In this document: in pieces, positions 1 to 53,414 of the stretch
Position numbering within the stretch: the stretch's first letter is position 1
How the letters are laid out: every line of letters starts with the position of its first letter
Notes under the pieces: generated by a model
What the model was told of the DNA's origin: nothing
Seen by the model: the letters and a program-made list of their open reading frames with translations, nothing else
Database searches by the model: none
Assembly (NCBI GenBank): GCA_017303995.1
Contig: JAFLBE010000029.1
Coordinates: forward strand, 1 to 53,414
Length of the DNA stretch: 53,414 bases
Source of the DNA: Bacteroidota bacterium
GTDB taxonomy: Bacteria; Bacteroidota; JABWAT01
Reading direction: 5' to 3'
Program-made: the position numbers and the translations under genes

Positions 1-1
1 T

Positions 2-2107
2 GAAATTTCGGAACAGTTGAAAAAATCGCTCATATACAAAGAGGACAAGTACTTTTACCTTCACCCGGGATTTAATCCGGTTTCGATTGCAAGGGCTGGA
101 TTTAATAACCTGGTTTCAGGCAAAATCACGGCAGGTGCTTCAACCATCACCATGCAGGTTGTTCGGTTGCTCGAGCCAAGAAAGCGATCCTATTTAAGCA
201 AATTCATCGAACTTTTTAGAGCATTTCAGCTTGAATTCCATTATTCTAAGGATGAAATCCTCCAGCTTTACCTGAATCTTGTTCCGTATGGCGGCAATAT
301 TGAAGGCGTCAAATCTGCTGCACTTCTCTACATGGAAAGAAACCCCGAGGCTTTGAGTCTTTCGCAGGTTGTAACACTTACCCTGATTCCAAATCGCCCC
401 GGATATTTTACACCCGGGAAAGAAAATGACCGAATCAAAGCAGAACGGGATAAATGGCTGTTGAGGATGAAATCTGACCATCTTTTTCCTGACACAGAAA
501 TCGAAAGTGCGTTCGCCGAACCTCTCAATCTTTCCAGAAAAAGTCCGCCAAGGCTGGCACCTCATTTTTCCCAACGGATGCATTCCCTTTTTCCTGACAG
601 TGCAAATCTGAAAACCGGTCTTCATCTTGAAACCCAGCAAAAAACGGAAGCCCTGTTAAAAAATCACGTCAGACGACTTTCTATGAGTGGAATCGATCAG
701 GCCGCCGTAATGATAATTGAGAATCGAACCGGAAAAGTAGTTGCCTATGCCGGATCTGCAGATTTCAATAATAGTGAAGTTTCTGGTCAGGTTGATGGAA
801 TCCGTGCTGTGAGATCACCCGGTAGTACATTAAAACCATTTGCGTATGCGCTGGCTTCAGACAGAGGTTTGGTTACACCAAAAAGTATATTGCTGGATGT
901 ACCTACTGATTTCAATGGTTACACGCCCGAAAATTTTGACGAAGAATTCAACGGTCCGGTAACGATGGAAGATGCACTCGCCCAATCATTGAACCTCCCT
1001 GCTGTTACCCTGACGGAAGCACTTTCCCCGAGGATTTTCATTGAATTACTTGTTTCATCCGGATTTCGTCAAATCAAAGCTGATAGTTATAAACTCGGAC
1101 TTTCAGTTGTTCTTGGTGGATGTGGCGTGCGGTTGGAAGAACTGGTTGCTGCCTATTCAATTTTTACCAGACAAGGCAGATATTTACCGCTGAAATGGAT
1201 AAAGAGTGATACAACAAGCCAAACTATCCCAATAATTTCGCCAGAATCAGCCTACATGACCGGCAAAATTCTCACTTTGCTCACCCGGCCTGATTTTCCG
1301 CAGAATTATCAGAGTGGCATTCACTTACCCAAAATTGCCTGGAAAACCGGAACGTCATATGGTCGCCGTGATGGATGGAGTATTGGCTTTAACCACCGTT
1401 TTACCATTGGGGTTTGGGTTGGCAATTTTTCTGGCCAGGGTGTTCCTGAATTAACCGGGGCGGATATGGCGACACCGCTTCTTTTTGATGTTTTTAATTC
1501 AGTTGATTACAATTCTACAAATGAATGGTTTCCCCGACCAAAAGAACTTGAATTTCGTCTGGTTTGTGAAGAATCCGGACTTCCACCCGGACCTGATTGC
1601 ACAAATCAAATCATGGATGATTTTCTCCCTTCAGTTTCCTCAAACCGGATTTGTTCACACCTGAAAAAGGTAAAAACCAATGAAACCGGTACCGTTTCTT
1701 ATTGTACACGATGTGATCCGGGAAATGGAACCAAATGGATGGTTTTTCCTGACTTGCAGCCTGAACTTATTTCGTGGAACGAAAAAAATGGTATCCGTTT
1801 TGAAAAAATTCCTCCGCACAATCCTGCTTGCACCCGTATTTTTACTGAAAAAGGTCCGCTGATTGCATCCCCGTCAAATCAAACCGATTATTTTGTTGAA
1901 AAAGGTGAAAAGCAAAAAATTCAACTTCTGGCTCATGCAGAATCTGATGTAGCCCAGCTTTTCTGGTATGTGAATGATCGGCTTACCGCAACCACAAAGC
2001 CCGGAACTGCTGCCTGGATTGATGCATTACCAGGTAGTTATAATATTCAGTGTTCTGATGATAAAGGACGATCAAGTTCAATTCGTTTTCGTATCTCCTA
2101 CCAATAG
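2..2107 (+). CDS. pbpC: Penicillin-binding protein 1C (5' partial)
   Basis: Bifunctional peptidoglycan synthase: a GT51 transglycosylase polymerises glycan strands and a transpeptidase domain cross-links them at the periplasmic face of the inner membrane. The frame is open to the left edge (before the TTG at 17), so the membrane anchor and gene start lie outside. The window enters at the GT51 motif EDKYFYLHPG, whose Glu is the expected catalytic base, followed by the ITMQ motif. Transpeptidase motifs are STLK at 824-835 (nucleophile Ser), SLN, and KTG at 1343-1351. The C-terminal region after about 1560 fits the BiPBP_C domain typical of PBP1C and is cysteine-rich. PBP1C genes often follow an alpha-2-macroglobulin gene, which could lie to the left. 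Family call secure. Confidence 0.92.
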   Translation, partial: EISEQLKKSLIYKEDKYFYLHPGFNPVSIARAGFNNLVSGKITAGASTITMQVVRLLEPRKRSYLSKFIELFRAFQLEFHYSKDEILQLYLNLVPYGGNIEGVKSAALLYMERNPEALSLSQVVTLTLIPNRPGYFTPGKENDRIKAERDKWLLRMKSDHLFPDTEIESAFAEPLNLSRKSPPRLAPHFSQRMHSLFPDSANLKTGLHLETQQKTEALLKNHVRRLSMSGIDQAAVMIIENRTGKVVAYAGSADFNNSEVSGQVDGIRAVRSPGSTLKPFAYALASDRGLVTPKSILLDVPTDFNGYTPENFDEEFNGPVTMEDALAQSLNLPAVTLTEALSPRIFIELLVSSGFRQIKADSYKLGLSVVLGGCGVRLEELVAAYSIFTRQGRYLPLKWIKSDTTSQTIPIISPESAYMTGKILTLLTRPDFPQNYQSGIHLPKIAWKTGTSYGRRDGWSIGFNHRFTIGVWVGNFSGQGVPELTGADMATPLLFDVFNSVDYNSTNEWFPRPKELEFRLVCEESGLPPGPDCTNQIMDDFLPSVSSNRICSHLKKVKTNETGTVSYCTRCDPGNGTKWMVFPDLQPELISWNEKNGIRFEKIPPHNPACTRIFTEKGPLIASPSNQTDYFVEKGEKQKIQLLAHAESDVAQLFWYVNDRLTATTKPGTAAWIDALPGSYNIQCSDDKGRSSSIRFRISYQ

Positions 2108-2222
2108 AATTTGTTTTTAATCACACATTCCGCTTAATTTTCGAAATATTTCTAATCCTCCTCTAATTATTTGTTGCAACATGTCTTATTTTTATTGGAT
2201 ATAAATAATAAGGTCATCACCC

Positions 2223-2585
2223 ATGAAACAAATCGTCCTCGCTCTTTCCCTTCTCTCCCTTTCGCTTTTTATGTTTCAGTGCAAATCAGAAGTCGCTGGT
2301 CCCGAAGAAACAGCAACACCAATTGACACTTCCAAAACCTACCTTTATGATCCTGATGTAAAGAAAATTCTGAATGCAAATTGCGTTTCATGTCATGGCG
2401 CCACTTTTCCTAGCGGTGGGTTAAGTCTCACCTCTTTTAACGCAGTTTCAGCAGTCTCGGGAAAAATAAAGGACAGAATAAACCGTACCGATGGGTTGAT
2501 GATGCCGCAGGGGGGGCCTCAATTGTCAGTTTCCGACAGGCAAATTATCGATGCCTGGATCGCCTCCGGAAAGAAGGAAAAATAA
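2223..2585 (+). CDS. c-type cytochrome lipoprotein (planctomycete-type haem domain)
   Basis: A 120-residue exported haem protein. The N-terminus has a hydrophobic signal ending in a Cys at residue 20 (FMFQC), consistent with a lipoprotein although the lipobox is not canonical. A single haem motif CVSCH covalently binds haem c, and the downstream MMPQGG supplies a plausible axial Met. The DPDVKKILNANCVSCHG context matches the planctomycete-type cytochrome c family. It is first in a four-gene operon; its TAA shares one base with the ATG of the next gene (TAATG). A role in periplasmic electron transfer is inferred; the redox partner is unknown, though the downstream YceI proteins are lipocalin-like carriers of isoprenoid-type ligands in other bacteria. 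Confidence 0.82.
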   Translation: MKQIVLALSLLSLSLFMFQCKSEVAGPEETATPIDTSKTYLYDPDVKKILNANCVSCHGATFPSGGLSLTSFNAVSAVSGKIKDRINRTDGLMMPQGGPQLSVSDRQIIDAWIASGKKEK

Positions 2586-3121
2586 TGAGAAAAGTTACTT
2601 TTCTTCTATTATTTACATTCCTAACCTCTTTTTGGTGCTTTGCCCAAACGTACACGATCAAAAATGGTTCAGCAAAGTTCACAACTTCCGCAGAAACGTT
2701 TGGTGTGGACTCACAGTTTGAAGGTGTTGGAAATGGGTTAAATGGGACGATTAATTTAACCGACAGTACTTTTAATTTCACCTTCGACCTGATTAAACTC
2801 CAAACCGGAATCAAACTCAGAGATAATCACATGCATGAAGATTATCTCGAAACGGAAACTTACCCGAAAGCCTCTTTTTCAGGAAAACTGAAAGCTACCG
2901 GCAAATTTGGTGAAGTTTTGGCAACAGGTGATTTTTCAATGCATGGGAACAAGAAAAAGGTGACAGCAACCGGTAGTTTACTTTCAAACCGCCTGAAAGC
3001 AACCTGGAAACTAAATTTGAAAGATTTTAAAATTGAGATACCCGAGAAATTTATGATTGGCAAAATCAGTGAGATTTTGAGTATGTCAGTTGATGCAGTT
3101 TTAATTGAGGAGAAACGATAA
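2585..3121 (+). CDS. YceI-family periplasmic lipocalin-like protein (copy 1)
   Basis: A 178-residue exported protein with a clean signal peptide (cleavage near CFAQ-T). It has the YceI pattern: a single beta-barrel domain with DSQFEGVG near the N-terminus, HMHEDYLET in the middle and YPKASF. YceI proteins are thought to bind polyisoprenoid or quinone-like ligands in the periplasm. It overlaps its upstream and downstream neighbours by one base each (TAATG), so the operon is translationally coupled. It is clearly paralogous to the next gene, sharing long stretches such as KFTTSAETFG and TGIKLRD, which indicates tandem duplication. Confidence 0.9.
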   Translation: MRKVTFLLLFTFLTSFWCFAQTYTIKNGSAKFTTSAETFGVDSQFEGVGNGLNGTINLTDSTFNFTFDLIKLQTGIKLRDNHMHEDYLETETYPKASFSGKLKATGKFGEVLATGDFSMHGNKKKVTATGSLLSNRLKATWKLNLKDFKIEIPEKFMIGKISEILSMSVDAVLIEEKR

Positions 3122-3651
3122 TGACCAAGCTGCTTCCTTTATTTTTTCTGACTTTCTTTGTCATTTCAACTGGATTTAGCCAGGTTTATGTGGTAAAAGG
3201 TGGAATTGCAAAATTCACGACTTCTGCAGAAACATTTGGCATTGATTCCCAATTTGAAGGGGTGGGTCCGGGTTTGAACGGAACGATCGACCTTCGGGAT
3301 AGTACTTTCCGGTTTACTTTTGAACTTAAAAAACTGAAAACCGGAATTAAACTTCGCGATACCCACATGCACGAAGATTATCTCGAAACTGATTACTATC
3401 CGTTGGCAACTTTCAATGGCAAAATCAAAACGAACAAAAGAGCAGGTTCTGTTATTGCCACTGGTGCTTTTACCATACATGGTGTTACCCAAACGGTTTC
3501 GGCTACCGGCTTTTTATCAGAAAACCGGTTAAAAGCCCGGTGGCTGATTAAATTAACAGATTTTGGTATTGAAGTGCCCGAAAAATTTATAATCAATAAA
3601 GTTAAAGACACATTGAGTATGTCAGTAGATGTTGAAATCAAGGAGAAATAA
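3121..3651 (+). CDS. YceI-family periplasmic lipocalin-like protein (copy 2)
   Basis: A 176-residue tandem paralogue of the preceding gene, with a signal peptide (cleavage near GFSQ-V) and the same YceI landmarks: KFTTSAETFG, DSQFEGVGPG, HMHEDYLET, YPLATF. The two copies agree best in the N-terminal two thirds and diverge toward the C-terminus. Start and stop both overlap neighbours by one base. Keeping two copies in a tight operon with a cytochrome suggests two ligands or a heterodimer; that is inference. Confidence 0.9.
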   Translation: MTKLLPLFFLTFFVISTGFSQVYVVKGGIAKFTTSAETFGIDSQFEGVGPGLNGTIDLRDSTFRFTFELKKLKTGIKLRDTHMHEDYLETDYYPLATFNGKIKTNKRAGSVIATGAFTIHGVTQTVSATGFLSENRLKARWLIKLTDFGIEVPEKFIINKVKDTLSMSVDVEIKEK

Positions 3652-4496
3652 TGACTTTTTTTATTGGACTGTTTTTACTTTTTGCAGGAATTGAAGATTC
3701 GACTTCAACCGAACCTACTCCCGTTTCCCGCACATTCAGAAGTACACAAATTATCAATCAGCGTTCAGTTGATCAGCTTTACGAAAAAACACTCGAATTC
3801 AGGATGGGTCACCGGTTTGGAGATTCTTATACCGGGTTGAAAGATTTGTTCGGAATTGATTTGGGAGCTTCTGTTTATTTTGGACTTGATTATGCCATTT
3901 CTGATGATTTTATGGGCGGATTTTCACGTCTCGGCGGAGCAGGTGCACTTAAAACCTATGAGATTCACACTCAGTACAAATTAATCAGTCAGAAAGTTGA
4001 GGATGGGAGTCCGGTTACCTTAAGTCTTTATGGTGAAGCTGATTTTGCTACTGCAAAAGGACAAGAACAAACTCACCTGATGCTGATGCCACTGATTGCC
4101 CGTAAATGGAGTAAAGAAATTTCAACTCAGATAAGTCCGTTTTACATTCAGCGCCTCGAAAACAAAGACAGCTATAATGGGGCACAACCCATTTATGGTG
4201 CCAACCTGGCTTTAAACTACGTGATTACAAAAAAGGTTGGTCTTATTCTCGAGTGGAGTCCTGTTTTCAACAGGGATGACATGAATGGCAATTCTCTGGT
4301 AAAATATAAGTACAATAGTATTTCTGCCGGTGTTAATCTTGAAATATCGGGACATACCTTTCAACTGGTTGCCTCAAATACTCAGCATATTTCAACAATT
4401 GGATCCTTACTTGGGACTAATGCAGATTATACAGGTCGCCACTTTTATCTTGGATTTAATATTACGAGGCTATATTCGTTTGAATCACAATATTGA
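3651..4496 (+). CDS. DUF5777-family outer-membrane beta-barrel protein
   Basis: A 281-residue protein, last of the cytochrome-YceI operon. After a short hydrophobic leader, TFRSTQIINQRS leads into LEFRMGHRFGD and LFGIDLGASVYFGLDYAISD, the diagnostic start of the DUF5777 barrel family. The rest alternates polar and hydrophobic residues in amphipathic strands and ends with an aromatic residue (SQY), as expected for an outer-membrane barrel. The leader is short and the true cleavage site is unclear. DUF5777 genes are commonly found beside YceI and c-type cytochrome genes in Bacteroidota, which supports the call; the transported or sensed substrate is unknown. Confidence 0.8.
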   Translation: MTFFIGLFLLFAGIEDSTSTEPTPVSRTFRSTQIINQRSVDQLYEKTLEFRMGHRFGDSYTGLKDLFGIDLGASVYFGLDYAISDDFMGGFSRLGGAGALKTYEIHTQYKLISQKVEDGSPVTLSLYGEADFATAKGQEQTHLMLMPLIARKWSKEISTQISPFYIQRLENKDSYNGAQPIYGANLALNYVITKKVGLILEWSPVFNRDDMNGNSLVKYKYNSISAGVNLEISGHTFQLVASNTQHISTIGSLLGTNADYTGRHFYLGFNITRLYSFESQY

Positions 4497-4520
4497 CCTG
4501 ATTTTTTATTAAGAATTGCT

Positions 4521-4588
4521 TTTGATCTGAGATAAATACAATTTTATCTCAGATCAAAATAACAAGAGTTTATTTATTATTCTTGTTA
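4521..4588 (+). terminator. Two consecutive hairpins between operon and barrel gene
   Basis: The first hairpin is a perfect 16-bp stem (4521-4536 with 4543-4558) around a 6-base loop, AT-rich with no strong U-tract. The second is an 8-bp stem (4560-4567 with 4581-4588) around a 13-base loop, ending about 30 bases before the next start codon. The first is best read as the terminator of the DUF5777 operon. The second lies where the leader of the next mRNA would be, so it could be a 5' stabiliser or regulatory structure. Confidence 0.55.
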
Positions 4589-4618
4589 AAATTCCCGATT
4601 CTAAACCAGGAGGATAAT

Positions 4619-5311
4619 ATGAAATCTTTATTCGCTGTCATTTTCGTAAGTCTGATTCCGATATTTTCAGTTATAGCTCAGGAAAGTAAAACTGATGCAA
4701 AGTTGGATACGCTGATCACCACTCAGAAAAAAATGGCAGACCAGCAAACCAAAATTTATGAAGAAGTGGCAAAGTATAAAGAACCACTTGAAGGACGGAC
4801 TTTTGGAATTGAATTCAACCCGGCATATTTCCTTTCTGCAAATAACGAAAACAATACTGTAATAAGTGGTGGTTTTTCTCTTTTCGATGTTGATCGTAAT
4901 GCGGAAATTGCTTTCCCCATTTTTTATGGGAAAATAAATGAAGATGGTGGAAATGATTATACTGAATTCTCTGTTGATGCTTCTTACCGTTATTTTTTAG
5001 GACAGCATCAGGATGGCTTTTATGTTTCAGGGACCTTGCGTTATGGGTACCTGAAAGGTGAGGAGGGAGAAGATTTCGTGATTGATTGGAACTGGAATAC
5101 TCCTAAAGAACCAAAAATAGTAACCAATAAACGGGTAGGTGCCATGTTTGGTATTGGTTATCGTTATTTCTCGTATAAGAGGATTTACTGGGGCACCAGT
5201 ATTTCTTACGGCTCCTATTTTTCAGATGGAAAGAGCATAAAAGGGGTGTTATTAGGAGACTCAAGAACCATTTTTGATTTTGAAATATTAAAGTTTGGTT
5301 TTGCCTTTTAA
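4619..5311 (+). CDS. Small outer-membrane beta-barrel protein, unknown function
   Basis: A 230-residue exported protein. The start at 4619 is preferred to an upstream TTG (4583) because AGGAGG sits just before it and it begins a proper signal peptide (MKSLFAVIF... cleaved near VIAQE). Mature residues form a short coiled stretch rich in Lys and Gln (about 25-45), then amphipathic strands with many Tyr and Gly and a terminal Phe (KFGFAF), typical of an eight- to ten-strand barrel. I do not recognise a named family. It stands alone between hairpins at 4521-4588 and the terminator at 5325-5372. Confidence 0.75.
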   Translation: MKSLFAVIFVSLIPIFSVIAQESKTDAKLDTLITTQKKMADQQTKIYEEVAKYKEPLEGRTFGIEFNPAYFLSANNENNTVISGGFSLFDVDRNAEIAFPIFYGKINEDGGNDYTEFSVDASYRYFLGQHQDGFYVSGTLRYGYLKGEEGEDFVIDWNWNTPKEPKIVTNKRVGAMFGIGYRYFSYKRIYWGTSISYGSYFSDGKSIKGVLLGDSRTIFDFEILKFGFAF

Positions 5312-5324
5312 CTTTAAAAAGTAA

Positions 5325-5372
5325 AAAAAAGCCCCGTTTATTTCAGAAAACTGAAATAAACGGGGCTTTTTT
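5325..5372. terminator. Bidirectional intrinsic terminator
   Basis: A perfect 22-bp inverted repeat (5325-5346 with 5351-5372) with an AAAA loop and GCCCCG core is flanked by A- and T-runs on both sides. It lies between the convergent barrel gene (ends 5311) and acetyl-CoA synthetase (ends 5386), so it can terminate both. Confidence 0.92.
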
Positions 5373-5385
5373 ATTTTCAGGACTT

Positions 5386-7299
5386 TTATTCTTCAAGTGT
5401 AGAAATATCACCCACATCCTGCCCTAAAGCACGAGCCTTCAGAACTCTTCGCATGATTTTACCACTTCTGGTTTTGGGAAGGCTATCAACGAATTCAATA
5501 TGTTCAGGTTTTGCAATTGGTCCCAATTCCCTGCTCACATGTTCCTTCAATTCTTCCTCGAGTGCTTTATTTCCTGTCATTCCTGCACGAAGAATTACAT
5601 AACAATGAATGGCATTTCCTTTTATTTCATGTGGCAATCCTACCACAGCAGATTCAGAAACTGCATAATGTGTAATCAACGCACTTTCAATTTCGGCAGT
5701 GCCCAAACGGTAACCACTTACTTTAATGACGTCGTCAATCCGGCCAATAATCCAGTAATAACCATCTTTATCTTTTCTGGCAGCATCACCGGCTTTATAC
5801 CAGCCTTGTTTTTCGTAATCTTTCCAGTAAGTTTCTTTAAACCGGTCAGGATCTCCCCAAATTGATCTTGCCATTCCCGGCCAGGGAGCCTGAAGTACCA
5901 GTTTACCTTCTTCACCATCTGCTACCTGATTGCCTTGCTCATCAACAATGGCAACTTCATGTCCGAAGAAAGGTTTTGTTGCAGAGCCTGGCTTCAATGC
6001 TGTGATTGGAAGGGGTGTAATCACAAATCCGCCTGTCTCAGTTTGCCACCAGGTATCCATGATAGGGCATTTACCACCACCAATAACGCGGTGATACCAT
6101 TTCCATGCCTCAGGATTAATGGGTTCACCAACTGAACCGAGTAAACGAAGTGAAGTAAGATCATGGCGATTTGGCCAGGATTCACCAAACCGCATCAAGC
6201 CCCGGATTGCTGTAGGTGACGTGTAAAGAATCGTAATTCCGTATTTTTCTACCATACTCCACCACCGGTTCGGATACGGATGGTTTGGCGCACCTTCATA
6301 CATCATAAGCGTTGCACCGTTGATCAGTGGTGAGTAGACCAGGTAACTATGACCTGTAATCCAACCAGGATCTGCAGCACACCACCAGCGATCCTCATCT
6401 TTGATATCAAAAACATATTTGTGAGTGGTCGAAGTATAAACCGCATAACCGCCGTGAGAATGCATAAGACCTTTCGGCTTCCCGGTGGTGCCAGACGTGT
6501 ACAGAATAAACAATGGATCTTCGGCATCCATAACTTCAGTTTCACATTTCGGATTGGCAATCGGGAGGGCCATCAGATCATGATACCAGAAATCCCGGTC
6601 GCCTTGCATGTGAACTTCCTGAGCCGTACGTTTTACAACAATACAGACTTCAATTGTAGCAGACCGGCGCATTGCCTCGTTCGCAATCCCCTTTAAATCG
6701 GTAATATTTCCCCGTCGAAAGCCCCCATCTGCTGTTATGAGCGTTCGGCTCTTCGCATCTTCAATTCTGCCGGCCAGAGCTTCTGCACTAAATCCGCCAT
6801 AAATAACCGAATGAATAGCACCAATTTTGGCACAGGCAAGCATTGCAATCGGGAGTTCAGGAATCTGGGGCATGTAAATGGTGACTACTTCACCTTTTCT
6901 AACCCCCATACTTTTAAGTACGTTTGCAAACTTCGATACTTCCCGGTTGAGGGCATGATAGGACATTGTTTTTACATCACCAGGTTCACCTTCCCAGATA
7001 ATGGCCAGCTTATTTCTGCGCCAGTTTTTTAAGTGGCGATCAATGGCATTGGCAATAATGTTGAATTTACCACCCGTAAACCACTTGTAGAATGGCTTAT
7101 TACTGTCATCAAGAACCTTGTCCCATTTTTTGAACCAGGTTAATTTCTTTGCCTCGTCAGCCCAGAATCCTTCTCGATTTTCGATTGAGCTTTTATATAG
7201 CTTGTCGTAATCTTTAACGATTGCCTGTTTCACAACCTCTTTTGAAGGGTGAATAAATTCTGCATCATAATCAACCTGGTGATGGTGTTTATCTTTCAT
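5386..7299 (-). CDS. acsA: Acetyl-CoA synthetase
   Basis: ATP-dependent ligation of acetate and CoA via acetyl-AMP. At 637 residues it has the usual Acs length. Motifs seen: P-loop-like YTSGTTGKPKG of the ANL superfamily, the Acs-specific WWCAADPGWITGHSY and DTWWQTETGG, and the C-terminal PKTRSGKIMRR whose Lys is the adenylation catalytic residue and the usual target of inhibitory acetylation. The start at 7299 is chosen over a TTG at 7314 because GGAGG lies 6-7 bases ahead and the ORF of the small gene upstream ends at 7316. This indicates acetate assimilation. Confidence 0.96.
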   Translation of the reverse strand: MKDKHHHQVDYDAEFIHPSKEVVKQAIVKDYDKLYKSSIENREGFWADEAKKLTWFKKWDKVLDDSNKPFYKWFTGGKFNIIANAIDRHLKNWRRNKLAIIWEGEPGDVKTMSYHALNREVSKFANVLKSMGVRKGEVVTIYMPQIPELPIAMLACAKIGAIHSVIYGGFSAEALAGRIEDAKSRTLITADGGFRRGNITDLKGIANEAMRRSATIEVCIVVKRTAQEVHMQGDRDFWYHDLMALPIANPKCETEVMDAEDPLFILYTSGTTGKPKGLMHSHGGYAVYTSTTHKYVFDIKDEDRWWCAADPGWITGHSYLVYSPLINGATLMMYEGAPNHPYPNRWWSMVEKYGITILYTSPTAIRGLMRFGESWPNRHDLTSLRLLGSVGEPINPEAWKWYHRVIGGGKCPIMDTWWQTETGGFVITPLPITALKPGSATKPFFGHEVAIVDEQGNQVADGEEGKLVLQAPWPGMARSIWGDPDRFKETYWKDYEKQGWYKAGDAARKDKDGYYWIIGRIDDVIKVSGYRLGTAEIESALITHYAVSESAVVGLPHEIKGNAIHCYVILRAGMTGNKALEEELKEHVSRELGPIAKPEHIEFVDSLPKTRSGKIMRRVLKARALGQDVGDISTLEE

Positions 7300-7315
7300 C
7301 TCTGCCTCCAACAAT

Positions 7316-7627
7316 TTAGCTACGAATTATACTGAAAATTATCCAAAGTAAACCAACAAGTGAAACAACAACCACGTAAAACACCAGCCATTGTACAATC
7401 TTTTGAAGGGAATAATTTTCTTCACGAATCTGATTTATTTCCTGCTGCAGCTCGTCATTACGATTGCTGATTTGTTCAAGAACCGTTTCAAGCCGGTGAA
7501 TACGTTCATTCAGACTAGCTTCCTTATTTACTTCTGTTTTATTGGTAATGACCTTTTTAACTTTGGTAACAAGGGTTGGCCCGTGCTGAATAAGTAAACC
7601 GAGAACTGTACTCCAGGGGAATATCAT
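7316..7627 (-). CDS. Small coiled-coil membrane protein, unknown
   Basis: A 103-residue protein just upstream of acsA (16-base gap) and probably co-transcribed with it. Residues about 35-75 form a heptad-rich coiled coil (LNERIHRLETVLEQI...), followed by one strong membrane helix (LVFYVVVVSLVGLLWIIF) and a short basic tail. The N-terminus is weakly hydrophobic. There is no clear ribosome binding site before the ATG. No family recognised; architecture suggests a tail-anchored scaffold or regulator. Confidence 0.6.
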   Translation of the reverse strand: MIFPWSTVLGLLIQHGPTLVTKVKKVITNKTEVNKEASLNERIHRLETVLEQISNRNDELQQEINQIREENYSLQKIVQWLVFYVVVVSLVGLLWIIFSIIRS

Positions 7628-7672
7628 AGTGTTTAAAATTTAAGAATTTTGAGTTTTAAGTTGTTAGCGGGA

Positions 7673-7728
7673 TCGGATATCCGACAACCTGCGATCAGGG
7701 CATTTCGACTCCGCTCAGTGACCTGATT
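7673..7728. repeat. REP-like palindromic element
   Basis: Contains a perfect 12-bp palindrome (7673-7684, TCGGATATCCGA), then a unit bounded by ATCAGG and CCTGAT around TTTCGACTCCGCTCAGTGAC. The element overlaps the end of the phosphatase gene: its stop codon (TGA) and last residues (SGH) lie in the CTGAGCGGAGTCGAAA-type repeat. A related sequence occurs at 33150-33225. Confidence 0.6.
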
Positions 7729-9349
7729 TTTTTATACTAGATTTGATCAACGGAACCCCAATACATGCTGGTGGTGGCTGAATATGCAATAAATCGGCAA
7801 CTGTAGCAGCAACATCAACTACAAAAGCTGGCTCATTGTTTTCTTGTGCCGGAACATTCCATCCATAAAAAAGAATCGGAACATGGGTATCATATCTGAA
7901 TGGTGACCCGTGAGTTGCCCCGATATCAGTTTTTCCTTCAAGAAAGTGGGGTCTCAACAAAAAGGCAACATCTCCAGATCTGGCAGGATTCCATCCGTTT
8001 AAAATCATGCTTTCCATATCTCTTTTGGCTGATTTACCATCCAGATTTTTTCTTAGCTGAATTTCACTAACCAAATCCATGTTTGTTCTAATCCAATACC
8101 CGGTTACATTCTGCAACTCTTCAAAGTTAATCTTGTTTTTATCAGCGACGGCATGATTCAAAAAAACCTGATTATTTGAAATATTGATAACCAAATCAGA
8201 AACCCCAAATTTATTTTTTAGAAAAACTGATAACGAATCAGCAATTGCTTTTCTGGAGTAATAACCGTGTGGAATTTGACTTTCTTCCAGGAAACCATGT
8301 GCCTCTCCAACGGCATGATCTGCAGTAAGGAATAAGAGATAATTCCCTTTTCCAACTTGTTTGTCAAGTATTGCAAGTAAACGTGCTAATTGTTTATCCA
8401 GACGAAGGTAAGTGTCCATCACCTCAACGGAATTGGGTCCGTAAGTATGACCAATATAATCAGGGGAGGAAAATGAAATAGCCAGAAAATCAGCATCCCG
8501 CTTTTTCCCGATATTTTCACCAGAAATCAGGGATTCGGCAAATTGAAGCAGAATTTCATTACCAAATGGTGTGGTTTTGATTTTGTCCAGTTTTTCGCTT
8601 TCTGTCAATCCGGAAAAATCATGAGGAAAACTGTGATCATTTTCTTTGAAAATATCGTATTCCCATGGTACTTCATCTTTGGTTTGAACCCGATAAAGGT
8701 CTGTATTTGCCAGTAAATCCCAGGATTTTGCCATCAGGGATTTTGCTACTTGTTTTGAATTAAAAGATTCTGCCCACTCAGGCTGTGTTTTCTGATAATA
8801 AGTGGAGGTTACAAAATTCCCCGATTTTCCATCATACCACCAAGCACCATTTGCCATAAATCCGCCGGGCAAAACAGATCCACGATCCTTTATTGAAACA
8901 GAAAAAACCCTGGAGTTTGGATTATCAATTTTAAATTGGTCAGTTATTGTTGGTGTTTTTAACCGGTGTGGCGAACTTTTGCCAGCATTCGTTGAACTGC
9001 CGACTGTTTCATAAGCCGGATCATCAACCACGTAAATTTCTTTGTCTTCTGTTCCTTCATACCAGTCATTTGAAATGATACCATGATAGTGAGGTGTTGT
9101 ACCGGTATAAACGGTGGCGTGACCTGGTGCGGTATAAGTTGGGACATAGTTGAAGTGTGCATTGGTAAAATTAGAGCCCTCACGTTTTAATCTCGCGAAT
9201 CCGTCGGTCCCATATCCCGCTGAAAAACGTTCAAGGTAGTCGTATCTCATCTGATCGACTACAATGCCAACAATTAATTTGGGTTTGGGTGCCTGAGCTG
9301 AGAGGAGTACGGGGAATAAAACCAGGGTGAGTAAAAGTAGACGGGACAA
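7715..9349 (-). CDS. PafA-like alkaline phosphatase-superfamily protein
   Basis: About 545 residues, periplasmic phosphomonoesterase of the type I phosphodiesterase/PafA group. A TTG start at 9349 is preferred: GGAGG sits 6-7 bases upstream and translation then begins with a good signal peptide (SRLLLLTLVLFPVLLSAQ). A longer reading opens at 9379. The metal site is visible as VVDQMRYDYL near the N-terminus, PTYTAPGHATVYTG with the nucleophilic Thr, TADHAVGEAHG, and ATHGSPFRYDTHVP near the C-terminus. It should liberate phosphate from organic phosphates. The last codons are formed by a REP-like element. Confidence 0.87.
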   Translation of the reverse strand: MSRLLLLTLVLFPVLLSAQAPKPKLIVGIVVDQMRYDYLERFSAGYGTDGFARLKREGSNFTNAHFNYVPTYTAPGHATVYTGTTPHYHGIISNDWYEGTEDKEIYVVDDPAYETVGSSTNAGKSSPHRLKTPTITDQFKIDNPNSRVFSVSIKDRGSVLPGGFMANGAWWYDGKSGNFVTSTYYQKTQPEWAESFNSKQVAKSLMAKSWDLLANTDLYRVQTKDEVPWEYDIFKENDHSFPHDFSGLTESEKLDKIKTTPFGNEILLQFAESLISGENIGKKRDADFLAISFSSPDYIGHTYGPNSVEVMDTYLRLDKQLARLLAILDKQVGKGNYLLFLTADHAVGEAHGFLEESQIPHGYYSRKAIADSLSVFLKNKFGVSDLVINISNNQVFLNHAVADKNKINFEELQNVTGYWIRTNMDLVSEIQLRKNLDGKSAKRDMESMILNGWNPARSGDVAFLLRPHFLEGKTDIGATHGSPFRYDTHVPILFYGWNVPAQENNEPAFVVDVAATVADLLHIQPPPACIGVPLIKSSIKKSGH

Positions 9350-9471
9350 GATTATCCTCCATAGAAAAATGAAGAACAAATATATCAGATTCGGAGGAAG
9401 AAGAAAAACTTAAACGGAACGGACTTGGAAATTTGGGTTACAGATTTGAAACTAACTTTTGAAACAAATAA

Positions 9472-9505
9472 AAAAGGCGGTTAATGAATTCATTAACCGC
9501 CTTTT
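9472..9505 (-). terminator. Intrinsic terminator, perfect 34-bp palindrome
   Basis: A gapless palindrome centred on GAATTC with arms AAAAGGCGGTTAATGAA and its complement, 18 bases past the stop of the minus-strand lipoprotein gene, followed on that strand by a T-rich stretch. It should terminate that gene before the phosphatase. Confidence 0.85.
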
Positions 9506-9523
9506 CAACCTTACAACAATAAC

Positions 9524-9970
9524 TTACTCGTAAACAAAAAAGGAATTTGAAGTAGTCTGCTGACCACCAATTGATTTTGTCATGTCCTGATTCATATAAA
9601 TACGATGGTTAACTCTGAAAATATTCACGCCGCCAACAGGTACTGCCGGAACTACAAATTTGTATAAAAGTTTATTCCCTGAATTCAGTGAAAATACTTT
9701 CCCGCTGGGAACCGGGTGACTGGCAACCACAGTTTTCCAGTTTTCAACTGTTTTTTGCTGAAGCTGATAGTCAACTTTTGAAGAATCTGTTCCATCAATT
9801 GAAATGTAAATGGCCTGATCCAAATCATTGACGATCGAAACCTTAACAGTATCACCAACTGTATATTCAGTTCTGTCAGTTTTTATTTCGGTGTTGTAAT
9901 TGGGCACATCTGGGGAGTCACAGGAAAAAGCCAATCCGGCAAGTGCGAGAGTGGTAAGCCATTTGTTCAT
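9524..9970 (-). CDS. Lipoprotein, unknown function
   Basis: A 148-residue lipoprotein. The ATG at 9970 is chosen over 10039 because it gives a typical lipoprotein signal (MNKWLTTLALAGLAFSC, lipobox LAFSC) and has GGAG upstream. The mature part reads as one Ig-like beta-sandwich (DRTEYTVGDTVKVSIVND... LLYKFVVPAVPVGGVNIFRV). Similar short domains are often annotated as intracellular proteinase inhibitor or emp24-like, but I cannot assign one. Single-gene unit with its own terminator. Confidence 0.7.
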   Translation of the reverse strand: MNKWLTTLALAGLAFSCDSPDVPNYNTEIKTDRTEYTVGDTVKVSIVNDLDQAIYISIDGTDSSKVDYQLQQKTVENWKTVVASHPVPSGKVFSLNSGNKLLYKFVVPAVPVGGVNIFRVNHRIYMNQDMTKSIGGQQTTSNSFFVYE

Positions 9971-10150
9971 AAAAACTCCAGGGTTGGTTGTAAATTGTTT
10001 AGCCGGTTTTACGGGAGTGTTAAAAAAAAGTTTTATCAACTTTAAAACTGTACTTTTTTTTGTTCCGGATTGAATTATTCGTTGAAACTAAAGACATTTC
10101 AAGTGCGTTTAATTGCTGATTGATTTTCAAAAAACTTAAAGGAGCGCAAC

Positions 10151-10480
10151 ATGATTCTTACAACAACAAACACAATCGAAGGCAAAACCATAAAGGATTA
10201 CAAAGGAATTGTGACCGGTGAGGCCATTATGGGTGCAAATGTTTTTAAAGATCTTTTTGCCAGCATTACTGACATTGTGGGTGGCAGAAGTCAGACTTAT
10301 GAACGTGAACTTGCCAAGGCGAGAGAAATTGCATTACAGGAACTTGAAATGGCAGCAAGTCAGCGTGGTGCTAATGCAGTTGTTGGTATTGATCTGGATT
10401 ATGAAGTCTTAGGCTCCGGCGGATCGATGCTGATGGTAACCGCAAGCGGAACTGCGGTCGTTACCAGTGACAAGTTATAA
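10151..10480 (+). CDS. YbjQ/UPF0145 family protein
   Basis: A 109-residue soluble protein of the YbjQ family: it starts [14 protein letters not shown], has [16 protein letters not shown] and the long helix with [17 protein letters not shown]. Family members form pentameric rings, sometimes proposed to bind metals or act in heavy-metal stress; function here is not known. GGAG precedes the ATG. The last two codons and the TAA lie inside a heptamer repeat array that begins at 10469, so the C-terminus (KL) may be repeat-derived. Confidence 0.87.
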
Positions 10481-10503
10481 GTTATAAGTTACAAGTGGTA
10501 AGT
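10469..10503. repeat. Heptamer array (TATAAGT/TACAAGT type), 5 units
   Basis: Five in-phase heptamers: GACAAGT, TATAAGT, TATAAGT, TACAAGT, GGTAAGT. The array begins within the ybjQ-like coding end and supplies its stop codon. Confidence 0.85.
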
Positions 10504-10513
10504 GTTTTGTAGG

Positions 10514-10531
10514 GGCGACCGGCTGGTCGCC
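10514..10531 (+). terminator. Short GC-rich hairpin between convergent genes
   Basis: GGCGACC (10514-10520) pairs with GGTCGCC (10525-10531) across GGCT, followed by TTTCTTATTT on the plus strand. It lies 34 bases after the YbjQ gene and ends 5 bases before the stop of the convergent gene. It could terminate either; it also resembles the small REP-like hairpins elsewhere here. Confidence 0.5.
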
Positions 10532-10535
10532 TTTC

Positions 10536-13184
10536 TTATTTCAGAAACACCATCCTCAATACTTTTCTGTTTTCCCCTGCTGACAACCGGTAAAAATACT
10601 GTCCGGATGCAGCCATTCTTCCCGAATCATCACTACCATCCCAGGAAAATGAATAATAATCTGCCAGTAAGGGTTGGTTAACCAAAGTTCTAACCCTCTG
10701 CCCCAGAATATTGAAAATTTCAAGGGAGACGTGCCTGCTTACCGGAAGCTGAAAATTAATCGTGGTTGAGTTATTGAACGGATTCGGATAATTCTGTAAA
10801 AGTAGAAATTGATCGGGTACACCAATTTCAATTAATAATGGAACTCCGTCTAAAATCCTTCCATTTAGATCAATTTGCCTGAGTCGATAGGTAATAATTC
10901 CCCGTTTTGCCTTAATATTATGCGTGAAATCATAGTTTTGGGTGGATTGTGTCGTTCCGGCACCTTTAACAAATCCAACTGAAATCCAGCTTGCCGAAGT
11001 ATTTGAACTTTGTTCGCCAGTTGTTTCTGCATCTGTTTTAACCTGGATTTCAAAACCGGCATTGGCGGTTTCTGAACTCGTTTTCCAACTGAGTTGAACG
11101 GACTTACCATCCCAGAATCCAGAAAAATCAGAAATTTCAACGGGAAGTGTACCTCCTATCTGATTGAGCCAATCAGGAATTCCGTATAGAAAACTTTCAA
11201 TTCCCATTTCAGAAACCTGGTTAAAACCGAATCCCAGAACAGCAACATTGGCTGGTCCATTAAAATAAATGCCAGCTACCGTATCAACTGAATTAAATCC
11301 GGCATATCTGGCTGCAACCATTGCACCATTTACCGGTTTCATTGCATCTGGCGACGGTGATGTAAGCGTAGAAACTGAACCTGGTGAAATTCCATCCCCT
11401 AAAATCTGATTAGTTTGATTCCCGCCATTTATATCATCTGAAACAGGTTTAACTCTGAGATAATTGTAAAGAAAAGAAGTATCAGGTGTGCTTCCTGATA
11501 AACCGTGTGAATAAACCACATTTTCACCAGCAAGAATAAGTGACCGTTCGTTTCCCTGGTCAATAAATTTTTTAATTCCTGTTCTTTGATTGGTGGAAAG
11601 AGCTCCTGGCTCATCCCAGAAAATTGTTTTCCAGTTTACCCAGGACGTATCACCGGCATTTCTGTCGAGGTTATCATAGACAAGGTTATTTGCGGTTAAA
11701 ACTGAAGCAATTGAATCACGGGCGGCCTCATTTTTCCAACTGATCAGAATATTATTAAACTCTCTGATTGAAAACAATTTTGAAGATGCAAGTGACCGAC
11801 CTCCCGAATTACTAACAATATGAAGTTCAAGTAAATAGGTACTGTCAACTTCACTGTTTGTGAGAGGTAAATCAGCAATCCAGTCAGCAAATAGTGAGGG
11901 GGTTGTTGCGTTTAATACTCCGGTTGTCAACACTGATCCTTGTTTCGAAATTTTCCATTCTGCACGTTCAATTTCAGAAACAATCCCTGAATTCTGATCA
12001 ACCCAAATGGGTCTGGAAGATAATAATCCCCAATTTCCCTGATTGTCTGATGACCTTATCCGAAGCAAATGAAACCCGTTTTGCAAGCCAGATAAATCAA
12101 GAATAACATTTTTATCAATTATATTTACCGGTGAAACTGAAATGGGAATCCCCTTTCCCAAACCCGGATCATCCCCAAAGAAATACTCAATACCTGAGAT
12201 TACTCCCAGATTATCGTTTTGTATTCCCTGTTTAATAAAACTTCTGTGAGTTGTAAAACTCCAGGAGTCTGAGCTGGTTTTTACACGGATTCCCAGATTA
12301 TGAATACCATTCGGAATTCCGGATAAATCAACCAAAATTGAATCTGATAATCTTGAAGATTGAGAAACAGGAATCGTTTCACCCTGTCCTAAACCCGGAT
12401 CAGAATCGAAAAAGAATTCTACAATTTCAATATGATCAGTTGAGTCACTGGTAATTATTTCAACCAGAAGGGGTTTCATAACCGGGATTCCCCACAATCC
12501 AAGTTCCGTTTTTGCACGAAAATATATGGCATGAAAGCCCGGACTGAGATTTTCAAGATTGACAGATAAATTCCGTGAAATAAGCGTATCGGAATCAACA
12601 GAAATTGAATGCCCAAGACCCTGCCCCGGGTCAGAATCAAAAAAGTATTCCAGTCCTGCAACATTTGCAGTAAACAGAGGACTTTGTTCAGCAAGTAAAA
12701 ACCCTCTTGAATGATCTAAACTCCATCCGCCGGTTTCATCCTGATACCGAAAATAAATTCGATGGAAACCAGGAAATAACCCAGCCGGAACTGCAACAAG
12801 GAAACGATTACCAAGAGTATCGGCCGGAAAGGAAATGGTGGTTCCAAGGCCATAACCCGGATCAGAATCAAAAAAATATTCGAGTTTTTGGATTTTGTTT
12901 TTTACCAGTGGATTTTGACTCGAAAGAATAAAACTTTTTGATTGGGGTAAACCCCATCTGCCACTGTCATCCTGAGCCCGGAAAAATATCCGGTGAAATC
13001 CGTTTTCAAGTGAAAGGGTTTCTGCAGAAAATGAAAGATCAGCAGTAGAATCTGGAGAAATAGAAACTTGAATTCCTTTGCCCTGCCCCGGGTCAGTGTC
13101 AAAGTAATACTCAATCTGCAAAAGGTTCTGCGCAGAGACCAGAGCCGGAAAAATCAAAAGCAAAAGGAAACATCCCATTTTCAT
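10536..13184 (-). CDS. Secreted repeat protein with type IX sorting tail
   Basis: An 882-residue exported protein with a signal peptide (cleaved near VSAQ-N). Residues 25-400 are five tandem modules, each starting with E-[YF]-[YF]-F-D-[ST]-D-P-G-x-G and containing a GFH-x5-R and a Trp-Gly; the starts fall at 25, 102, 179, 256 and 333, exactly 77 apart. A central region (about 470-680) has alternating strands and helices, perhaps a GATase-like fold. Then come an Ig-like domain (EISDFSGFWDG) and the C-terminal tail with NYPNPFN, ILGQRVRTL and MVFLK, the type IX/FlgD-like sorting domain. It lies 23 bases downstream of the beta-helix gene, probably in one operon. Ligand unknown. Confidence 0.8.
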   Translation of the reverse strand: MKMGCFLLLLIFPALVSAQNLLQIEYYFDTDPGQGKGIQVSISPDSTADLSFSAETLSLENGFHRIFFRAQDDSGRWGLPQSKSFILSSQNPLVKNKIQKLEYFFDSDPGYGLGTTISFPADTLGNRFLVAVPAGLFPGFHRIYFRYQDETGGWSLDHSRGFLLAEQSPLFTANVAGLEYFFDSDPGQGLGHSISVDSDTLISRNLSVNLENLSPGFHAIYFRAKTELGLWGIPVMKPLLVEIITSDSTDHIEIVEFFFDSDPGLGQGETIPVSQSSRLSDSILVDLSGIPNGIHNLGIRVKTSSDSWSFTTHRSFIKQGIQNDNLGVISGIEYFFGDDPGLGKGIPISVSPVNIIDKNVILDLSGLQNGFHLLRIRSSDNQGNWGLLSSRPIWVDQNSGIVSEIERAEWKISKQGSVLTTGVLNATTPSLFADWIADLPLTNSEVDSTYLLELHIVSNSGGRSLASSKLFSIREFNNILISWKNEAARDSIASVLTANNLVYDNLDRNAGDTSWVNWKTIFWDEPGALSTNQRTGIKKFIDQGNERSLILAGENVVYSHGLSGSTPDTSFLYNYLRVKPVSDDINGGNQTNQILGDGISPGSVSTLTSPSPDAMKPVNGAMVAARYAGFNSVDTVAGIYFNGPANVAVLGFGFNQVSEMGIESFLYGIPDWLNQIGGTLPVEISDFSGFWDGKSVQLSWKTSSETANAGFEIQVKTDAETTGEQSSNTSASWISVGFVKGAGTTQSTQNYDFTHNIKAKRGIITYRLRQIDLNGRILDGVPLLIEIGVPDQFLLLQNYPNPFNNSTTINFQLPVSRHVSLEIFNILGQRVRTLVNQPLLADYYSFSWDGSDDSGRMAASGQYFYRLSAGENRKVLRMVFLK

Positions 13185-13207
13185 GGCTGACTCCTCTGAG
13201 GTTAATT

Positions 13208-14242
13208 TTACCGGTTTGATTTTGCTTTAATCCGGACAGGAAGTCCGTTTGTAGCTGAACCCGAAGCAGGAGCTTCGAGATAATAAATAGTAGGTAACGA
13301 GGGTATTCCGGAAATCACATAAGGATCCCATCCACCAAACGGTCCCACATCGGTGCCATCTGTTCCGTAATTGTCCCCGGCAGACCCATCTAAAAGTTGA
13401 TAATATGCATCAGTGCCACCGGTTGAAACAAAAAGGGATGTATTCATGCCTGTATTTTGTTTATTTGAACCTGCCGGAAGCTGATTGGAATTGCAGAGAT
13501 TATTTGTGATCAGATTATTTGCTCCGGAGTAAAACCCACCGGCCATAATATTGTTTGTTACCACACAGTAGTTGATACTCCAATAACCATGAGTCAGGTT
13601 ATTGGAAATAGTTGCTGAAGATGTTGCCGGGCAACTGATCGAATAGCCGTATGAATTATCAACAATCTGAATAAAATTGTTTCTGATTTCAATATTTGTA
13701 TTCTGACCCTGTAACTGCACAGCGTAACAAGTATTTCCGGTATAATCATTATGAATATAATTCTGAATGATAAATACATTCCCGGTTTCTGAACTAATCT
13801 GAATAGAAGCGGTGCCAGTTGTAAAGCCATAAACCCTGTTTCGTTTGAAAACAATATTACTTGCGTTTATAATTATTTGGCTTCTTGCACTCAAAAGTGT
13901 GGGATAATGGAAGTAAAGTCCGGTTATGAGTGAACCTTCAGAACCTGGATTCAGATCGGTGAGCCCGATCCGTGCTTCTGAAATATTCGCCTGAGTTTCC
14001 GGATTTTCAGCCAGGAAAAAACCGGGACCAAACAGATTCAGGCGTTTCGTCATGACGAGGGGTCCGTACGGAACCCCGGAACCCATGATATAAAGTGTAT
14101 CACCGGCAGAAGCTGCATCATGTGCAGCCTGAACAGTAGTAAAGTCAGCAGAATTGCCGGGATTGCTGTCGACATGCCAGATCTTTCCGGATGCAGGTGC
14201 AGCTGAAAGACAGATAAAAATGAAACACAGGACAGATTTCAT
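13208..14242 (-). CDS. Secreted right-handed parallel beta-helix protein
   Basis: A 344-residue exported protein. The start at 14242 has GGAGG five bases upstream and a signal peptide (cleaved near PASG-K). IWHVDSNPGNSADFTTVQAAHDAASAGDTLYI is the standard N-cap of pectate-lyase-like or DUF1565 beta-helix proteins (a few residues shown suffice: HVDSN, DFTTVQAA, GDTLYI). The middle has Asn-rich coils (IEIRNNFIQ, ATISNNLTH, NLITNNL) as in stacked helix turns. No catalytic triad is evident, so surface binding is as likely as lyase activity. It lies upstream of the 77-residue repeat protein and is probably co-expressed. Confidence 0.75.
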   Translation of the reverse strand: MKSVLCFIFICLSAAPASGKIWHVDSNPGNSADFTTVQAAHDAASAGDTLYIMGSGVPYGPLVMTKRLNLFGPGFFLAENPETQANISEARIGLTDLNPGSEGSLITGLYFHYPTLLSARSQIIINASNIVFKRNRVYGFTTGTASIQISSETGNVFIIQNYIHNDYTGNTCYAVQLQGQNTNIEIRNNFIQIVDNSYGYSISCPATSSATISNNLTHGYWSINYCVVTNNIMAGGFYSGANNLITNNLCNSNQLPAGSNKQNTGMNTSLFVSTGGTDAYYQLLDGSAGDNYGTDGTDVGPFGGWDPYVISGIPSLPTIYYLEAPASGSATNGLPVRIKAKSNR

Positions 14243-14354
14243 AATACCCTCCACCTCTTGATGGTGTTATATTATGACATTTTGCAATAAAATGAAATAC
14301 TAATTATAGTAATTTAACTATTGTGTTCTGATTTGTGAGCGAAATCAAAATAGA

Positions 14355-14445
14355 TATAAGTTATAAGTTACAAGTGGTAAGTTTTACGTGGTAGGTGGTA
14401 AGTGGTACGGGGAAAGTTTTAAGTTACAAGTTATAAGTTATAAGA
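14355..14445. repeat. Heptamer array, 13 contiguous units
   Basis: Thirteen uninterrupted 7-base units in strict phase: TATAAGT, TATAAGT, TACAAGT, GGTAAGT, TTTACGT, GGTAGGT, GGTAAGT, GGTACGG, GGAAAGT, TTTAAGT, TACAAGT, TATAAGT, TATAAGA. The consensus is approximately [TG][AG]TAAGT. It ends at the terminator of the downstream minus-strand gene. Confidence 0.9.
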
Positions 14446-14481
14446 AAAATCCCGGGGAACCAGTGGGTCGCCCGGGATTTT
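14446..14481 (-). terminator. Intrinsic terminator of the large enzyme gene
   Basis: Arms 14446-14456 (AAAATCCCGGG) and 14471-14481 pair perfectly, 5 bases past the stop at 14487, with a T-rich run following on the minus strand. It marks the 3' end of the carbohydrate locus. Confidence 0.8.
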
Positions 14482-14486
14482 GTTCA

Positions 14487-17400
14487 TTAATACTTCAATA
14501 AAATCCGCCAGGTGCCCGCCGGAAGTCTGACTTCCCTTTCGGTCCAGTCTTCCCATGGCTTTCCATTGACCAACACGGCTTTAAGATCTTTCGATAAAGG
14601 TGATTTAACAATCAGCCGGGTACCCGGTTTCAGATTTCCATCCACACGGATTTCAATTCCATTCGAAACTTTTTCTGCTTCCCAAGAGACATTTCCAAAT
14701 AAGGAAAAAGCATTTTCAATCCCGATAGGAAAAGGAGAATTCAACCAGTCATCGGGAATTCCTGCTGCCAGAACCAGTTCTTTTTTACTTTCATTTTCAA
14801 ATACAAACATCGACCTGAAAGCATGCAGATAATCTGACCCTATCCAGGTGTGAGGCATATCACCGATCCATCGGCCTTCACGTTCGTTCCGCCAGACAAT
14901 TTCAGCCCATTGGTTCCAGGCCTGAGGTCGTTGATCTTTAAAGAGAAAATCAAAGGTTTTGAATGCCCGGTCTTTTTGTCCGAGCAGGATAAACGAATGG
15001 GTATTTCTGATTTCGTAGGGTGTGTAATCATTCCAGGTGGAAATTGGCAAAAGCCGTGAATCGACAAACTCACTATACCGGTCAAAGGTTGCCTGAAGTC
15101 CGGACGATTTCAGTTCGTCTTTTTCATCGCCGGGATATAAGGCAATTGAAGTTGATGTGGCATCGAAATCACCCAATTCTGCACAACCCGGAATATAAGC
15201 AATTCCCATTTCTGATTGGGTTTTTGCAATAGAAGCCAGAATATCTTTTCTGTAGTCAACTGATTCTGTTTTGTACTTTTCTGCAAGTGTTTTATCCCCC
15301 AAAACATCAGCCAGAAATGAAGCATCTTTCAGTCCCTTCAATGAGAAAAAATTATCCCAGTGTGAATGCACAGCTTTTGCAGAGTAACCTTCATGGGATA
15401 TGGATTCAGGAACAAGTCCGAAATAGCGTGTGCCTTTATAGGCTGGTGTTTTACGCCCATTCCGCATGGTGATGATGAAATCGGCTGCGCGGACAAGTGT
15501 TGGCCAGTGTTTTTTAACAAACGCCGTGTCACCCGTATACTGGAAGTAATGTGCAAAAGCATAAAGCAATTCACCGTTGCTGTCATTTTCAGGAACGGCA
15601 TCTGCTCCCCGCTGATCAACGACACACGGAACACGACCGGAAGGAAACACATTCGGAGTAAACCAATCCAGGAAAGCTTTTACTTCTTTCGGATTTCCGG
15701 TTTGAAGTAATCCCGCCGAGGTCATTGATCCATCTCTGATCCAGGACCGGAGATAACTTCTGGAACCTGGCTGGATTCGGGGTCCGTCACGATTGATAAA
15801 AATGTAGGCCAGATAACTTCTGAACGTATTCAGCATTTTTTCGCCTGCAGGCGGGACAAGAAAAGTTGTGCGGTTCAGTTTTTCTGACCAGGAGGAAACA
15901 AGTTTGGATTTCTGTTTTGAATAAAACTCAGACGGATTTGCAGCGCCTTCCCTGAATTCTTTTTCTTTTTCTGCTGACCAGGGAACGGAAACAATCACTT
16001 CCGTGGAATCACCGGGTTTTAGGGAAAACGGGTAATTCATTCCACCGGAGAGCAATCCCTCAGGATCTTTCATTTCTTTTTCTGACGGAAAGTTACCGGA
16101 TTGCACCATACCGGCAATGTCAGCATCCCTGAATCGGGTAATTCCGGTTTGTGCAGGTTTTGAAACCGGAAGAATGGAAACAGAATCGTTCAGAATCCAT
16201 TTTGAATTCTCCCATTTTCCCGAGTGAATTCGTGCCAGTCCACCTTCAACCAACCGGTTTACATTTTGCCAGGGCGGATTCACCTGAAATGGACGGAAGG
16301 CGACAACAAGTTCACCGTTTTGGATTTTCTTACTTGTATTGACCATGCGGTAACGGACCAGCTGACCGGTATTTCCGGCCGTTCCAACTGAGAGCAATTC
16401 CGTTTGGAGTTCAACCGGTTTACCGGTCCAGGTTACGGATGGAATCGGGAAATAGCCTTGTTCGAGGGACTGAACCGGCTTAACATCCGCCCAGGTGATC
16501 CGTTCTTTTCCGAGACGAAGAAAAGGCTCAAGGGACAGATTTTCCATACCGACTTCGAAGGCGCCGTCTTCGTTGAACAAAGCTTCACGCTGATCGCCAT
16601 CAACCCCTGAAACCGTCCAGTAGGACATCTCACCGGTGAAGAAACGGGGATATTCTCCCCGTTTTGAGTCCTTTGCAAGGGCTGTAAACTGCTTATTGGC
16701 ATCACCGGCAGCTTCAGAATCCGAAACCAGAATCTCATTCAGATCTACCATTTTGGGCGAATTCCATTTGATTCTGATAACGGATGGACGTGCATCCTGA
16801 AAAATAACTTCATCTTTTCCGCCATTTCCACGGGTTCTGGTAAAAACCTGAGAAAAGTGAATCCGGTCATCAGCCAGTTCAACCGAATAATCAGCCGGAA
16901 ACTTTTTTCCCCAGAAAAGCTGGAGAGCACCTACACTGGTCGGGCGTTTAAACGTGAGCAAAATCTGTCCGGATGAAAGACTATTTCCAGTTTTGATTTG
17001 GCCATCACTAATTTTGGATGAACTGCTACCGTCAACCAGAAAGACATCTTCGTCACCAACCGGAATCACTTCTTTAAGTTCAGTTCCCTTTTCAAATTCT
17101 GCTTCAAGTTTGAGTCCGTCTGCAGAAACCGGATTCCAGCGAATAATTCGTCCGTCCCAAACACCCGTTTCATCTGAGAAAACCAACTTTTCTTTCTTTC
17201 CATTCAGCAGATAAACTTTCACCTTTTTCAGTGGTGAACCTGATTGGCGGATTTCAAGTCCGGCTACTTTTTGAATTTGCAGGAACTTCAGTGAAACTGA
17301 TTTTTTCCCGGATTCGGTTATCAACCAGCCAGTCGCCAAACTTCCATCAGTTAATGACTTTCCGGTTTCAGAATCCAGCTCTTTGCCGGAAACGACCGAT

Positions 17401-17957
17401 TTAAAATCAGTTTTGGCGTAGCCCAGATTGGTTAGTTTGAGATCAGAAATCAGGAGATCACCTTTCCCGCCTTCAAGACTTGTCATCACAATTTCTATCC
17501 GGCTCAACCGTTTTAATTCGGCAACAGCTTTGGGTCCCCAGGCGTATGAAACATCTTTTGATTTGACGGAAAGGGTTTTAGGTTCTGAGGAAACTTTGAA
17601 TCCGGTAAACGGCCGCCACCAGGTGTTACCAAATTCATCAATCAGTTTAAACTCGATGGTGTTGGTAACCGGCGTTCCGGAAAGAGAAAATGTCAGTTCA
17701 TAATCGGATGGAAGTTCAAGATCGAAAGGCTTTGAAGTGAAGGCGTAACCTTTGGCTTTTGATAAATCGTAGGATAAAACCAGTGATTGACTTCCCCGTG
17801 AAAGGGAAGCTGTGACGCCATCAGATTGACCTGAAACCCATCCCGAAATTTCGGAAAAATCATCCAGAATACGGGTCTCACCGAAGCCTGGAGGTTGGGT
17901 TTGTGCATGCAAAAATAAAGGAAGAAAAAGGAAGGATAGTTTTAAGTAGGATTTCAT
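14487..17957 (-). CDS. Large secreted glycoside-hydrolase-like enzyme with discoidin-type modules
   Basis: An 1156-residue exported protein with a signal peptide (cleaved near FLHAQ-T). The first third is beta-rich, with a CBM-like jelly roll (DDFSEISGWVSG) and F5/8-type modules (SLATGWLITESGKKSVSLKF). From about residue 700 there is an (alpha/alpha)6-barrel catalytic region: SYLRSWIRDGSMTSAGLL, DSNGELLYAFAHYF, DMPHTWIGSDYLHAF, typical of amylo-glucosidase and GH15/GH63-like enzymes. A beta-sandwich with LVKSPL and VNGKPW ends the protein. No CAZy family assigned with confidence. The ribosome binding site is weak. It lies 180 bases downstream of the sugar permease, so it may belong to the same regulon. 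Confidence 0.72.
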   Translation of the reverse strand: MKSYLKLSFLFLPLFLHAQTQPPGFGETRILDDFSEISGWVSGQSDGVTASLSRGSQSLVLSYDLSKAKGYAFTSKPFDLELPSDYELTFSLSGTPVTNTIEFKLIDEFGNTWWRPFTGFKVSSEPKTLSVKSKDVSYAWGPKAVAELKRLSRIEIVMTSLEGGKGDLLISDLKLTNLGYAKTDFKSVVSGKELDSETGKSLTDGSLATGWLITESGKKSVSLKFLQIQKVAGLEIRQSGSPLKKVKVYLLNGKKEKLVFSDETGVWDGRIIRWNPVSADGLKLEAEFEKGTELKEVIPVGDEDVFLVDGSSSSKISDGQIKTGNSLSSGQILLTFKRPTSVGALQLFWGKKFPADYSVELADDRIHFSQVFTRTRGNGGKDEVIFQDARPSVIRIKWNSPKMVDLNEILVSDSEAAGDANKQFTALAKDSKRGEYPRFFTGEMSYWTVSGVDGDQREALFNEDGAFEVGMENLSLEPFLRLGKERITWADVKPVQSLEQGYFPIPSVTWTGKPVELQTELLSVGTAGNTGQLVRYRMVNTSKKIQNGELVVAFRPFQVNPPWQNVNRLVEGGLARIHSGKWENSKWILNDSVSILPVSKPAQTGITRFRDADIAGMVQSGNFPSEKEMKDPEGLLSGGMNYPFSLKPGDSTEVIVSVPWSAEKEKEFREGAANPSEFYSKQKSKLVSSWSEKLNRTTFLVPPAGEKMLNTFRSYLAYIFINRDGPRIQPGSRSYLRSWIRDGSMTSAGLLQTGNPKEVKAFLDWFTPNVFPSGRVPCVVDQRGADAVPENDSNGELLYAFAHYFQYTGDTAFVKKHWPTLVRAADFIITMRNGRKTPAYKGTRYFGLVPESISHEGYSAKAVHSHWDNFFSLKGLKDASFLADVLGDKTLAEKYKTESVDYRKDILASIAKTQSEMGIAYIPGCAELGDFDATSTSIALYPGDEKDELKSSGLQATFDRYSEFVDSRLLPISTWNDYTPYEIRNTHSFILLGQKDRAFKTFDFLFKDQRPQAWNQWAEIVWRNEREGRWIGDMPHTWIGSDYLHAFRSMFVFENESKKELVLAAGIPDDWLNSPFPIGIENAFSLFGNVSWEAEKVSNGIEIRVDGNLKPGTRLIVKSPLSKDLKAVLVNGKPWEDWTEREVRLPAGTWRILLKY

Positions 17958-18010
17958 ATCATATTAAGGGTTAAGTGGTTAGGAATAATGCATAAATATG
18001 CAGAGGAAGT

Positions 18011-18140
18011 TATAAGTTACAAGTTATATGAGTTATAAGTTATAAGTGGAAAGTGATTATGAAAATCCTAGGTCACTGAGTCCCGAGAATCGGGACCCGT
18101 TGTTCATCTTGTCACTTATAACTTATAACTCTTGTAACTA
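18011..18140. repeat. Inverted heptamer arrays flanking a central palindrome
   Basis: A left array (18011-18054: TATAAGT, TACAAGT, a 9-mer, TATAAGT, TATAAGT, GGAAAGT) and a right array in opposite orientation (18113-18140). A 19-base arm at 18030-18048 pairs perfectly with 18113-18131. The spacer holds GTCCCGA-GAA-TCGGGAC. The right array includes the TAG stop of the permease gene (18138). It could form a long cruciform or serve as a terminator-like structure. Confidence 0.85.
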
Positions 18141-18947
18141 TTCCTTCACGCCGCCCATCATGATGCCCTGGATGTAATATTTCTGAAGGACGATGAAGAG
18201 AATAATAATCGGCAGAACGGTCATGACCGAACCAGCCATCATGAGTTCGGTGTCCTGCACATGTTCGCCCATCAGGTTCGCAAGAGCAATGGGCAGGGTG
18301 TACATTTCCTGATCATTCAAAACAATTAACGGCCAAAGGAAATCATTCCAGGTTCCCATAAAAGTGAAAATGGCGAGTGTAATCAGAATCGGTTTACATA
18401 GAGGAAGAATCACTTTCCAGTAAACCTGAAAGTCGGTGGCGCCATCCATTCTGGCGGCTTCGATCAAACTGTCGGGAATGGACAGTGCGTATTGGCGGAT
18501 CAGGAAAATGCCAAAAATAGAAGCCATTCCCGGTATCAGAATCGCCCAGTAAGTATTGATGAGTCCCATTTCCTTCAGCATCAGAAAAACTGGAAGCATC
18601 GTCACCTGACCGGGAATTACAAGAGCCGCCATCAGAACTTTGAAAAGTCCTTCTTTTCCTCTGAACTTCAATTTGGCAAAAGCATAGCCGGCCATGGAAT
18701 TCACCAAAAGCGAAATCAGAGTTGCAGCACCTGAAATCAAAACCGAATTCAGAAAATACCGGGCAAGATTCAAACGGTCGAATAACGTGCGGTAATGTTC
18801 AATGGTAAAGTGTTCAGGCCAGAATCTTGGCGGAAATTGTCCGGTTTCACCTGCCGTCATGAAAGAGGCAGACAACATCCAGAGAAACGGAATCAGACAA
18901 ATCATGGCTACAATTGAAAGACCGATATGATGGAGAGTTTTTTTCAT
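18138..18947 (-). CDS. Sugar ABC transporter permease, MalG type
   Basis: A 269-residue inner-membrane permease of the CUT1 family. The ATG at 18947 is chosen: GGGAG lies upstream, it starts one base after the stop of the MalF-type gene, and it gives the usual MalG length. Six membrane helices are visible, and the EAA loop (DSLIEAARMDGATDFQVYWKVILPL) contacts the ATPase. It pairs with the next upstream permease and binding protein. No ATPase gene follows; an unlinked MsmK/UgpC-like ATPase is presumably shared. Its stop codon is embedded in a heptamer repeat. Confidence 0.93.
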   Translation of the reverse strand: MKKTLHHIGLSIVAMICLIPFLWMLSASFMTAGETGQFPPRFWPEHFTIEHYRTLFDRLNLARYFLNSVLISGAATLISLLVNSMAGYAFAKLKFRGKEGLFKVLMAALVIPGQVTMLPVFLMLKEMGLINTYWAILIPGMASIFGIFLIRQYALSIPDSLIEAARMDGATDFQVYWKVILPLCKPILITLAIFTFMGTWNDFLWPLIVLNDQEMYTLPIALANLMGEHVQDTELMMAGSVMTVLPIIILFIVLQKYYIQGIMMGGVKE

Positions 18948-18948
18948 T

Positions 18949-19842
18949 TCAGTGACTCCCCTCTTTTTGCAACCGAAGTTGAATTGCGGTGGCGATAAAA
19001 ATGATGATGAAAAGAACGAAGGCGATGGCCGCCGAAAATCCCATATTCCACCAGCGGAAACCTTCCTGATACATATAAAGCACAATACTCAGGGTTTCGT
19101 TGAGCGGACCACCCTGCGTCATAACATAAGGTTCTGCGAAAAACTGGAAATAACCGATAATCGTCATCAGGGTGATAAAAACGGTGGTCGGCGCCAGCAT
19201 CGGCAAGGTGATGTACCTGAACTGCTGCCACGGATTGGCGCCTTCAAGCATGGCAGATTCGTACAAATCTTTCGGGATGTTTTGAAGTCCGGCAATGAAA
19301 ATGATCATGTTGTAACCGAAATTTTTCCAGACTGCCATGATAATCAGGGATGGCATTGCCCAGAACGGATCACCAAGCCAATCTACCGGACTGATATCGA
19401 GGAAACTGAGTCCGTAATTGAGCAAACCGAACTTGGGATGGTAAATGTACCGCCAGATCACAGCCACTGCCACAAGGGTCGTTACGACCGGCAGGAAGTA
19501 CACGACCCGGAACATGCTTCTGAGTTTGGTGAGCGGACTGTTGAGCATCATAGCCGCCATCAGGGAAACTGCAATCGACAGCGGCCCCCCAACCAACACA
19601 AAATAAAATGTATTTTTCAGTGCCTGCCAGAACACAGGATTTTCCATCAGTTTCTGATAATTTGCGAATCCTACAAATCTGGCAAAATCCCAGTTTCCGA
19701 GGGAATAAATATCAAAATCGGTGAAACTCATAAAAAAGGCTGCAATCACCGGAATGAAAAAGAAAACCCCGATTGCTCCGAGAGCAGGACCAAGAAAGAG
19801 AAAAACCGAACCCCAGTGAGTTGAACTCCGTATGGCACTCAT
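18949..19842 (-). CDS. Sugar ABC transporter permease, MalF type
   Basis: A 297-residue CUT1-family permease with six membrane helices and the EAA motif ESAMLEGANPWQQFRYITLPML. Its ATG overlaps the TGA of the binding-protein gene (ATGA at 19839-19842), so the two are translationally coupled. It forms the transmembrane channel with the MalG-type partner. The C-terminal region (MTQGGPLNETLSIVLYMYQEGF) is typical of the family. Confidence 0.93.
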   Translation of the reverse strand: MSAIRSSTHWGSVFLFLGPALGAIGVFFFIPVIAAFFMSFTDFDIYSLGNWDFARFVGFANYQKLMENPVFWQALKNTFYFVLVGGPLSIAVSLMAAMMLNSPLTKLRSMFRVVYFLPVVTTLVAVAVIWRYIYHPKFGLLNYGLSFLDISPVDWLGDPFWAMPSLIIMAVWKNFGYNMIIFIAGLQNIPKDLYESAMLEGANPWQQFRYITLPMLAPTTVFITLMTIIGYFQFFAEPYVMTQGGPLNETLSIVLYMYQEGFRWWNMGFSAAIAFVLFIIIFIATAIQLRLQKEGSH

Positions 19843-21119
19843 GGTTTTACCTTTCCGATTTTTTCGAGATACCAGCGACGTTTTTCAAGGATAATGTTCA
19901 CCGATTCATCAAGCTGCTTCAGCGTTTGGTCAATCGTGAGTTTACGGGCTGTGGCAAGTTCAGCAAAAGTCTGAATCCGGGAAAAGGCAATTTGCTCCCA
20001 TTCGGGGATTTTAGGCGTAGACTTCACATGATCAAGTTGCTGTCTGAAAGCGGCGAGGTACGGATCCGCCAGAAAAACAGAATCCTGCCAGGCTTCTTTA
20101 ACAGCTGGCAAATCACCTGAAACATTGAAAAACTTAAGTTGAGTAGACTTCCGGGAAAGAAATTCAACAAACTTCCAGGTGAGCTCCGGATTTTTGGAAT
20201 TTCTGAACATGACCAGCGATGATCCGCCTGCCAGAGAATAACCCGGGTATTGGTTATCAGGACCAGGTAAAGGTGCCGTCATCCATTCGGACTGAAGATG
20301 GGCGGGCAGTCGTTTTTTAAATTCGGGAATATTCCAGGGACCTGACATGTAGATCGAGAAAAAGCCCTGTTCGATGGCCTGATAGACGTTTGTGACTTCG
20401 GTAAACCGTGGCGGAGCAAGGGAATCGTAAAGAAAACTCATCAAATAGGTAAACGACCGGCGGAATTCAGGATCGGAGAACGCCCCACGGGTATCAGAAT
20501 CTTTCAGAATTGGTGAACCGGCTTGCAGTCCGAAAGTAACAAAGTGCGACCATTCGTTTGCGGGCAGATAAATGGCATAATTTTTCGAGTTGCCGGGAAG
20601 TTTTTTGATTTTTTCACAAAGGTCACGAAGTTCATCCCAGGTTTTTGGCGGATGATCGTAACCTGCTTTTCTGAAAACATCTTTTCGGTAAAACATCACC
20701 CGGGTATCAACATACCAGGGAATTCCGTACAGGTTTTTATCAAGGACGTTGGTTTCCCATACCCCTTCAAAAAACTTCGATTGAGTTGCACTTTCAGATT
20801 GATTCGCAAGGGAATCCAGATTTTTCAAAGCACCCAAAGCAACAAATTCGGGAATCCAGGTATTGCCAAGCTGGGTGAGATCGGGTTCAGTTCCCGAAGC
20901 CACAGCCGTAACCAGTTTTTCATGAGCTGCCGTCCAGGGAATCATCTGAACTGAAACGGTTACGCCGGGGTTTTCTTTTTCAAATTCGGGAATAACCAGT
21001 TTGACCTTCTCCCCTTCTGCACCCATCGCCCAAAAGCGGATTTCATTTGGCTGAGATTTTTTCTGACATCCTGAAAATGCCAGAAAGAAAGCGAGTGCAA
21101 AACCGAGAGTTGTTTTCAT
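19839..21119 (-). CDS. Sugar-binding lipoprotein of ABC importer (SBP family 1)
   Basis: A 426-residue lipoprotein with lipobox AFSGC (Cys at 18). It has the family-1 solute-binding pattern: EIRFWAMGAEGEKVKLVIPEFEKENPGV, GIPWYVDTRVMFYRKD, and SLAGGSSLVMF. The start directly abuts the stop of the upstream GH144 gene, and the end overlaps the MalF gene. It should bind an oligosaccharide in the periplasm; the neighbouring enzymes suggest a beta-glucan oligosaccharide. Specificity cannot be read from sequence. Confidence 0.9.
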   Translation of the reverse strand: MKTTLGFALAFFLAFSGCQKKSQPNEIRFWAMGAEGEKVKLVIPEFEKENPGVTVSVQMIPWTAAHEKLVTAVASGTEPDLTQLGNTWIPEFVALGALKNLDSLANQSESATQSKFFEGVWETNVLDKNLYGIPWYVDTRVMFYRKDVFRKAGYDHPPKTWDELRDLCEKIKKLPGNSKNYAIYLPANEWSHFVTFGLQAGSPILKDSDTRGAFSDPEFRRSFTYLMSFLYDSLAPPRFTEVTNVYQAIEQGFFSIYMSGPWNIPEFKKRLPAHLQSEWMTAPLPGPDNQYPGYSLAGGSSLVMFRNSKNPELTWKFVEFLSRKSTQLKFFNVSGDLPAVKEAWQDSVFLADPYLAAFRQQLDHVKSTPKIPEWEQIAFSRIQTFAELATARKLTIDQTLKQLDESVNIILEKRRWYLEKIGKVKP

Positions 21120-22988
21120 TTATTTTTGAAAAATTACTTTTTGGGTTTGAATTCCGGTTCCTGTCTGGAAACGGATAAAATAAATTCCGGATGAAACAGG
21201 TTTTCCTGATTGGTTATTTCCATCCCAATTGACGAGTCCTTCATTTCCTGATTCTGAAACCACACCTAAAGTTCTCACTGTCTGGCCCAGCAGGTTAATG
21301 ATATCAACCTGGACTTTTGAACCGGAGGGTGCATGAAACGGAACAGAAACGGAGCCGTTGAACGGGTTTGGATAAGCAGGATCCATTAAAAAAGTCATTT
21401 CATCACGGTGATCATCCATCACATCTGTCGGCACCATTCCGATTGCAGTCAGCATGGGCTGAATTTCAGGGTTTTTCATGAACAGATTCCAGAGAAGCTG
21501 GGTGCGGTAATTTTCAATCATGACCAGAATCGGACCCTGATCGATTGCCAGATAACTGGTAGCAAACCATTTTTGGGTGGGATTGAACGCATCGTAAAAT
21601 CCGTACTGACCCCAGACTGAATCCTGATAGGTTGAATAAAAGTGTTTGATTGCCTTTATCGATTGGGATGGTGTGTACGGAGTTGATGACAATGCTGCAG
21701 TGGGTGAAATGGTACCATTGTCATTATTGGGTTCATGAACACGGTAACCTGTCGGATCATCGCTGGCAGTCAAACCCCAGCTATTTATTGAATATCCTTT
21801 GAACTTTTTGGGGTTAGCCGCACTGTACAAATTGTGAATCATCGAAACATTACGGTTGTTGGTAAAATAGTTGGTGTATGCATCCTTCCTGTCCCGGGGA
21901 TCAAAACCAAGAAACGAATAATGGGCAAAGAAAAGCGGACCGCCATAATCCCACCCAACATCAATTTTGTAACCATAAAACGTTTTTCCGTTTTTATAAT
22001 AACTGGCTGAAGCCCAGCCTTTTGTGTAGGAATCTGCAGGAATCGGATGAGTAGGTGATGCAATGGCGAGCAAATAAGTGATCATGGTTTCATTCCAGCC
22101 TTTCAACTGAAAGTTCATATCCCAGCCATAATTGGGTGACCAATGCCAGTAAAGCACTTTTCCACCAGCATAACGAAGGTACCAATCCCACTCAACACCC
22201 TTCCATAACACATCAATCAGTGCCCGGCTGAGCACTTCATCAGTGGAGGTTCCGTTGAAATATTGTTTTACAGTAAGCAAACCCTGAATCATGAAAGCCG
22301 TTTCGACCAAATCCCCACCATTATCTTTGGTTCCGAAAGGAATCACTTCACCCGTTGATCCGTTAATCCAGTGTGGCCAGGCACCATGAAATTTATTGGC
22401 ACCGTATAAAAATTGAGCGATCTTTTTTACTCTTGCTGCACCTTCGGCCCGGGTGATCCATCCCCGTTCAACAGCAACCGGGATTGTCATAATGCCAAAG
22501 CCACTGCCGCCAGTTGTTACTGTGTTCCCAGAATTGTACCGTTCTCTTGCCATTCCTGAAGCGGGGTGAGCATAATCCCAAAAATAGCGGAAAGTGGCTT
22601 TCTGAACCATATCCAAATATTCATCGTCAGTCATCACTTTGAAGGACAGCTGCACAGAATCCGACAAAACTGATTCATTTCCACCGCCATCAATACCTTT
22701 GAGTGCATACCAGGCAGTTTCAACACTTTCAGGTGTTTTCCAGTAATGAAGGAAAAGGGATCCATAATTCAGTTTTGTAACTTTTTCCCAGGCGCCTGTT
22801 GATTTTCTGTATAAATTATAACCTGAATAAGTTTGATTCACTGAAATATTAAATTCAAGATGGCGTTCATACCCGTTTGCTTTGATCAGTTTTGGGGGAT
22901 TTACAACAGCGTTAGAATTCGTTGCTCCGGCGGTAATCAGACATACAAGAATTCCGGATAGAAAGGTATATTTTTTAATGAGGTTCAT
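21120..22988 (-). CDS. GH144-type (glucoamylase-fold) glucanase with type IX sorting tail
   Basis: A 622-residue exported enzyme. After a signal peptide and a short Ig-like domain, the glycoamylase fold (PF10091) runs from about residue 115 to 530: DEYLDMVQKATFRYFWDYAHP, FGIMTIPVAVERGW, and the acidic cluster KDNGGDLVETA, followed by WDYGGPLFFAHYSFLGFDPRD. Characterised members (GH144) are endo-beta-1,2-glucanases. The tail has PAYPNPFN, LLGQTVRTLG and KVIFQK, a type IX sorting domain, so it should be surface-attached or secreted. It is paralogous to the next gene and lies 51 bases from it. Substrate is inferred from family. Confidence 0.88.
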   Translation of the reverse strand: MNLIKKYTFLSGILVCLITAGATNSNAVVNPPKLIKANGYERHLEFNISVNQTYSGYNLYRKSTGAWEKVTKLNYGSLFLHYWKTPESVETAWYALKGIDGGGNESVLSDSVQLSFKVMTDDEYLDMVQKATFRYFWDYAHPASGMARERYNSGNTVTTGGSGFGIMTIPVAVERGWITRAEGAARVKKIAQFLYGANKFHGAWPHWINGSTGEVIPFGTKDNGGDLVETAFMIQGLLTVKQYFNGTSTDEVLSRALIDVLWKGVEWDWYLRYAGGKVLYWHWSPNYGWDMNFQLKGWNETMITYLLAIASPTHPIPADSYTKGWASASYYKNGKTFYGYKIDVGWDYGGPLFFAHYSFLGFDPRDRKDAYTNYFTNNRNVSMIHNLYSAANPKKFKGYSINSWGLTASDDPTGYRVHEPNNDNGTISPTAALSSTPYTPSQSIKAIKHFYSTYQDSVWGQYGFYDAFNPTQKWFATSYLAIDQGPILVMIENYRTQLLWNLFMKNPEIQPMLTAIGMVPTDVMDDHRDEMTFLMDPAYPNPFNGSVSVPFHAPSGSKVQVDIINLLGQTVRTLGVVSESGNEGLVNWDGNNQSGKPVSSGIYFIRFQTGTGIQTQKVIFQK

Positions 22989-23039
22989 TTTGATAAATCC
23001 AATTTTGACTGCGAAAAACGAAAAAAAGCGAAGACTGGG

Positions 23040-24602
23040 TTATTCCCTGTCTTCAGTAAACCCGATGGCTTTTAACATCGGTTCGATTTCAGGATTTGCC
23101 ATGAATAATTTCCATGGCAATTGAGTTCTGTAATTTTCAATCATGACAATAATCGGACCTTGATCGATACAAATTACACTTTTTGCAAACCAGTTTTCTG
23201 TCGGATTAAAGGCATCACGAAAACCAAATTCACCAAAAAGAGAATCCCGGTAAGTGTGGTAAAAATATTTCAGGGTTGGTAAAGACAATTCAGGAACATA
23301 AGGCATCGACGATAAAGCTGCGGTTGGTGAAATTGTTCCGTTATCTTCACGGAAGGGTTCCTGAGCCCCGTAACCCCACGGATTATCACTGGCTGTCAAC
23401 CCCCAGCACTCAGCATTATAGCCTTTAAATCCTTTCGGGTTTTCAACTGCATACTTTTGCTGGATCAGTGCCACATTCCGGTTATTCTTGAAATAATTGG
23501 TTAAACCATCCCGTTTGTTTCTGGGATCAAACCCCAGAAAAGAATAGTGGGTAAAGAATAAGGGTCCACCATAGTCCCAACCAACTTCAAGCTTGATGTC
23601 ATAAAAGGATTTTCCGTTCAAATGTTTTCCAGATTGCCACCCTTTAGACCAACAATCAGCAGGAATGCCATGAGTTGGCGATGCAATGGCCAGCAGATAA
23701 GTGATCATGACTTCATTCCAGTTAACCAGCGGGAAATTCATATCCCAGCCATATTCCGGTGACCAATGCCAGTATAAAACTTTACTTTCAGGATAGCGAA
23801 GAAACCAATCCCACTCAACAGATTCCCACAATTCAGTAATCTTGTTTCTAAGATAAATCTCGTCAGGGACATCATTGGTAAAGTATTGTCTGACAGTGAG
23901 TAAACCCTGTATAAGATAAGCCGTTTCAACCAGATCGGCACCGTTATCTTTTTTACTGAATGGGTAGGCTTTCCCCGTTTTTCCGTTCAGCCAGTGGCTC
24001 CAGGCGCCGTGAAATCGTTCTGCCTTTGCGAGAAAGTCTACCATTTTTCTGATATGGTCAATTGCCTGCTGTCGGGTAATCCATCCGCGTTCAACGGCAA
24101 CAGGAAAAGCCAACAAACCCATGCCTGTTCCGCCGGATGATACGATATCAGGAAAATCAACGGGGATCCGTTCAAGAGTAAGGCCCGAAACCGGATGGGA
24201 AGCATCATAAAAAAACCGGAATGCAGCTTCCTGCGTCATATCGAGATAATCATTATCCGTCATGGATCTGAATGCCAACGAAACAGAATCTGACAAGGCA
24301 GATTCAATTCCCTTTTCATTCACTGCTTTAACAGCAAAAAGTCCTGAAGTGTTACTGTTCTTTTCTTTCCAAAACCGGGCTGAACCTGGAGTTTTTGATG
24401 GTTGTCCGGCTTTGATCCAGCCAGTTTCAGTTTTCTGATAAAATTGAAGGGATTCAACAGCCGGATCATCAGATTTCACCCTGACTTCAAGATGTTCTGA
24501 ATAACCTTTAGCAGATAAGACAATGGGTTTGGAGGGAGGCTGAGTTGCACAGGAAAGAAGTGAAATTCCAGCCAAAAGAAAAAGGCAAAATCTGGTTTTC
24601 AT
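23040..24602 (-). CDS. GH144-type (glucoamylase-fold) glucanase lipoprotein
   Basis: A 520-residue paralogue of the preceding enzyme, but with a lipoprotein signal (GISLLSCATQ, Cys at 18) and no sorting tail; it ends shortly after the catalytic domain (MLKAIGFTEDRE). It shares the Ig-like N-domain, DNDYLDMTQEAAFRFFYDASHP, KDNGADLVETA and WDYGGPLFFTHYSFLGFDPRN. It should sit in a membrane facing the periplasm, or on the surface, trimming oligomers released by the other copy. Its ATG overlaps the TGA of the GH2 gene (4 bases). Endo-beta-1,2-glucanase activity is inferred from family. Confidence 0.87.
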   Translation of the reverse strand: MKTRFCLFLLAGISLLSCATQPPSKPIVLSAKGYSEHLEVRVKSDDPAVESLQFYQKTETGWIKAGQPSKTPGSARFWKEKNSNTSGLFAVKAVNEKGIESALSDSVSLAFRSMTDNDYLDMTQEAAFRFFYDASHPVSGLTLERIPVDFPDIVSSGGTGMGLLAFPVAVERGWITRQQAIDHIRKMVDFLAKAERFHGAWSHWLNGKTGKAYPFSKKDNGADLVETAYLIQGLLTVRQYFTNDVPDEIYLRNKITELWESVEWDWFLRYPESKVLYWHWSPEYGWDMNFPLVNWNEVMITYLLAIASPTHGIPADCWSKGWQSGKHLNGKSFYDIKLEVGWDYGGPLFFTHYSFLGFDPRNKRDGLTNYFKNNRNVALIQQKYAVENPKGFKGYNAECWGLTASDNPWGYGAQEPFREDNGTISPTAALSSMPYVPELSLPTLKYFYHTYRDSLFGEFGFRDAFNPTENWFAKSVICIDQGPIIVMIENYRTQLPWKLFMANPEIEPMLKAIGFTEDRE

Positions 24603-26659
24603 ACTTTTTCCCCAATTTTAATTTCAGACCGAAATTCAGAAAGAATACCTTTTTCACCCGCCAGGGTTACGATCAAACGTTGCTCATTCATCAGGTTTTC
24701 AGTAATGAAAAACTTGATGTCTTCAAAGGGAATATGAATCAGACTATCTGCAGAAAGTGAAAATGGACCCAATTTTCCAACTTCACTTTTCCCCACTGAA
24801 ACTGTCACGGTGACCGCTCCGGCATCCTTCCACAAATCATTGATCAGCCAGATTTCCAGATTCAGCCGTGCTGCAGGAAGGTAAGACGTCTGACGAAGAA
24901 AAACAGAACAGTGAACAGGTTCAAAAGCTTTCTTGAGGGAATAAAATCCGGATTTACGCTTGCCATAATAATCCACAATTGACCAGGTTATAGATGGCCA
25001 GCAATCCTGAAACATAAACTGGAAGACACCGGTGATCGAGTTAAACCGTTTTCGCCTGTACCATTCAGTTGCCGTTTCAAGCACTTTCGATTGATACTTT
25101 TGTGAATTGGCTGCAAACTGATTGATCGATTTTCCTTTTTCAATACCGGCAATATTAAAAGTCTGATCATACTGAAAATCATGATATTCCCAGGTTGCCC
25201 AATCAGGAGGCCATAATTTGTTTGCCGGAATAAATTTTGATAGAGAATCAGGTTCTGGTAATGCCTGGGCGCCAAACTCAGTCACCATCGGACCCATTGG
25301 CGTTCCTGCATAATGCTCCGGGTTTCCCCAATACCAGCCGTCGTAGGGATGTTCTTCGTAATTAGAAGCCATTCTGACTATCCGGGTTGAATCTTCGGAT
25401 AAAACAGCCCTGACCAGAAACGGATCAACTGTTTTTATCTGTTCGCCGGGTTCATTGTGACAGCACCAGAATGCAATTGAGGCATGATTTTTCAGAAGAC
25501 GAACCATGTCTTTGATCTGTGAAACGGCATTTGAAATAAATTCCGGGGCATCAGAATACGTCCATTGAAGGGGGAAATCCTGCCAGACAAGTAAACCCTT
25601 CTGATCACAGGTTTTGTAAAATTCTGGACGGTTTACATGCGCATGAACCCTTACTATATTGATATTAGCTTCAACCATCAGGCTTATCATTGCTTCCAGT
25701 CGCTCATTTGATAACGTGCTGAGCAATTGGTCGGGAATGACATTGGTACCACGAAGAAACAACCTTTTTCCATTCAGAAAAAATTGTTTCTTGTCATCTG
25801 TCGAAACCGTTTTAATTCCGAAAGTAACTCTGGTTTCACCACATAAATCACAGGTAATCGCAGCGGTGTACAAAGGTTGACTTCCCGTATCCCAGGAATG
25901 CCAGAGTTTTGGTTTTTTAAGAAAAAAGGTATAACAGAAAGATCCCTGACCAGGGTTCAATTGTACCTGAACTTTTTCATGGGTAACTGATCCGTTCGGA
26001 TGAGTCAGTGCAAGATTAAAAAAAACAGACTTTGGAAGTGTAAATCCGTTCTGATAATAAACCTGAACATTAATTACGGCAGAAGTATGTTCAGTGTTAA
26101 GTTCGCTCGAAACCGCCATACGCTCAATCCAAAGGGGTAAACCAGTATGCAGACTGACACTGTTCCAAATCCCGCCGGTATTCATATCCTGACCAAATTC
26201 AGGACTGTTTGCGCCAGGCCGGCAATCGTGATGACCAAAAATCCCCTTAATCAGAGTTTTTTTCCAGGGCCAAACCGGACCTGCTTCTTCCTTCGGACTT
26301 GTTACCTTTATAATAAGATCATGTTCGGCTTGCAAATACAAAAAGTCAGGGATTCTGAAGGTAAAGGGCTGAAAATATCCTTCATGATGTCCCAGATACT
26401 CACCATTCAGCCAGACATCGGCAAAATAGTCGACACCTTTAAATTCGAGAAGGCTAAATGAAGATAAAATCTGATGGAAACGGGTACAAAACCAGACAGT
26501 TCCTGAAAAATCGGGAAGGCCGTTATTGTGCCAGTTTGAAGGCACAGGCATTGCACCGGTTAACTGTCCGAAAAGAAATGACTCTCTGACCTTGTTCACT
26601 GAAAGTTCAGAGTTTGGGTCAGCTTGAAATTGCCAGGATCCGTTCAAACTACTGATCAT
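24599..26659 (-). CDS. GH2-family glycoside hydrolase (cytoplasmic)
   Basis: About 686 residues, with no signal peptide. Domains in order: sugar-binding jelly roll (SSLNGSWQFQADP, PVPSNWHNNG), immunoglobulin-like, and TIM barrel. The acid/base is Glu403 in CHNEPGE and the nucleophile Glu461 in VTEFGAQ, both with typical GH2 context. The ATG at 26659 overlaps the TGA of a small upstream ORF (ATGA), which favours it over a TTG at 26665. GH2 includes beta-galactosidases, mannosidases and glucuronidases; here a beta-glycosidase acting on imported glucan fragments is inferred. The C-terminal domain is shorter than in LacZ. Confidence 0.88.
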   Translation of the reverse strand: MISSLNGSWQFQADPNSELSVNKVRESFLFGQLTGAMPVPSNWHNNGLPDFSGTVWFCTRFHQILSSFSLLEFKGVDYFADVWLNGEYLGHHEGYFQPFTFRIPDFLYLQAEHDLIIKVTSPKEEAGPVWPWKKTLIKGIFGHHDCRPGANSPEFGQDMNTGGIWNSVSLHTGLPLWIERMAVSSELNTEHTSAVINVQVYYQNGFTLPKSVFFNLALTHPNGSVTHEKVQVQLNPGQGSFCYTFFLKKPKLWHSWDTGSQPLYTAAITCDLCGETRVTFGIKTVSTDDKKQFFLNGKRLFLRGTNVIPDQLLSTLSNERLEAMISLMVEANINIVRVHAHVNRPEFYKTCDQKGLLVWQDFPLQWTYSDAPEFISNAVSQIKDMVRLLKNHASIAFWCCHNEPGEQIKTVDPFLVRAVLSEDSTRIVRMASNYEEHPYDGWYWGNPEHYAGTPMGPMVTEFGAQALPEPDSLSKFIPANKLWPPDWATWEYHDFQYDQTFNIAGIEKGKSINQFAANSQKYQSKVLETATEWYRRKRFNSITGVFQFMFQDCWPSITWSIVDYYGKRKSGFYSLKKAFEPVHCSVFLRQTSYLPAARLNLEIWLINDLWKDAGAVTVTVSVGKSEVGKLGPFSLSADSLIHIPFEDIKFFITENLMNEQRLIVTLAGEKGILSEFRSEIKIGEKV

Positions 26660-26847
26660 ACCCAAAAAGATAACCTTTCATTCAATGTACAAGTTGTTGA
26701 ATGGGCGGAAGTTCCCAATCCGGATTTATTCTTTTTGCCTGAATTTTGAAAAAGTGGATTTTGAGGGTTTTGCGTGGCAACCAGCCAAAACAGCAGGATG
26801 ACAACAATGATAAGAAAAACCGTAAAAATGCGGTTCACTCTATCCAT
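26656..26847 (-). CDS. Small single-helix membrane protein
   Basis: A 63-residue ORF beginning at an ATG with GAGG seven bases upstream (26847). One strong membrane helix (FTVFLIIVVILLFWLVA) follows a short basic start, then a polar tail. Its TGA overlaps the GH2 start in an ATGA junction, the same arrangement used between other genes of this operon. These signs support expression, but the tail is low in recognisable structure and no family is known. It may be a leader for translational coupling. Confidence 0.5.
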   Translation of the reverse strand: MDRVNRIFTVFLIIVVILLFWLVATQNPQNPLFQNSGKKNKSGLGTSAHSTTCTLNERLSFWV

Positions 26848-26882
26848 TTTATACCTCGGTGTTTCAGACATAATTTTAATCA

Positions 26883-26996
26883 GTTATAAGTTACATGAAT
26901 TTACAAGATATATGGAGTTACAAGTTACAAGGAGTTATAAGTTACAAGATCATATTAATATTATACTTATAACTTTTAACTTGTAACTTATAACTT
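26883..26996. repeat. Inverted heptamer arrays between GH94 and GH2 genes
   Basis: Left array 26883-26948 (GTTATAA/GTTACAA units, some degenerate) and inverted right array 26965-26996. A 16-base arm at 26933-26948 pairs perfectly with 26980-26995, loop 31 bases. The right array lies 4-6 bases past the GH94 stop. The hairpin could attenuate transcription between the GH94 gene and the rest of the locus. Confidence 0.85.
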
Positions 26997-27000
26997 AATT

Positions 27001-29379
27001 TCACCCCATCACAACATCAACTGTCACTTCTTTTCCTGCCGTTACCGGAATAACATTTCCGGCAATTGCTTTCCCGTTTACGGTCATAGAAGTTACCCCG
27101 GTTGAAACACCTGACGGGTTGCTGATTTTGATGTGATAAGTTGTTCCGCGGTAAAGGCGTTTCACTGAATATCCTGGCCAGGATTTTGGAATACAAGGAT
27201 CGACAATCAACCCGGCTTCATTGGTTCTGACTCCCAAAATCCAGTCAACCGTTACTTTTGCAAGCCAGGCAGCAGAACCGGTGTACCAGGTCCATCCGGC
27301 ACGACCGTAAAGCGCAGAAGTCGGACCTTCAACATTTCCCGGAGTCACGTAAGGTTCAGCAGAATATTTATCTGGGTCTTCAGTTCCCTTCACAATGGGG
27401 CACAATTTTCTGAACACATCATGAGCAGCATCAGCATCCCGGTTCAGAGCAAAAGCCCAGATTGACCAGGTGGCTGCATGCATATAAACCCCACCATTTT
27501 CACGTCGGCCAGCAGCGTAACGAGTCAGGTAACCAATGTACTTATCCGGTTTACTGTATCCCGGATGGAGCAATAATGGACCATTTTCATAAATCAGGTG
27601 TTTTTTGACTGCAGCAAGAGCCAGTTTTTGTTTATCAGGATCTGCAATCCCAGACATCACTGACCAGGTTTGTGCATTCAGGAAAATCTTTCCTTCTTCA
27701 TTTTCACTGCTTCCAAATTTTTCACCGGAATCTTTGGTTCCACGGAAATAATACTCACCATCCCAGGCGTGAAGGTCAAATGCTTTTTTTAATTCAACGG
27801 CTTTTGTTTCCAGTTTGGATGCAAAGGCAGTTTCTCCCCTTTTCCGGGCAACAGGTGCAAACCGGGTCAAAATGAAATAGAAAAATTCAGCCATCCAAAC
27901 CGATTCACCTTTCATATCAAGGCCAACTGCTGAAAGTCCGTCATTCCAGTCACCGGCTCCGATTAAGGGCAATCCACGGTCACTGAACCGGGTAAATACT
28001 TTTTCAATTGCTCTTACCGAATGCTGATAAAGTCCTTCTTCAAGCTGGGCGTTGTCATAGTAAGGTTCTTTACTGTCTAGAGCCGAGTCATCGCCGGTTT
28101 CCCACAAATAATGAACAAGAACGAATGGCAACCAGAGCAAATCATCAACCATTTTGGTCGGAAGTCCGGTTTCTGAAATCGGATGCCACCAATGGAGTAC
28201 AGTTCCGTCTTCAAACTGATGCCGGGCATGCAATTTCATTTGCTTCAAAGTCAGTTCAGGTTTGATGGTAAGATAAGTCAAACTATCCTGAAGCTGATCA
28301 CGGAACCCGAACGCACCTGACTGCTGATAATAGGCGGTTCTTGCCCACAATCTTCCGGCAATTGCCTGATAACGTACCCATTTATTGGTAAACAGATTCA
28401 TTTCCTTGTCAGGGGTTTCGATTTCGAGAGTTCCAAGATAATCCGCCCAGAACTTCTTCACTACGTTCAAAGCAGCATCAATTTTGGTTCCTGAATTATA
28501 CTTCCCAATCAAAGCTGCAATCTGTTCTTTTTTCTCCTGGATGCCGGCGAGATACTGAAACCGGGTACTTTCTCCGCCATTGATCGTCAGGTCAGATTTG
28601 AGTGTGGCTACCGGATCATACCAGATTCCGGATGTGCCCGTCAAAACGCCTGTTGCAACTCCTTCCGGATTCATCAAATCGCCATAATTGCCAAGAAAAT
28701 TCTCTTTATCACATTCAAATGAAGTGACTGAAGCTGTTGTAACCAGGAATCCTTTGTAGGGATATTCGATATTCCAGTGACCACGGTCGCCAAGTGGAAT
28801 TTCCCAGATTCTTTTTCCGGCAACAAGTCCGTTTAAATTGGGATCAAACTCGGTTTCGATAAAACATTTGTGGAATTCACGGTGGTGATCGGCGGATGAC
28901 CCGAGACACCATTCAAAATAAGTGTAAACAGAAAGACTGGCGGGTTTGGCATTCGTATTGGTGAGTTTCAAATCCCAGATTTCGACATTGTCGCCGATGG
29001 GAATTAAAATCGTCAGTTCTGCCTGGATTCCCTGAAATTCTGAAATGAATTTTGCGTATCCGAACCCAAACCGGACTTCATATTTATCGGGATTTTGCTT
29101 TACCGGTTGCCAGGTTGGTGACCAGACAATTCCGGTATCATTATTTTTGATGTAAAGATATTTTCCCCAGTTATCCTGAACCATATCCTGATGCCACCGG
29201 TTCAACCTGTTAAACTCAGAGTGGGTCAGAAAACTGAATCCGCCACCGGTTTGGGAGATGACAAGTCCGTACTCACCATTCGAAATAACATTGGTCCACG
29301 GCTTTGGGGTTTTCCATTGGTTGATGACAAATTCATTTCCATCATCAGTAAAAGTACCGTATTTGGTTTCAAATTGCAT
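27001..29379 (-). CDS. GH94-family glycoside phosphorylase
   Basis: A 792-residue cytoplasmic enzyme that should cleave a beta-glucoside with phosphate to give glucose 1-phosphate. The N-terminal beta-sandwich starts YGTFTDDGNEFVI, PWTNVISNGEYGLVISQTGGGFSF, LNRW; the (alpha/alpha)6 barrel follows, with catalytic Asp477 in GAGDWNDGLS. The end (DPCIPKSWPGYSVKRLYRGTTY) matches cellobiose and chitobiose phosphorylases in length and pattern. The N-terminal SNGEYGLVIS motif also recalls the GH94 part of cyclic beta-1,2-glucan synthases. Specificity is therefore open; the GH144 neighbours favour beta-1,2-linked substrates. Start preceded by AGAGGATC, 16 bases after the lacI-type gene. Confidence 0.88.
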   Translation of the reverse strand: MQFETKYGTFTDDGNEFVINQWKTPKPWTNVISNGEYGLVISQTGGGFSFLTHSEFNRLNRWHQDMVQDNWGKYLYIKNNDTGIVWSPTWQPVKQNPDKYEVRFGFGYAKFISEFQGIQAELTILIPIGDNVEIWDLKLTNTNAKPASLSVYTYFEWCLGSSADHHREFHKCFIETEFDPNLNGLVAGKRIWEIPLGDRGHWNIEYPYKGFLVTTASVTSFECDKENFLGNYGDLMNPEGVATGVLTGTSGIWYDPVATLKSDLTINGGESTRFQYLAGIQEKKEQIAALIGKYNSGTKIDAALNVVKKFWADYLGTLEIETPDKEMNLFTNKWVRYQAIAGRLWARTAYYQQSGAFGFRDQLQDSLTYLTIKPELTLKQMKLHARHQFEDGTVLHWWHPISETGLPTKMVDDLLWLPFVLVHYLWETGDDSALDSKEPYYDNAQLEEGLYQHSVRAIEKVFTRFSDRGLPLIGAGDWNDGLSAVGLDMKGESVWMAEFFYFILTRFAPVARKRGETAFASKLETKAVELKKAFDLHAWDGEYYFRGTKDSGEKFGSSENEEGKIFLNAQTWSVMSGIADPDKQKLALAAVKKHLIYENGPLLLHPGYSKPDKYIGYLTRYAAGRRENGGVYMHAATWSIWAFALNRDADAAHDVFRKLCPIVKGTEDPDKYSAEPYVTPGNVEGPTSALYGRAGWTWYTGSAAWLAKVTVDWILGVRTNEAGLIVDPCIPKSWPGYSVKRLYRGTTYHIKISNPSGVSTGVTSMTVNGKAIAGNVIPVTAGKEVTVDVVMG

Positions 29380-29395
29380 TGAGATCCTCTTAAGA

Positions 29396-30397
29396 TTAGC
29401 TGGATTGGCCTAAAACCATACCAGTTGAAATAGTAACTAAGCGTGAAGCAATGTGAGATTCGCTGTTCATTCGATCAAGTAAAAGTGTGGCTGCGGTTTT
29501 ACCGACTTCAGCAATCGGAACGCCAACAGTCATCAGTCTGGGTGATAAAAAACGGGAAACAAAAATATCATCAAATCCTGCAACGGCAACGTCTTCCGGG
29601 ATGGACAGACCAAAAGAATCTGCACCTTCGTAACACCCGATTGCCATCATATCATTGGCAGCAAAAATGGCTTCCGGTTTTTGAATCAGTGACATCAATC
29701 TTCTGAAGGCTGCCTCACCACTTGGAATTGTAAAAGCACCATCAACAATCCAATGCGGATTCACTGTTAACCCATGATCCTGGTGAGCCTGAAGGTAGCC
29801 TTGCTTTCTTTGAACTGCATCTGAATTTTCAGGCGGACCCGCAATGTGGGCAATTTTGGTATATCCTTTTTTATTGATCAAATGACTGACCAGGGAATAC
29901 GCTCCCTGATAATTGTCGATGGCAATCACATCCGTTTCTTTCAGTTCAGGATTTTCGCCAATGACCACAACCGGAATTCCTGACTCGCTCAATCCCTTTT
30001 TAATTGCTGGGGAGAGGTTAGTCGTCAACAAAATCAAACCATCAACCATTCTGCGGTGGGTAAAGGCTGCCAGCGTTTCGAGTAAGGAACCTTCACGACT
30101 ATGAGTGCTTGCTACCAGAGTAAAATAACCGCCGGAATGTGCAACTGACTCAACACCCTTGATGACTTCAGTAAAAAACTCATCAACGATATCGGGCATA
30201 ATAAGTCCGATAATATTCGATTTTCTTCTTACAAAATTTCTGGCGAGAATGTTCGGGCGGTAATTAAACTCTCTTGCAATTGAGACAACCAGTGCCTTTG
30301 TACTGGCCTTTACACGTTTGTCATTATTCAATGCCCGGCTAACCGTTGCAATGGAGACATCAGCCCGTTCTGCGATTTCTTTTATTGTATAATCCAT
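29396..30397 (-). CDS. LacI-family transcriptional regulator
   Basis: A 333-residue regulator. The N-terminal helix-turn-helix (IKEIAERADVSIATVSRALNN) and hinge (YRPNILARNF) are followed by a periplasmic-binding-like effector domain (NIIGLIMPDIVDEFFTEVIKGVE, AIFAANDMMAIG, VAGFDDI). A perfect palindromic operator lies 10 bases upstream of its start, implying autoregulation. It is the first gene of the carbohydrate locus, so it probably represses the GH94 gene and possibly everything to 14487 until an oligosaccharide binds. Confidence 0.93.
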   Translation of the reverse strand: MDYTIKEIAERADVSIATVSRALNNDKRVKASTKALVVSIAREFNYRPNILARNFVRRKSNIIGLIMPDIVDEFFTEVIKGVESVAHSGGYFTLVASTHSREGSLLETLAAFTHRRMVDGLILLTTNLSPAIKKGLSESGIPVVVIGENPELKETDVIAIDNYQGAYSLVSHLINKKGYTKIAHIAGPPENSDAVQRKQGYLQAHQDHGLTVNPHWIVDGAFTIPSGEAAFRRLMSLIQKPEAIFAANDMMAIGCYEGADSFGLSIPEDVAVAGFDDIFVSRFLSPRLMTVGVPIAEVGKTAATLLLDRMNSESHIASRLVTISTGMVLGQSS

Positions 30398-30406
30398 GAT
30401 TTCCTA

Positions 30407-30426
30407 AAATGTAAACGTTTACATTT
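30407..30426. promoter_or_regulatory. LacI-type operator
   Basis: A 20-bp perfect palindrome, AAATGTAAACGTTTACATTT, centred on CG, upstream of the lacI-type gene. The GTAAACGTTTAC core is the classic shape of LacI/CcpA-family operators. No second copy was seen before other genes of the locus. Confidence 0.85.
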
Positions 30427-30550
30427 ATTGTAAAGGTAAAAGGTAAATACCCATCATACAAGAGCAATATAGCAAATAATGGCGTTGGAACCGCTTTACA
30501 TAAATATCATTTAATCCGATGAGTTGAATCGATATAAACATACCCTCTCC

Positions 30551-30612
30551 TAACCCGTGATCTGTGATAGGTAACCCGTTACCGTAATCCGTGACCCGTT
30601 ACCCGTGAATTT
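30551..30612. repeat. Heptamer array (TAACCCG/TGACCCG type), 9 units
   Basis: Units: TAACCCG, TGATCTG, TGATAGG, TAACCCG, TTACCG (one base short), TAATCCG, TGACCCG, TTACCCG, TGAATTT. Same period as the TATAAGT arrays but a different consensus, about T[AGT]A[CT]CCG. Confidence 0.8.
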
Positions 30613-30738
30613 TCTGTATCTTTGCAGATGGAACTGACTTTCTAATAGTTCAGTCAGAACCCGGCGTTTACCTTTTACTTTGAAACCAATCCCCTTTCAC
30701 TTTGTTTTTAAGTAAATATCTATTTTATAAGAGGATAT

Positions 30739-33108
30739 ATGAAGTTTATTTTGTTTTTGTTTGTTGCCATTTCTTTGGGCATTTTTTCAGGGTGTTCAAC
30801 CTTTAGTGAACTTTCACCACGCCCACCGGTTTCTCCCGCCGAAGGCAATTACACCGAACTCAAGAAAAAAACGGATAGTTTTGAGCTAAGTAAAAAGGAT
30901 AAGTATTTCATCAAATTTCCTGGAAGTACACAGGATAATATGGTTCTGACATTGAAATCAGACCAATTTTCATCGGTAAGAAGTTATTTGACCTCAAAAT
31001 TTGATGATGGCAAAGGTGAGATCATTAAAACACCCGAACTGATGTCTAACCTGACCGGACAAAAAGTATGGAAGCTGGAAAAAACCGAAAAACCTGCTTT
31101 CTGGGTAATTGACAGTGTTTACTCAGACTTTAAACTTAACATTCAATACCGGTACCTTCCTGAATGGCGGTTCAGATATGAAAACCGGTTCGATGTTTTA
31201 AAGTCAGATTATGTTTCAAGCAAAGTAAACCGGTTTTATCTTGATTCACTCGGACTTAAAGCCAATTTTAATGGCTTTGATTTTGTCAAAGAACTTAGTT
31301 TACTTGAAAAAACACTCCCCACATTAGAACGGATACAATCCGAACTGAATGATACGAAATCTGTCATTCCCTCTACTTTTCAAAACTCTGCAGACCCGGC
31401 TTATTTATCATGGAAAGACCTCGATCAATCCGTCAGTTCAGAACTTTCCTTTCAGACTCTCTATAATAAGTTACTCAAGGCATATAAGCTGGATTCAGAT
31501 TCCCGCCAAAATCAAGGTTTGCTTGCAGAAAATGCTGATCTGGTTACCGACCTGCTTCAGAATTTAAGTGCTTACCCTTCCAACACTCAAGCTGACATTC
31601 TCAAAACCTTCAGAAAAAGCATTCCAGCACTCAATTCCTGGTTTGATGGACGGATCCGGCAAAAATCTGATGCTAAACTTGTTGACGATGGAATTGCCAA
31701 AGTTGAAACGGTTTATCCGCTTCTGGTTATTCAACCTGAAGAAAATTTCAAGGCAGTTGTTGCTTTTAAAAACCGATTTAACCGGAATGTCACTGCACTC
31801 GAAAACGGACAGGCTGAATTTGAAACGATCCAACAGGAAGTTAAAAACTACTCAAATTGGCCAAGTTCCGATTTTTACGGTACGATTGTAAGGAAAATGG
31901 ATAATCTCTCCTCCAATTTGCCGGCTGCCCAAACCTCAGAATATGGAAAATATGCCGGTGTGAAATCAGTTTCCATCCTGAACGGACAAGTGAAATCCTT
32001 CAACGATAAATTCGGAAAAGCACATTCCAATTATCGCCGTGCTTCAGTCATTGCAGGTGATGTAAATGAATTGAAGGCCAACGGTGATTTCAGGGGAATT
32101 TTATCTCTCCTTAAAAAGAATCAGGATCTTGATTTTCTCATCAGACAATATCGTGGACTTGACGAAGCCTCAGTAAAATCCCAAAAAGAAGCCATTTTAA
32201 AGGCCATTCAGGAAGGTGAATACCCAACAGCAGAAAACCTTCTGGTTGATTTCCACAGGGATACTGATTTTCTCGATATGAAAGGAATTGCGGCTACAAA
32301 GAACAAAGCCGTTAAGGAACTTGAAAAACAATTTCTTGAAACCATCGAAACCCGGACGAAGGAATTTGTAAATTTATTTATGGCAGCCAATCTTACAACT
32401 CTTGATTCTGTTGACAGTTTGTACCAGAATCAGGTTTGGTCACCCATTTATGAACTGACGTTTACAACCGGCAAAGAAGCCGATCTCAAAAAGAAAAATC
32501 AGTCCATCGCCGATCTGTTGACGAAACTGAAAACCATTACTTTCCCTGAAACTGCCATAGAGGCACTTTACAAGGACTTCGTTTCTGATATCAGTAATAA
32601 AGGCGTTGAAAAAGCCCGGGCAATCGTTTCGCACGGAAAATATTATCGTGGGTCTGATAAAAAAATCAAAACAGCCTTGGCTGAAGTAGATCCTTTGGTA
32701 GCGAAATGGATTGTTAAACCGGTTGTTTACCGAAAGATTTTCGTTACACCAGAAACCACCGTTAAGGGTGGAACCAATCAGTATCGCTTCAGATTGAATC
32801 TGATGCCAGAAACCGATGCAGCCTTCCCGGTTTGGGATATCAACATCAAGCTTCCTGCTGAAATCGCAAAAAATGCCGGGCAGGAATCCTGGTTTGAATC
32901 GATTACCGTCAACGGAAAGCCGGTTAAAAACGAAGGTCGCTTTACCATCGAAGCACCGGTTGCATCAAACGATTATACCGCCAGAATTACGCCAATTCAA
33001 ACCAATAAAGGCAAAGAAAATATTCTGGAAGTCAGATTTACTCACAAATCATTTAAAGTTCACGAAGTCAGTGTGATGGTTCAGGTACCTTTAATCAAGA
33101 AAAACTGA
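30739..33108 (+). CDS. Large lipoprotein of unknown function (ABC operon, first gene)
   Basis: A 789-residue lipoprotein (signal ends GIFSGC, Cys at 19). The mature protein is mostly helical from about residue 180 to 650, with repeated Leu/Lys/Glu-rich helices (SVIAGDVNELKANGDF, EKQFLETIETRTKEF), flanked by beta-rich segments: an N-terminal part around KYFIKFPGSTQDN and a C-terminal sandwich (about 670-789, KIFVTPETTVKGGTNQ). I recognise no family. It opens the operon of a divergent peptide/nickel-type ABC transporter, so it may be an outer-membrane or surface partner that delivers substrate. A 137-base gap with a REP-like hairpin separates it from the binding-protein gene. Confidence 0.75.
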   Translation: MKFILFLFVAISLGIFSGCSTFSELSPRPPVSPAEGNYTELKKKTDSFELSKKDKYFIKFPGSTQDNMVLTLKSDQFSSVRSYLTSKFDDGKGEIIKTPELMSNLTGQKVWKLEKTEKPAFWVIDSVYSDFKLNIQYRYLPEWRFRYENRFDVLKSDYVSSKVNRFYLDSLGLKANFNGFDFVKELSLLEKTLPTLERIQSELNDTKSVIPSTFQNSADPAYLSWKDLDQSVSSELSFQTLYNKLLKAYKLDSDSRQNQGLLAENADLVTDLLQNLSAYPSNTQADILKTFRKSIPALNSWFDGRIRQKSDAKLVDDGIAKVETVYPLLVIQPEENFKAVVAFKNRFNRNVTALENGQAEFETIQQEVKNYSNWPSSDFYGTIVRKMDNLSSNLPAAQTSEYGKYAGVKSVSILNGQVKSFNDKFGKAHSNYRRASVIAGDVNELKANGDFRGILSLLKKNQDLDFLIRQYRGLDEASVKSQKEAILKAIQEGEYPTAENLLVDFHRDTDFLDMKGIAATKNKAVKELEKQFLETIETRTKEFVNLFMAANLTTLDSVDSLYQNQVWSPIYELTFTTGKEADLKKKNQSIADLLTKLKTITFPETAIEALYKDFVSDISNKGVEKARAIVSHGKYYRGSDKKIKTALAEVDPLVAKWIVKPVVYRKIFVTPETTVKGGTNQYRFRLNLMPETDAAFPVWDINIKLPAEIAKNAGQESWFESITVNGKPVKNEGRFTIEAPVASNDYTARITPIQTNKGKENILEVRFTHKSFKVHEVSVMVQVPLIKKN

Positions 33109-33149
33109 GTTGAATTCTAGTAGGCAGTACTTGTTCACACTTCGATACA

Positions 33150-33225
33150 ACTCATTTCATTCGTCACTCAGTGTGACATGTCAGGCTGAGTAGTCCGGCC
33201 ACGGCCGGACATATCGAGGCCCCAT
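33150..33225. repeat. REP-like palindrome inside the ABC operon
   Basis: GTCCGGCC (33193-33200) and GGCCGGAC (33203-33210) pair across two bases; the flanks ACTCAGTGTGACA and TGTCAGGCTGAGTAG form a second nested inverted unit. Related to the element at 7690-7728. It sits between genes 1 and 2 of the ABC operon and could adjust their relative expression. Confidence 0.65.
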
Positions 33226-33245
33226 AATTTTAACCAAGGAAATTT

Positions 33246-34964
33246 ATGTACACAAAATATTATATCGGCGGTGGCGTTCTCGTTGCAGCAATTGCAGTCA
33301 CTCTTTTTTTCTGGCCGTGGAATAAACTTAAAGACACCATTGCCCTCCCGTATATTTCTCACCAGCAACCGGTTCTTGATCCGCACCTACCTGCGCCCGA
33401 TCCCCTTTCCGACAAACTTGACGAAGCTGTCTATGACGGACTTTTCAACATTTCAGCAAATCCATCCGGGGTGATTTATGAGGATGGCCTCGGTGAACTT
33501 GTTGGCGTTACAACTGATAATCAGGTCATCATTCGGCTGAAGCCCGCAAAAAAATGGCACCAATCTTTTACACCTGCTCTCGATGATGAAGAAGTAACGG
33601 TTACCGAGGGAAGTCCGGTTTTGGTAACTGATAAAGACCTGAGATTCACTTTACGTCGTATTTTGGCCCTCGGTAGTCTTTCACCCGATTATATTCTGGT
33701 TTCACAAGCACTTGAGACCTTTGATTTTGTTGGACCCGATGCGAACAATGAAGTTAGATTTCAACTGAAAGCGACACGAATATGGACAGAAAATGATGTG
33801 AAAGAGGTTTTCTCCTTCAAAATTCTGCCGGCAACATCTGAACTGAATCAGGCAGCTTACCCATTCGGAACCGGTCCTTATCTTGTCGTAAAACCAACTG
33901 GGATTCCTGATTTGTACATCCGAAATCCTGCAGGTGAAGCCACCATTACGAATCTGATTCTTAAACCTTTCATTGATAACTCAACTTACCAGACTGAATT
34001 TTCAAATGGTGAATTCAATTTCTTACCAGGAACACCTTTTGGTGCAGTTTCCCCGATTTTGAACGATCCTGAAGAGTTTTTTGCCAAAGCCAACATCAGT
34101 ACAACCTTATTTGGTGTTCTTTTCAACACGACCAGGCTTTCACTTGAACAAAGAAAAGCCCTGAAAACTTTGCTGAACAAACAGGAAATCCTGAGCCGGT
34201 TTTTCAAAATCGGAACACCGCAGCAACGTAATATTCTCGATTACACAGGCAAAGAAAATAATTTCAACGATTTTCTGAACTACAGTGTTTTTCCTTCCAG
34301 CAGTTATTACGTCGACGAAGAAATTATCACCATTGATAAAAGTACACCCGTCGCTGATCTTTCTGTTTTACCCGATTCGATCAGAATCAAGGTTAACCTG
34401 AATTATGGAAACCGTGAAGAACTTGCCGAACTCATCCAGATTTTAAACGATCCGGCTGTTTCAAATGGAAAAATCAGAGCCTCAACTGCAACTGAAGAAG
34501 AAATTGCAGCAGGAAATTATGATGCCCTTCTGATGGGGTTTAATGGTTACAGAAGCAATTTCCTTTTTGATTTATACGACATTTTTCTTCGTGAGCCTGA
34601 TCTGAAAACATACCGGATCAATCTGGTGACAAATGGAATGGGCGGAACTGTGAATGCCAAATCCTTCAAACAGGAACGGAATTTCTTCCGGTTGGATTCT
34701 GAAACGACAGAGAATGCTGAAGAAGTTAAACTGCTTCTCAATTACGTCTACGGCTTCATGTCGAGTCACAATATTGGTGACAAACAGGAATATGCCCGCC
34801 GGATTGATGAACTTGAAAAACAATTGGCGTTGGGATCCTGGCTCTTCTCTCTGCCAAGTTTGAATTATTTCTCTACCCAATACGATCCGGCTTCGATTTA
34901 TTTGTATGGCGTTTCTTCCCAGCTTTCAACTGTTGAAAAATGGAAAGAAAAGAAAGAAGATTGA
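33246..34964 (+). CDS. Membrane-anchored family-5 solute-binding protein
   Basis: A 572-residue protein. Instead of a cleaved signal it has an N-terminal membrane anchor (YYIGGGVLVAAIAVTLFFWPW). The rest follows the peptide/nickel-binding (SBP_bac_5, DppA/OppA) plan: LDEAVYDGLFNI, a KWHQSF...VTDKDLRFTLRRIL segment (normally the disorder-rich D-V-x-F-T motif), PFGTGPYLVV, LFNTTRLSLEQRKALKTLLNKQEIL. It is more divergent than typical members, and the ligand is unknown. AAGGA precedes the ATG. Its end overlaps the next gene by 25 bases. Confidence 0.78.
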   Translation: MYTKYYIGGGVLVAAIAVTLFFWPWNKLKDTIALPYISHQQPVLDPHLPAPDPLSDKLDEAVYDGLFNISANPSGVIYEDGLGELVGVTTDNQVIIRLKPAKKWHQSFTPALDDEEVTVTEGSPVLVTDKDLRFTLRRILALGSLSPDYILVSQALETFDFVGPDANNEVRFQLKATRIWTENDVKEVFSFKILPATSELNQAAYPFGTGPYLVVKPTGIPDLYIRNPAGEATITNLILKPFIDNSTYQTEFSNGEFNFLPGTPFGAVSPILNDPEEFFAKANISTTLFGVLFNTTRLSLEQRKALKTLLNKQEILSRFFKIGTPQQRNILDYTGKENNFNDFLNYSVFPSSSYYVDEEIITIDKSTPVADLSVLPDSIRIKVNLNYGNREELAELIQILNDPAVSNGKIRASTATEEEIAAGNYDALLMGFNGYRSNFLFDLYDIFLREPDLKTYRINLVTNGMGGTVNAKSFKQERNFFRLDSETTENAEEVKLLLNYVYGFMSSHNIGDKQEYARRIDELEKQLALGSWLFSLPSLNYFSTQYDPASIYLYGVSSQLSTVEKWKEKKED

Positions 34965-35812
34965 GCAGGAAGTTTAACCTTTCCGGATTTTTGCAGATTC
35001 AGTTTTTTGTTCTGCTTTTCGCAATCACTCCGGTTTGGGGGAAGTCCCAATTTTTTCTGATTCAAAAACCGGAAAAACTGGAAATCAGAAATCAGTTTGA
35101 ACAAAAACTGACGCCTTCTGATTTTCAGTTACTTAAACCCTACCGACCGTTAAAACTTATTTCCAAATCTGAATTGCTCAGTGATGGCGTGACCAAAGCC
35201 ATGGTTGTGGAACTTGCAGGAAAACGGTTTTACTTTCTTCTCGACGGCAATAAAAGTCCCATTCGAAAAAGGGAATCTGGTGAGTGGATTCAACTGGACA
35301 ACCTTGAATCAGGATCAGGTTCCGGTTATGTATCACGGTCCACATCATTGGGTTCCGTGAGTCCGAACCATAAAACGGACAATCCCCTTCCTTCCGGAAC
35401 GGTTGCTGAAATAATTGCATCACAAAACGGTAAAGTTCTGGTTTGGATTCAATCTCTGAATAGTACAGGATGGATTCCATCAAAAAGTCTTTCATCTTCC
35501 TCTTCAAAATCCTCAACCGAAAACAATGCTGTTCAACAAGCCGCGCCCGATTCTCTTCAGTGGGTTACAGAAATCCTTTCAGAAGCCAATCAAATACTAA
35601 AATCAGCATGTAACAAATCCGGACAACAGATTGTCCAATTTAGTCTGATTCCCCAAAAAGGTAGCTACCTGATTCGTGTTGAAGGTTCAACTCCTGATAG
35701 ATTTGAACGGTCTTTTGAAAGTCTTTCCCGAAAAATCAGTTTGTACGCAACAGCAAAATCGGTATCAGTTGAACAAATTGAATCAGGACTCCGGTTGGAA
35801 TGGGCCAAATAA
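34940..35812 (+). CDS. Exported protein with SH3-like segment, unknown
   Basis: A 290-residue protein with an N-terminal hydrophobic signal (IQFFVLLFAITPVWG). The start is uncertain: ATG at 34940 lies inside the previous gene without a clear ribosome site; a TTG at 34961 after an A/G-rich stretch is the alternative. A central stretch (about 145-180: GTVAEIIASQNGKVLVWIQS, GWIPSKSL) reads like a bacterial SH3 domain, followed by a Ser-rich linker and an alpha/beta C-terminal domain. No named family. It ends in a TAATG overlap with the permease gene, so it is an integral part of this operon. Confidence 0.65.
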   Translation: MERKERRLSRKFNLSGFLQIQFFVLLFAITPVWGKSQFFLIQKPEKLEIRNQFEQKLTPSDFQLLKPYRPLKLISKSELLSDGVTKAMVVELAGKRFYFLLDGNKSPIRKRESGEWIQLDNLESGSGSGYVSRSTSLGSVSPNHKTDNPLPSGTVAEIIASQNGKVLVWIQSLNSTGWIPSKSLSSSSSKSSTENNAVQQAAPDSLQWVTEILSEANQILKSACNKSGQQIVQFSLIPQKGSYLIRVEGSTPDRFERSFESLSRKISLYATAKSVSVEQIESGLRLEWAK

Positions 35813-36852
35813 TGAAATCCATTCTGTTCAATCACCTGGTTGTTTTTCTGATTATTGCAGGTCTTTTCACTGGCTTGGGTCTTGTATCTGTGTTTCTTTA
35901 TCATCCCGAAAAAGCAGAATCAAATCCTGAAATGACCAAATGGCTGCAAGATTCAACCATCAATTGGCAGGATCCATTACATCAGGCTCTGATCGCTGAC
36001 GTTCTCGATTTAAAATCAGTTGAACAGGATGGTGAAGCTTTTGTAAGATCTGCTGCACGCCTTAAATCAGACGAAACAGCCAAAACCCTCGAGCAGCTCA
36101 GGCATCAAAAAGGACTTGTTTTTGGTGATTTCCCTGACTTTCTCCTCAAGTTGCTGGGTTTCTCTTTCATTTTTGGATTGGTTCTTTTCATTTTGGTTTG
36201 GGGTTCACAAACTCTGGGGCTTTATCGGTTTATCAGGTCAAAACAAGGCAAACGGACTTCCGGAAAACAATTCTGGCATTCAGTTTACAGTTTTTTCGGT
36301 TTGCTGATTTTATTCTCTCCGGGATATTTGATTGCCTACATGTTAAAGCCTCTGATTCCGTCTGATTCAATCATTCTGATGATTTCTCTCGGACTTATTA
36401 CCAACGGCGCGTTGATCGTCTATTCCCAAAAGTTTTTAAACCTGATGAATCAGGAAATGGACAAAGGTTACGTTCTTGCTGCCCGTATCAGAAATGTAAA
36501 CGAAAACTTCGAAAACGGACATCAATCAAATCTCACCTGGAAAGCAATTTTGGGCTTTCATAAACATTTTCCCGGGCATATTCTTCACCACATTTTGTTA
36601 AATGCCAAACGACAATACTGGAACACGGTTCGTGAATTGGCTGCCTTTACTATCACCAGTCTGATCATCCTTGAAATGGCATTAAATATTCAGGGACGGT
36701 ATGGATATGAACTGCTCAGGCAGGTTTTATATGGAAATTATGCTGATGTTCTGGCGATGATGTTGGGACTTTTCCTGATCGTGAAGCTTACTGAAGTCGC
36801 CATTGATTTCCACATTTATAAGCAAAAACTGAAGTTTGAAAATTGGAAGTAA
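35812..36852 (+). CDS. ABC permease, DppB-like (divergent)
   Basis: A 346-residue inner-membrane protein. The ATG at 35812 overlaps the preceding stop (TAATG). It has a first helix, then a roughly 95-residue periplasmic loop (EKAESNPEMTKWLQDS...) as in DppB, then five more helices. The cytoplasmic coupling segment GYVLAARIRNVNENF...AILGFHKHFPGHILHHI and the C-terminal GRYGYELLRQVLYGNYADV align by eye with the EAA region and end of DppB/OppB, but the usual EAA-G sequence is weak. The stop TAA forms the beginning of a heptamer array. Confidence 0.75.
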   Translation: MKSILFNHLVVFLIIAGLFTGLGLVSVFLYHPEKAESNPEMTKWLQDSTINWQDPLHQALIADVLDLKSVEQDGEAFVRSAARLKSDETAKTLEQLRHQKGLVFGDFPDFLLKLLGFSFIFGLVLFILVWGSQTLGLYRFIRSKQGKRTSGKQFWHSVYSFFGLLILFSPGYLIAYMLKPLIPSDSIILMISLGLITNGALIVYSQKFLNLMNQEMDKGYVLAARIRNVNENFENGHQSNLTWKAILGFHKHFPGHILHHILLNAKRQYWNTVRELAAFTITSLIILEMALNIQGRYGYELLRQVLYGNYADVLAMMLGLFLIVKLTEVAIDFHIYKQKLKFENWK

Positions 36853-36886
36853 GCTTTTAGCTATTAGCTGTTGGCTGTTAGCTGTC
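36852..36886. repeat. Heptamer array (AGCTGTT type), 5 units
   Basis: AGCTTTT, AGCTATT, AGCTGTT, GGCTGTT, AGCTGTC in phase, beginning at the last base of the permease stop codon. Directly followed by REP-like inverted units (CCGGACTTGATCCGG at 36890-36904; GCTGAATCAAGTTCAGC at 36950-36966). Confidence 0.8.
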
Positions 36887-36985
36887 ATACCGGACTTGAT
36901 CCGGTTAACGAAGTTCTGCGAAGCTCATCCATGCCTTTTATACTGGATGCTGAATCAAGTTCAGCATGACATCATGGTGGCCAAA
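36887..36985. repeat. REP-like element between permease genes
   Basis: Two palindromes: CCGGA-CTTGA-TCCGG and GCTGAA-TCAAG-TTCAGC, the latter followed by ATGACATCATGG. Sequences of this type (TCATACCGGACTTGATCCGG, ATGCTGAATCAAGTTCAGCATGAC) are widespread bacterial interspersed repeats. It separates two genes of one operon. Confidence 0.6.
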
Positions 36986-37023
36986 AGGACGGGGAATTTG
37001 CCTCACAATATTTTAAGGTTTAA

Positions 37024-37893
37024 ATGACTCCAAATTTAAAAATGAAAATCCCCTCTCTCTCAAACGACACCAAATGGATCCTCATTTGGCTCGCCGGGAT
37101 TTCTGTTTTATTGGTGTGGGATTTGGTCTTTTTAAATAAACCTGCACTTGTCCGAGTCTGGTTGGGTTTCGGAAATACTTTACTGGTTTCGGCAATCAGT
37201 TTGACCACAGCGCTTCTTCTTTCGTTCACTGTGAGCAGCTGGATTACCCTTTCAAGGTGGAATGAAAGACCAAAATTGGCCAGAACTGGGGAATTATTCC
37301 TCAATATTTTCCGATCAGTACCCCAAATCATCGGATTGTTAACCGGTTTTCTCATTTTGACCTTACTGGTGACCGCTGAGATTATGACTGGGAAGACAGC
37401 AATTTTAACGGGTTTTGGGGTAACGGTTGGTGTCGTTATTTTTTATGAATTTTCAGATATGCTGCTCGAGCGGGTTGCCTGGTTTGAACAAACTGATTTT
37501 GTGAGCGCATCACGAACTGCCGGTGTTCCTGATACCCATTTACTCTTTATTGAAATTTGGATGCGAAACAGTCTTCCGCATCTGATCAATAAACTGATCA
37601 GCGGATTTGGCGCCACCATTTTCTTGCTTTGCAGTATTGATTTTGTTTTGTCCGTCGGGTTATCATCATCAGTCAGCCCGATAAATTTTCCACCGACATT
37701 GGGTTCTATGCTTGCCCAAATTGACAGTAAGCAGGATATTTTATCGATTGGAATTTTATTTACTGACCCGTTTTATTTTCCTTCCCTTTTTACCCGTCAT
37801 TTGCAGGGTTTGTCGGTTGCTTTTCTGATTGTTTTTACTCTTGCCTGCTCTTTTAAAATTGGAAATGCCTTTACCCGAAGGCACCGGCTATGA
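37024..37893 (+). CDS. ABC permease, DppC-like (divergent)
   Basis: A 289-residue inner-membrane protein with about six helices. The segment FVSASRTAGVPDTHLLFIEIWMRNSLPHLI matches the EAA coupling loop of DppC/OppC permeases, and GLSSSVSPINFPPTLGSMLAQ the family's C-terminal PxWGxML-like turn. AAGG precedes the ATG. Its end overlaps the ATPase gene by four bases (ATGA). It pairs with the DppB-like permease despite the repeat-filled 171-base gap between them. Confidence 0.8.
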   Translation: MTPNLKMKIPSLSNDTKWILIWLAGISVLLVWDLVFLNKPALVRVWLGFGNTLLVSAISLTTALLLSFTVSSWITLSRWNERPKLARTGELFLNIFRSVPQIIGLLTGFLILTLLVTAEIMTGKTAILTGFGVTVGVVIFYEFSDMLLERVAWFEQTDFVSASRTAGVPDTHLLFIEIWMRNSLPHLINKLISGFGATIFLLCSIDFVLSVGLSSSVSPINFPPTLGSMLAQIDSKQDILSIGILFTDPFYFPSLFTRHLQGLSVAFLIVFTLACSFKIGNAFTRRHRL

Positions 37894-39413
37894 AACCACT
37901 CACTTTTTCTGCTGATATTTCTGTTGGTTCTCATTCCATTCTTTCGATTACTGATTTTTCAATCGAACAGGGAAAAATCAATGTTCTTTTTGGCGAATCA
38001 GGAATTGGAAAAACACTCATCTCCAAGTCCATTTTTGGATTAACCGATCCCGATAAGTTGTCTATCGAAATCAATTCACTTGGTTACCAGGATTATTTAA
38101 AAACGGAACAGGTTGAAGCTTTTCGGAAAAATGGTTTTTTCGTTCTTCAGGAACCGTCGTCGCAATTTAATCCGTCTTTGACCATTCAGGAACAACTCAA
38201 CGAAGCAGATTTGAACTCAGATTTAACTGAAGCTGATATTTTGTCCGGTTTATGGCAAAGCGATCAGTGGAAATCACTTTTACCCCTTTATCCACAGTCA
38301 TTCAGACCCAGTGGTGGCGAAAAACAACGATTTCTGCTCGCCATGGCTTTGAAAAAAATGGATAATCTTGCGAATCAAAATCAGCTGAAACCAGAAACCC
38401 TTTTCATTTTCGATGAACCCTCTGGTAGTTTAGATAACGGATTCAGGAATGCTTTTCTTGAGCAACTGATCAGTCGGTATCAGCAAAACCGGTTTACAGT
38501 TTTAGTTATTACCCATGATTATACCATTATTCCCTGGTTCAAAAATCATAAATCAGAGTTAACTTCAAATCTTTCCTGGCTTGAATTAACCAAAACCGAT
38601 TCTGGTGAACTTCAGTGCAATCCGTTTTTTCCCGATGAGTTTATTTCATGGCAAAAAAAACTTTCTCCCATGGGATTAATTAAAGGTGTGGCTGTTGCAG
38701 ATTTAAATTCTGGGGTGATTTGTCACGGCCGGCAACTTTCATTTCAATCGGGAACAAAACCGATTGAGTCTCTTAAACTTAAATCGGGTACCCTAACCTA
38801 TCTGAAAGCCCCCAGTGGTGTAGGAAAAACAACCGTTGCCCGGCTACTTTTGGGTTTGTATCACGGTGAAAATCTTCAGCTTTCAATATGTGGATATGAG
38901 TTTACTTCCCTGAATACGCAGGTGGACTGGAAAAAGTTGATTTGGGGAAAAAAGGCAGGAATGGCATTTCAGCTTGCCGATGAAGCTTTGAATCCGGTTT
39001 CAACTGTAAAACAGGTTTTTACTGCTTTAAAGAATCCAAAACTCAAAACCAATGATCAGATTTTGGATTTTCTTCAGCCCGTTTTCCTTAAAAAGCTGGA
39101 TGAAGCATTTCTTTCAGGACAGGTGAAGTACTTGAGCGGCGGACAAAAACAAAGATTGAACCTGATGCGAAGTATCGCTTCTGAACCTGAAGTTTTAATT
39201 CTGGATGAGCCATTAAATGGAGTTGACTTCAGAACGATTAAAATGTTTACCGGGATTCTTGAAAAATTACTTCAAAACGGAACAGCAATTCTTCTGATTT
39301 CACACAACGAAGAGATTTTCGATAAATTGTCGTTCAAGGAAAATCAGATTCAATTAAAGGCAGATGAACTTCTCAAGGAAAATGCCTTTACCACAGAGGA
39401 AACAGAGTCATAA
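37890..39413 (+). CDS. ABC ATPase with two nucleotide-binding domains (DppD-DppF-like fusion)
   Basis: A 507-residue cytoplasmic ATPase carrying both domains needed by the transporter. Domain 1: Walker A GESGIGKT (35-42), Q-loop LQEPSSQFNPS, signature PSGGEKQ, Walker B LFIFDEPS, H-loop ITHD. Domain 2: Walker A APSGVGKT (about 307-314), Q-loop FQLADEALNPVS, signature LSGGQKQ, Walker B VLILDEP, H-loop LISHN. Each domain is compact and lacks the C-terminal oligopeptide/dipeptide extension. Domain 1 has an atypical signature (PSGGE for LSGGQ). The last residues (TTEETES) and the stop lie inside a CACAGAG-type repeat. Confidence 0.9.
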   Translation: MKPLTFSADISVGSHSILSITDFSIEQGKINVLFGESGIGKTLISKSIFGLTDPDKLSIEINSLGYQDYLKTEQVEAFRKNGFFVLQEPSSQFNPSLTIQEQLNEADLNSDLTEADILSGLWQSDQWKSLLPLYPQSFRPSGGEKQRFLLAMALKKMDNLANQNQLKPETLFIFDEPSGSLDNGFRNAFLEQLISRYQQNRFTVLVITHDYTIIPWFKNHKSELTSNLSWLELTKTDSGELQCNPFFPDEFISWQKKLSPMGLIKGVAVADLNSGVICHGRQLSFQSGTKPIESLKLKSGTLTYLKAPSGVGKTTVARLLLGLYHGENLQLSICGYEFTSLNTQVDWKKLIWGKKAGMAFQLADEALNPVSTVKQVFTALKNPKLKTNDQILDFLQPVFLKKLDEAFLSGQVKYLSGGQKQRLNLMRSIASEPEVLILDEPLNGVDFRTIKMFTGILEKLLQNGTAILLISHNEEIFDKLSFKENQIQLKADELLKENAFTTEETES

Positions 39414-39584
39414 GACAGAGTTACACAGAGATGTTTTAATGGCTTAGGTTTATTCAAATTGTGACTAACGCAAAAATTAAAAAACGAAGACCAGGAGAAC
39501 CAATAAGAAGTTTGTTTTAAATTACTTCATTAAAAAACTCCCGGTATTTCCTCAGTGAATAACTCTGTGTACCTCAGTGGTAAG
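39389..39584. repeat. Inverted pair of CACAGAG-type repeat arrays
   Basis: Left array 39390-39430 has four CAGAG-ended units (at 39394, 39403, 39416, 39426) and begins inside the ATPase gene. The right array (39551-39583, CTCAGTG...CTCTGTGTACCTCAGTGGT) is in the opposite orientation and ends about 10 bases from the stop of the convergent MgtC-like gene. The 120-base spacer is AT-rich with no ORF. A similar pair is at 46132-46333. Confidence 0.75.
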
Positions 39585-39592
39585 TGTTTCCC

Positions 39593-40846
39593 TCATAAAA
39601 CCAGCCAGAAAACCCCAATTGAAATGGCATTTCCAACAATCAAAGAACCAACACCTTTGAAAATCAAGGGTCTGATGATCTGGTTTCCATTAAAAATTGC
39701 TATCCCAAATTTGAAAAGAGAATTCACCGTCATTCCAATCAAAATGGTTATAACTGCAACCTTTACAAGTCCTGAATCCGTATTGGCGTAATTGACCATC
39801 GACAGAACAATGGCGTCTACAGCAGTTAATCCAGAAATGGCTCCCACCAGATAAATACCACTATCACCGAAAAATGACTTTCCAGCCTGCACCAAAACTC
39901 CCATCAATGAAAACAACACTGCAAAAAGTATCGCATTCCGGATGTTTAAAGGATTTGAAACGGACATCATTCCCGATGAAGGCTCAGGATCCTTCTCCTT
40001 CACAAGCCAGCGACCCAACAGTAAGCCGCCAACGCCTAATAAAATAGCAGGAATAGTGAGGTAAAATCCTAGCTCCGGATTCAAAAGGTAAACAACCAGC
40101 AATACACGCAGGTACATGATTGAACAGGCAAGAACAATTCCCGTTCCGTACTGATTCGCATGACTTGCATCTTCTTTACTCTTTTTGCTGAAATCCCAGG
40201 TCAGAGCTGTACTTGAAACAATTGCCCCAAGTATTGCTGTAAACTGAATCCCCTTTTCTGCACCTTTTAATTTGGTAAGAATGTATCCGAAAAAACTGAT
40301 TCCTGAAATCAGAACAATCACATAGCCAATCTGCTTTGGGTTGACAGCGAGATAAGGTCCGGTTTGATTATCCGGCAAAACGGGAAGAATAATGGCAACC
40401 ATGATCACAAATTTTAACAAAGCGAAAAAATCTGGCTGGCTAAACTTACCTAAGGCTGAAAGAACCTGAAGTTTAATTGATAGTAAAACAGTTATCAGAA
40501 CAGCGGCGGAAACGGCAAGAAGAACTTCCCCCCGAAAAACCAGAGCGCCCAAAATAAAAGTGAGAATGAACGAAACTTCCGTTGTCGCTCCGATATCATT
40601 TTTTTGACTGAGAGTGAAATACGAAATGGAAACAAGCGCAATAACCGCAATAAAGGCAATTGCAAAAATCCAGTACCCTTCAGATTTACCTAAAAGAGCA
40701 CTTAAATACCCAAGTAAACAAACCAGCGGAAACGTTCGGATGCCGGCGAACAAACCTTGACCGGGTACCAGATGACTGTATTCCCGTTCAAGCCCAATGA
40801 GTAAACCCATTCCAATGACAATGGCAAGGTCAGATAGAATTTCCAT
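39593..40846 (-). CDS. MgtC/DUF4010-family membrane protein
   Basis: A 417-residue polytopic inner-membrane protein. The N-terminus (AIVIGMGLLIGLEREYS...GIRTFPLVCLLGYLSALLG) matches the MgtC/SapB domain; the C-terminal half matches the DUF4010 extension (GSLIVGNAISI, GAISGLTAVDAIVLSM). About twelve hydrophobic segments. Family members are linked to magnesium homeostasis or act as uncharacterised permeases; substrate unknown. Convergent with the ABC operon and divergent from the phosphatase gene. Confidence 0.87.
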   Translation of the reverse strand: MEILSDLAIVIGMGLLIGLEREYSHLVPGQGLFAGIRTFPLVCLLGYLSALLGKSEGYWIFAIAFIAVIALVSISYFTLSQKNDIGATTEVSFILTFILGALVFRGEVLLAVSAAVLITVLLSIKLQVLSALGKFSQPDFFALLKFVIMVAIILPVLPDNQTGPYLAVNPKQIGYVIVLISGISFFGYILTKLKGAEKGIQFTAILGAIVSSTALTWDFSKKSKEDASHANQYGTGIVLACSIMYLRVLLVVYLLNPELGFYLTIPAILLGVGGLLLGRWLVKEKDPEPSSGMMSVSNPLNIRNAILFAVLFSLMGVLVQAGKSFFGDSGIYLVGAISGLTAVDAIVLSMVNYANTDSGLVKVAVITILIGMTVNSLFKFGIAIFNGNQIIRPLIFKGVGSLIVGNAISIGVFWLVL

Positions 40847-41013
40847 TTCAAAATCCTTTGCAAAGGTCTTCCAATTAGGTTCAGATCAATTCTTTTCCAG
40901 TTAAAGGTACTAAAAAAACTAATACCTTGAACCAAATGCCAAACTTTTCCGTAACACCGTCATTTCTTCTTTAAAGTCAAAGGTTGTAACTTGAAGCAAA
41001 TAGTTGAGGATAA

Positions 41014-42093
41014 ATGAATCTTGCCAAACGTATTCATGAACTGCTGACGAAGGATCTTTCTTACGATGAATTTCAGAAGCTGCTCAGTCAGGATGCAAAA
41101 AAGACCGTAGCCTTTTATCTAAAGGATTCTCCAGACAAAACCGGATCAATTAAATCCTGGAAATATTACGGATGGTACTTCCCCAGGATGATATTGATTT
41201 CGTTCCTGACGAAAATGCGCCCCGAAAGACGGATTTTATTTGCAATTGGATCCTTTCTTTTCTTCATCGGACTTTTACAAAGTGATACTTTATTTCTCTG
41301 GCTCGGATTTCTGATTCCTTCCTTTCTTTTGTTCATGGAACTGGCAGATAAACACATTCTGAAAACTGAACTTGATGTTGCTTCTGAAATCCAGAAAAGC
41401 TTGCTTCCTCAATCATCCCCCAAATTAAACGATTTTTCAGTGACATTTCGATCCATTTCTGCCTCAACGGTTGGTGGTGATTTTGTTCAGTTTGAAAAAA
41501 CAAAGGACAATCAGACAGCGGTGATCGTTGGCGATGTGAGCGGAAAAGGAATTGGGGCTGCACTTTACATGGTAAGAGCCATTTCCCTTTACAAATATTT
41601 GTCTGAGCAATCTGACTCATTAAAATCATGTCTTTACGGATTAAATCAGGCTATCAGAAAACAATTTCCCAGACAGATATTCCTTACTGCTTCTGTAGCC
41701 GTTTTTTCAGAATCCAGAAAACTTGAATTGGCCCGTGCGGGTCATCTTCCCTTTATTCATTACAAACTCCAAACTGATGAATTGTCTGAGATTTCACCCA
41801 AAGGACTTGCGATCGGGATGAATCCGGAAAAATCTTTTGGTGGAAACCTTGAAACAATTGAACTTGAATTTGAATCTGGCGACTGGCTTTTAATTTACAC
41901 GGATGGTGTAACTGAATGCAGAAATGATAGTCAGCTTGAATTTGGGATTGACAGGTTGAAAACCATTTTAATGAAAGCGAGAAAATTCAACCCGGAACAG
42001 CTTCTTAACGCCACCATTCAGGAACTTGAAATCTTCAGAGGTGAAACCGAACCTCATGATGATCTAACTCTGGTTCTGATAAAATGTAAATAG
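41014..42093 (+). CDS. RsbU/SpoIIE-like PP2C protein phosphatase
   Basis: A 359-residue protein with two membrane helices at about 72-108 and a cytoplasmic PPM/SpoIIE domain. A short linker (LDVASEIQKSLLPQ) is the standard lead-in to RsbU-type domains; metal-binding residues lie in GGDF and IVGDVSGKGIGAAL, and DGVTECRN and EPHDDLTLVLIK close the domain. Such phosphatases act on anti-sigma-factor antagonists in partner switching; no partner genes are adjacent. GAGGAT precedes the ATG. Confidence 0.9.
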   Translation: MNLAKRIHELLTKDLSYDEFQKLLSQDAKKTVAFYLKDSPDKTGSIKSWKYYGWYFPRMILISFLTKMRPERRILFAIGSFLFFIGLLQSDTLFLWLGFLIPSFLLFMELADKHILKTELDVASEIQKSLLPQSSPKLNDFSVTFRSISASTVGGDFVQFEKTKDNQTAVIVGDVSGKGIGAALYMVRAISLYKYLSEQSDSLKSCLYGLNQAIRKQFPRQIFLTASVAVFSESRKLELARAGHLPFIHYKLQTDELSEISPKGLAIGMNPEKSFGGNLETIELEFESGDWLLIYTDGVTECRNDSQLEFGIDRLKTILMKARKFNPEQLLNATIQELEIFRGETEPHDDLTLVLIKCK

Positions 42094-42544
42094 AAGATTT
42101 TTGACCAAGAATACAACAGATCCAGTTCACTGAGAAAGAAAACCACCCACAATCCGAATTTGTTTGTTTAAAGTAGGTCTCTGAGCGTGTCATCCCGAGT
42201 GATTTTTCACAATGTGAAAAATTGTATCGAGGGACGACATTCCCCGGACCTTATAGAAAGTGCCCTACTTTTATCAACTACCACCCACCTCTTATTTCCT
42301 CATATTTGTTCCCAATATTAACCGGTTCAACGTTTCGAAATCAAATTTTGGCCAAAATGACATTTTGTGGTGATTTTTTGGGGTGACCCTAAATAATCAA
42401 CTACTTATCATAACTAAATTTTGTTATACAAAATAAATATATTGTTATATGGTACATATATATTGTTTATCAATAAATATGTATTATTTTTGTCTTTGCG
42501 ACAACAATTGAAATACTAACTTAGCAGAAACTCAAAACTAAATT
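42094..42544. other. Non-coding region with REP-like element and AT-rich upstream segment
   Basis: A 451-base gap. 42188-42240 contains a REP-like unit: GTCATCCCGAG... with a 10-bp perfect stem (42202-42211 with 42213-42222) inside. From about 42360 on the DNA becomes very AT-rich (TTTTGTTATACAAAATAAATATATTG), marking the edge of the AT-rich insert. AACCACCC at 42141 resembles the element at 44872. No gene or RNA seen. Confidence 0.6.
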
Positions 42545-44011
42545 ATGAAAACACTAATTACATCCTCAGTTTTGTTACTTCTTACCTTTTGTGTAAATGC
42601 CCAAAATACCGAAAACATTTCCATAGGTAAAAAAGAAATCATTTTTTCCAGGGTATTGAATGAAAATAGAAAAATTTGGATTTATACTCCAAACTTAACT
42701 TCTCAAAGTGTAAGTCCTGAAAAGCGATACCCTGTCGTGTATTTATTGGATGGTGATGCCCATTTCTTTTCAACTGTCGGTATTATTCAACAACTTAGTC
42801 AAGCCAACGGTAATGGTGTTTTACCCGAAATGATTGTGGTTGCCATAGAAAACACAAACAGATTTAGGGATTTTGTTCCATCTGATGATTTGAACAAAAC
42901 AAACCCATTTATAGACTTTTTAACGTCTGAATTAATACCGCACATAGACAAGACTTACAGCACTTCACCTTACAAATTGTTAGTTGGGCATTCATTAGGT
43001 GGACTCACCGCAATTGATGTTCTCACTAACTTCCCCCAATTATTTAATGCCTGCATTGCCATAGACCCAAGTATGTGGTACAATAACGAAAAGTTTTTGA
43101 ACAATACCATTGATAAATTGCCCAAGCAAAATATGAATGGTAAAAGGTTATTTGTTGGAACAGCAAATACAATGCCCAGGGGAATGACACTTTCACAGGT
43201 TAAAAACGACAATTCATTTGAAACACAACATATCCGTTCAATATTCAAGTTAGATGAATTCTTGAAAGAAAATACCAATGGTTTGCTCTATGCACAAAAA
43301 TATTATGAGACAGATGGACATAATACAATACCCCTTTTAAGTGAGTATGATGGGTTACGTTTTATTTTTGACTATTTTCATTTAGATGCAACCGAAAATG
43401 ATTTTGCTGATTCAACTGCGTTCATTGCTTCAAAAATAAAAACCCATTATGCAAATGTGTCAGATAAAATGGGCTACAAAAATTCAGCACCAGAAGCACT
43501 TATTAACTATTTTGCATTCGATGCTTTGGGTAATAATCAATTCAATAAAGCACAAGCGTTATTTGAACTTAACATCGAAAGTTATCCTGAAAGCAGTACT
43601 GTTTATGAGTCGTATGCTGCTTATTTTTTGGCAAAAAAGGATACAATCAATACCATTTCAAATTATAACAATGCATTACAGATTGAAAATAAAGCAGAGA
43701 CTCAACTAAAGTTAAACGCTTTACTTACTAAAGAAACATCAAACCCTGTAACTGTTGATTTACAAAAATATGTTGGCGTTTATGTTTTGGAAACCTATAA
43801 CATTTCCATAATTTTAGAAATTCGTGATGCTAAATTTTGGGCAATAGCTCCAGAACAAGATGATAGCGAATTACAGATGCTGTCTGAAAACGTTTTCACT
43901 GTAAAAGGAAACAATGGCATTACAGTTACATTTCAAATGGATGGAGACAAGCCAAAAGCATTTACTTCGGTTCAACCCAATGGGACTTTTCAAGCAGTAT
44001 TTAGAAAATAA
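42545..44011 (+). CDS. Exported alpha/beta-hydrolase esterase (Fes/esterase D-like)
   Basis: A 488-residue exported protein with a signal peptide (cleaved near CVNAQ-N). The esterase domain (PF00756-like, about 25-290) has RYPVVYLLDGDAHFF, nucleophile elbow VGHSLGG, and the His in YETDGHNTIP. A TPR-like helical stretch (about 315-400) and a beta-rich C-terminal domain (YVGVYVLETYNISI) follow. Relatives hydrolyse siderophore or other esters, or are beta-lactamase-region proteins. The gene lacks a Shine-Dalgarno sequence and is markedly AT-rich, unlike neighbours outside 42.4-44.85 kb, which suggests transfer from a true Bacteroidetes host. Confidence 0.85.
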   Translation: MKTLITSSVLLLLTFCVNAQNTENISIGKKEIIFSRVLNENRKIWIYTPNLTSQSVSPEKRYPVVYLLDGDAHFFSTVGIIQQLSQANGNGVLPEMIVVAIENTNRFRDFVPSDDLNKTNPFIDFLTSELIPHIDKTYSTSPYKLLVGHSLGGLTAIDVLTNFPQLFNACIAIDPSMWYNNEKFLNNTIDKLPKQNMNGKRLFVGTANTMPRGMTLSQVKNDNSFETQHIRSIFKLDEFLKENTNGLLYAQKYYETDGHNTIPLLSEYDGLRFIFDYFHLDATENDFADSTAFIASKIKTHYANVSDKMGYKNSAPEALINYFAFDALGNNQFNKAQALFELNIESYPESSTVYESYAAYFLAKKDTINTISNYNNALQIENKAETQLKLNALLTKETSNPVTVDLQKYVGVYVLETYNISIILEIRDAKFWAIAPEQDDSELQMLSENVFTVKGNNGITVTFQMDGDKPKAFTSVQPNGTFQAVFRK

Positions 44012-44081
44012 GTTGTCAAAATAGAAATCAAGAAAGTTAAATTGGACGTCTCTTAATCTACAAATTTAAAGGTTAACAATA

Positions 44082-44618
44082 ATGGCAAAAAACAACAACT
44101 TCGTATTTATAGCCTTAAGTATAGTAGCATGGATAATCTTCGTTGGCTTGTGCGTCGAAGCCGGCGGATTGGTTGTCAATTTTGTATTCGCCCTCTACAA
44201 ACCTGAATTTGTCCAAAACTTATATCAAAAATTGGACTTAAGTGAAATGTATTCGATTAGCAAATGGGCTTTTTTCAGTATGTACAGTTTTATATTGGTT
44301 ATTGCCATTTTGAAAGCGTACTTATTTTATGTAGTCAGCATGCTGGTAACCACGCTTGATTTGTCAAAACCATTCAACAGTTTTGTATCAAAACAAATTA
44401 CACAAATCAGTTACTTCACATTATCCATCGGGCTTTTAAGTTACCTGGCCCAACAAACTGCAGAAAACTTACAGAATCGGGGATATGAAATCGACCATCT
44501 AAATCAGTTTTGGGTAGACAGTCAAGCTTTTATTTTGATGGCTGCAATAGTATATGTTATTGCAACTATATTCAAAAAGGGACTTGAGATTCAAAATGAA
44601 AACGATTTGACGGTATAA
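44082..44618 (+). CDS. DUF2975-family membrane protein
   Basis: A 178-residue protein with four membrane helices (ALSIVAWIIFVGLCV, WAFFSMYSFILVIAIL, ISYFTLSIGLLSYLA, AFILMAAIVYVIATIF) and the closing FKKGLEIQNENDLTV, which is the hallmark end of DUF2975 proteins. Three bases upstream of an XRE regulator, an almost invariant partner for this family. Function not established; the pair is often found in Bacteroidetes and Firmicutes. Confidence 0.85.
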   Translation: MAKNNNFVFIALSIVAWIIFVGLCVEAGGLVVNFVFALYKPEFVQNLYQKLDLSEMYSISKWAFFSMYSFILVIAILKAYLFYVVSMLVTTLDLSKPFNSFVSKQITQISYFTLSIGLLSYLAQQTAENLQNRGYEIDHLNQFWVDSQAFILMAAIVYVIATIFKKGLEIQNENDLTV

Positions 44619-44621
44619 GCT

Positions 44622-44837
44622 ATGCCAATTATTGTAAACCTGGATGTCATGATGGCAAAGCGAAAAATGTCGCTTAATGAGCTATCAGAAAAAGTTGACC
44701 TAACACATTCTAACCTTTCCATCTTAAAAACTGGAAAAGCAAAAGCAATACGCTTCAGCACTTTAGAAGCTATTTGTAAGGCACTAAACTGTCAGCCATC
44801 TGATATTCTTGAATATGTAGAAGAACCTCAAAAGTAA
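44622..44837 (+). CDS. XRE-family transcriptional regulator (YozG-like)
   Basis: A 71-residue single-domain helix-turn-helix protein: MPIIVNLDVMMAKRKMSLNELSEKVDLTHSNLSILKTGKAKAI is the YozG-like pattern (key residues LSEKV and NLSILKTGK), ending in CKALNCQPSDILEYV. It is almost fused to the DUF2975 gene (3-base gap) and probably regulates that operon. Confidence 0.9.
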   Translation: MPIIVNLDVMMAKRKMSLNELSEKVDLTHSNLSILKTGKAKAIRFSTLEAICKALNCQPSDILEYVEEPQK

Positions 44838-44883
44838 TTTTACGTTATTGTTGAGGTTCTCAGACCAAGAAAACCACCCCCAA

Positions 44884-44906
44884 CCCCTCCTTTGAAAAAG
44901 GAGGGG
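44884..44906. repeat. GC-rich palindrome of a REP-like family
   Basis: CCCCTCCTTT pairs perfectly with AAAGGAGGGG across GAA, preceded by AAACCACCCCCAA and followed by AGTTTAATTTCTTT. The sequence matches a common interspersed repeat type; it can also act as terminator of the XRE gene (plus) because of the trailing T-rich segment. Confidence 0.65.
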
Positions 44907-44985
44907 AGTTTAATTTCTTTATCCCCGAAAGAGTTCAGGGTCTCCGCTTTGCTCGACTTCCCCTCTTACCACTTATAACTGATTT

Positions 44986-45996
44986 CTACCGGTCTCTGAC
45001 CAACCGAATCGAGTACCCCGTTTTTTTATCGTTTGCACCCATCGTGACAATTCCGTTTTGATAGTTCATGGAATAAACAGCGGCGGTACCGGTTATCTGG
45101 TCTGAGTTCGTCCACCAATGCCCTTTTTCATTCATTTCAAAGAATGTTCCGTTAAAACCTCTGTAACCACCGGGCAATCCTTTAAAACCGTAAGTATCAG
45201 TTCCTGCATGGCCTGCCCGCCAACCAGAAACAGATTTGAGTTTTAATCCGGCAACAGTATCACCACCGGCAAAGGTAATCAGTTTCGACCAGTCTGAAGA
45301 AGTCGGAATTCTCCATCCACCAGAAACTGGTGCAAGTTTTCCTGAATTAATAGCTTTCCAGTTGTACAGATTTCCATAGGTAGCAACATTGCTTTCAAGG
45401 TTGTTGTAAACACAATAAGCCCCGGAGGAAGCAGAACTCCACTGAACATTATCTGTTAGTTTGGTAATGGGCAAACCATCGTTGTAATTTGTGGCTCTGA
45501 AATTCTCAATAGTCCATTCCTGATTCCCTATAATCACAGTGTGGTAAACATTTCCATTCACATCATTTACCGTTCCCGGCAGTTTAACTGTTGTTTCCCA
45601 TTTCGGGGCATTGGTCACCTTTTTAATAATAGCAGTCGTAATTTCAGACCCGGTCTCAGTGCGGGTACTAACAGATTTGATGGTATTATCATCAACAAAT
45701 TCAATGGTACCTTTTGATGTTGTCACTTCCTGAATGGTTACCAAAAGGGAATCTCCTTTTAGCAGATACGTTCCAGAAAACCGGGCGGTATCTGTTTTCT
45801 CAATGTATAGTACATGATAAACGCCATTTTCCCTGAAATACATGAAATTGTCAAACTCAGGTGCTTCGCCATTTACTGAAAATACTTTCCAATCTCCCAA
45901 CAAGCGTTCCAGGTTTTCTTTTTTATCCTCTTCTTTGTCGCATCCAATCAAACCCAATAAACCAAAGCAAGTAATGAAAACAAGCCAATTCTTCAT
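44986..45996 (-). CDS. FISUMP-domain lipoprotein
   Basis: A 336-residue lipoprotein (signal ends LLGLIGC, Cys at 18). The start at 45996 has GAGG upstream and is preferred to 46008. Residues about 25-130 form a lipocalin-like domain (LLGDWKVFSVNGE). The rest is the FISUMP domain: GNVYHTVIIGNQEWTIENF, YGNLYNWKAI, GWRIPTSSDWSKL, GYSIRLVRDR. FISUMP proteins are abundant surface lipoproteins in Fibrobacter and Bacteroidota; function unknown. Confidence 0.88.
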   Translation of the reverse strand: MKNWLVFITCFGLLGLIGCDKEEDKKENLERLLGDWKVFSVNGEAPEFDNFMYFRENGVYHVLYIEKTDTARFSGTYLLKGDSLLVTIQEVTTSKGTIEFVDDNTIKSVSTRTETGSEITTAIIKKVTNAPKWETTVKLPGTVNDVNGNVYHTVIIGNQEWTIENFRATNYNDGLPITKLTDNVQWSSASSGAYCVYNNLESNVATYGNLYNWKAINSGKLAPVSGGWRIPTSSDWSKLITFAGGDTVAGLKLKSVSGWRAGHAGTDTYGFKGLPGGYRGFNGTFFEMNEKGHWWTNSDQITGTAAVYSMNYQNGIVTMGANDKKTGYSIRLVRDR

Positions 45997-46008
45997 GGTA
46001 AACCTCAT

Positions 46009-46431
46009 TTTGATTTGGAAATCTCACACTTTCCTAATTTAATACAATTTCAAACACCATAATGTGATATAAATGTCTTTTATTCATTTTTAACTTTCGA
46101 TGGGATTTTACCTAAGAGATAAAATTCGTTTACCACAGATATAAACATCGTTTTACCACAGAGTTACACGGAGTTTTTCACGGAGGAAATCAAGAGTTTT
46201 TTAATTTTTTAAAAATAAAAAAATCTTTTCATTCAATTGCGTACTCTGGATTCAGATTTGCGACTTAGCGTTTAAGGCATTTCTCTGTGAAACTCTACAG
46301 GTTTTAAACTCTGCTACCTCTGTGGTTAAAGCATTTCCCCCATTATTTTACACTAATTTAAAACCTGCGTTGCAACTTAAACACCACCTCTGCCGTATGT
46401 TCGCTCTTTCTAAATTCTTGAGGAGATGTTC
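46009..46431. other. Intergenic region with inverted CACAGAG-type arrays
   Basis: A 423-base gap between divergent genes. 46132-46195 holds ACCACAGA...ACCACAGAGTTACACGGAG...CACGGAGG units; 46279-46333 holds inverted units (CTCTGTGAAACTCT, CTCTGCTACCTCTGTGGT). The spacer is AT-rich. No ORF seen; promoters for both genes must lie here but I cannot place them. Same architecture as 39389-39584. Confidence 0.75.
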
Positions 46432-48450
46432 ATGCGCAAAACACACCTGCTGCTTGCCGGACTGGCTTTATTAACTGCCCTTCCTGCTTCAGCCCAACTT
46501 AAATCAGGTATTGATAAATCCAATTTTGATACTTCCGTTCGCCCGCAGGATGATTTTTACCGATATGTGAACGGCAGCTGGCTCAACAAAACACAAATCC
46601 CGGCAGATAAATCAAATTACGGTTCATTTTCTGCACTTGCCGATCAGGCAGAACGTGATCTCAGAGCTATAATTGAAGAATCAGCTTCCGCAAAATCAAA
46701 TAAAAAAGGGACTGAACCTCAGCTTGTCGGTGATTTGTACACAAGTTTCATGGATACCGTTTCAATTGAAAAAGCCGGAATCAAGCCTCTTAAAAACGAG
46801 ATTTCCAAAATAAAAGCTCTGAAATCCTCAAAAGATCTCACCAAACTTTTCGCATCGTTATATAAATCAGGTGTTCAGATTCCGGTTTCTTTTTATGTCG
46901 GACAGGATGAGAAGAACCCTGAAGTTTACATTCCTTACGTCAATCAAAGCGGACTTGGGCTGCCAGACCGGGATTATTATTTCAAAAAGGAAGATAAATT
47001 TGTTGGATACCGGAATGCTTACGTCGTGTATCTCGAAAAATTGCTAACCTTAGCCGGTGAAAAAAATGCAAAATCAGCTGCTGAAAAAGTCCTTGCCATT
47101 GAAACCGATCTTGCTGACTATCACTGGACCCGGGTTCAAAACCGTGACCGTGAAAAAACTTACAATAAATACACCATTGACCAGTTAAATACTGCTACGC
47201 CAGCTTTCGACTGGAAGGTTTTTGCAAAAGAATCTGGTGTTTCCATCCCAACCGATTATGTAGTAAGTCAGCCTTCCTATTTAGAAGGAATGAACAAAGT
47301 TTTGGCGAAATATCCGGTTGAAGACTGGAAAACCTATCTCACAGTAAAAGTTGTTCGTGATTATGCAGAATATCTGAGCTCCCCTTTTGTTGAAGCAAAC
47401 TTCGAATTTTACAGCAAAACGCTTCGCGGTGTTCAGCAAATGCAGCCCAGATGGAAACGTGGTGTTACCCTGATTGATCAAAATCTCGGTGAAGCGGCCG
47501 GTAAAGTCTATGTATCGAAACACTTCAAGCCAGAAGCAAAAAAACGGATGATGGATCTGGTCAACAACCTGAAAGCTGCCATGAAAATCCGCATCGAAAA
47601 GCTGGACTGGATGAGTGAAGAAACCAAAGTTCAGGCGATGGATAAACTTGCCAACTTTACCACCAAAATTGGATATCCTGATAAATGGAAAGAGTACAAC
47701 AATCTTGAAATCAAAAAAGGTGATCTGGTTGGAAATGTAATGCGGTCAACCGAATTCCAGTTTAAAGAAAATGTTGAAAAATTAGGTAAACCTATCGATA
47801 AATCTGAATGGTTTATGACACCACAAACCGTGAATGCATACTACAATCCGGTAGCCAATGAAATCGTATTTCCTGCTGCAATTCTTCAGCCACCTTTCTT
47901 TGATCTTGAAGCTGATGATGCCGTCAATTATGGTGCTATTGGTGCAGTTATCGGACATGAAATCAGCCACGGTTTTGATGATCAGGGCCGTTTATCTGAC
48001 GGAAAAGGTGTTCTTCGTGACTGGTGGACTGAAAAAGATGCCGATGAGTACAACAAACGTGCAGATATGTTGGTTGCCCAATATGACCAATTCTCACCCA
48101 TAGATACCATGAAAATCAATGGCCGGTTTACCCTTGGTGAAAACATTGGTGATCTTGCCGGACTTACAGTTTCTCACACAGCTTATCAGATTTCTTTGAA
48201 TGGAAAAGATGCTGCTGTAATTGATGGTTTTACCGGTGATCAACGGTTTTATTTGGGTTGGGCACAAATCTGGAGAAGAAAATATCGTGACGATGAACTC
48301 AGAAACCGCATTATGACCGATCCGCACTCACCCAGCGAATATCGTTGTAATGGTATCGTTGCTAACCTCGAAAATTTCTACAAAGCGTTTGATGTCAAAG
48401 AAACCGATAAGCTCTATCGGGGTGCTGACATCAGAGTGAAAATCTGGTAA
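46432..48450 (+). CDS. M13-family zinc metallopeptidase (PepO/neprilysin-like)
   Basis: A 672-residue exported endopeptidase. The start at 46432 is chosen because AGGAG abuts the ATG at 46426 directly but lies at proper distance from the second ATG. Signal peptide cleaved near ASAQ-L. The zinc site is HEISH (509-513) and ENIGD (Glu570, Asp574). N-terminal M13_N domain begins SVRPQDDFYRYVNGSW. VNAYYNP and the C-terminal CNGIVANLENFYKAFDV and KIW are conserved family features. It degrades peptides in the periplasm or outside. Confidence 0.96.
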   Translation: MRKTHLLLAGLALLTALPASAQLKSGIDKSNFDTSVRPQDDFYRYVNGSWLNKTQIPADKSNYGSFSALADQAERDLRAIIEESASAKSNKKGTEPQLVGDLYTSFMDTVSIEKAGIKPLKNEISKIKALKSSKDLTKLFASLYKSGVQIPVSFYVGQDEKNPEVYIPYVNQSGLGLPDRDYYFKKEDKFVGYRNAYVVYLEKLLTLAGEKNAKSAAEKVLAIETDLADYHWTRVQNRDREKTYNKYTIDQLNTATPAFDWKVFAKESGVSIPTDYVVSQPSYLEGMNKVLAKYPVEDWKTYLTVKVVRDYAEYLSSPFVEANFEFYSKTLRGVQQMQPRWKRGVTLIDQNLGEAAGKVYVSKHFKPEAKKRMMDLVNNLKAAMKIRIEKLDWMSEETKVQAMDKLANFTTKIGYPDKWKEYNNLEIKKGDLVGNVMRSTEFQFKENVEKLGKPIDKSEWFMTPQTVNAYYNPVANEIVFPAAILQPPFFDLEADDAVNYGAIGAVIGHEISHGFDDQGRLSDGKGVLRDWWTEKDADEYNKRADMLVAQYDQFSPIDTMKINGRFTLGENIGDLAGLTVSHTAYQISLNGKDAAVIDGFTGDQRFYLGWAQIWRRKYRDDELRNRIMTDPHSPSEYRCNGIVANLENFYKAFDVKETDKLYRGADIRVKIW

Positions 48451-48464
48451 ATTGCTTTTTAAAA

Positions 48465-48552
48465 GATGTCATCCCGGCCAACGCGCGCCGGGATCCATCC
48501 CAAAACCCAGAATGAGTGACATAATTCCTTCTTAAAACACCTCAAATAATTG
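48465..48552. repeat. REP-like palindrome followed by a 52-bp-type element
   Basis: GTCATCCCGGCCAACGCG...CCGGGAT (48469-48493) then CCCAAAACCCAGAATGAGTGACATAATT (shown in parts: ACCCAGAATGAGTGACAT at 48505-48522), the same element as the tandem array at 49374-49575. It lies 15 bases after the M13 gene. Confidence 0.7.
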
Positions 48553-48642
48553 TAATTCACTCTTTCCTTTTTCTATTTTTATTAAAGCCGTATCTTTAAA
48601 AATATAATTTTTTATATAAGTTAATTTTGGATTTTTTCAGCT

Positions 48643-48879
48643 ATGCCAACAATTCTTAGAATTCATGGTTTTAGGTTCTTCTTTTTTAGCAATGAAGGAA
48701 GTGAACCTGCACACATCCATGTTGAACAAGCTGAAAGGTATGCCAAGTTCTGGCTGAACCCTGTTCAGGTAGCAGAATCAAACGGATTCAGAAGCAGTGA
48801 AATTTCGGAACTTCGTCTGCTTGTCGAAGAAAACAGAATCTATTTCGGGGAGAAATGGAATGAGTACTTTACAAATTAA
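48643..48879 (+). CDS. DUF4160 protein
   Basis: A 78-residue protein with the full DUF4160 pattern: MPTILRIHGFRFFFFSNEGSEPAHIHV, AKFWLNPVQVAES, and a C-terminal ENRIYFGEKWNEYF. It overlaps the DUF2442 gene by 20 bases. DUF4160-DUF2442 gene pairs recur across bacteria and have the size and layout of a toxin-antitoxin module; that role is inferred. Confidence 0.88.
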   Translation: MPTILRIHGFRFFFFSNEGSEPAHIHVEQAERYAKFWLNPVQVAESNGFRSSEISELRLLVEENRIYFGEKWNEYFTN

Positions 48880-49102
48880 GTTTGAAAGCAGGGTTGTCGA
48901 CCTTTCTTTTTCAAATGATGCGTTGAAGCTTATTTTGGCAGATGGTCGTGAAATATCAGCTCCGCTAGAATGGTTTCCTCGACTGAGGGATGCTGATGCT
49001 AAAGCAAGAAATAATTGGCGTTTGATCGGCAAAGGTATCGGCATTCATTGGGAGGAAATTGATGAGGATATCTCAGTAAGAAGCCTTCTTGTGAATAGTT
49101 AA
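48860..49102 (+). CDS. DUF2442 protein
   Basis: An 80-residue protein. The ATG at 48860 (GGGGAG about 8 bases upstream) gives the usual family length. It has VVDLSFSNDALKLILADGREISAPLEWFPRL and the IHWEEIDEDISVRSLL ending of DUF2442. It is co-translated with DUF4160. Candidate antitoxin-like partner; no DNA-binding helix-turn-helix is evident. Confidence 0.88.
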   Translation: MSTLQIKFESRVVDLSFSNDALKLILADGREISAPLEWFPRLRDADAKARNNWRLIGKGIGIHWEEIDEDISVRSLLVNS

Positions 49103-49123
49103 AGCAAATATCTAAGATGTTTT

Positions 49124-49161
49124 GCATTGTCATCCCGGCCAACGCGCCGGGATGACAATGC
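49124..49161. repeat. REP-like palindrome, 15-bp perfect stem
   Basis: GCATTGTCATCCCGG (49124-49138) pairs with CCGGGATGACAATGC (49147-49161) around CCAACGCG. Same core as 48469-48493 and as the in-frame unit at 50270-50330. Confidence 0.85.
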
Positions 49162-49373
49162 CCCTGATTTCAGGTTCCTAAAATCCTGCAATGAATTAAA
49201 CCGAAAATTCTCAAAGTCCTCTTCACATAATGTCACCCCTTCAGGGTTTATTTGGCATTTATTGTTGATGTTCCTATAATTATGTCAGCCTTTCAGGCTT
49301 TTCTCAGTTTTCTTGCCACATTTACCATCATCAACTGCTTAATTATTTTTGATTGAAATCCATTTTTGGATAT

Positions 49374-49575
49374 TTAATCCAAAAACCCCCACGGGTTGGT
49401 ATGGTTCTAGCAATATTCAAATAAGAATTTATCCAAAATCCTGAAATGGTAACATTGTACCAGAAAAAAATAATCAAATTCCCAAAACCCAGAATGGGTG
49501 GCATGATTATAGAAATATTCAAATTAGATTTCATCCCAAACCCTGAAAGGGTGACATGATTCCCTCCTGAAATCA
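49374..49575. repeat. Tandem array of ~52-bp elements, 4 units
   Basis: Four degenerate units start near 49374, 49426, 49478 and 49528. Each has CC-AAA-CC(C)TGAAA(G)GGT(G)-like imperfect palindrome, then GACATGATT-type and ATATTCAAATTAG-type parts. Two related units lie in opposite orientation at 49226-49257 and 49273-49312. Confidence 0.75.
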
Positions 49576-49694
49576 CGCTCCGCCGTTTCATCTTTCATTA
49601 CCACGAGATCCATCCTGCCTTTGTCCGCTTTAATTCGTATTTTACCAAAAATTCTTCGTGTTCCCGTCAAGACCTTTGTGGCCATCGTGGTAAA

Positions 49695-51176
49695 ATGAAA
49701 TTAAAACCTGATCTATTGCTTCTCTTTTCCGGCCTGATCCTGATTCTCCTGCTTCCCTGGCAGCTCATCCCTTACAATGTGGATAATGCCTGGTATCTGT
49801 CTATGTATTACAATCCGTTGGTAAAAAACCTTCCCCCTGACATCACTTTTGGTTCAGGAAATGGTGCCCTTCCGTGGTTTGGGAAAAGTCTGATCCCACT
49901 ATATTCACTTTGGTTTGGTTCCTTCGGATGGGATTTGCTCCCGGCTCTTCTGGTAAGCAGACTGTTTCTTTTTCTGGGCGGATGGATGTTTTTTGCTGCT
50001 TTCCTGAAGTCCGGATTGTCACGATTTTCTTCTGTGGCTCTGACTTTGGGGCTCATGGCATCTGAACCTGTTCTTCTTGCAGGCGGTTTTATCCGTCCGG
50101 AATCATTTTTATTTTTGATGACCGGATTCATGTCTCTGCTTGTACTTTCAGGTCACCGGTTTATTCCGGTTTTACTTTCTTTTCTTTGTCTCGAAATTCA
50201 CCCGGCTGCGGTTCTGCTCATTCCCTTCATTTGGATTCTCATTTACAGGTTTGGAGTTATAAATAATACTGTCATCCCGAAAGTCGAAGATCCGGCCACC
50301 GGCGGAATTCAGAATCCATACAAAAATAATGACGGTCCAAATAATCAGTTAAAACCAAATCTTCAAAATCACATCTGGCGTTTTCTTGTCATCAATATCA
50401 TCTCCGGTTCACTGGCAATCGCCTATTATCTGATACTTCATCCGGCCACGGTTTCTGGTTTTATTGGAAATATCCAGGGAGGAGTTGCAGCAACTTCCGG
50501 AACGGCCCTTACCCAGCTTTTCAATTTCAGGCTTCAGCTTCCCGGGAATGAAGGTTATAACCTGGTCTGGTCAAGAATAGTTGAAATCATTTGCTGGTTA
50601 CTACTTCTTTTGGGCGTTTTCTGGGTTTCATGGAAGAATAAAATGTGGTTCCCCCCCGTCCTCATTGGATGGATCTTACTTGCTGATTTTATAAATCCAA
50701 AAGGAAATCAGCATTATACCGTTTATTACGCCATTTTTCTGGTTTGGGGATTTTCAGAGCTGATCAGAAAAAAGAATATTCTTTTACCTGCTTTGGCTGG
50801 GCTGACCATTCTGGTTTTCTCATTATGGAAGATATTTTATGTGGCTGGCCATTCAGAATCCATTTTTGCTTTTTCGGAAAGGGTTGAGCAAACCCAGAAT
50901 TTGAAAAATGGTAAGCTGACTAAGAGTTCAGTTATCCTGGGTTCACCTGAAGCCTGGTTCATTTACCGTGATAACCGGTTTTATGCATCTGCCTACACAG
51001 GTTTGTTACCTGAATTACCAGACACTGTTTTTCTGACAAAGGAACCGGCTTGGGAGAACCCACCTGCCGGATTTCAAGCAGAACTTGTTTCTGAAAAGCT
51101 AAAAGCGGGTACCTATAAAATAGATTCAAATGACAGCAATCCTGAACCCTTGAATACACTTGTCAGAAATAAATGA
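49695..51176 (+). CDS. Polytopic membrane glycosyltransferase (GT39/PMT-like)
   Basis: A 493-residue inner-membrane protein with about ten helices. The first periplasmic loop carries YNVDNAWYLSMYYNP, matching the acidic motif where GT39/ArnT-type enzymes bind metal or lipid-linked sugar. LGLMASEPVLLAGGFIRPESFLF is the second characteristic helix pair. The C-terminal domain is soluble. Residues about 195-215 (VIPKVEDPATGGIQNP) are encoded by a REP-like unit inserted in frame in a loop. No ribosome site is obvious because the upstream DNA is repeat. Sugar and acceptor unknown. Confidence 0.75.
   Translation: MKLKPDLLLLFSGLILILLLPWQLIPYNVDNAWYLSMYYNPLVKNLPPDITFGSGNGALPWFGKSLIPLYSLWFGSFGWDLLPALLVSRLFLFLGGWMFFAAFLKSGLSRFSSVALTLGLMASEPVLLAGGFIRPESFLFLMTGFMSLLVLSGHRFIPVLLSFLCLEIHPAAVLLIPFIWILIYRFGVINNTVIPKVEDPATGGIQNPYKNNDGPNNQLKPNLQNHIWRFLVINIISGSLAIAYYLILHPATVSGFIGNIQGGVAATSGTALTQLFNFRLQLPGNEGYNLVWSRIVEIICWLLLLLGVFWVSWKNKMWFPPVLIGWILLADFINPKGNQHYTVYYAIFLVWGFSELIRKKNILLPALAGLTILVFSLWKIFYVAGHSESIFAFSERVEQTQNLKNGKLTKSSVILGSPEAWFIYRDNRFYASAYTGLLPELPDTVFLTKEPAWENPPAGFQAELVSEKLKAGTYKIDSNDSNPEPLNTLVRNK
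50270..50330. repeat. REP-like unit inside coding sequence
   Basis: GTCATCCCGAAAGTCGAAGA followed by CCGGCC-ACC-GGCGG and AATTCAGAATCCATA. The TGTCATCCCG start equals the intergenic REP units at 48469 and 49130; here the frame stays open and it is translated. Confidence 0.65.
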
Positions 51177-51379
51177 AGCAACGCAGAAAAGTAATCAGGT
51201 CACAGAACCAAATTCCCTGGAAAATCAGGTTAATTGAATGGGTTGAAACCCTATTTTTTTTGGTGTTTGCTGTGTTGTTACTGCTTTTTATTCTATACAT
51301 CCTGAAATCCTTCATGGGAATTGACCTGTTCCCAGATTTCAGTCTTGGAATTTGGGATTGGCTGACGGGTAAAAAGTAA
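51173..51379 (+). CDS. Small membrane protein, unknown
   Basis: A 68-residue protein whose ATG overlaps the glycosyltransferase TGA (ATGA, 51173-51176). It has a basic N-terminus, one long membrane helix (LFFLVFAVLLLLFILYIL) and an aromatic tail (GIWDWLTGKK). The coupling suggests an accessory subunit of the glycosyltransferase. No family recognised. Confidence 0.65.
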   Translation: MKQRRKVIRSQNQIPWKIRLIEWVETLFFLVFAVLLLLFILYILKSFMGIDLFPDFSLGIWDWLTGKK

Positions 51380-51495
51380 GTCTAAGTCATTTCTTGTTAA
51401 TTTAGTATGAATTTAATCAATTGGACTTCCATCCTGATTGAACCCAAAAATGAAAAGTTGTACCTTAGGAAGTTATTTAATAAAACGGAGTTAAT

Positions 51496-53414
51496 ATGAA
51501 AAAAATGATACTGTTAGGCATGGGATTATTAATGGGTTCCATGGTTTTTGGTCAGGTTACTATTACACACTGGAATTTTAATAGCGGAAATACAGGAACT
51601 GCTACTGCACAGTGGCCAAGTCCAATTGCTAATGCTTCCGGCTCAGGAACTTTATCTCATGATCTTACTACAACAGAAGCATTTGCTGGTTCAACCTTGA
51701 ATGCAATTGGTGCTGATGTATCTGGAAATGCTCTCTGCCCCACTGGTGATGGCAATAATGGTAAATCATTAGTATTTAGTGTTTCAACACTTGGGTATGT
51801 TGATATTGTTTTTTCCTACGCAACACGTGGAACTTCAACTGGTTTCAATACACATACCATTGATTACAGTTCCGATGGTACAAATTTCACAAATGTTTCA
51901 ACAATAACCGGTAGAAATGTCACCTCTTTTAGTATTCAAACAGTTGACTTAAGTGCAATTAGTGAAGTGGAAAATAATCCAGACTTTAAGTTAAGAATTA
52001 CGATTTCAGGAGCATCAAATGCAACTGGAAATAATCGTTTTGACAATGTAAAATTAACTGGAGTATTGCCTTTAAATGACGGAGACGGTACTGCTTCCAT
52101 CTCAAATGCAACTGCAGGAATATTGACAGGAAAAGATATTTTTTCAGCTAATACTTTAACATCTGTAGATGTATTGATAAATGGGACTTCAACCGGAACT
52201 CTAACTTCTGCATCAGTTACTGTACCAACAAGTTGGGGAACTATTTCAGAATCAAATGTTGCCCTATCTGGGACAGGATTTTCGTCAGCTACCTTTAGCG
52301 TTTTATCAAACGTCATCACAATATCTTCGGCAACACTTACAAACACAACAACCGGTACAGTTCAACTAACAGGGTTATCAACTCCAAATCCAGCTAGTTC
52401 AACCGATAATGGAAATTATTCATTTAGTGTTAAAACTGCAAAATCTGGCGGTACTCTTACATCAATCGCCAACTCACCTGTGGCTTTTGTAATTATCCCG
52501 ATTAGTTCAATTCGTGATGAAACGGGTGGTATTCCAAATGATTTAAATTCCTATGTTGCAGTGCAAGGAACTGTTTCTGTACAATCTGGTAAACTTTCTA
52601 CAACAAACACAGAAACATTTATCCAAGACGCAACAGGTGGCGTTAATATCTTTAAAATTGGTCTAACCAACATGAAAATAGATACTTCATATATCGTGAA
52701 GGGTCAGGTTATTCAATTTTCAGGATTAACCGAAATAAGTCCAGCATCTGGAACTGATATAATTGAAGTTGGTGCATCAACCCCTGTTGTAGAGTCAATT
52801 CAAACTGCTTCACTCCTTAATTCAAACGGACCAACCTTTGAAGGTTCTTTAGTTGGAATTAAAAATGTTACATTGATTTCAGGTACATGGCCACTTATAG
52901 CTACAGATGCTACCCTTTCATTCCAGGATGAATTTTCAACTCCTTTTACTGTTTATATTGATGGAAACGGAGATATTGATGGTTCCTCTGAACCAATCTG
53001 GCCAAAAGATCTTCGAGGAGTCTGGGTTGAAAAATCTTCTGGCCTTGGTCTGCTTGTAAGATCTTTGACTGATATCTATGACGCCAATACACTTCCCGTT
53101 GAACTTTCCTCTTTCACAGTTTCAGCTTCAGGTAAAAACGCCTTACTGAAATGGGAAACTACAACTGAAACCAACAACGCCGGATTTGAAGTTCTTCGTA
53201 ATGGCCAGTCTGTTGGGTTTGTTTCAGGAAAAGGAACAACAACTGAAAAACAATCTTATCTGTTCACAGATAAAAATGTTTCCGGAAAAGTTTCTTATCA
53301 GCTAAAACAAGTTGATACCGACGGAAAAACAACCTTTCCCAGATACTTTCTTTTATTGCAACTCCTGTTTCTTTCGAAGTTGCCGGAAACTATCCAAATC
53401 CGTTTAACCCTTCA
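51496..53414 (+). CDS. Secreted protein with OB-fold-like domain and type IX tail (3' partial, frameshifted)
   Basis: A protein of at least 640 residues, starting at the ATG at 51496 (ACGGAG upstream) with signal peptide MKKMILLGMGLL...VFGQ. The frame is open without a stop to the window edge. Order: a jelly-roll domain (THWNFNSGNTG), a Thr/Ser-rich region, a DUF5689/OB-fold-like domain from about residue 335 (ISSIRDETGGIPNDLNSYVAV, FIQDATGGVNIF), and an Ig-like module (LPVELSSFTVSASG, LLKWETTTETNNAGFEV). The expected NYPNPFNPS tail is present but in another frame; the shift falls in CTTTCCC near 53335-53341, consistent with one lost T. It may be a sequencing error or a real mutation. Likely a surface protein or nuclease-associated domain. 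Confidence 0.78.
   Translation, partial: MKKMILLGMGLLMGSMVFGQVTITHWNFNSGNTGTATAQWPSPIANASGSGTLSHDLTTTEAFAGSTLNAIGADVSGNALCPTGDGNNGKSLVFSVSTLGYVDIVFSYATRGTSTGFNTHTIDYSSDGTNFTNVSTITGRNVTSFSIQTVDLSAISEVENNPDFKLRITISGASNATGNNRFDNVKLTGVLPLNDGDGTASISNATAGILTGKDIFSANTLTSVDVLINGTSTGTLTSASVTVPTSWGTISESNVALSGTGFSSATFSVLSNVITISSATLTNTTTGTVQLTGLSTPNPASSTDNGNYSFSVKTAKSGGTLTSIANSPVAFVIIPISSIRDETGGIPNDLNSYVAVQGTVSVQSGKLSTTNTETFIQDATGGVNIFKIGLTNMKIDTSYIVKGQVIQFSGLTEISPASGTDIIEVGASTPVVESIQTASLLNSNGPTFEGSLVGIKNVTLISGTWPLIATDATLSFQDEFSTPFTVYIDGNGDIDGSSEPIWPKDLRGVWVEKSSGLGLLVRSLTDIYDANTLPVELSSFTVSASGKNALLKWETTTETNNAGFEVLRNGQSVGFVSGKGTTTEKQSYLFTDKNVSGKVSYQLKQVDTDGKTTFPRYFLLLQLLFLSKLPETIQIRLTL

Follow-up and report, generated by a model that had tools for sequence, protein, structure and literature searches.

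The window analysed here, a stretch of 53,414 nucleotides from a Bacteroidota bacterium, carries six genes that run in the same direction between positions 30739 and 39413. A first-pass annotation made from the sequence alone had proposed this arrangement within the same limits, and we found all six open reading frames on the + strand, as follows:

30739-33108, + strand: lipoprotein of 789 aa (open reading frame with a lipobox cysteine at position 19; no Pfam or NCBIfam family)
33246-34964, + strand: family-5 solute-binding protein (SBP) of 572 aa (SBP_bac_5; N-terminal hydrophobic helix as a tether)
34940-35812, + strand: exported SH3-like protein of 290 aa (signal-like N-terminus; SH3-like fold in a predicted model)
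35812-36852, + strand: OppB/DppB-like permease of 346 aa from a TAATG start (hhalign to E. coli B subunits)
37024-37893, + strand: OppC/DppC-like permease of 289 aa (hhalign to E. coli C subunits)
37890-39413, + strand: fused double ATPase of 507 aa (two ABC_tran stretches, 5.3e-38)

The SH3-like gene had been described as embedded by a TAATG overlap. Such an overlap is present (35810-35814) toward the dppB-like gene; on the SBP side, the two genes instead overlap by 25 nt in the window. The OppB-like permease reading frame encodes 346 aa from the ATG at 35812 and would encode 350 aa if begun at 35800. The B and C permease genes lie 171 nt apart in the window and mostly abut or overlap each other in other loci. 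The gap (36853-37023) consists of repetitive-looking DNA with runs of TTAGCTATTAGCTGTTGGCTG and an inverted CCGGA..TCCGG, and both its length and its sequence are unlike those in L005, a relative otherwise nearly identical to the window.

That the two unrecognised exported proteins belong to the transporter, as proposed by the first-pass annotation, is strongly supported. In a profile search the lipoprotein matched 11 of the 394 genomes of the window's phylum, and a profile of the OppC-like permease built from the family matched exactly the same 11, with no genome (0/394) possessing only one of the two. The unknown proteins had been expected to occur mostly apart from the transporter if the proposal were wrong; across the 394 genomes, however, the lipoprotein was never found without the permease. 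Neither of them matches a known Opp accessory family. The lipoprotein was present in all four genomes of the window genome's class (the whole class comprises four genomes), and the SBP in 11 of the 164 genomes in the order of another carrier (G115). The Calditrichota were reached through two MAGs of that phylum found by their ATPase, the phylum of one of which was then searched. Of 40 Calditrichota genomes, 29 have a single copy of the SBP, and the whole six-gene cassette is also present in this phylum; the cassette thus spans two bacterial phyla. The permease profile was positive in 12/12 carriers tested, including those in which SBP and permease lie on different contigs.

Gene order is preserved as well. 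Counted over the fetched loci only, and leaving out the near-identical L005, the lipoprotein and SBP genes are adjacent and in the same order in all 43 loci that hold both. For the other pairs found on one contig, order is kept in 32/33 (SBP and SH3-like), 26/26 (SH3-like and B), 27/27 (B and C) and 25/27 (C and ATPase) cases. All six genes occur in 21 fetched loci, in the order lipoprotein, SBP, SH3-like protein, B, C and ATPase. The cassette is split into a lipoprotein-SBP-SH3 half and a B-C-ATPase half in some genomes (L026/L086, L089/L088 and L090/L087), and the two halves are in swapped order in L032. These results strongly support a transporter of its own kind, in which two exported components lie outside the canonical set.

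The DppB- and DppC-like identity assigned to the permeases was borne out by profile comparison, in which each fits its own E. coli counterpart best. By hhalign, the B permease aligned to OppB/DppB/NikB with P=5.5e-5 (0.019 to C subunits) and the C permease to OppC/DppC/NikC with P=7e-5 (0.015 to B subunits). In Pfam, BPD_transp_1 matched neither window permease but 6 of the 28 C-permease relatives (best 1.3e-7). The C permease also gave a MetI match of 0.007. Residues about 228-258 of the B permease contain an insertion of ~20 residues relative to OppB/DppB, common to the family, in what is presumed to be the cytoplasmic coupling (EAA) loop. The ATPase likewise agrees with its earlier description as a fused protein with a PSGGE first signature and no peptide-transporter extension. 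It holds two complete ABC domains, with motifs GESGIGKT and PSGGEKQR in the first and APSGVGKT and LSGGQKQR in the second. The first-domain motifs are found in 28/28 relatives (PSGGEKQR being invariant) and the second-domain signature in 25/28. The chain stops soon after the second H-loop, and Pfam gave no match to the oligo_HPY C-terminal extension. A sequence search of solved structures returned no convincing relative of the lipoprotein, the SBP, the SH3-like protein or the B permease.

The binding protein had been called a membrane-tethered member of family 5, and both parts of this description withstood comparison with its relatives. A hydrophobic N-terminal segment is present in 43/43, and no lipobox was apparent in the aligned N-termini. 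SBP_bac_5 (PF00496) matched the window SBP at 7e-5, below the gathering score, and 27 of the 43 relatives (best 3.4e-12); one relative lay above the cut-off at 45.6 bits.

Over the 17 loci holding all six parts, mean pairwise identity was highest for the SBP (0.57), followed by the C permease (0.50), ATPase (0.46), B permease (0.41), lipoprotein (0.38) and SH3-like protein (0.24). By contrast, in the E. coli Dpp, Opp and Nik systems conservation is lowest for the SBP (0.27) and highest for the ATPases (0.38-0.42), although this paralogue control sets cassette orthologues against E. coli paralogues and the contrast is only indicative. An SBP evolving more slowly than its own ATPase is consistent with a single invariant ligand or with numerous contacts to other proteins, as in a hub.

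The lipobox claimed for the 789-residue protein is real and conserved. Its cysteine is found in 40/40 alignable relatives and is followed at +2 by Ala, Ser or Gly, never Asp; the +2 sorting rule, however, was derived in Enterobacteria and need not apply to these bacteria. No convincing Pfam or NCBIfam family was found among 41 aligned relatives either. The predicted structure consists of a beta domain (about 39-141), a helical stretch of ~500 residues (142-650) and a second beta domain (656-781). With a pLDDT of 90.3 and a pTM of 0.55, the model is confident locally and not in overall placement; it therefore fixes neither the relative position of the domains nor the reach of the protein. Conservation peaks in the C-terminal beta domain (0.50-0.69, versus about 0.22-0.41 in the helical part), is moderate in the N-terminal beta domain and is low over most of the helical part. 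Foldseek gave local matches to PliG and to carbohydrate-binding modules (probability about 1, E above 0.01), which presumably concern one of the predicted beta domains, and neither Foldseek nor a viral fold library gave a significant fold relative of the whole protein. Kinship of the helical part with eukaryotic tethering rods (Tip20p, COG2_N, Vps54_N) was rejected; the matches (E 2.9e-3 with TM about 0.11; 0.002-0.004 in one to three members) were put down to helical-bundle likeness.

All 30 relatives of the SH3-like protein carry a signal-like hydrophobic N-terminus. This segment is followed by a predicted SH3-like barrel region and a C-terminal alpha/beta domain (about 204-288). The label "SH3-like" is tentatively backed by the predicted fold (pLDDT 88), although it is hardly visible by sequence, where SH3_3 matched 1/30 relatives below the cut-off (E=0.01). 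The best Foldseek match was the amidase YrvJ (1.2e-3); others were SH3 and SH3b domains, matched over about 63 residues with probability 1.00, target TM up to 0.74 and E about 0.03-0.06. The counterpart in one carrier, G001, is a 120-aa protein (L032:9387-9746, minus strand) made up of a signal-like segment and the C-terminal alpha/beta domain only, the latter 36% identical to that of G003. At least one carrier can thus do without the SH3-like region, and the part common to these proteins is the C-terminal alpha/beta domain.

Like E. coli OppABCDF, DppABCDF and NikABCDE, the cassette comprises an SBP_bac_5 binding protein, B and C permeases and two ATPase domains. Unlike them, it has an SBP tethered by a helix rather than soluble or lipid-anchored, a fused PSGGE-type ATPase lacking the C-terminal extension, permeases barely detectable by Pfam, and an obligate lipoprotein and exported SH3-like protein in addition. 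The core fits Opp/Dpp-type importers, but the ATPase extension and a free or lipid-anchored SBP are absent, so that the cassette is best regarded as a variant rather than an ordinary member. In YejABEF and GsiABCD, both ATPases are also fused in one chain and the permeases are of Opp type; to our knowledge, unlike the cassette, these systems have neither a lipoprotein strut nor an SH3-like protein. The alginate superchannel of Sphingomonas sp. A1 is an ABC importer with a dedicated envelope path, although the likeness is one of idea only, its SBPs and permeases being of sugar type and taken as unrelated to the cassette.

We give about even odds (roughly 0.5) to the cassette being an Opp/Dpp-derived six-component importer in which the SBP is fixed at the inner membrane and the lipoprotein bridges to the outer membrane. 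The homology of its SBP, permeases and ATPase places it among importers, and bridging is suggested by the lipobox, the arrangement of domains, the conservation of the distal end and the obligate linkage; outer-membrane sorting, bridging, contact between the parts and the direction of transport are all inferred. The fused double ATPase would power the OppB/OppC-type permease pair, and the N-terminal helix of the SBP would keep it beside the permease instead of letting it diffuse. The N terminus of the lipoprotein would be anchored in the outer membrane, its helical stretch would cross the periplasm, and its C-terminal beta domain would be presented to the SBP and permease at the inner membrane. 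The exported SH3-like protein may help to keep the assembly in place or to orient it. One invariant substrate would then be taken up along a fixed route, in place of a soluble-SBP shuttle. That the lipoprotein strut, a wall-associated protein and the fixed SBP together make up a single continuous apparatus for uptake, reaching from the outer to the inner membrane, is a more tentative proposal, which we regard as somewhat on the doubtful side; we know of no such continuous envelope-spanning class among Opp-type transporters.

The cassette could also be an ordinary Opp/Dpp-type importer of di- or oligopeptides, with the lipoprotein and SH3-like protein as accessory envelope proteins and no bridging. 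The core parts all have homologues in the Opp/Dpp/Nik systems, and the window genome has no other family-5 SBP above the cut-off, so that the cassette could be its sole such importer. Several other carriers, however, have additional canonical family-5 SBPs; a role as the hosts' only family-5 system thus holds for the window genome and was rejected for carriers in general. Accessory loss would be expected at times, yet no genome among the 394 held the permease without the lipoprotein, and the tether and the inverted order of conservation, with the SBP slowest, are atypical of such importers. In addition, an alignment by eye places the invariant Tyr435 of the SBP where OppA and DppA have the Asp (D419 and D408, respectively) responsible for binding the N terminus of the peptide, although the profile alignment was not significant (P=0.23). 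Loss of this Asp from the C-lobe may be read from the alignment by eye but could not be backed statistically. Overall, we consider an ordinary importer possible but unlikely.

An ATP-driven envelope machine that serves export, assembly or remodelling instead of import, with the SBP-like protein in a structural or gating role, appears improbable. It would agree with a membrane-fixed SBP more conserved than the ATPase, with the obligate lipoprotein and with the atypical coupling region of the B permease and its insertion of about 20 residues. The SBP_bac_5 homology and the importer type of both permeases nevertheless argue against it, and none of the six components is of exporter type.

Finally, the cassette might recycle cell-wall material by importing muropeptides, in a role like that of YejBEF-YepA of Agrobacterium. 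A fused Opp-type ATPase is also found in YejF, and the SH3-like fold matches the amidase YrvJ and wall-binding domains. YejBEF-YepA imports muropeptides in Agrobacterium, which shows an Opp-type system to be capable of this task (PMC9790009). The window's family has no convincing homologue of the muropeptide permease AmpG, yet AmpG-like proteins are present in most carriers outside this family; a lack of AmpG does not follow the distribution of the cassette, and the idea that the cassette replaces AmpG was rejected. Together with the coexistence of canonical family-5 SBPs, this means that neither observation reveals the substrate. With the SH3-like region missing in G001, the SH3-like protein the least conserved part and few neighbour families recurring beside the cassette, we give little credence to a muropeptide importer. 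For the same reasons of divergence, absence in one carrier and untracked AmpG, the suggestion of the first-pass annotation that the transporter may act at or close to the cell wall is a weak one.

If the bridging proposed for the six-component importer is true, it would represent a binding-protein-dependent importer physically coupled to the outer membrane. The cassette is single-copy in 29 of 40 Calditrichota and is also carried by several families of the window's phylum. This distribution points to a core role in the envelope that current annotation overlooks, the lipoprotein having no family name and the permeases lying mostly below Pfam thresholds. One cultured species, Caldithrix abyssi, belongs to the Calditrichota. 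No description of the six-gene system was found in the literature searched, which covers few subscription journals, and, as far as a search by terms goes, the C. abyssi genome paper (PMC5317091) gives no account of the cassette.

Genes flanking the cassette were rejected as a functional clue, the few recurring neighbour families being found partly among near relatives. Divergent upstream in the window are a GH94-type phosphorylase and a LacI-family regulator (27001-30397, minus strand); open reading frames of matching size adjoin the cassette in L031, from the same genus, and not in other carriers. Downstream lie an MgtC/DUF4010 membrane protein and a putative esterase-like protein, at 39593-40846 and 42545-44011.
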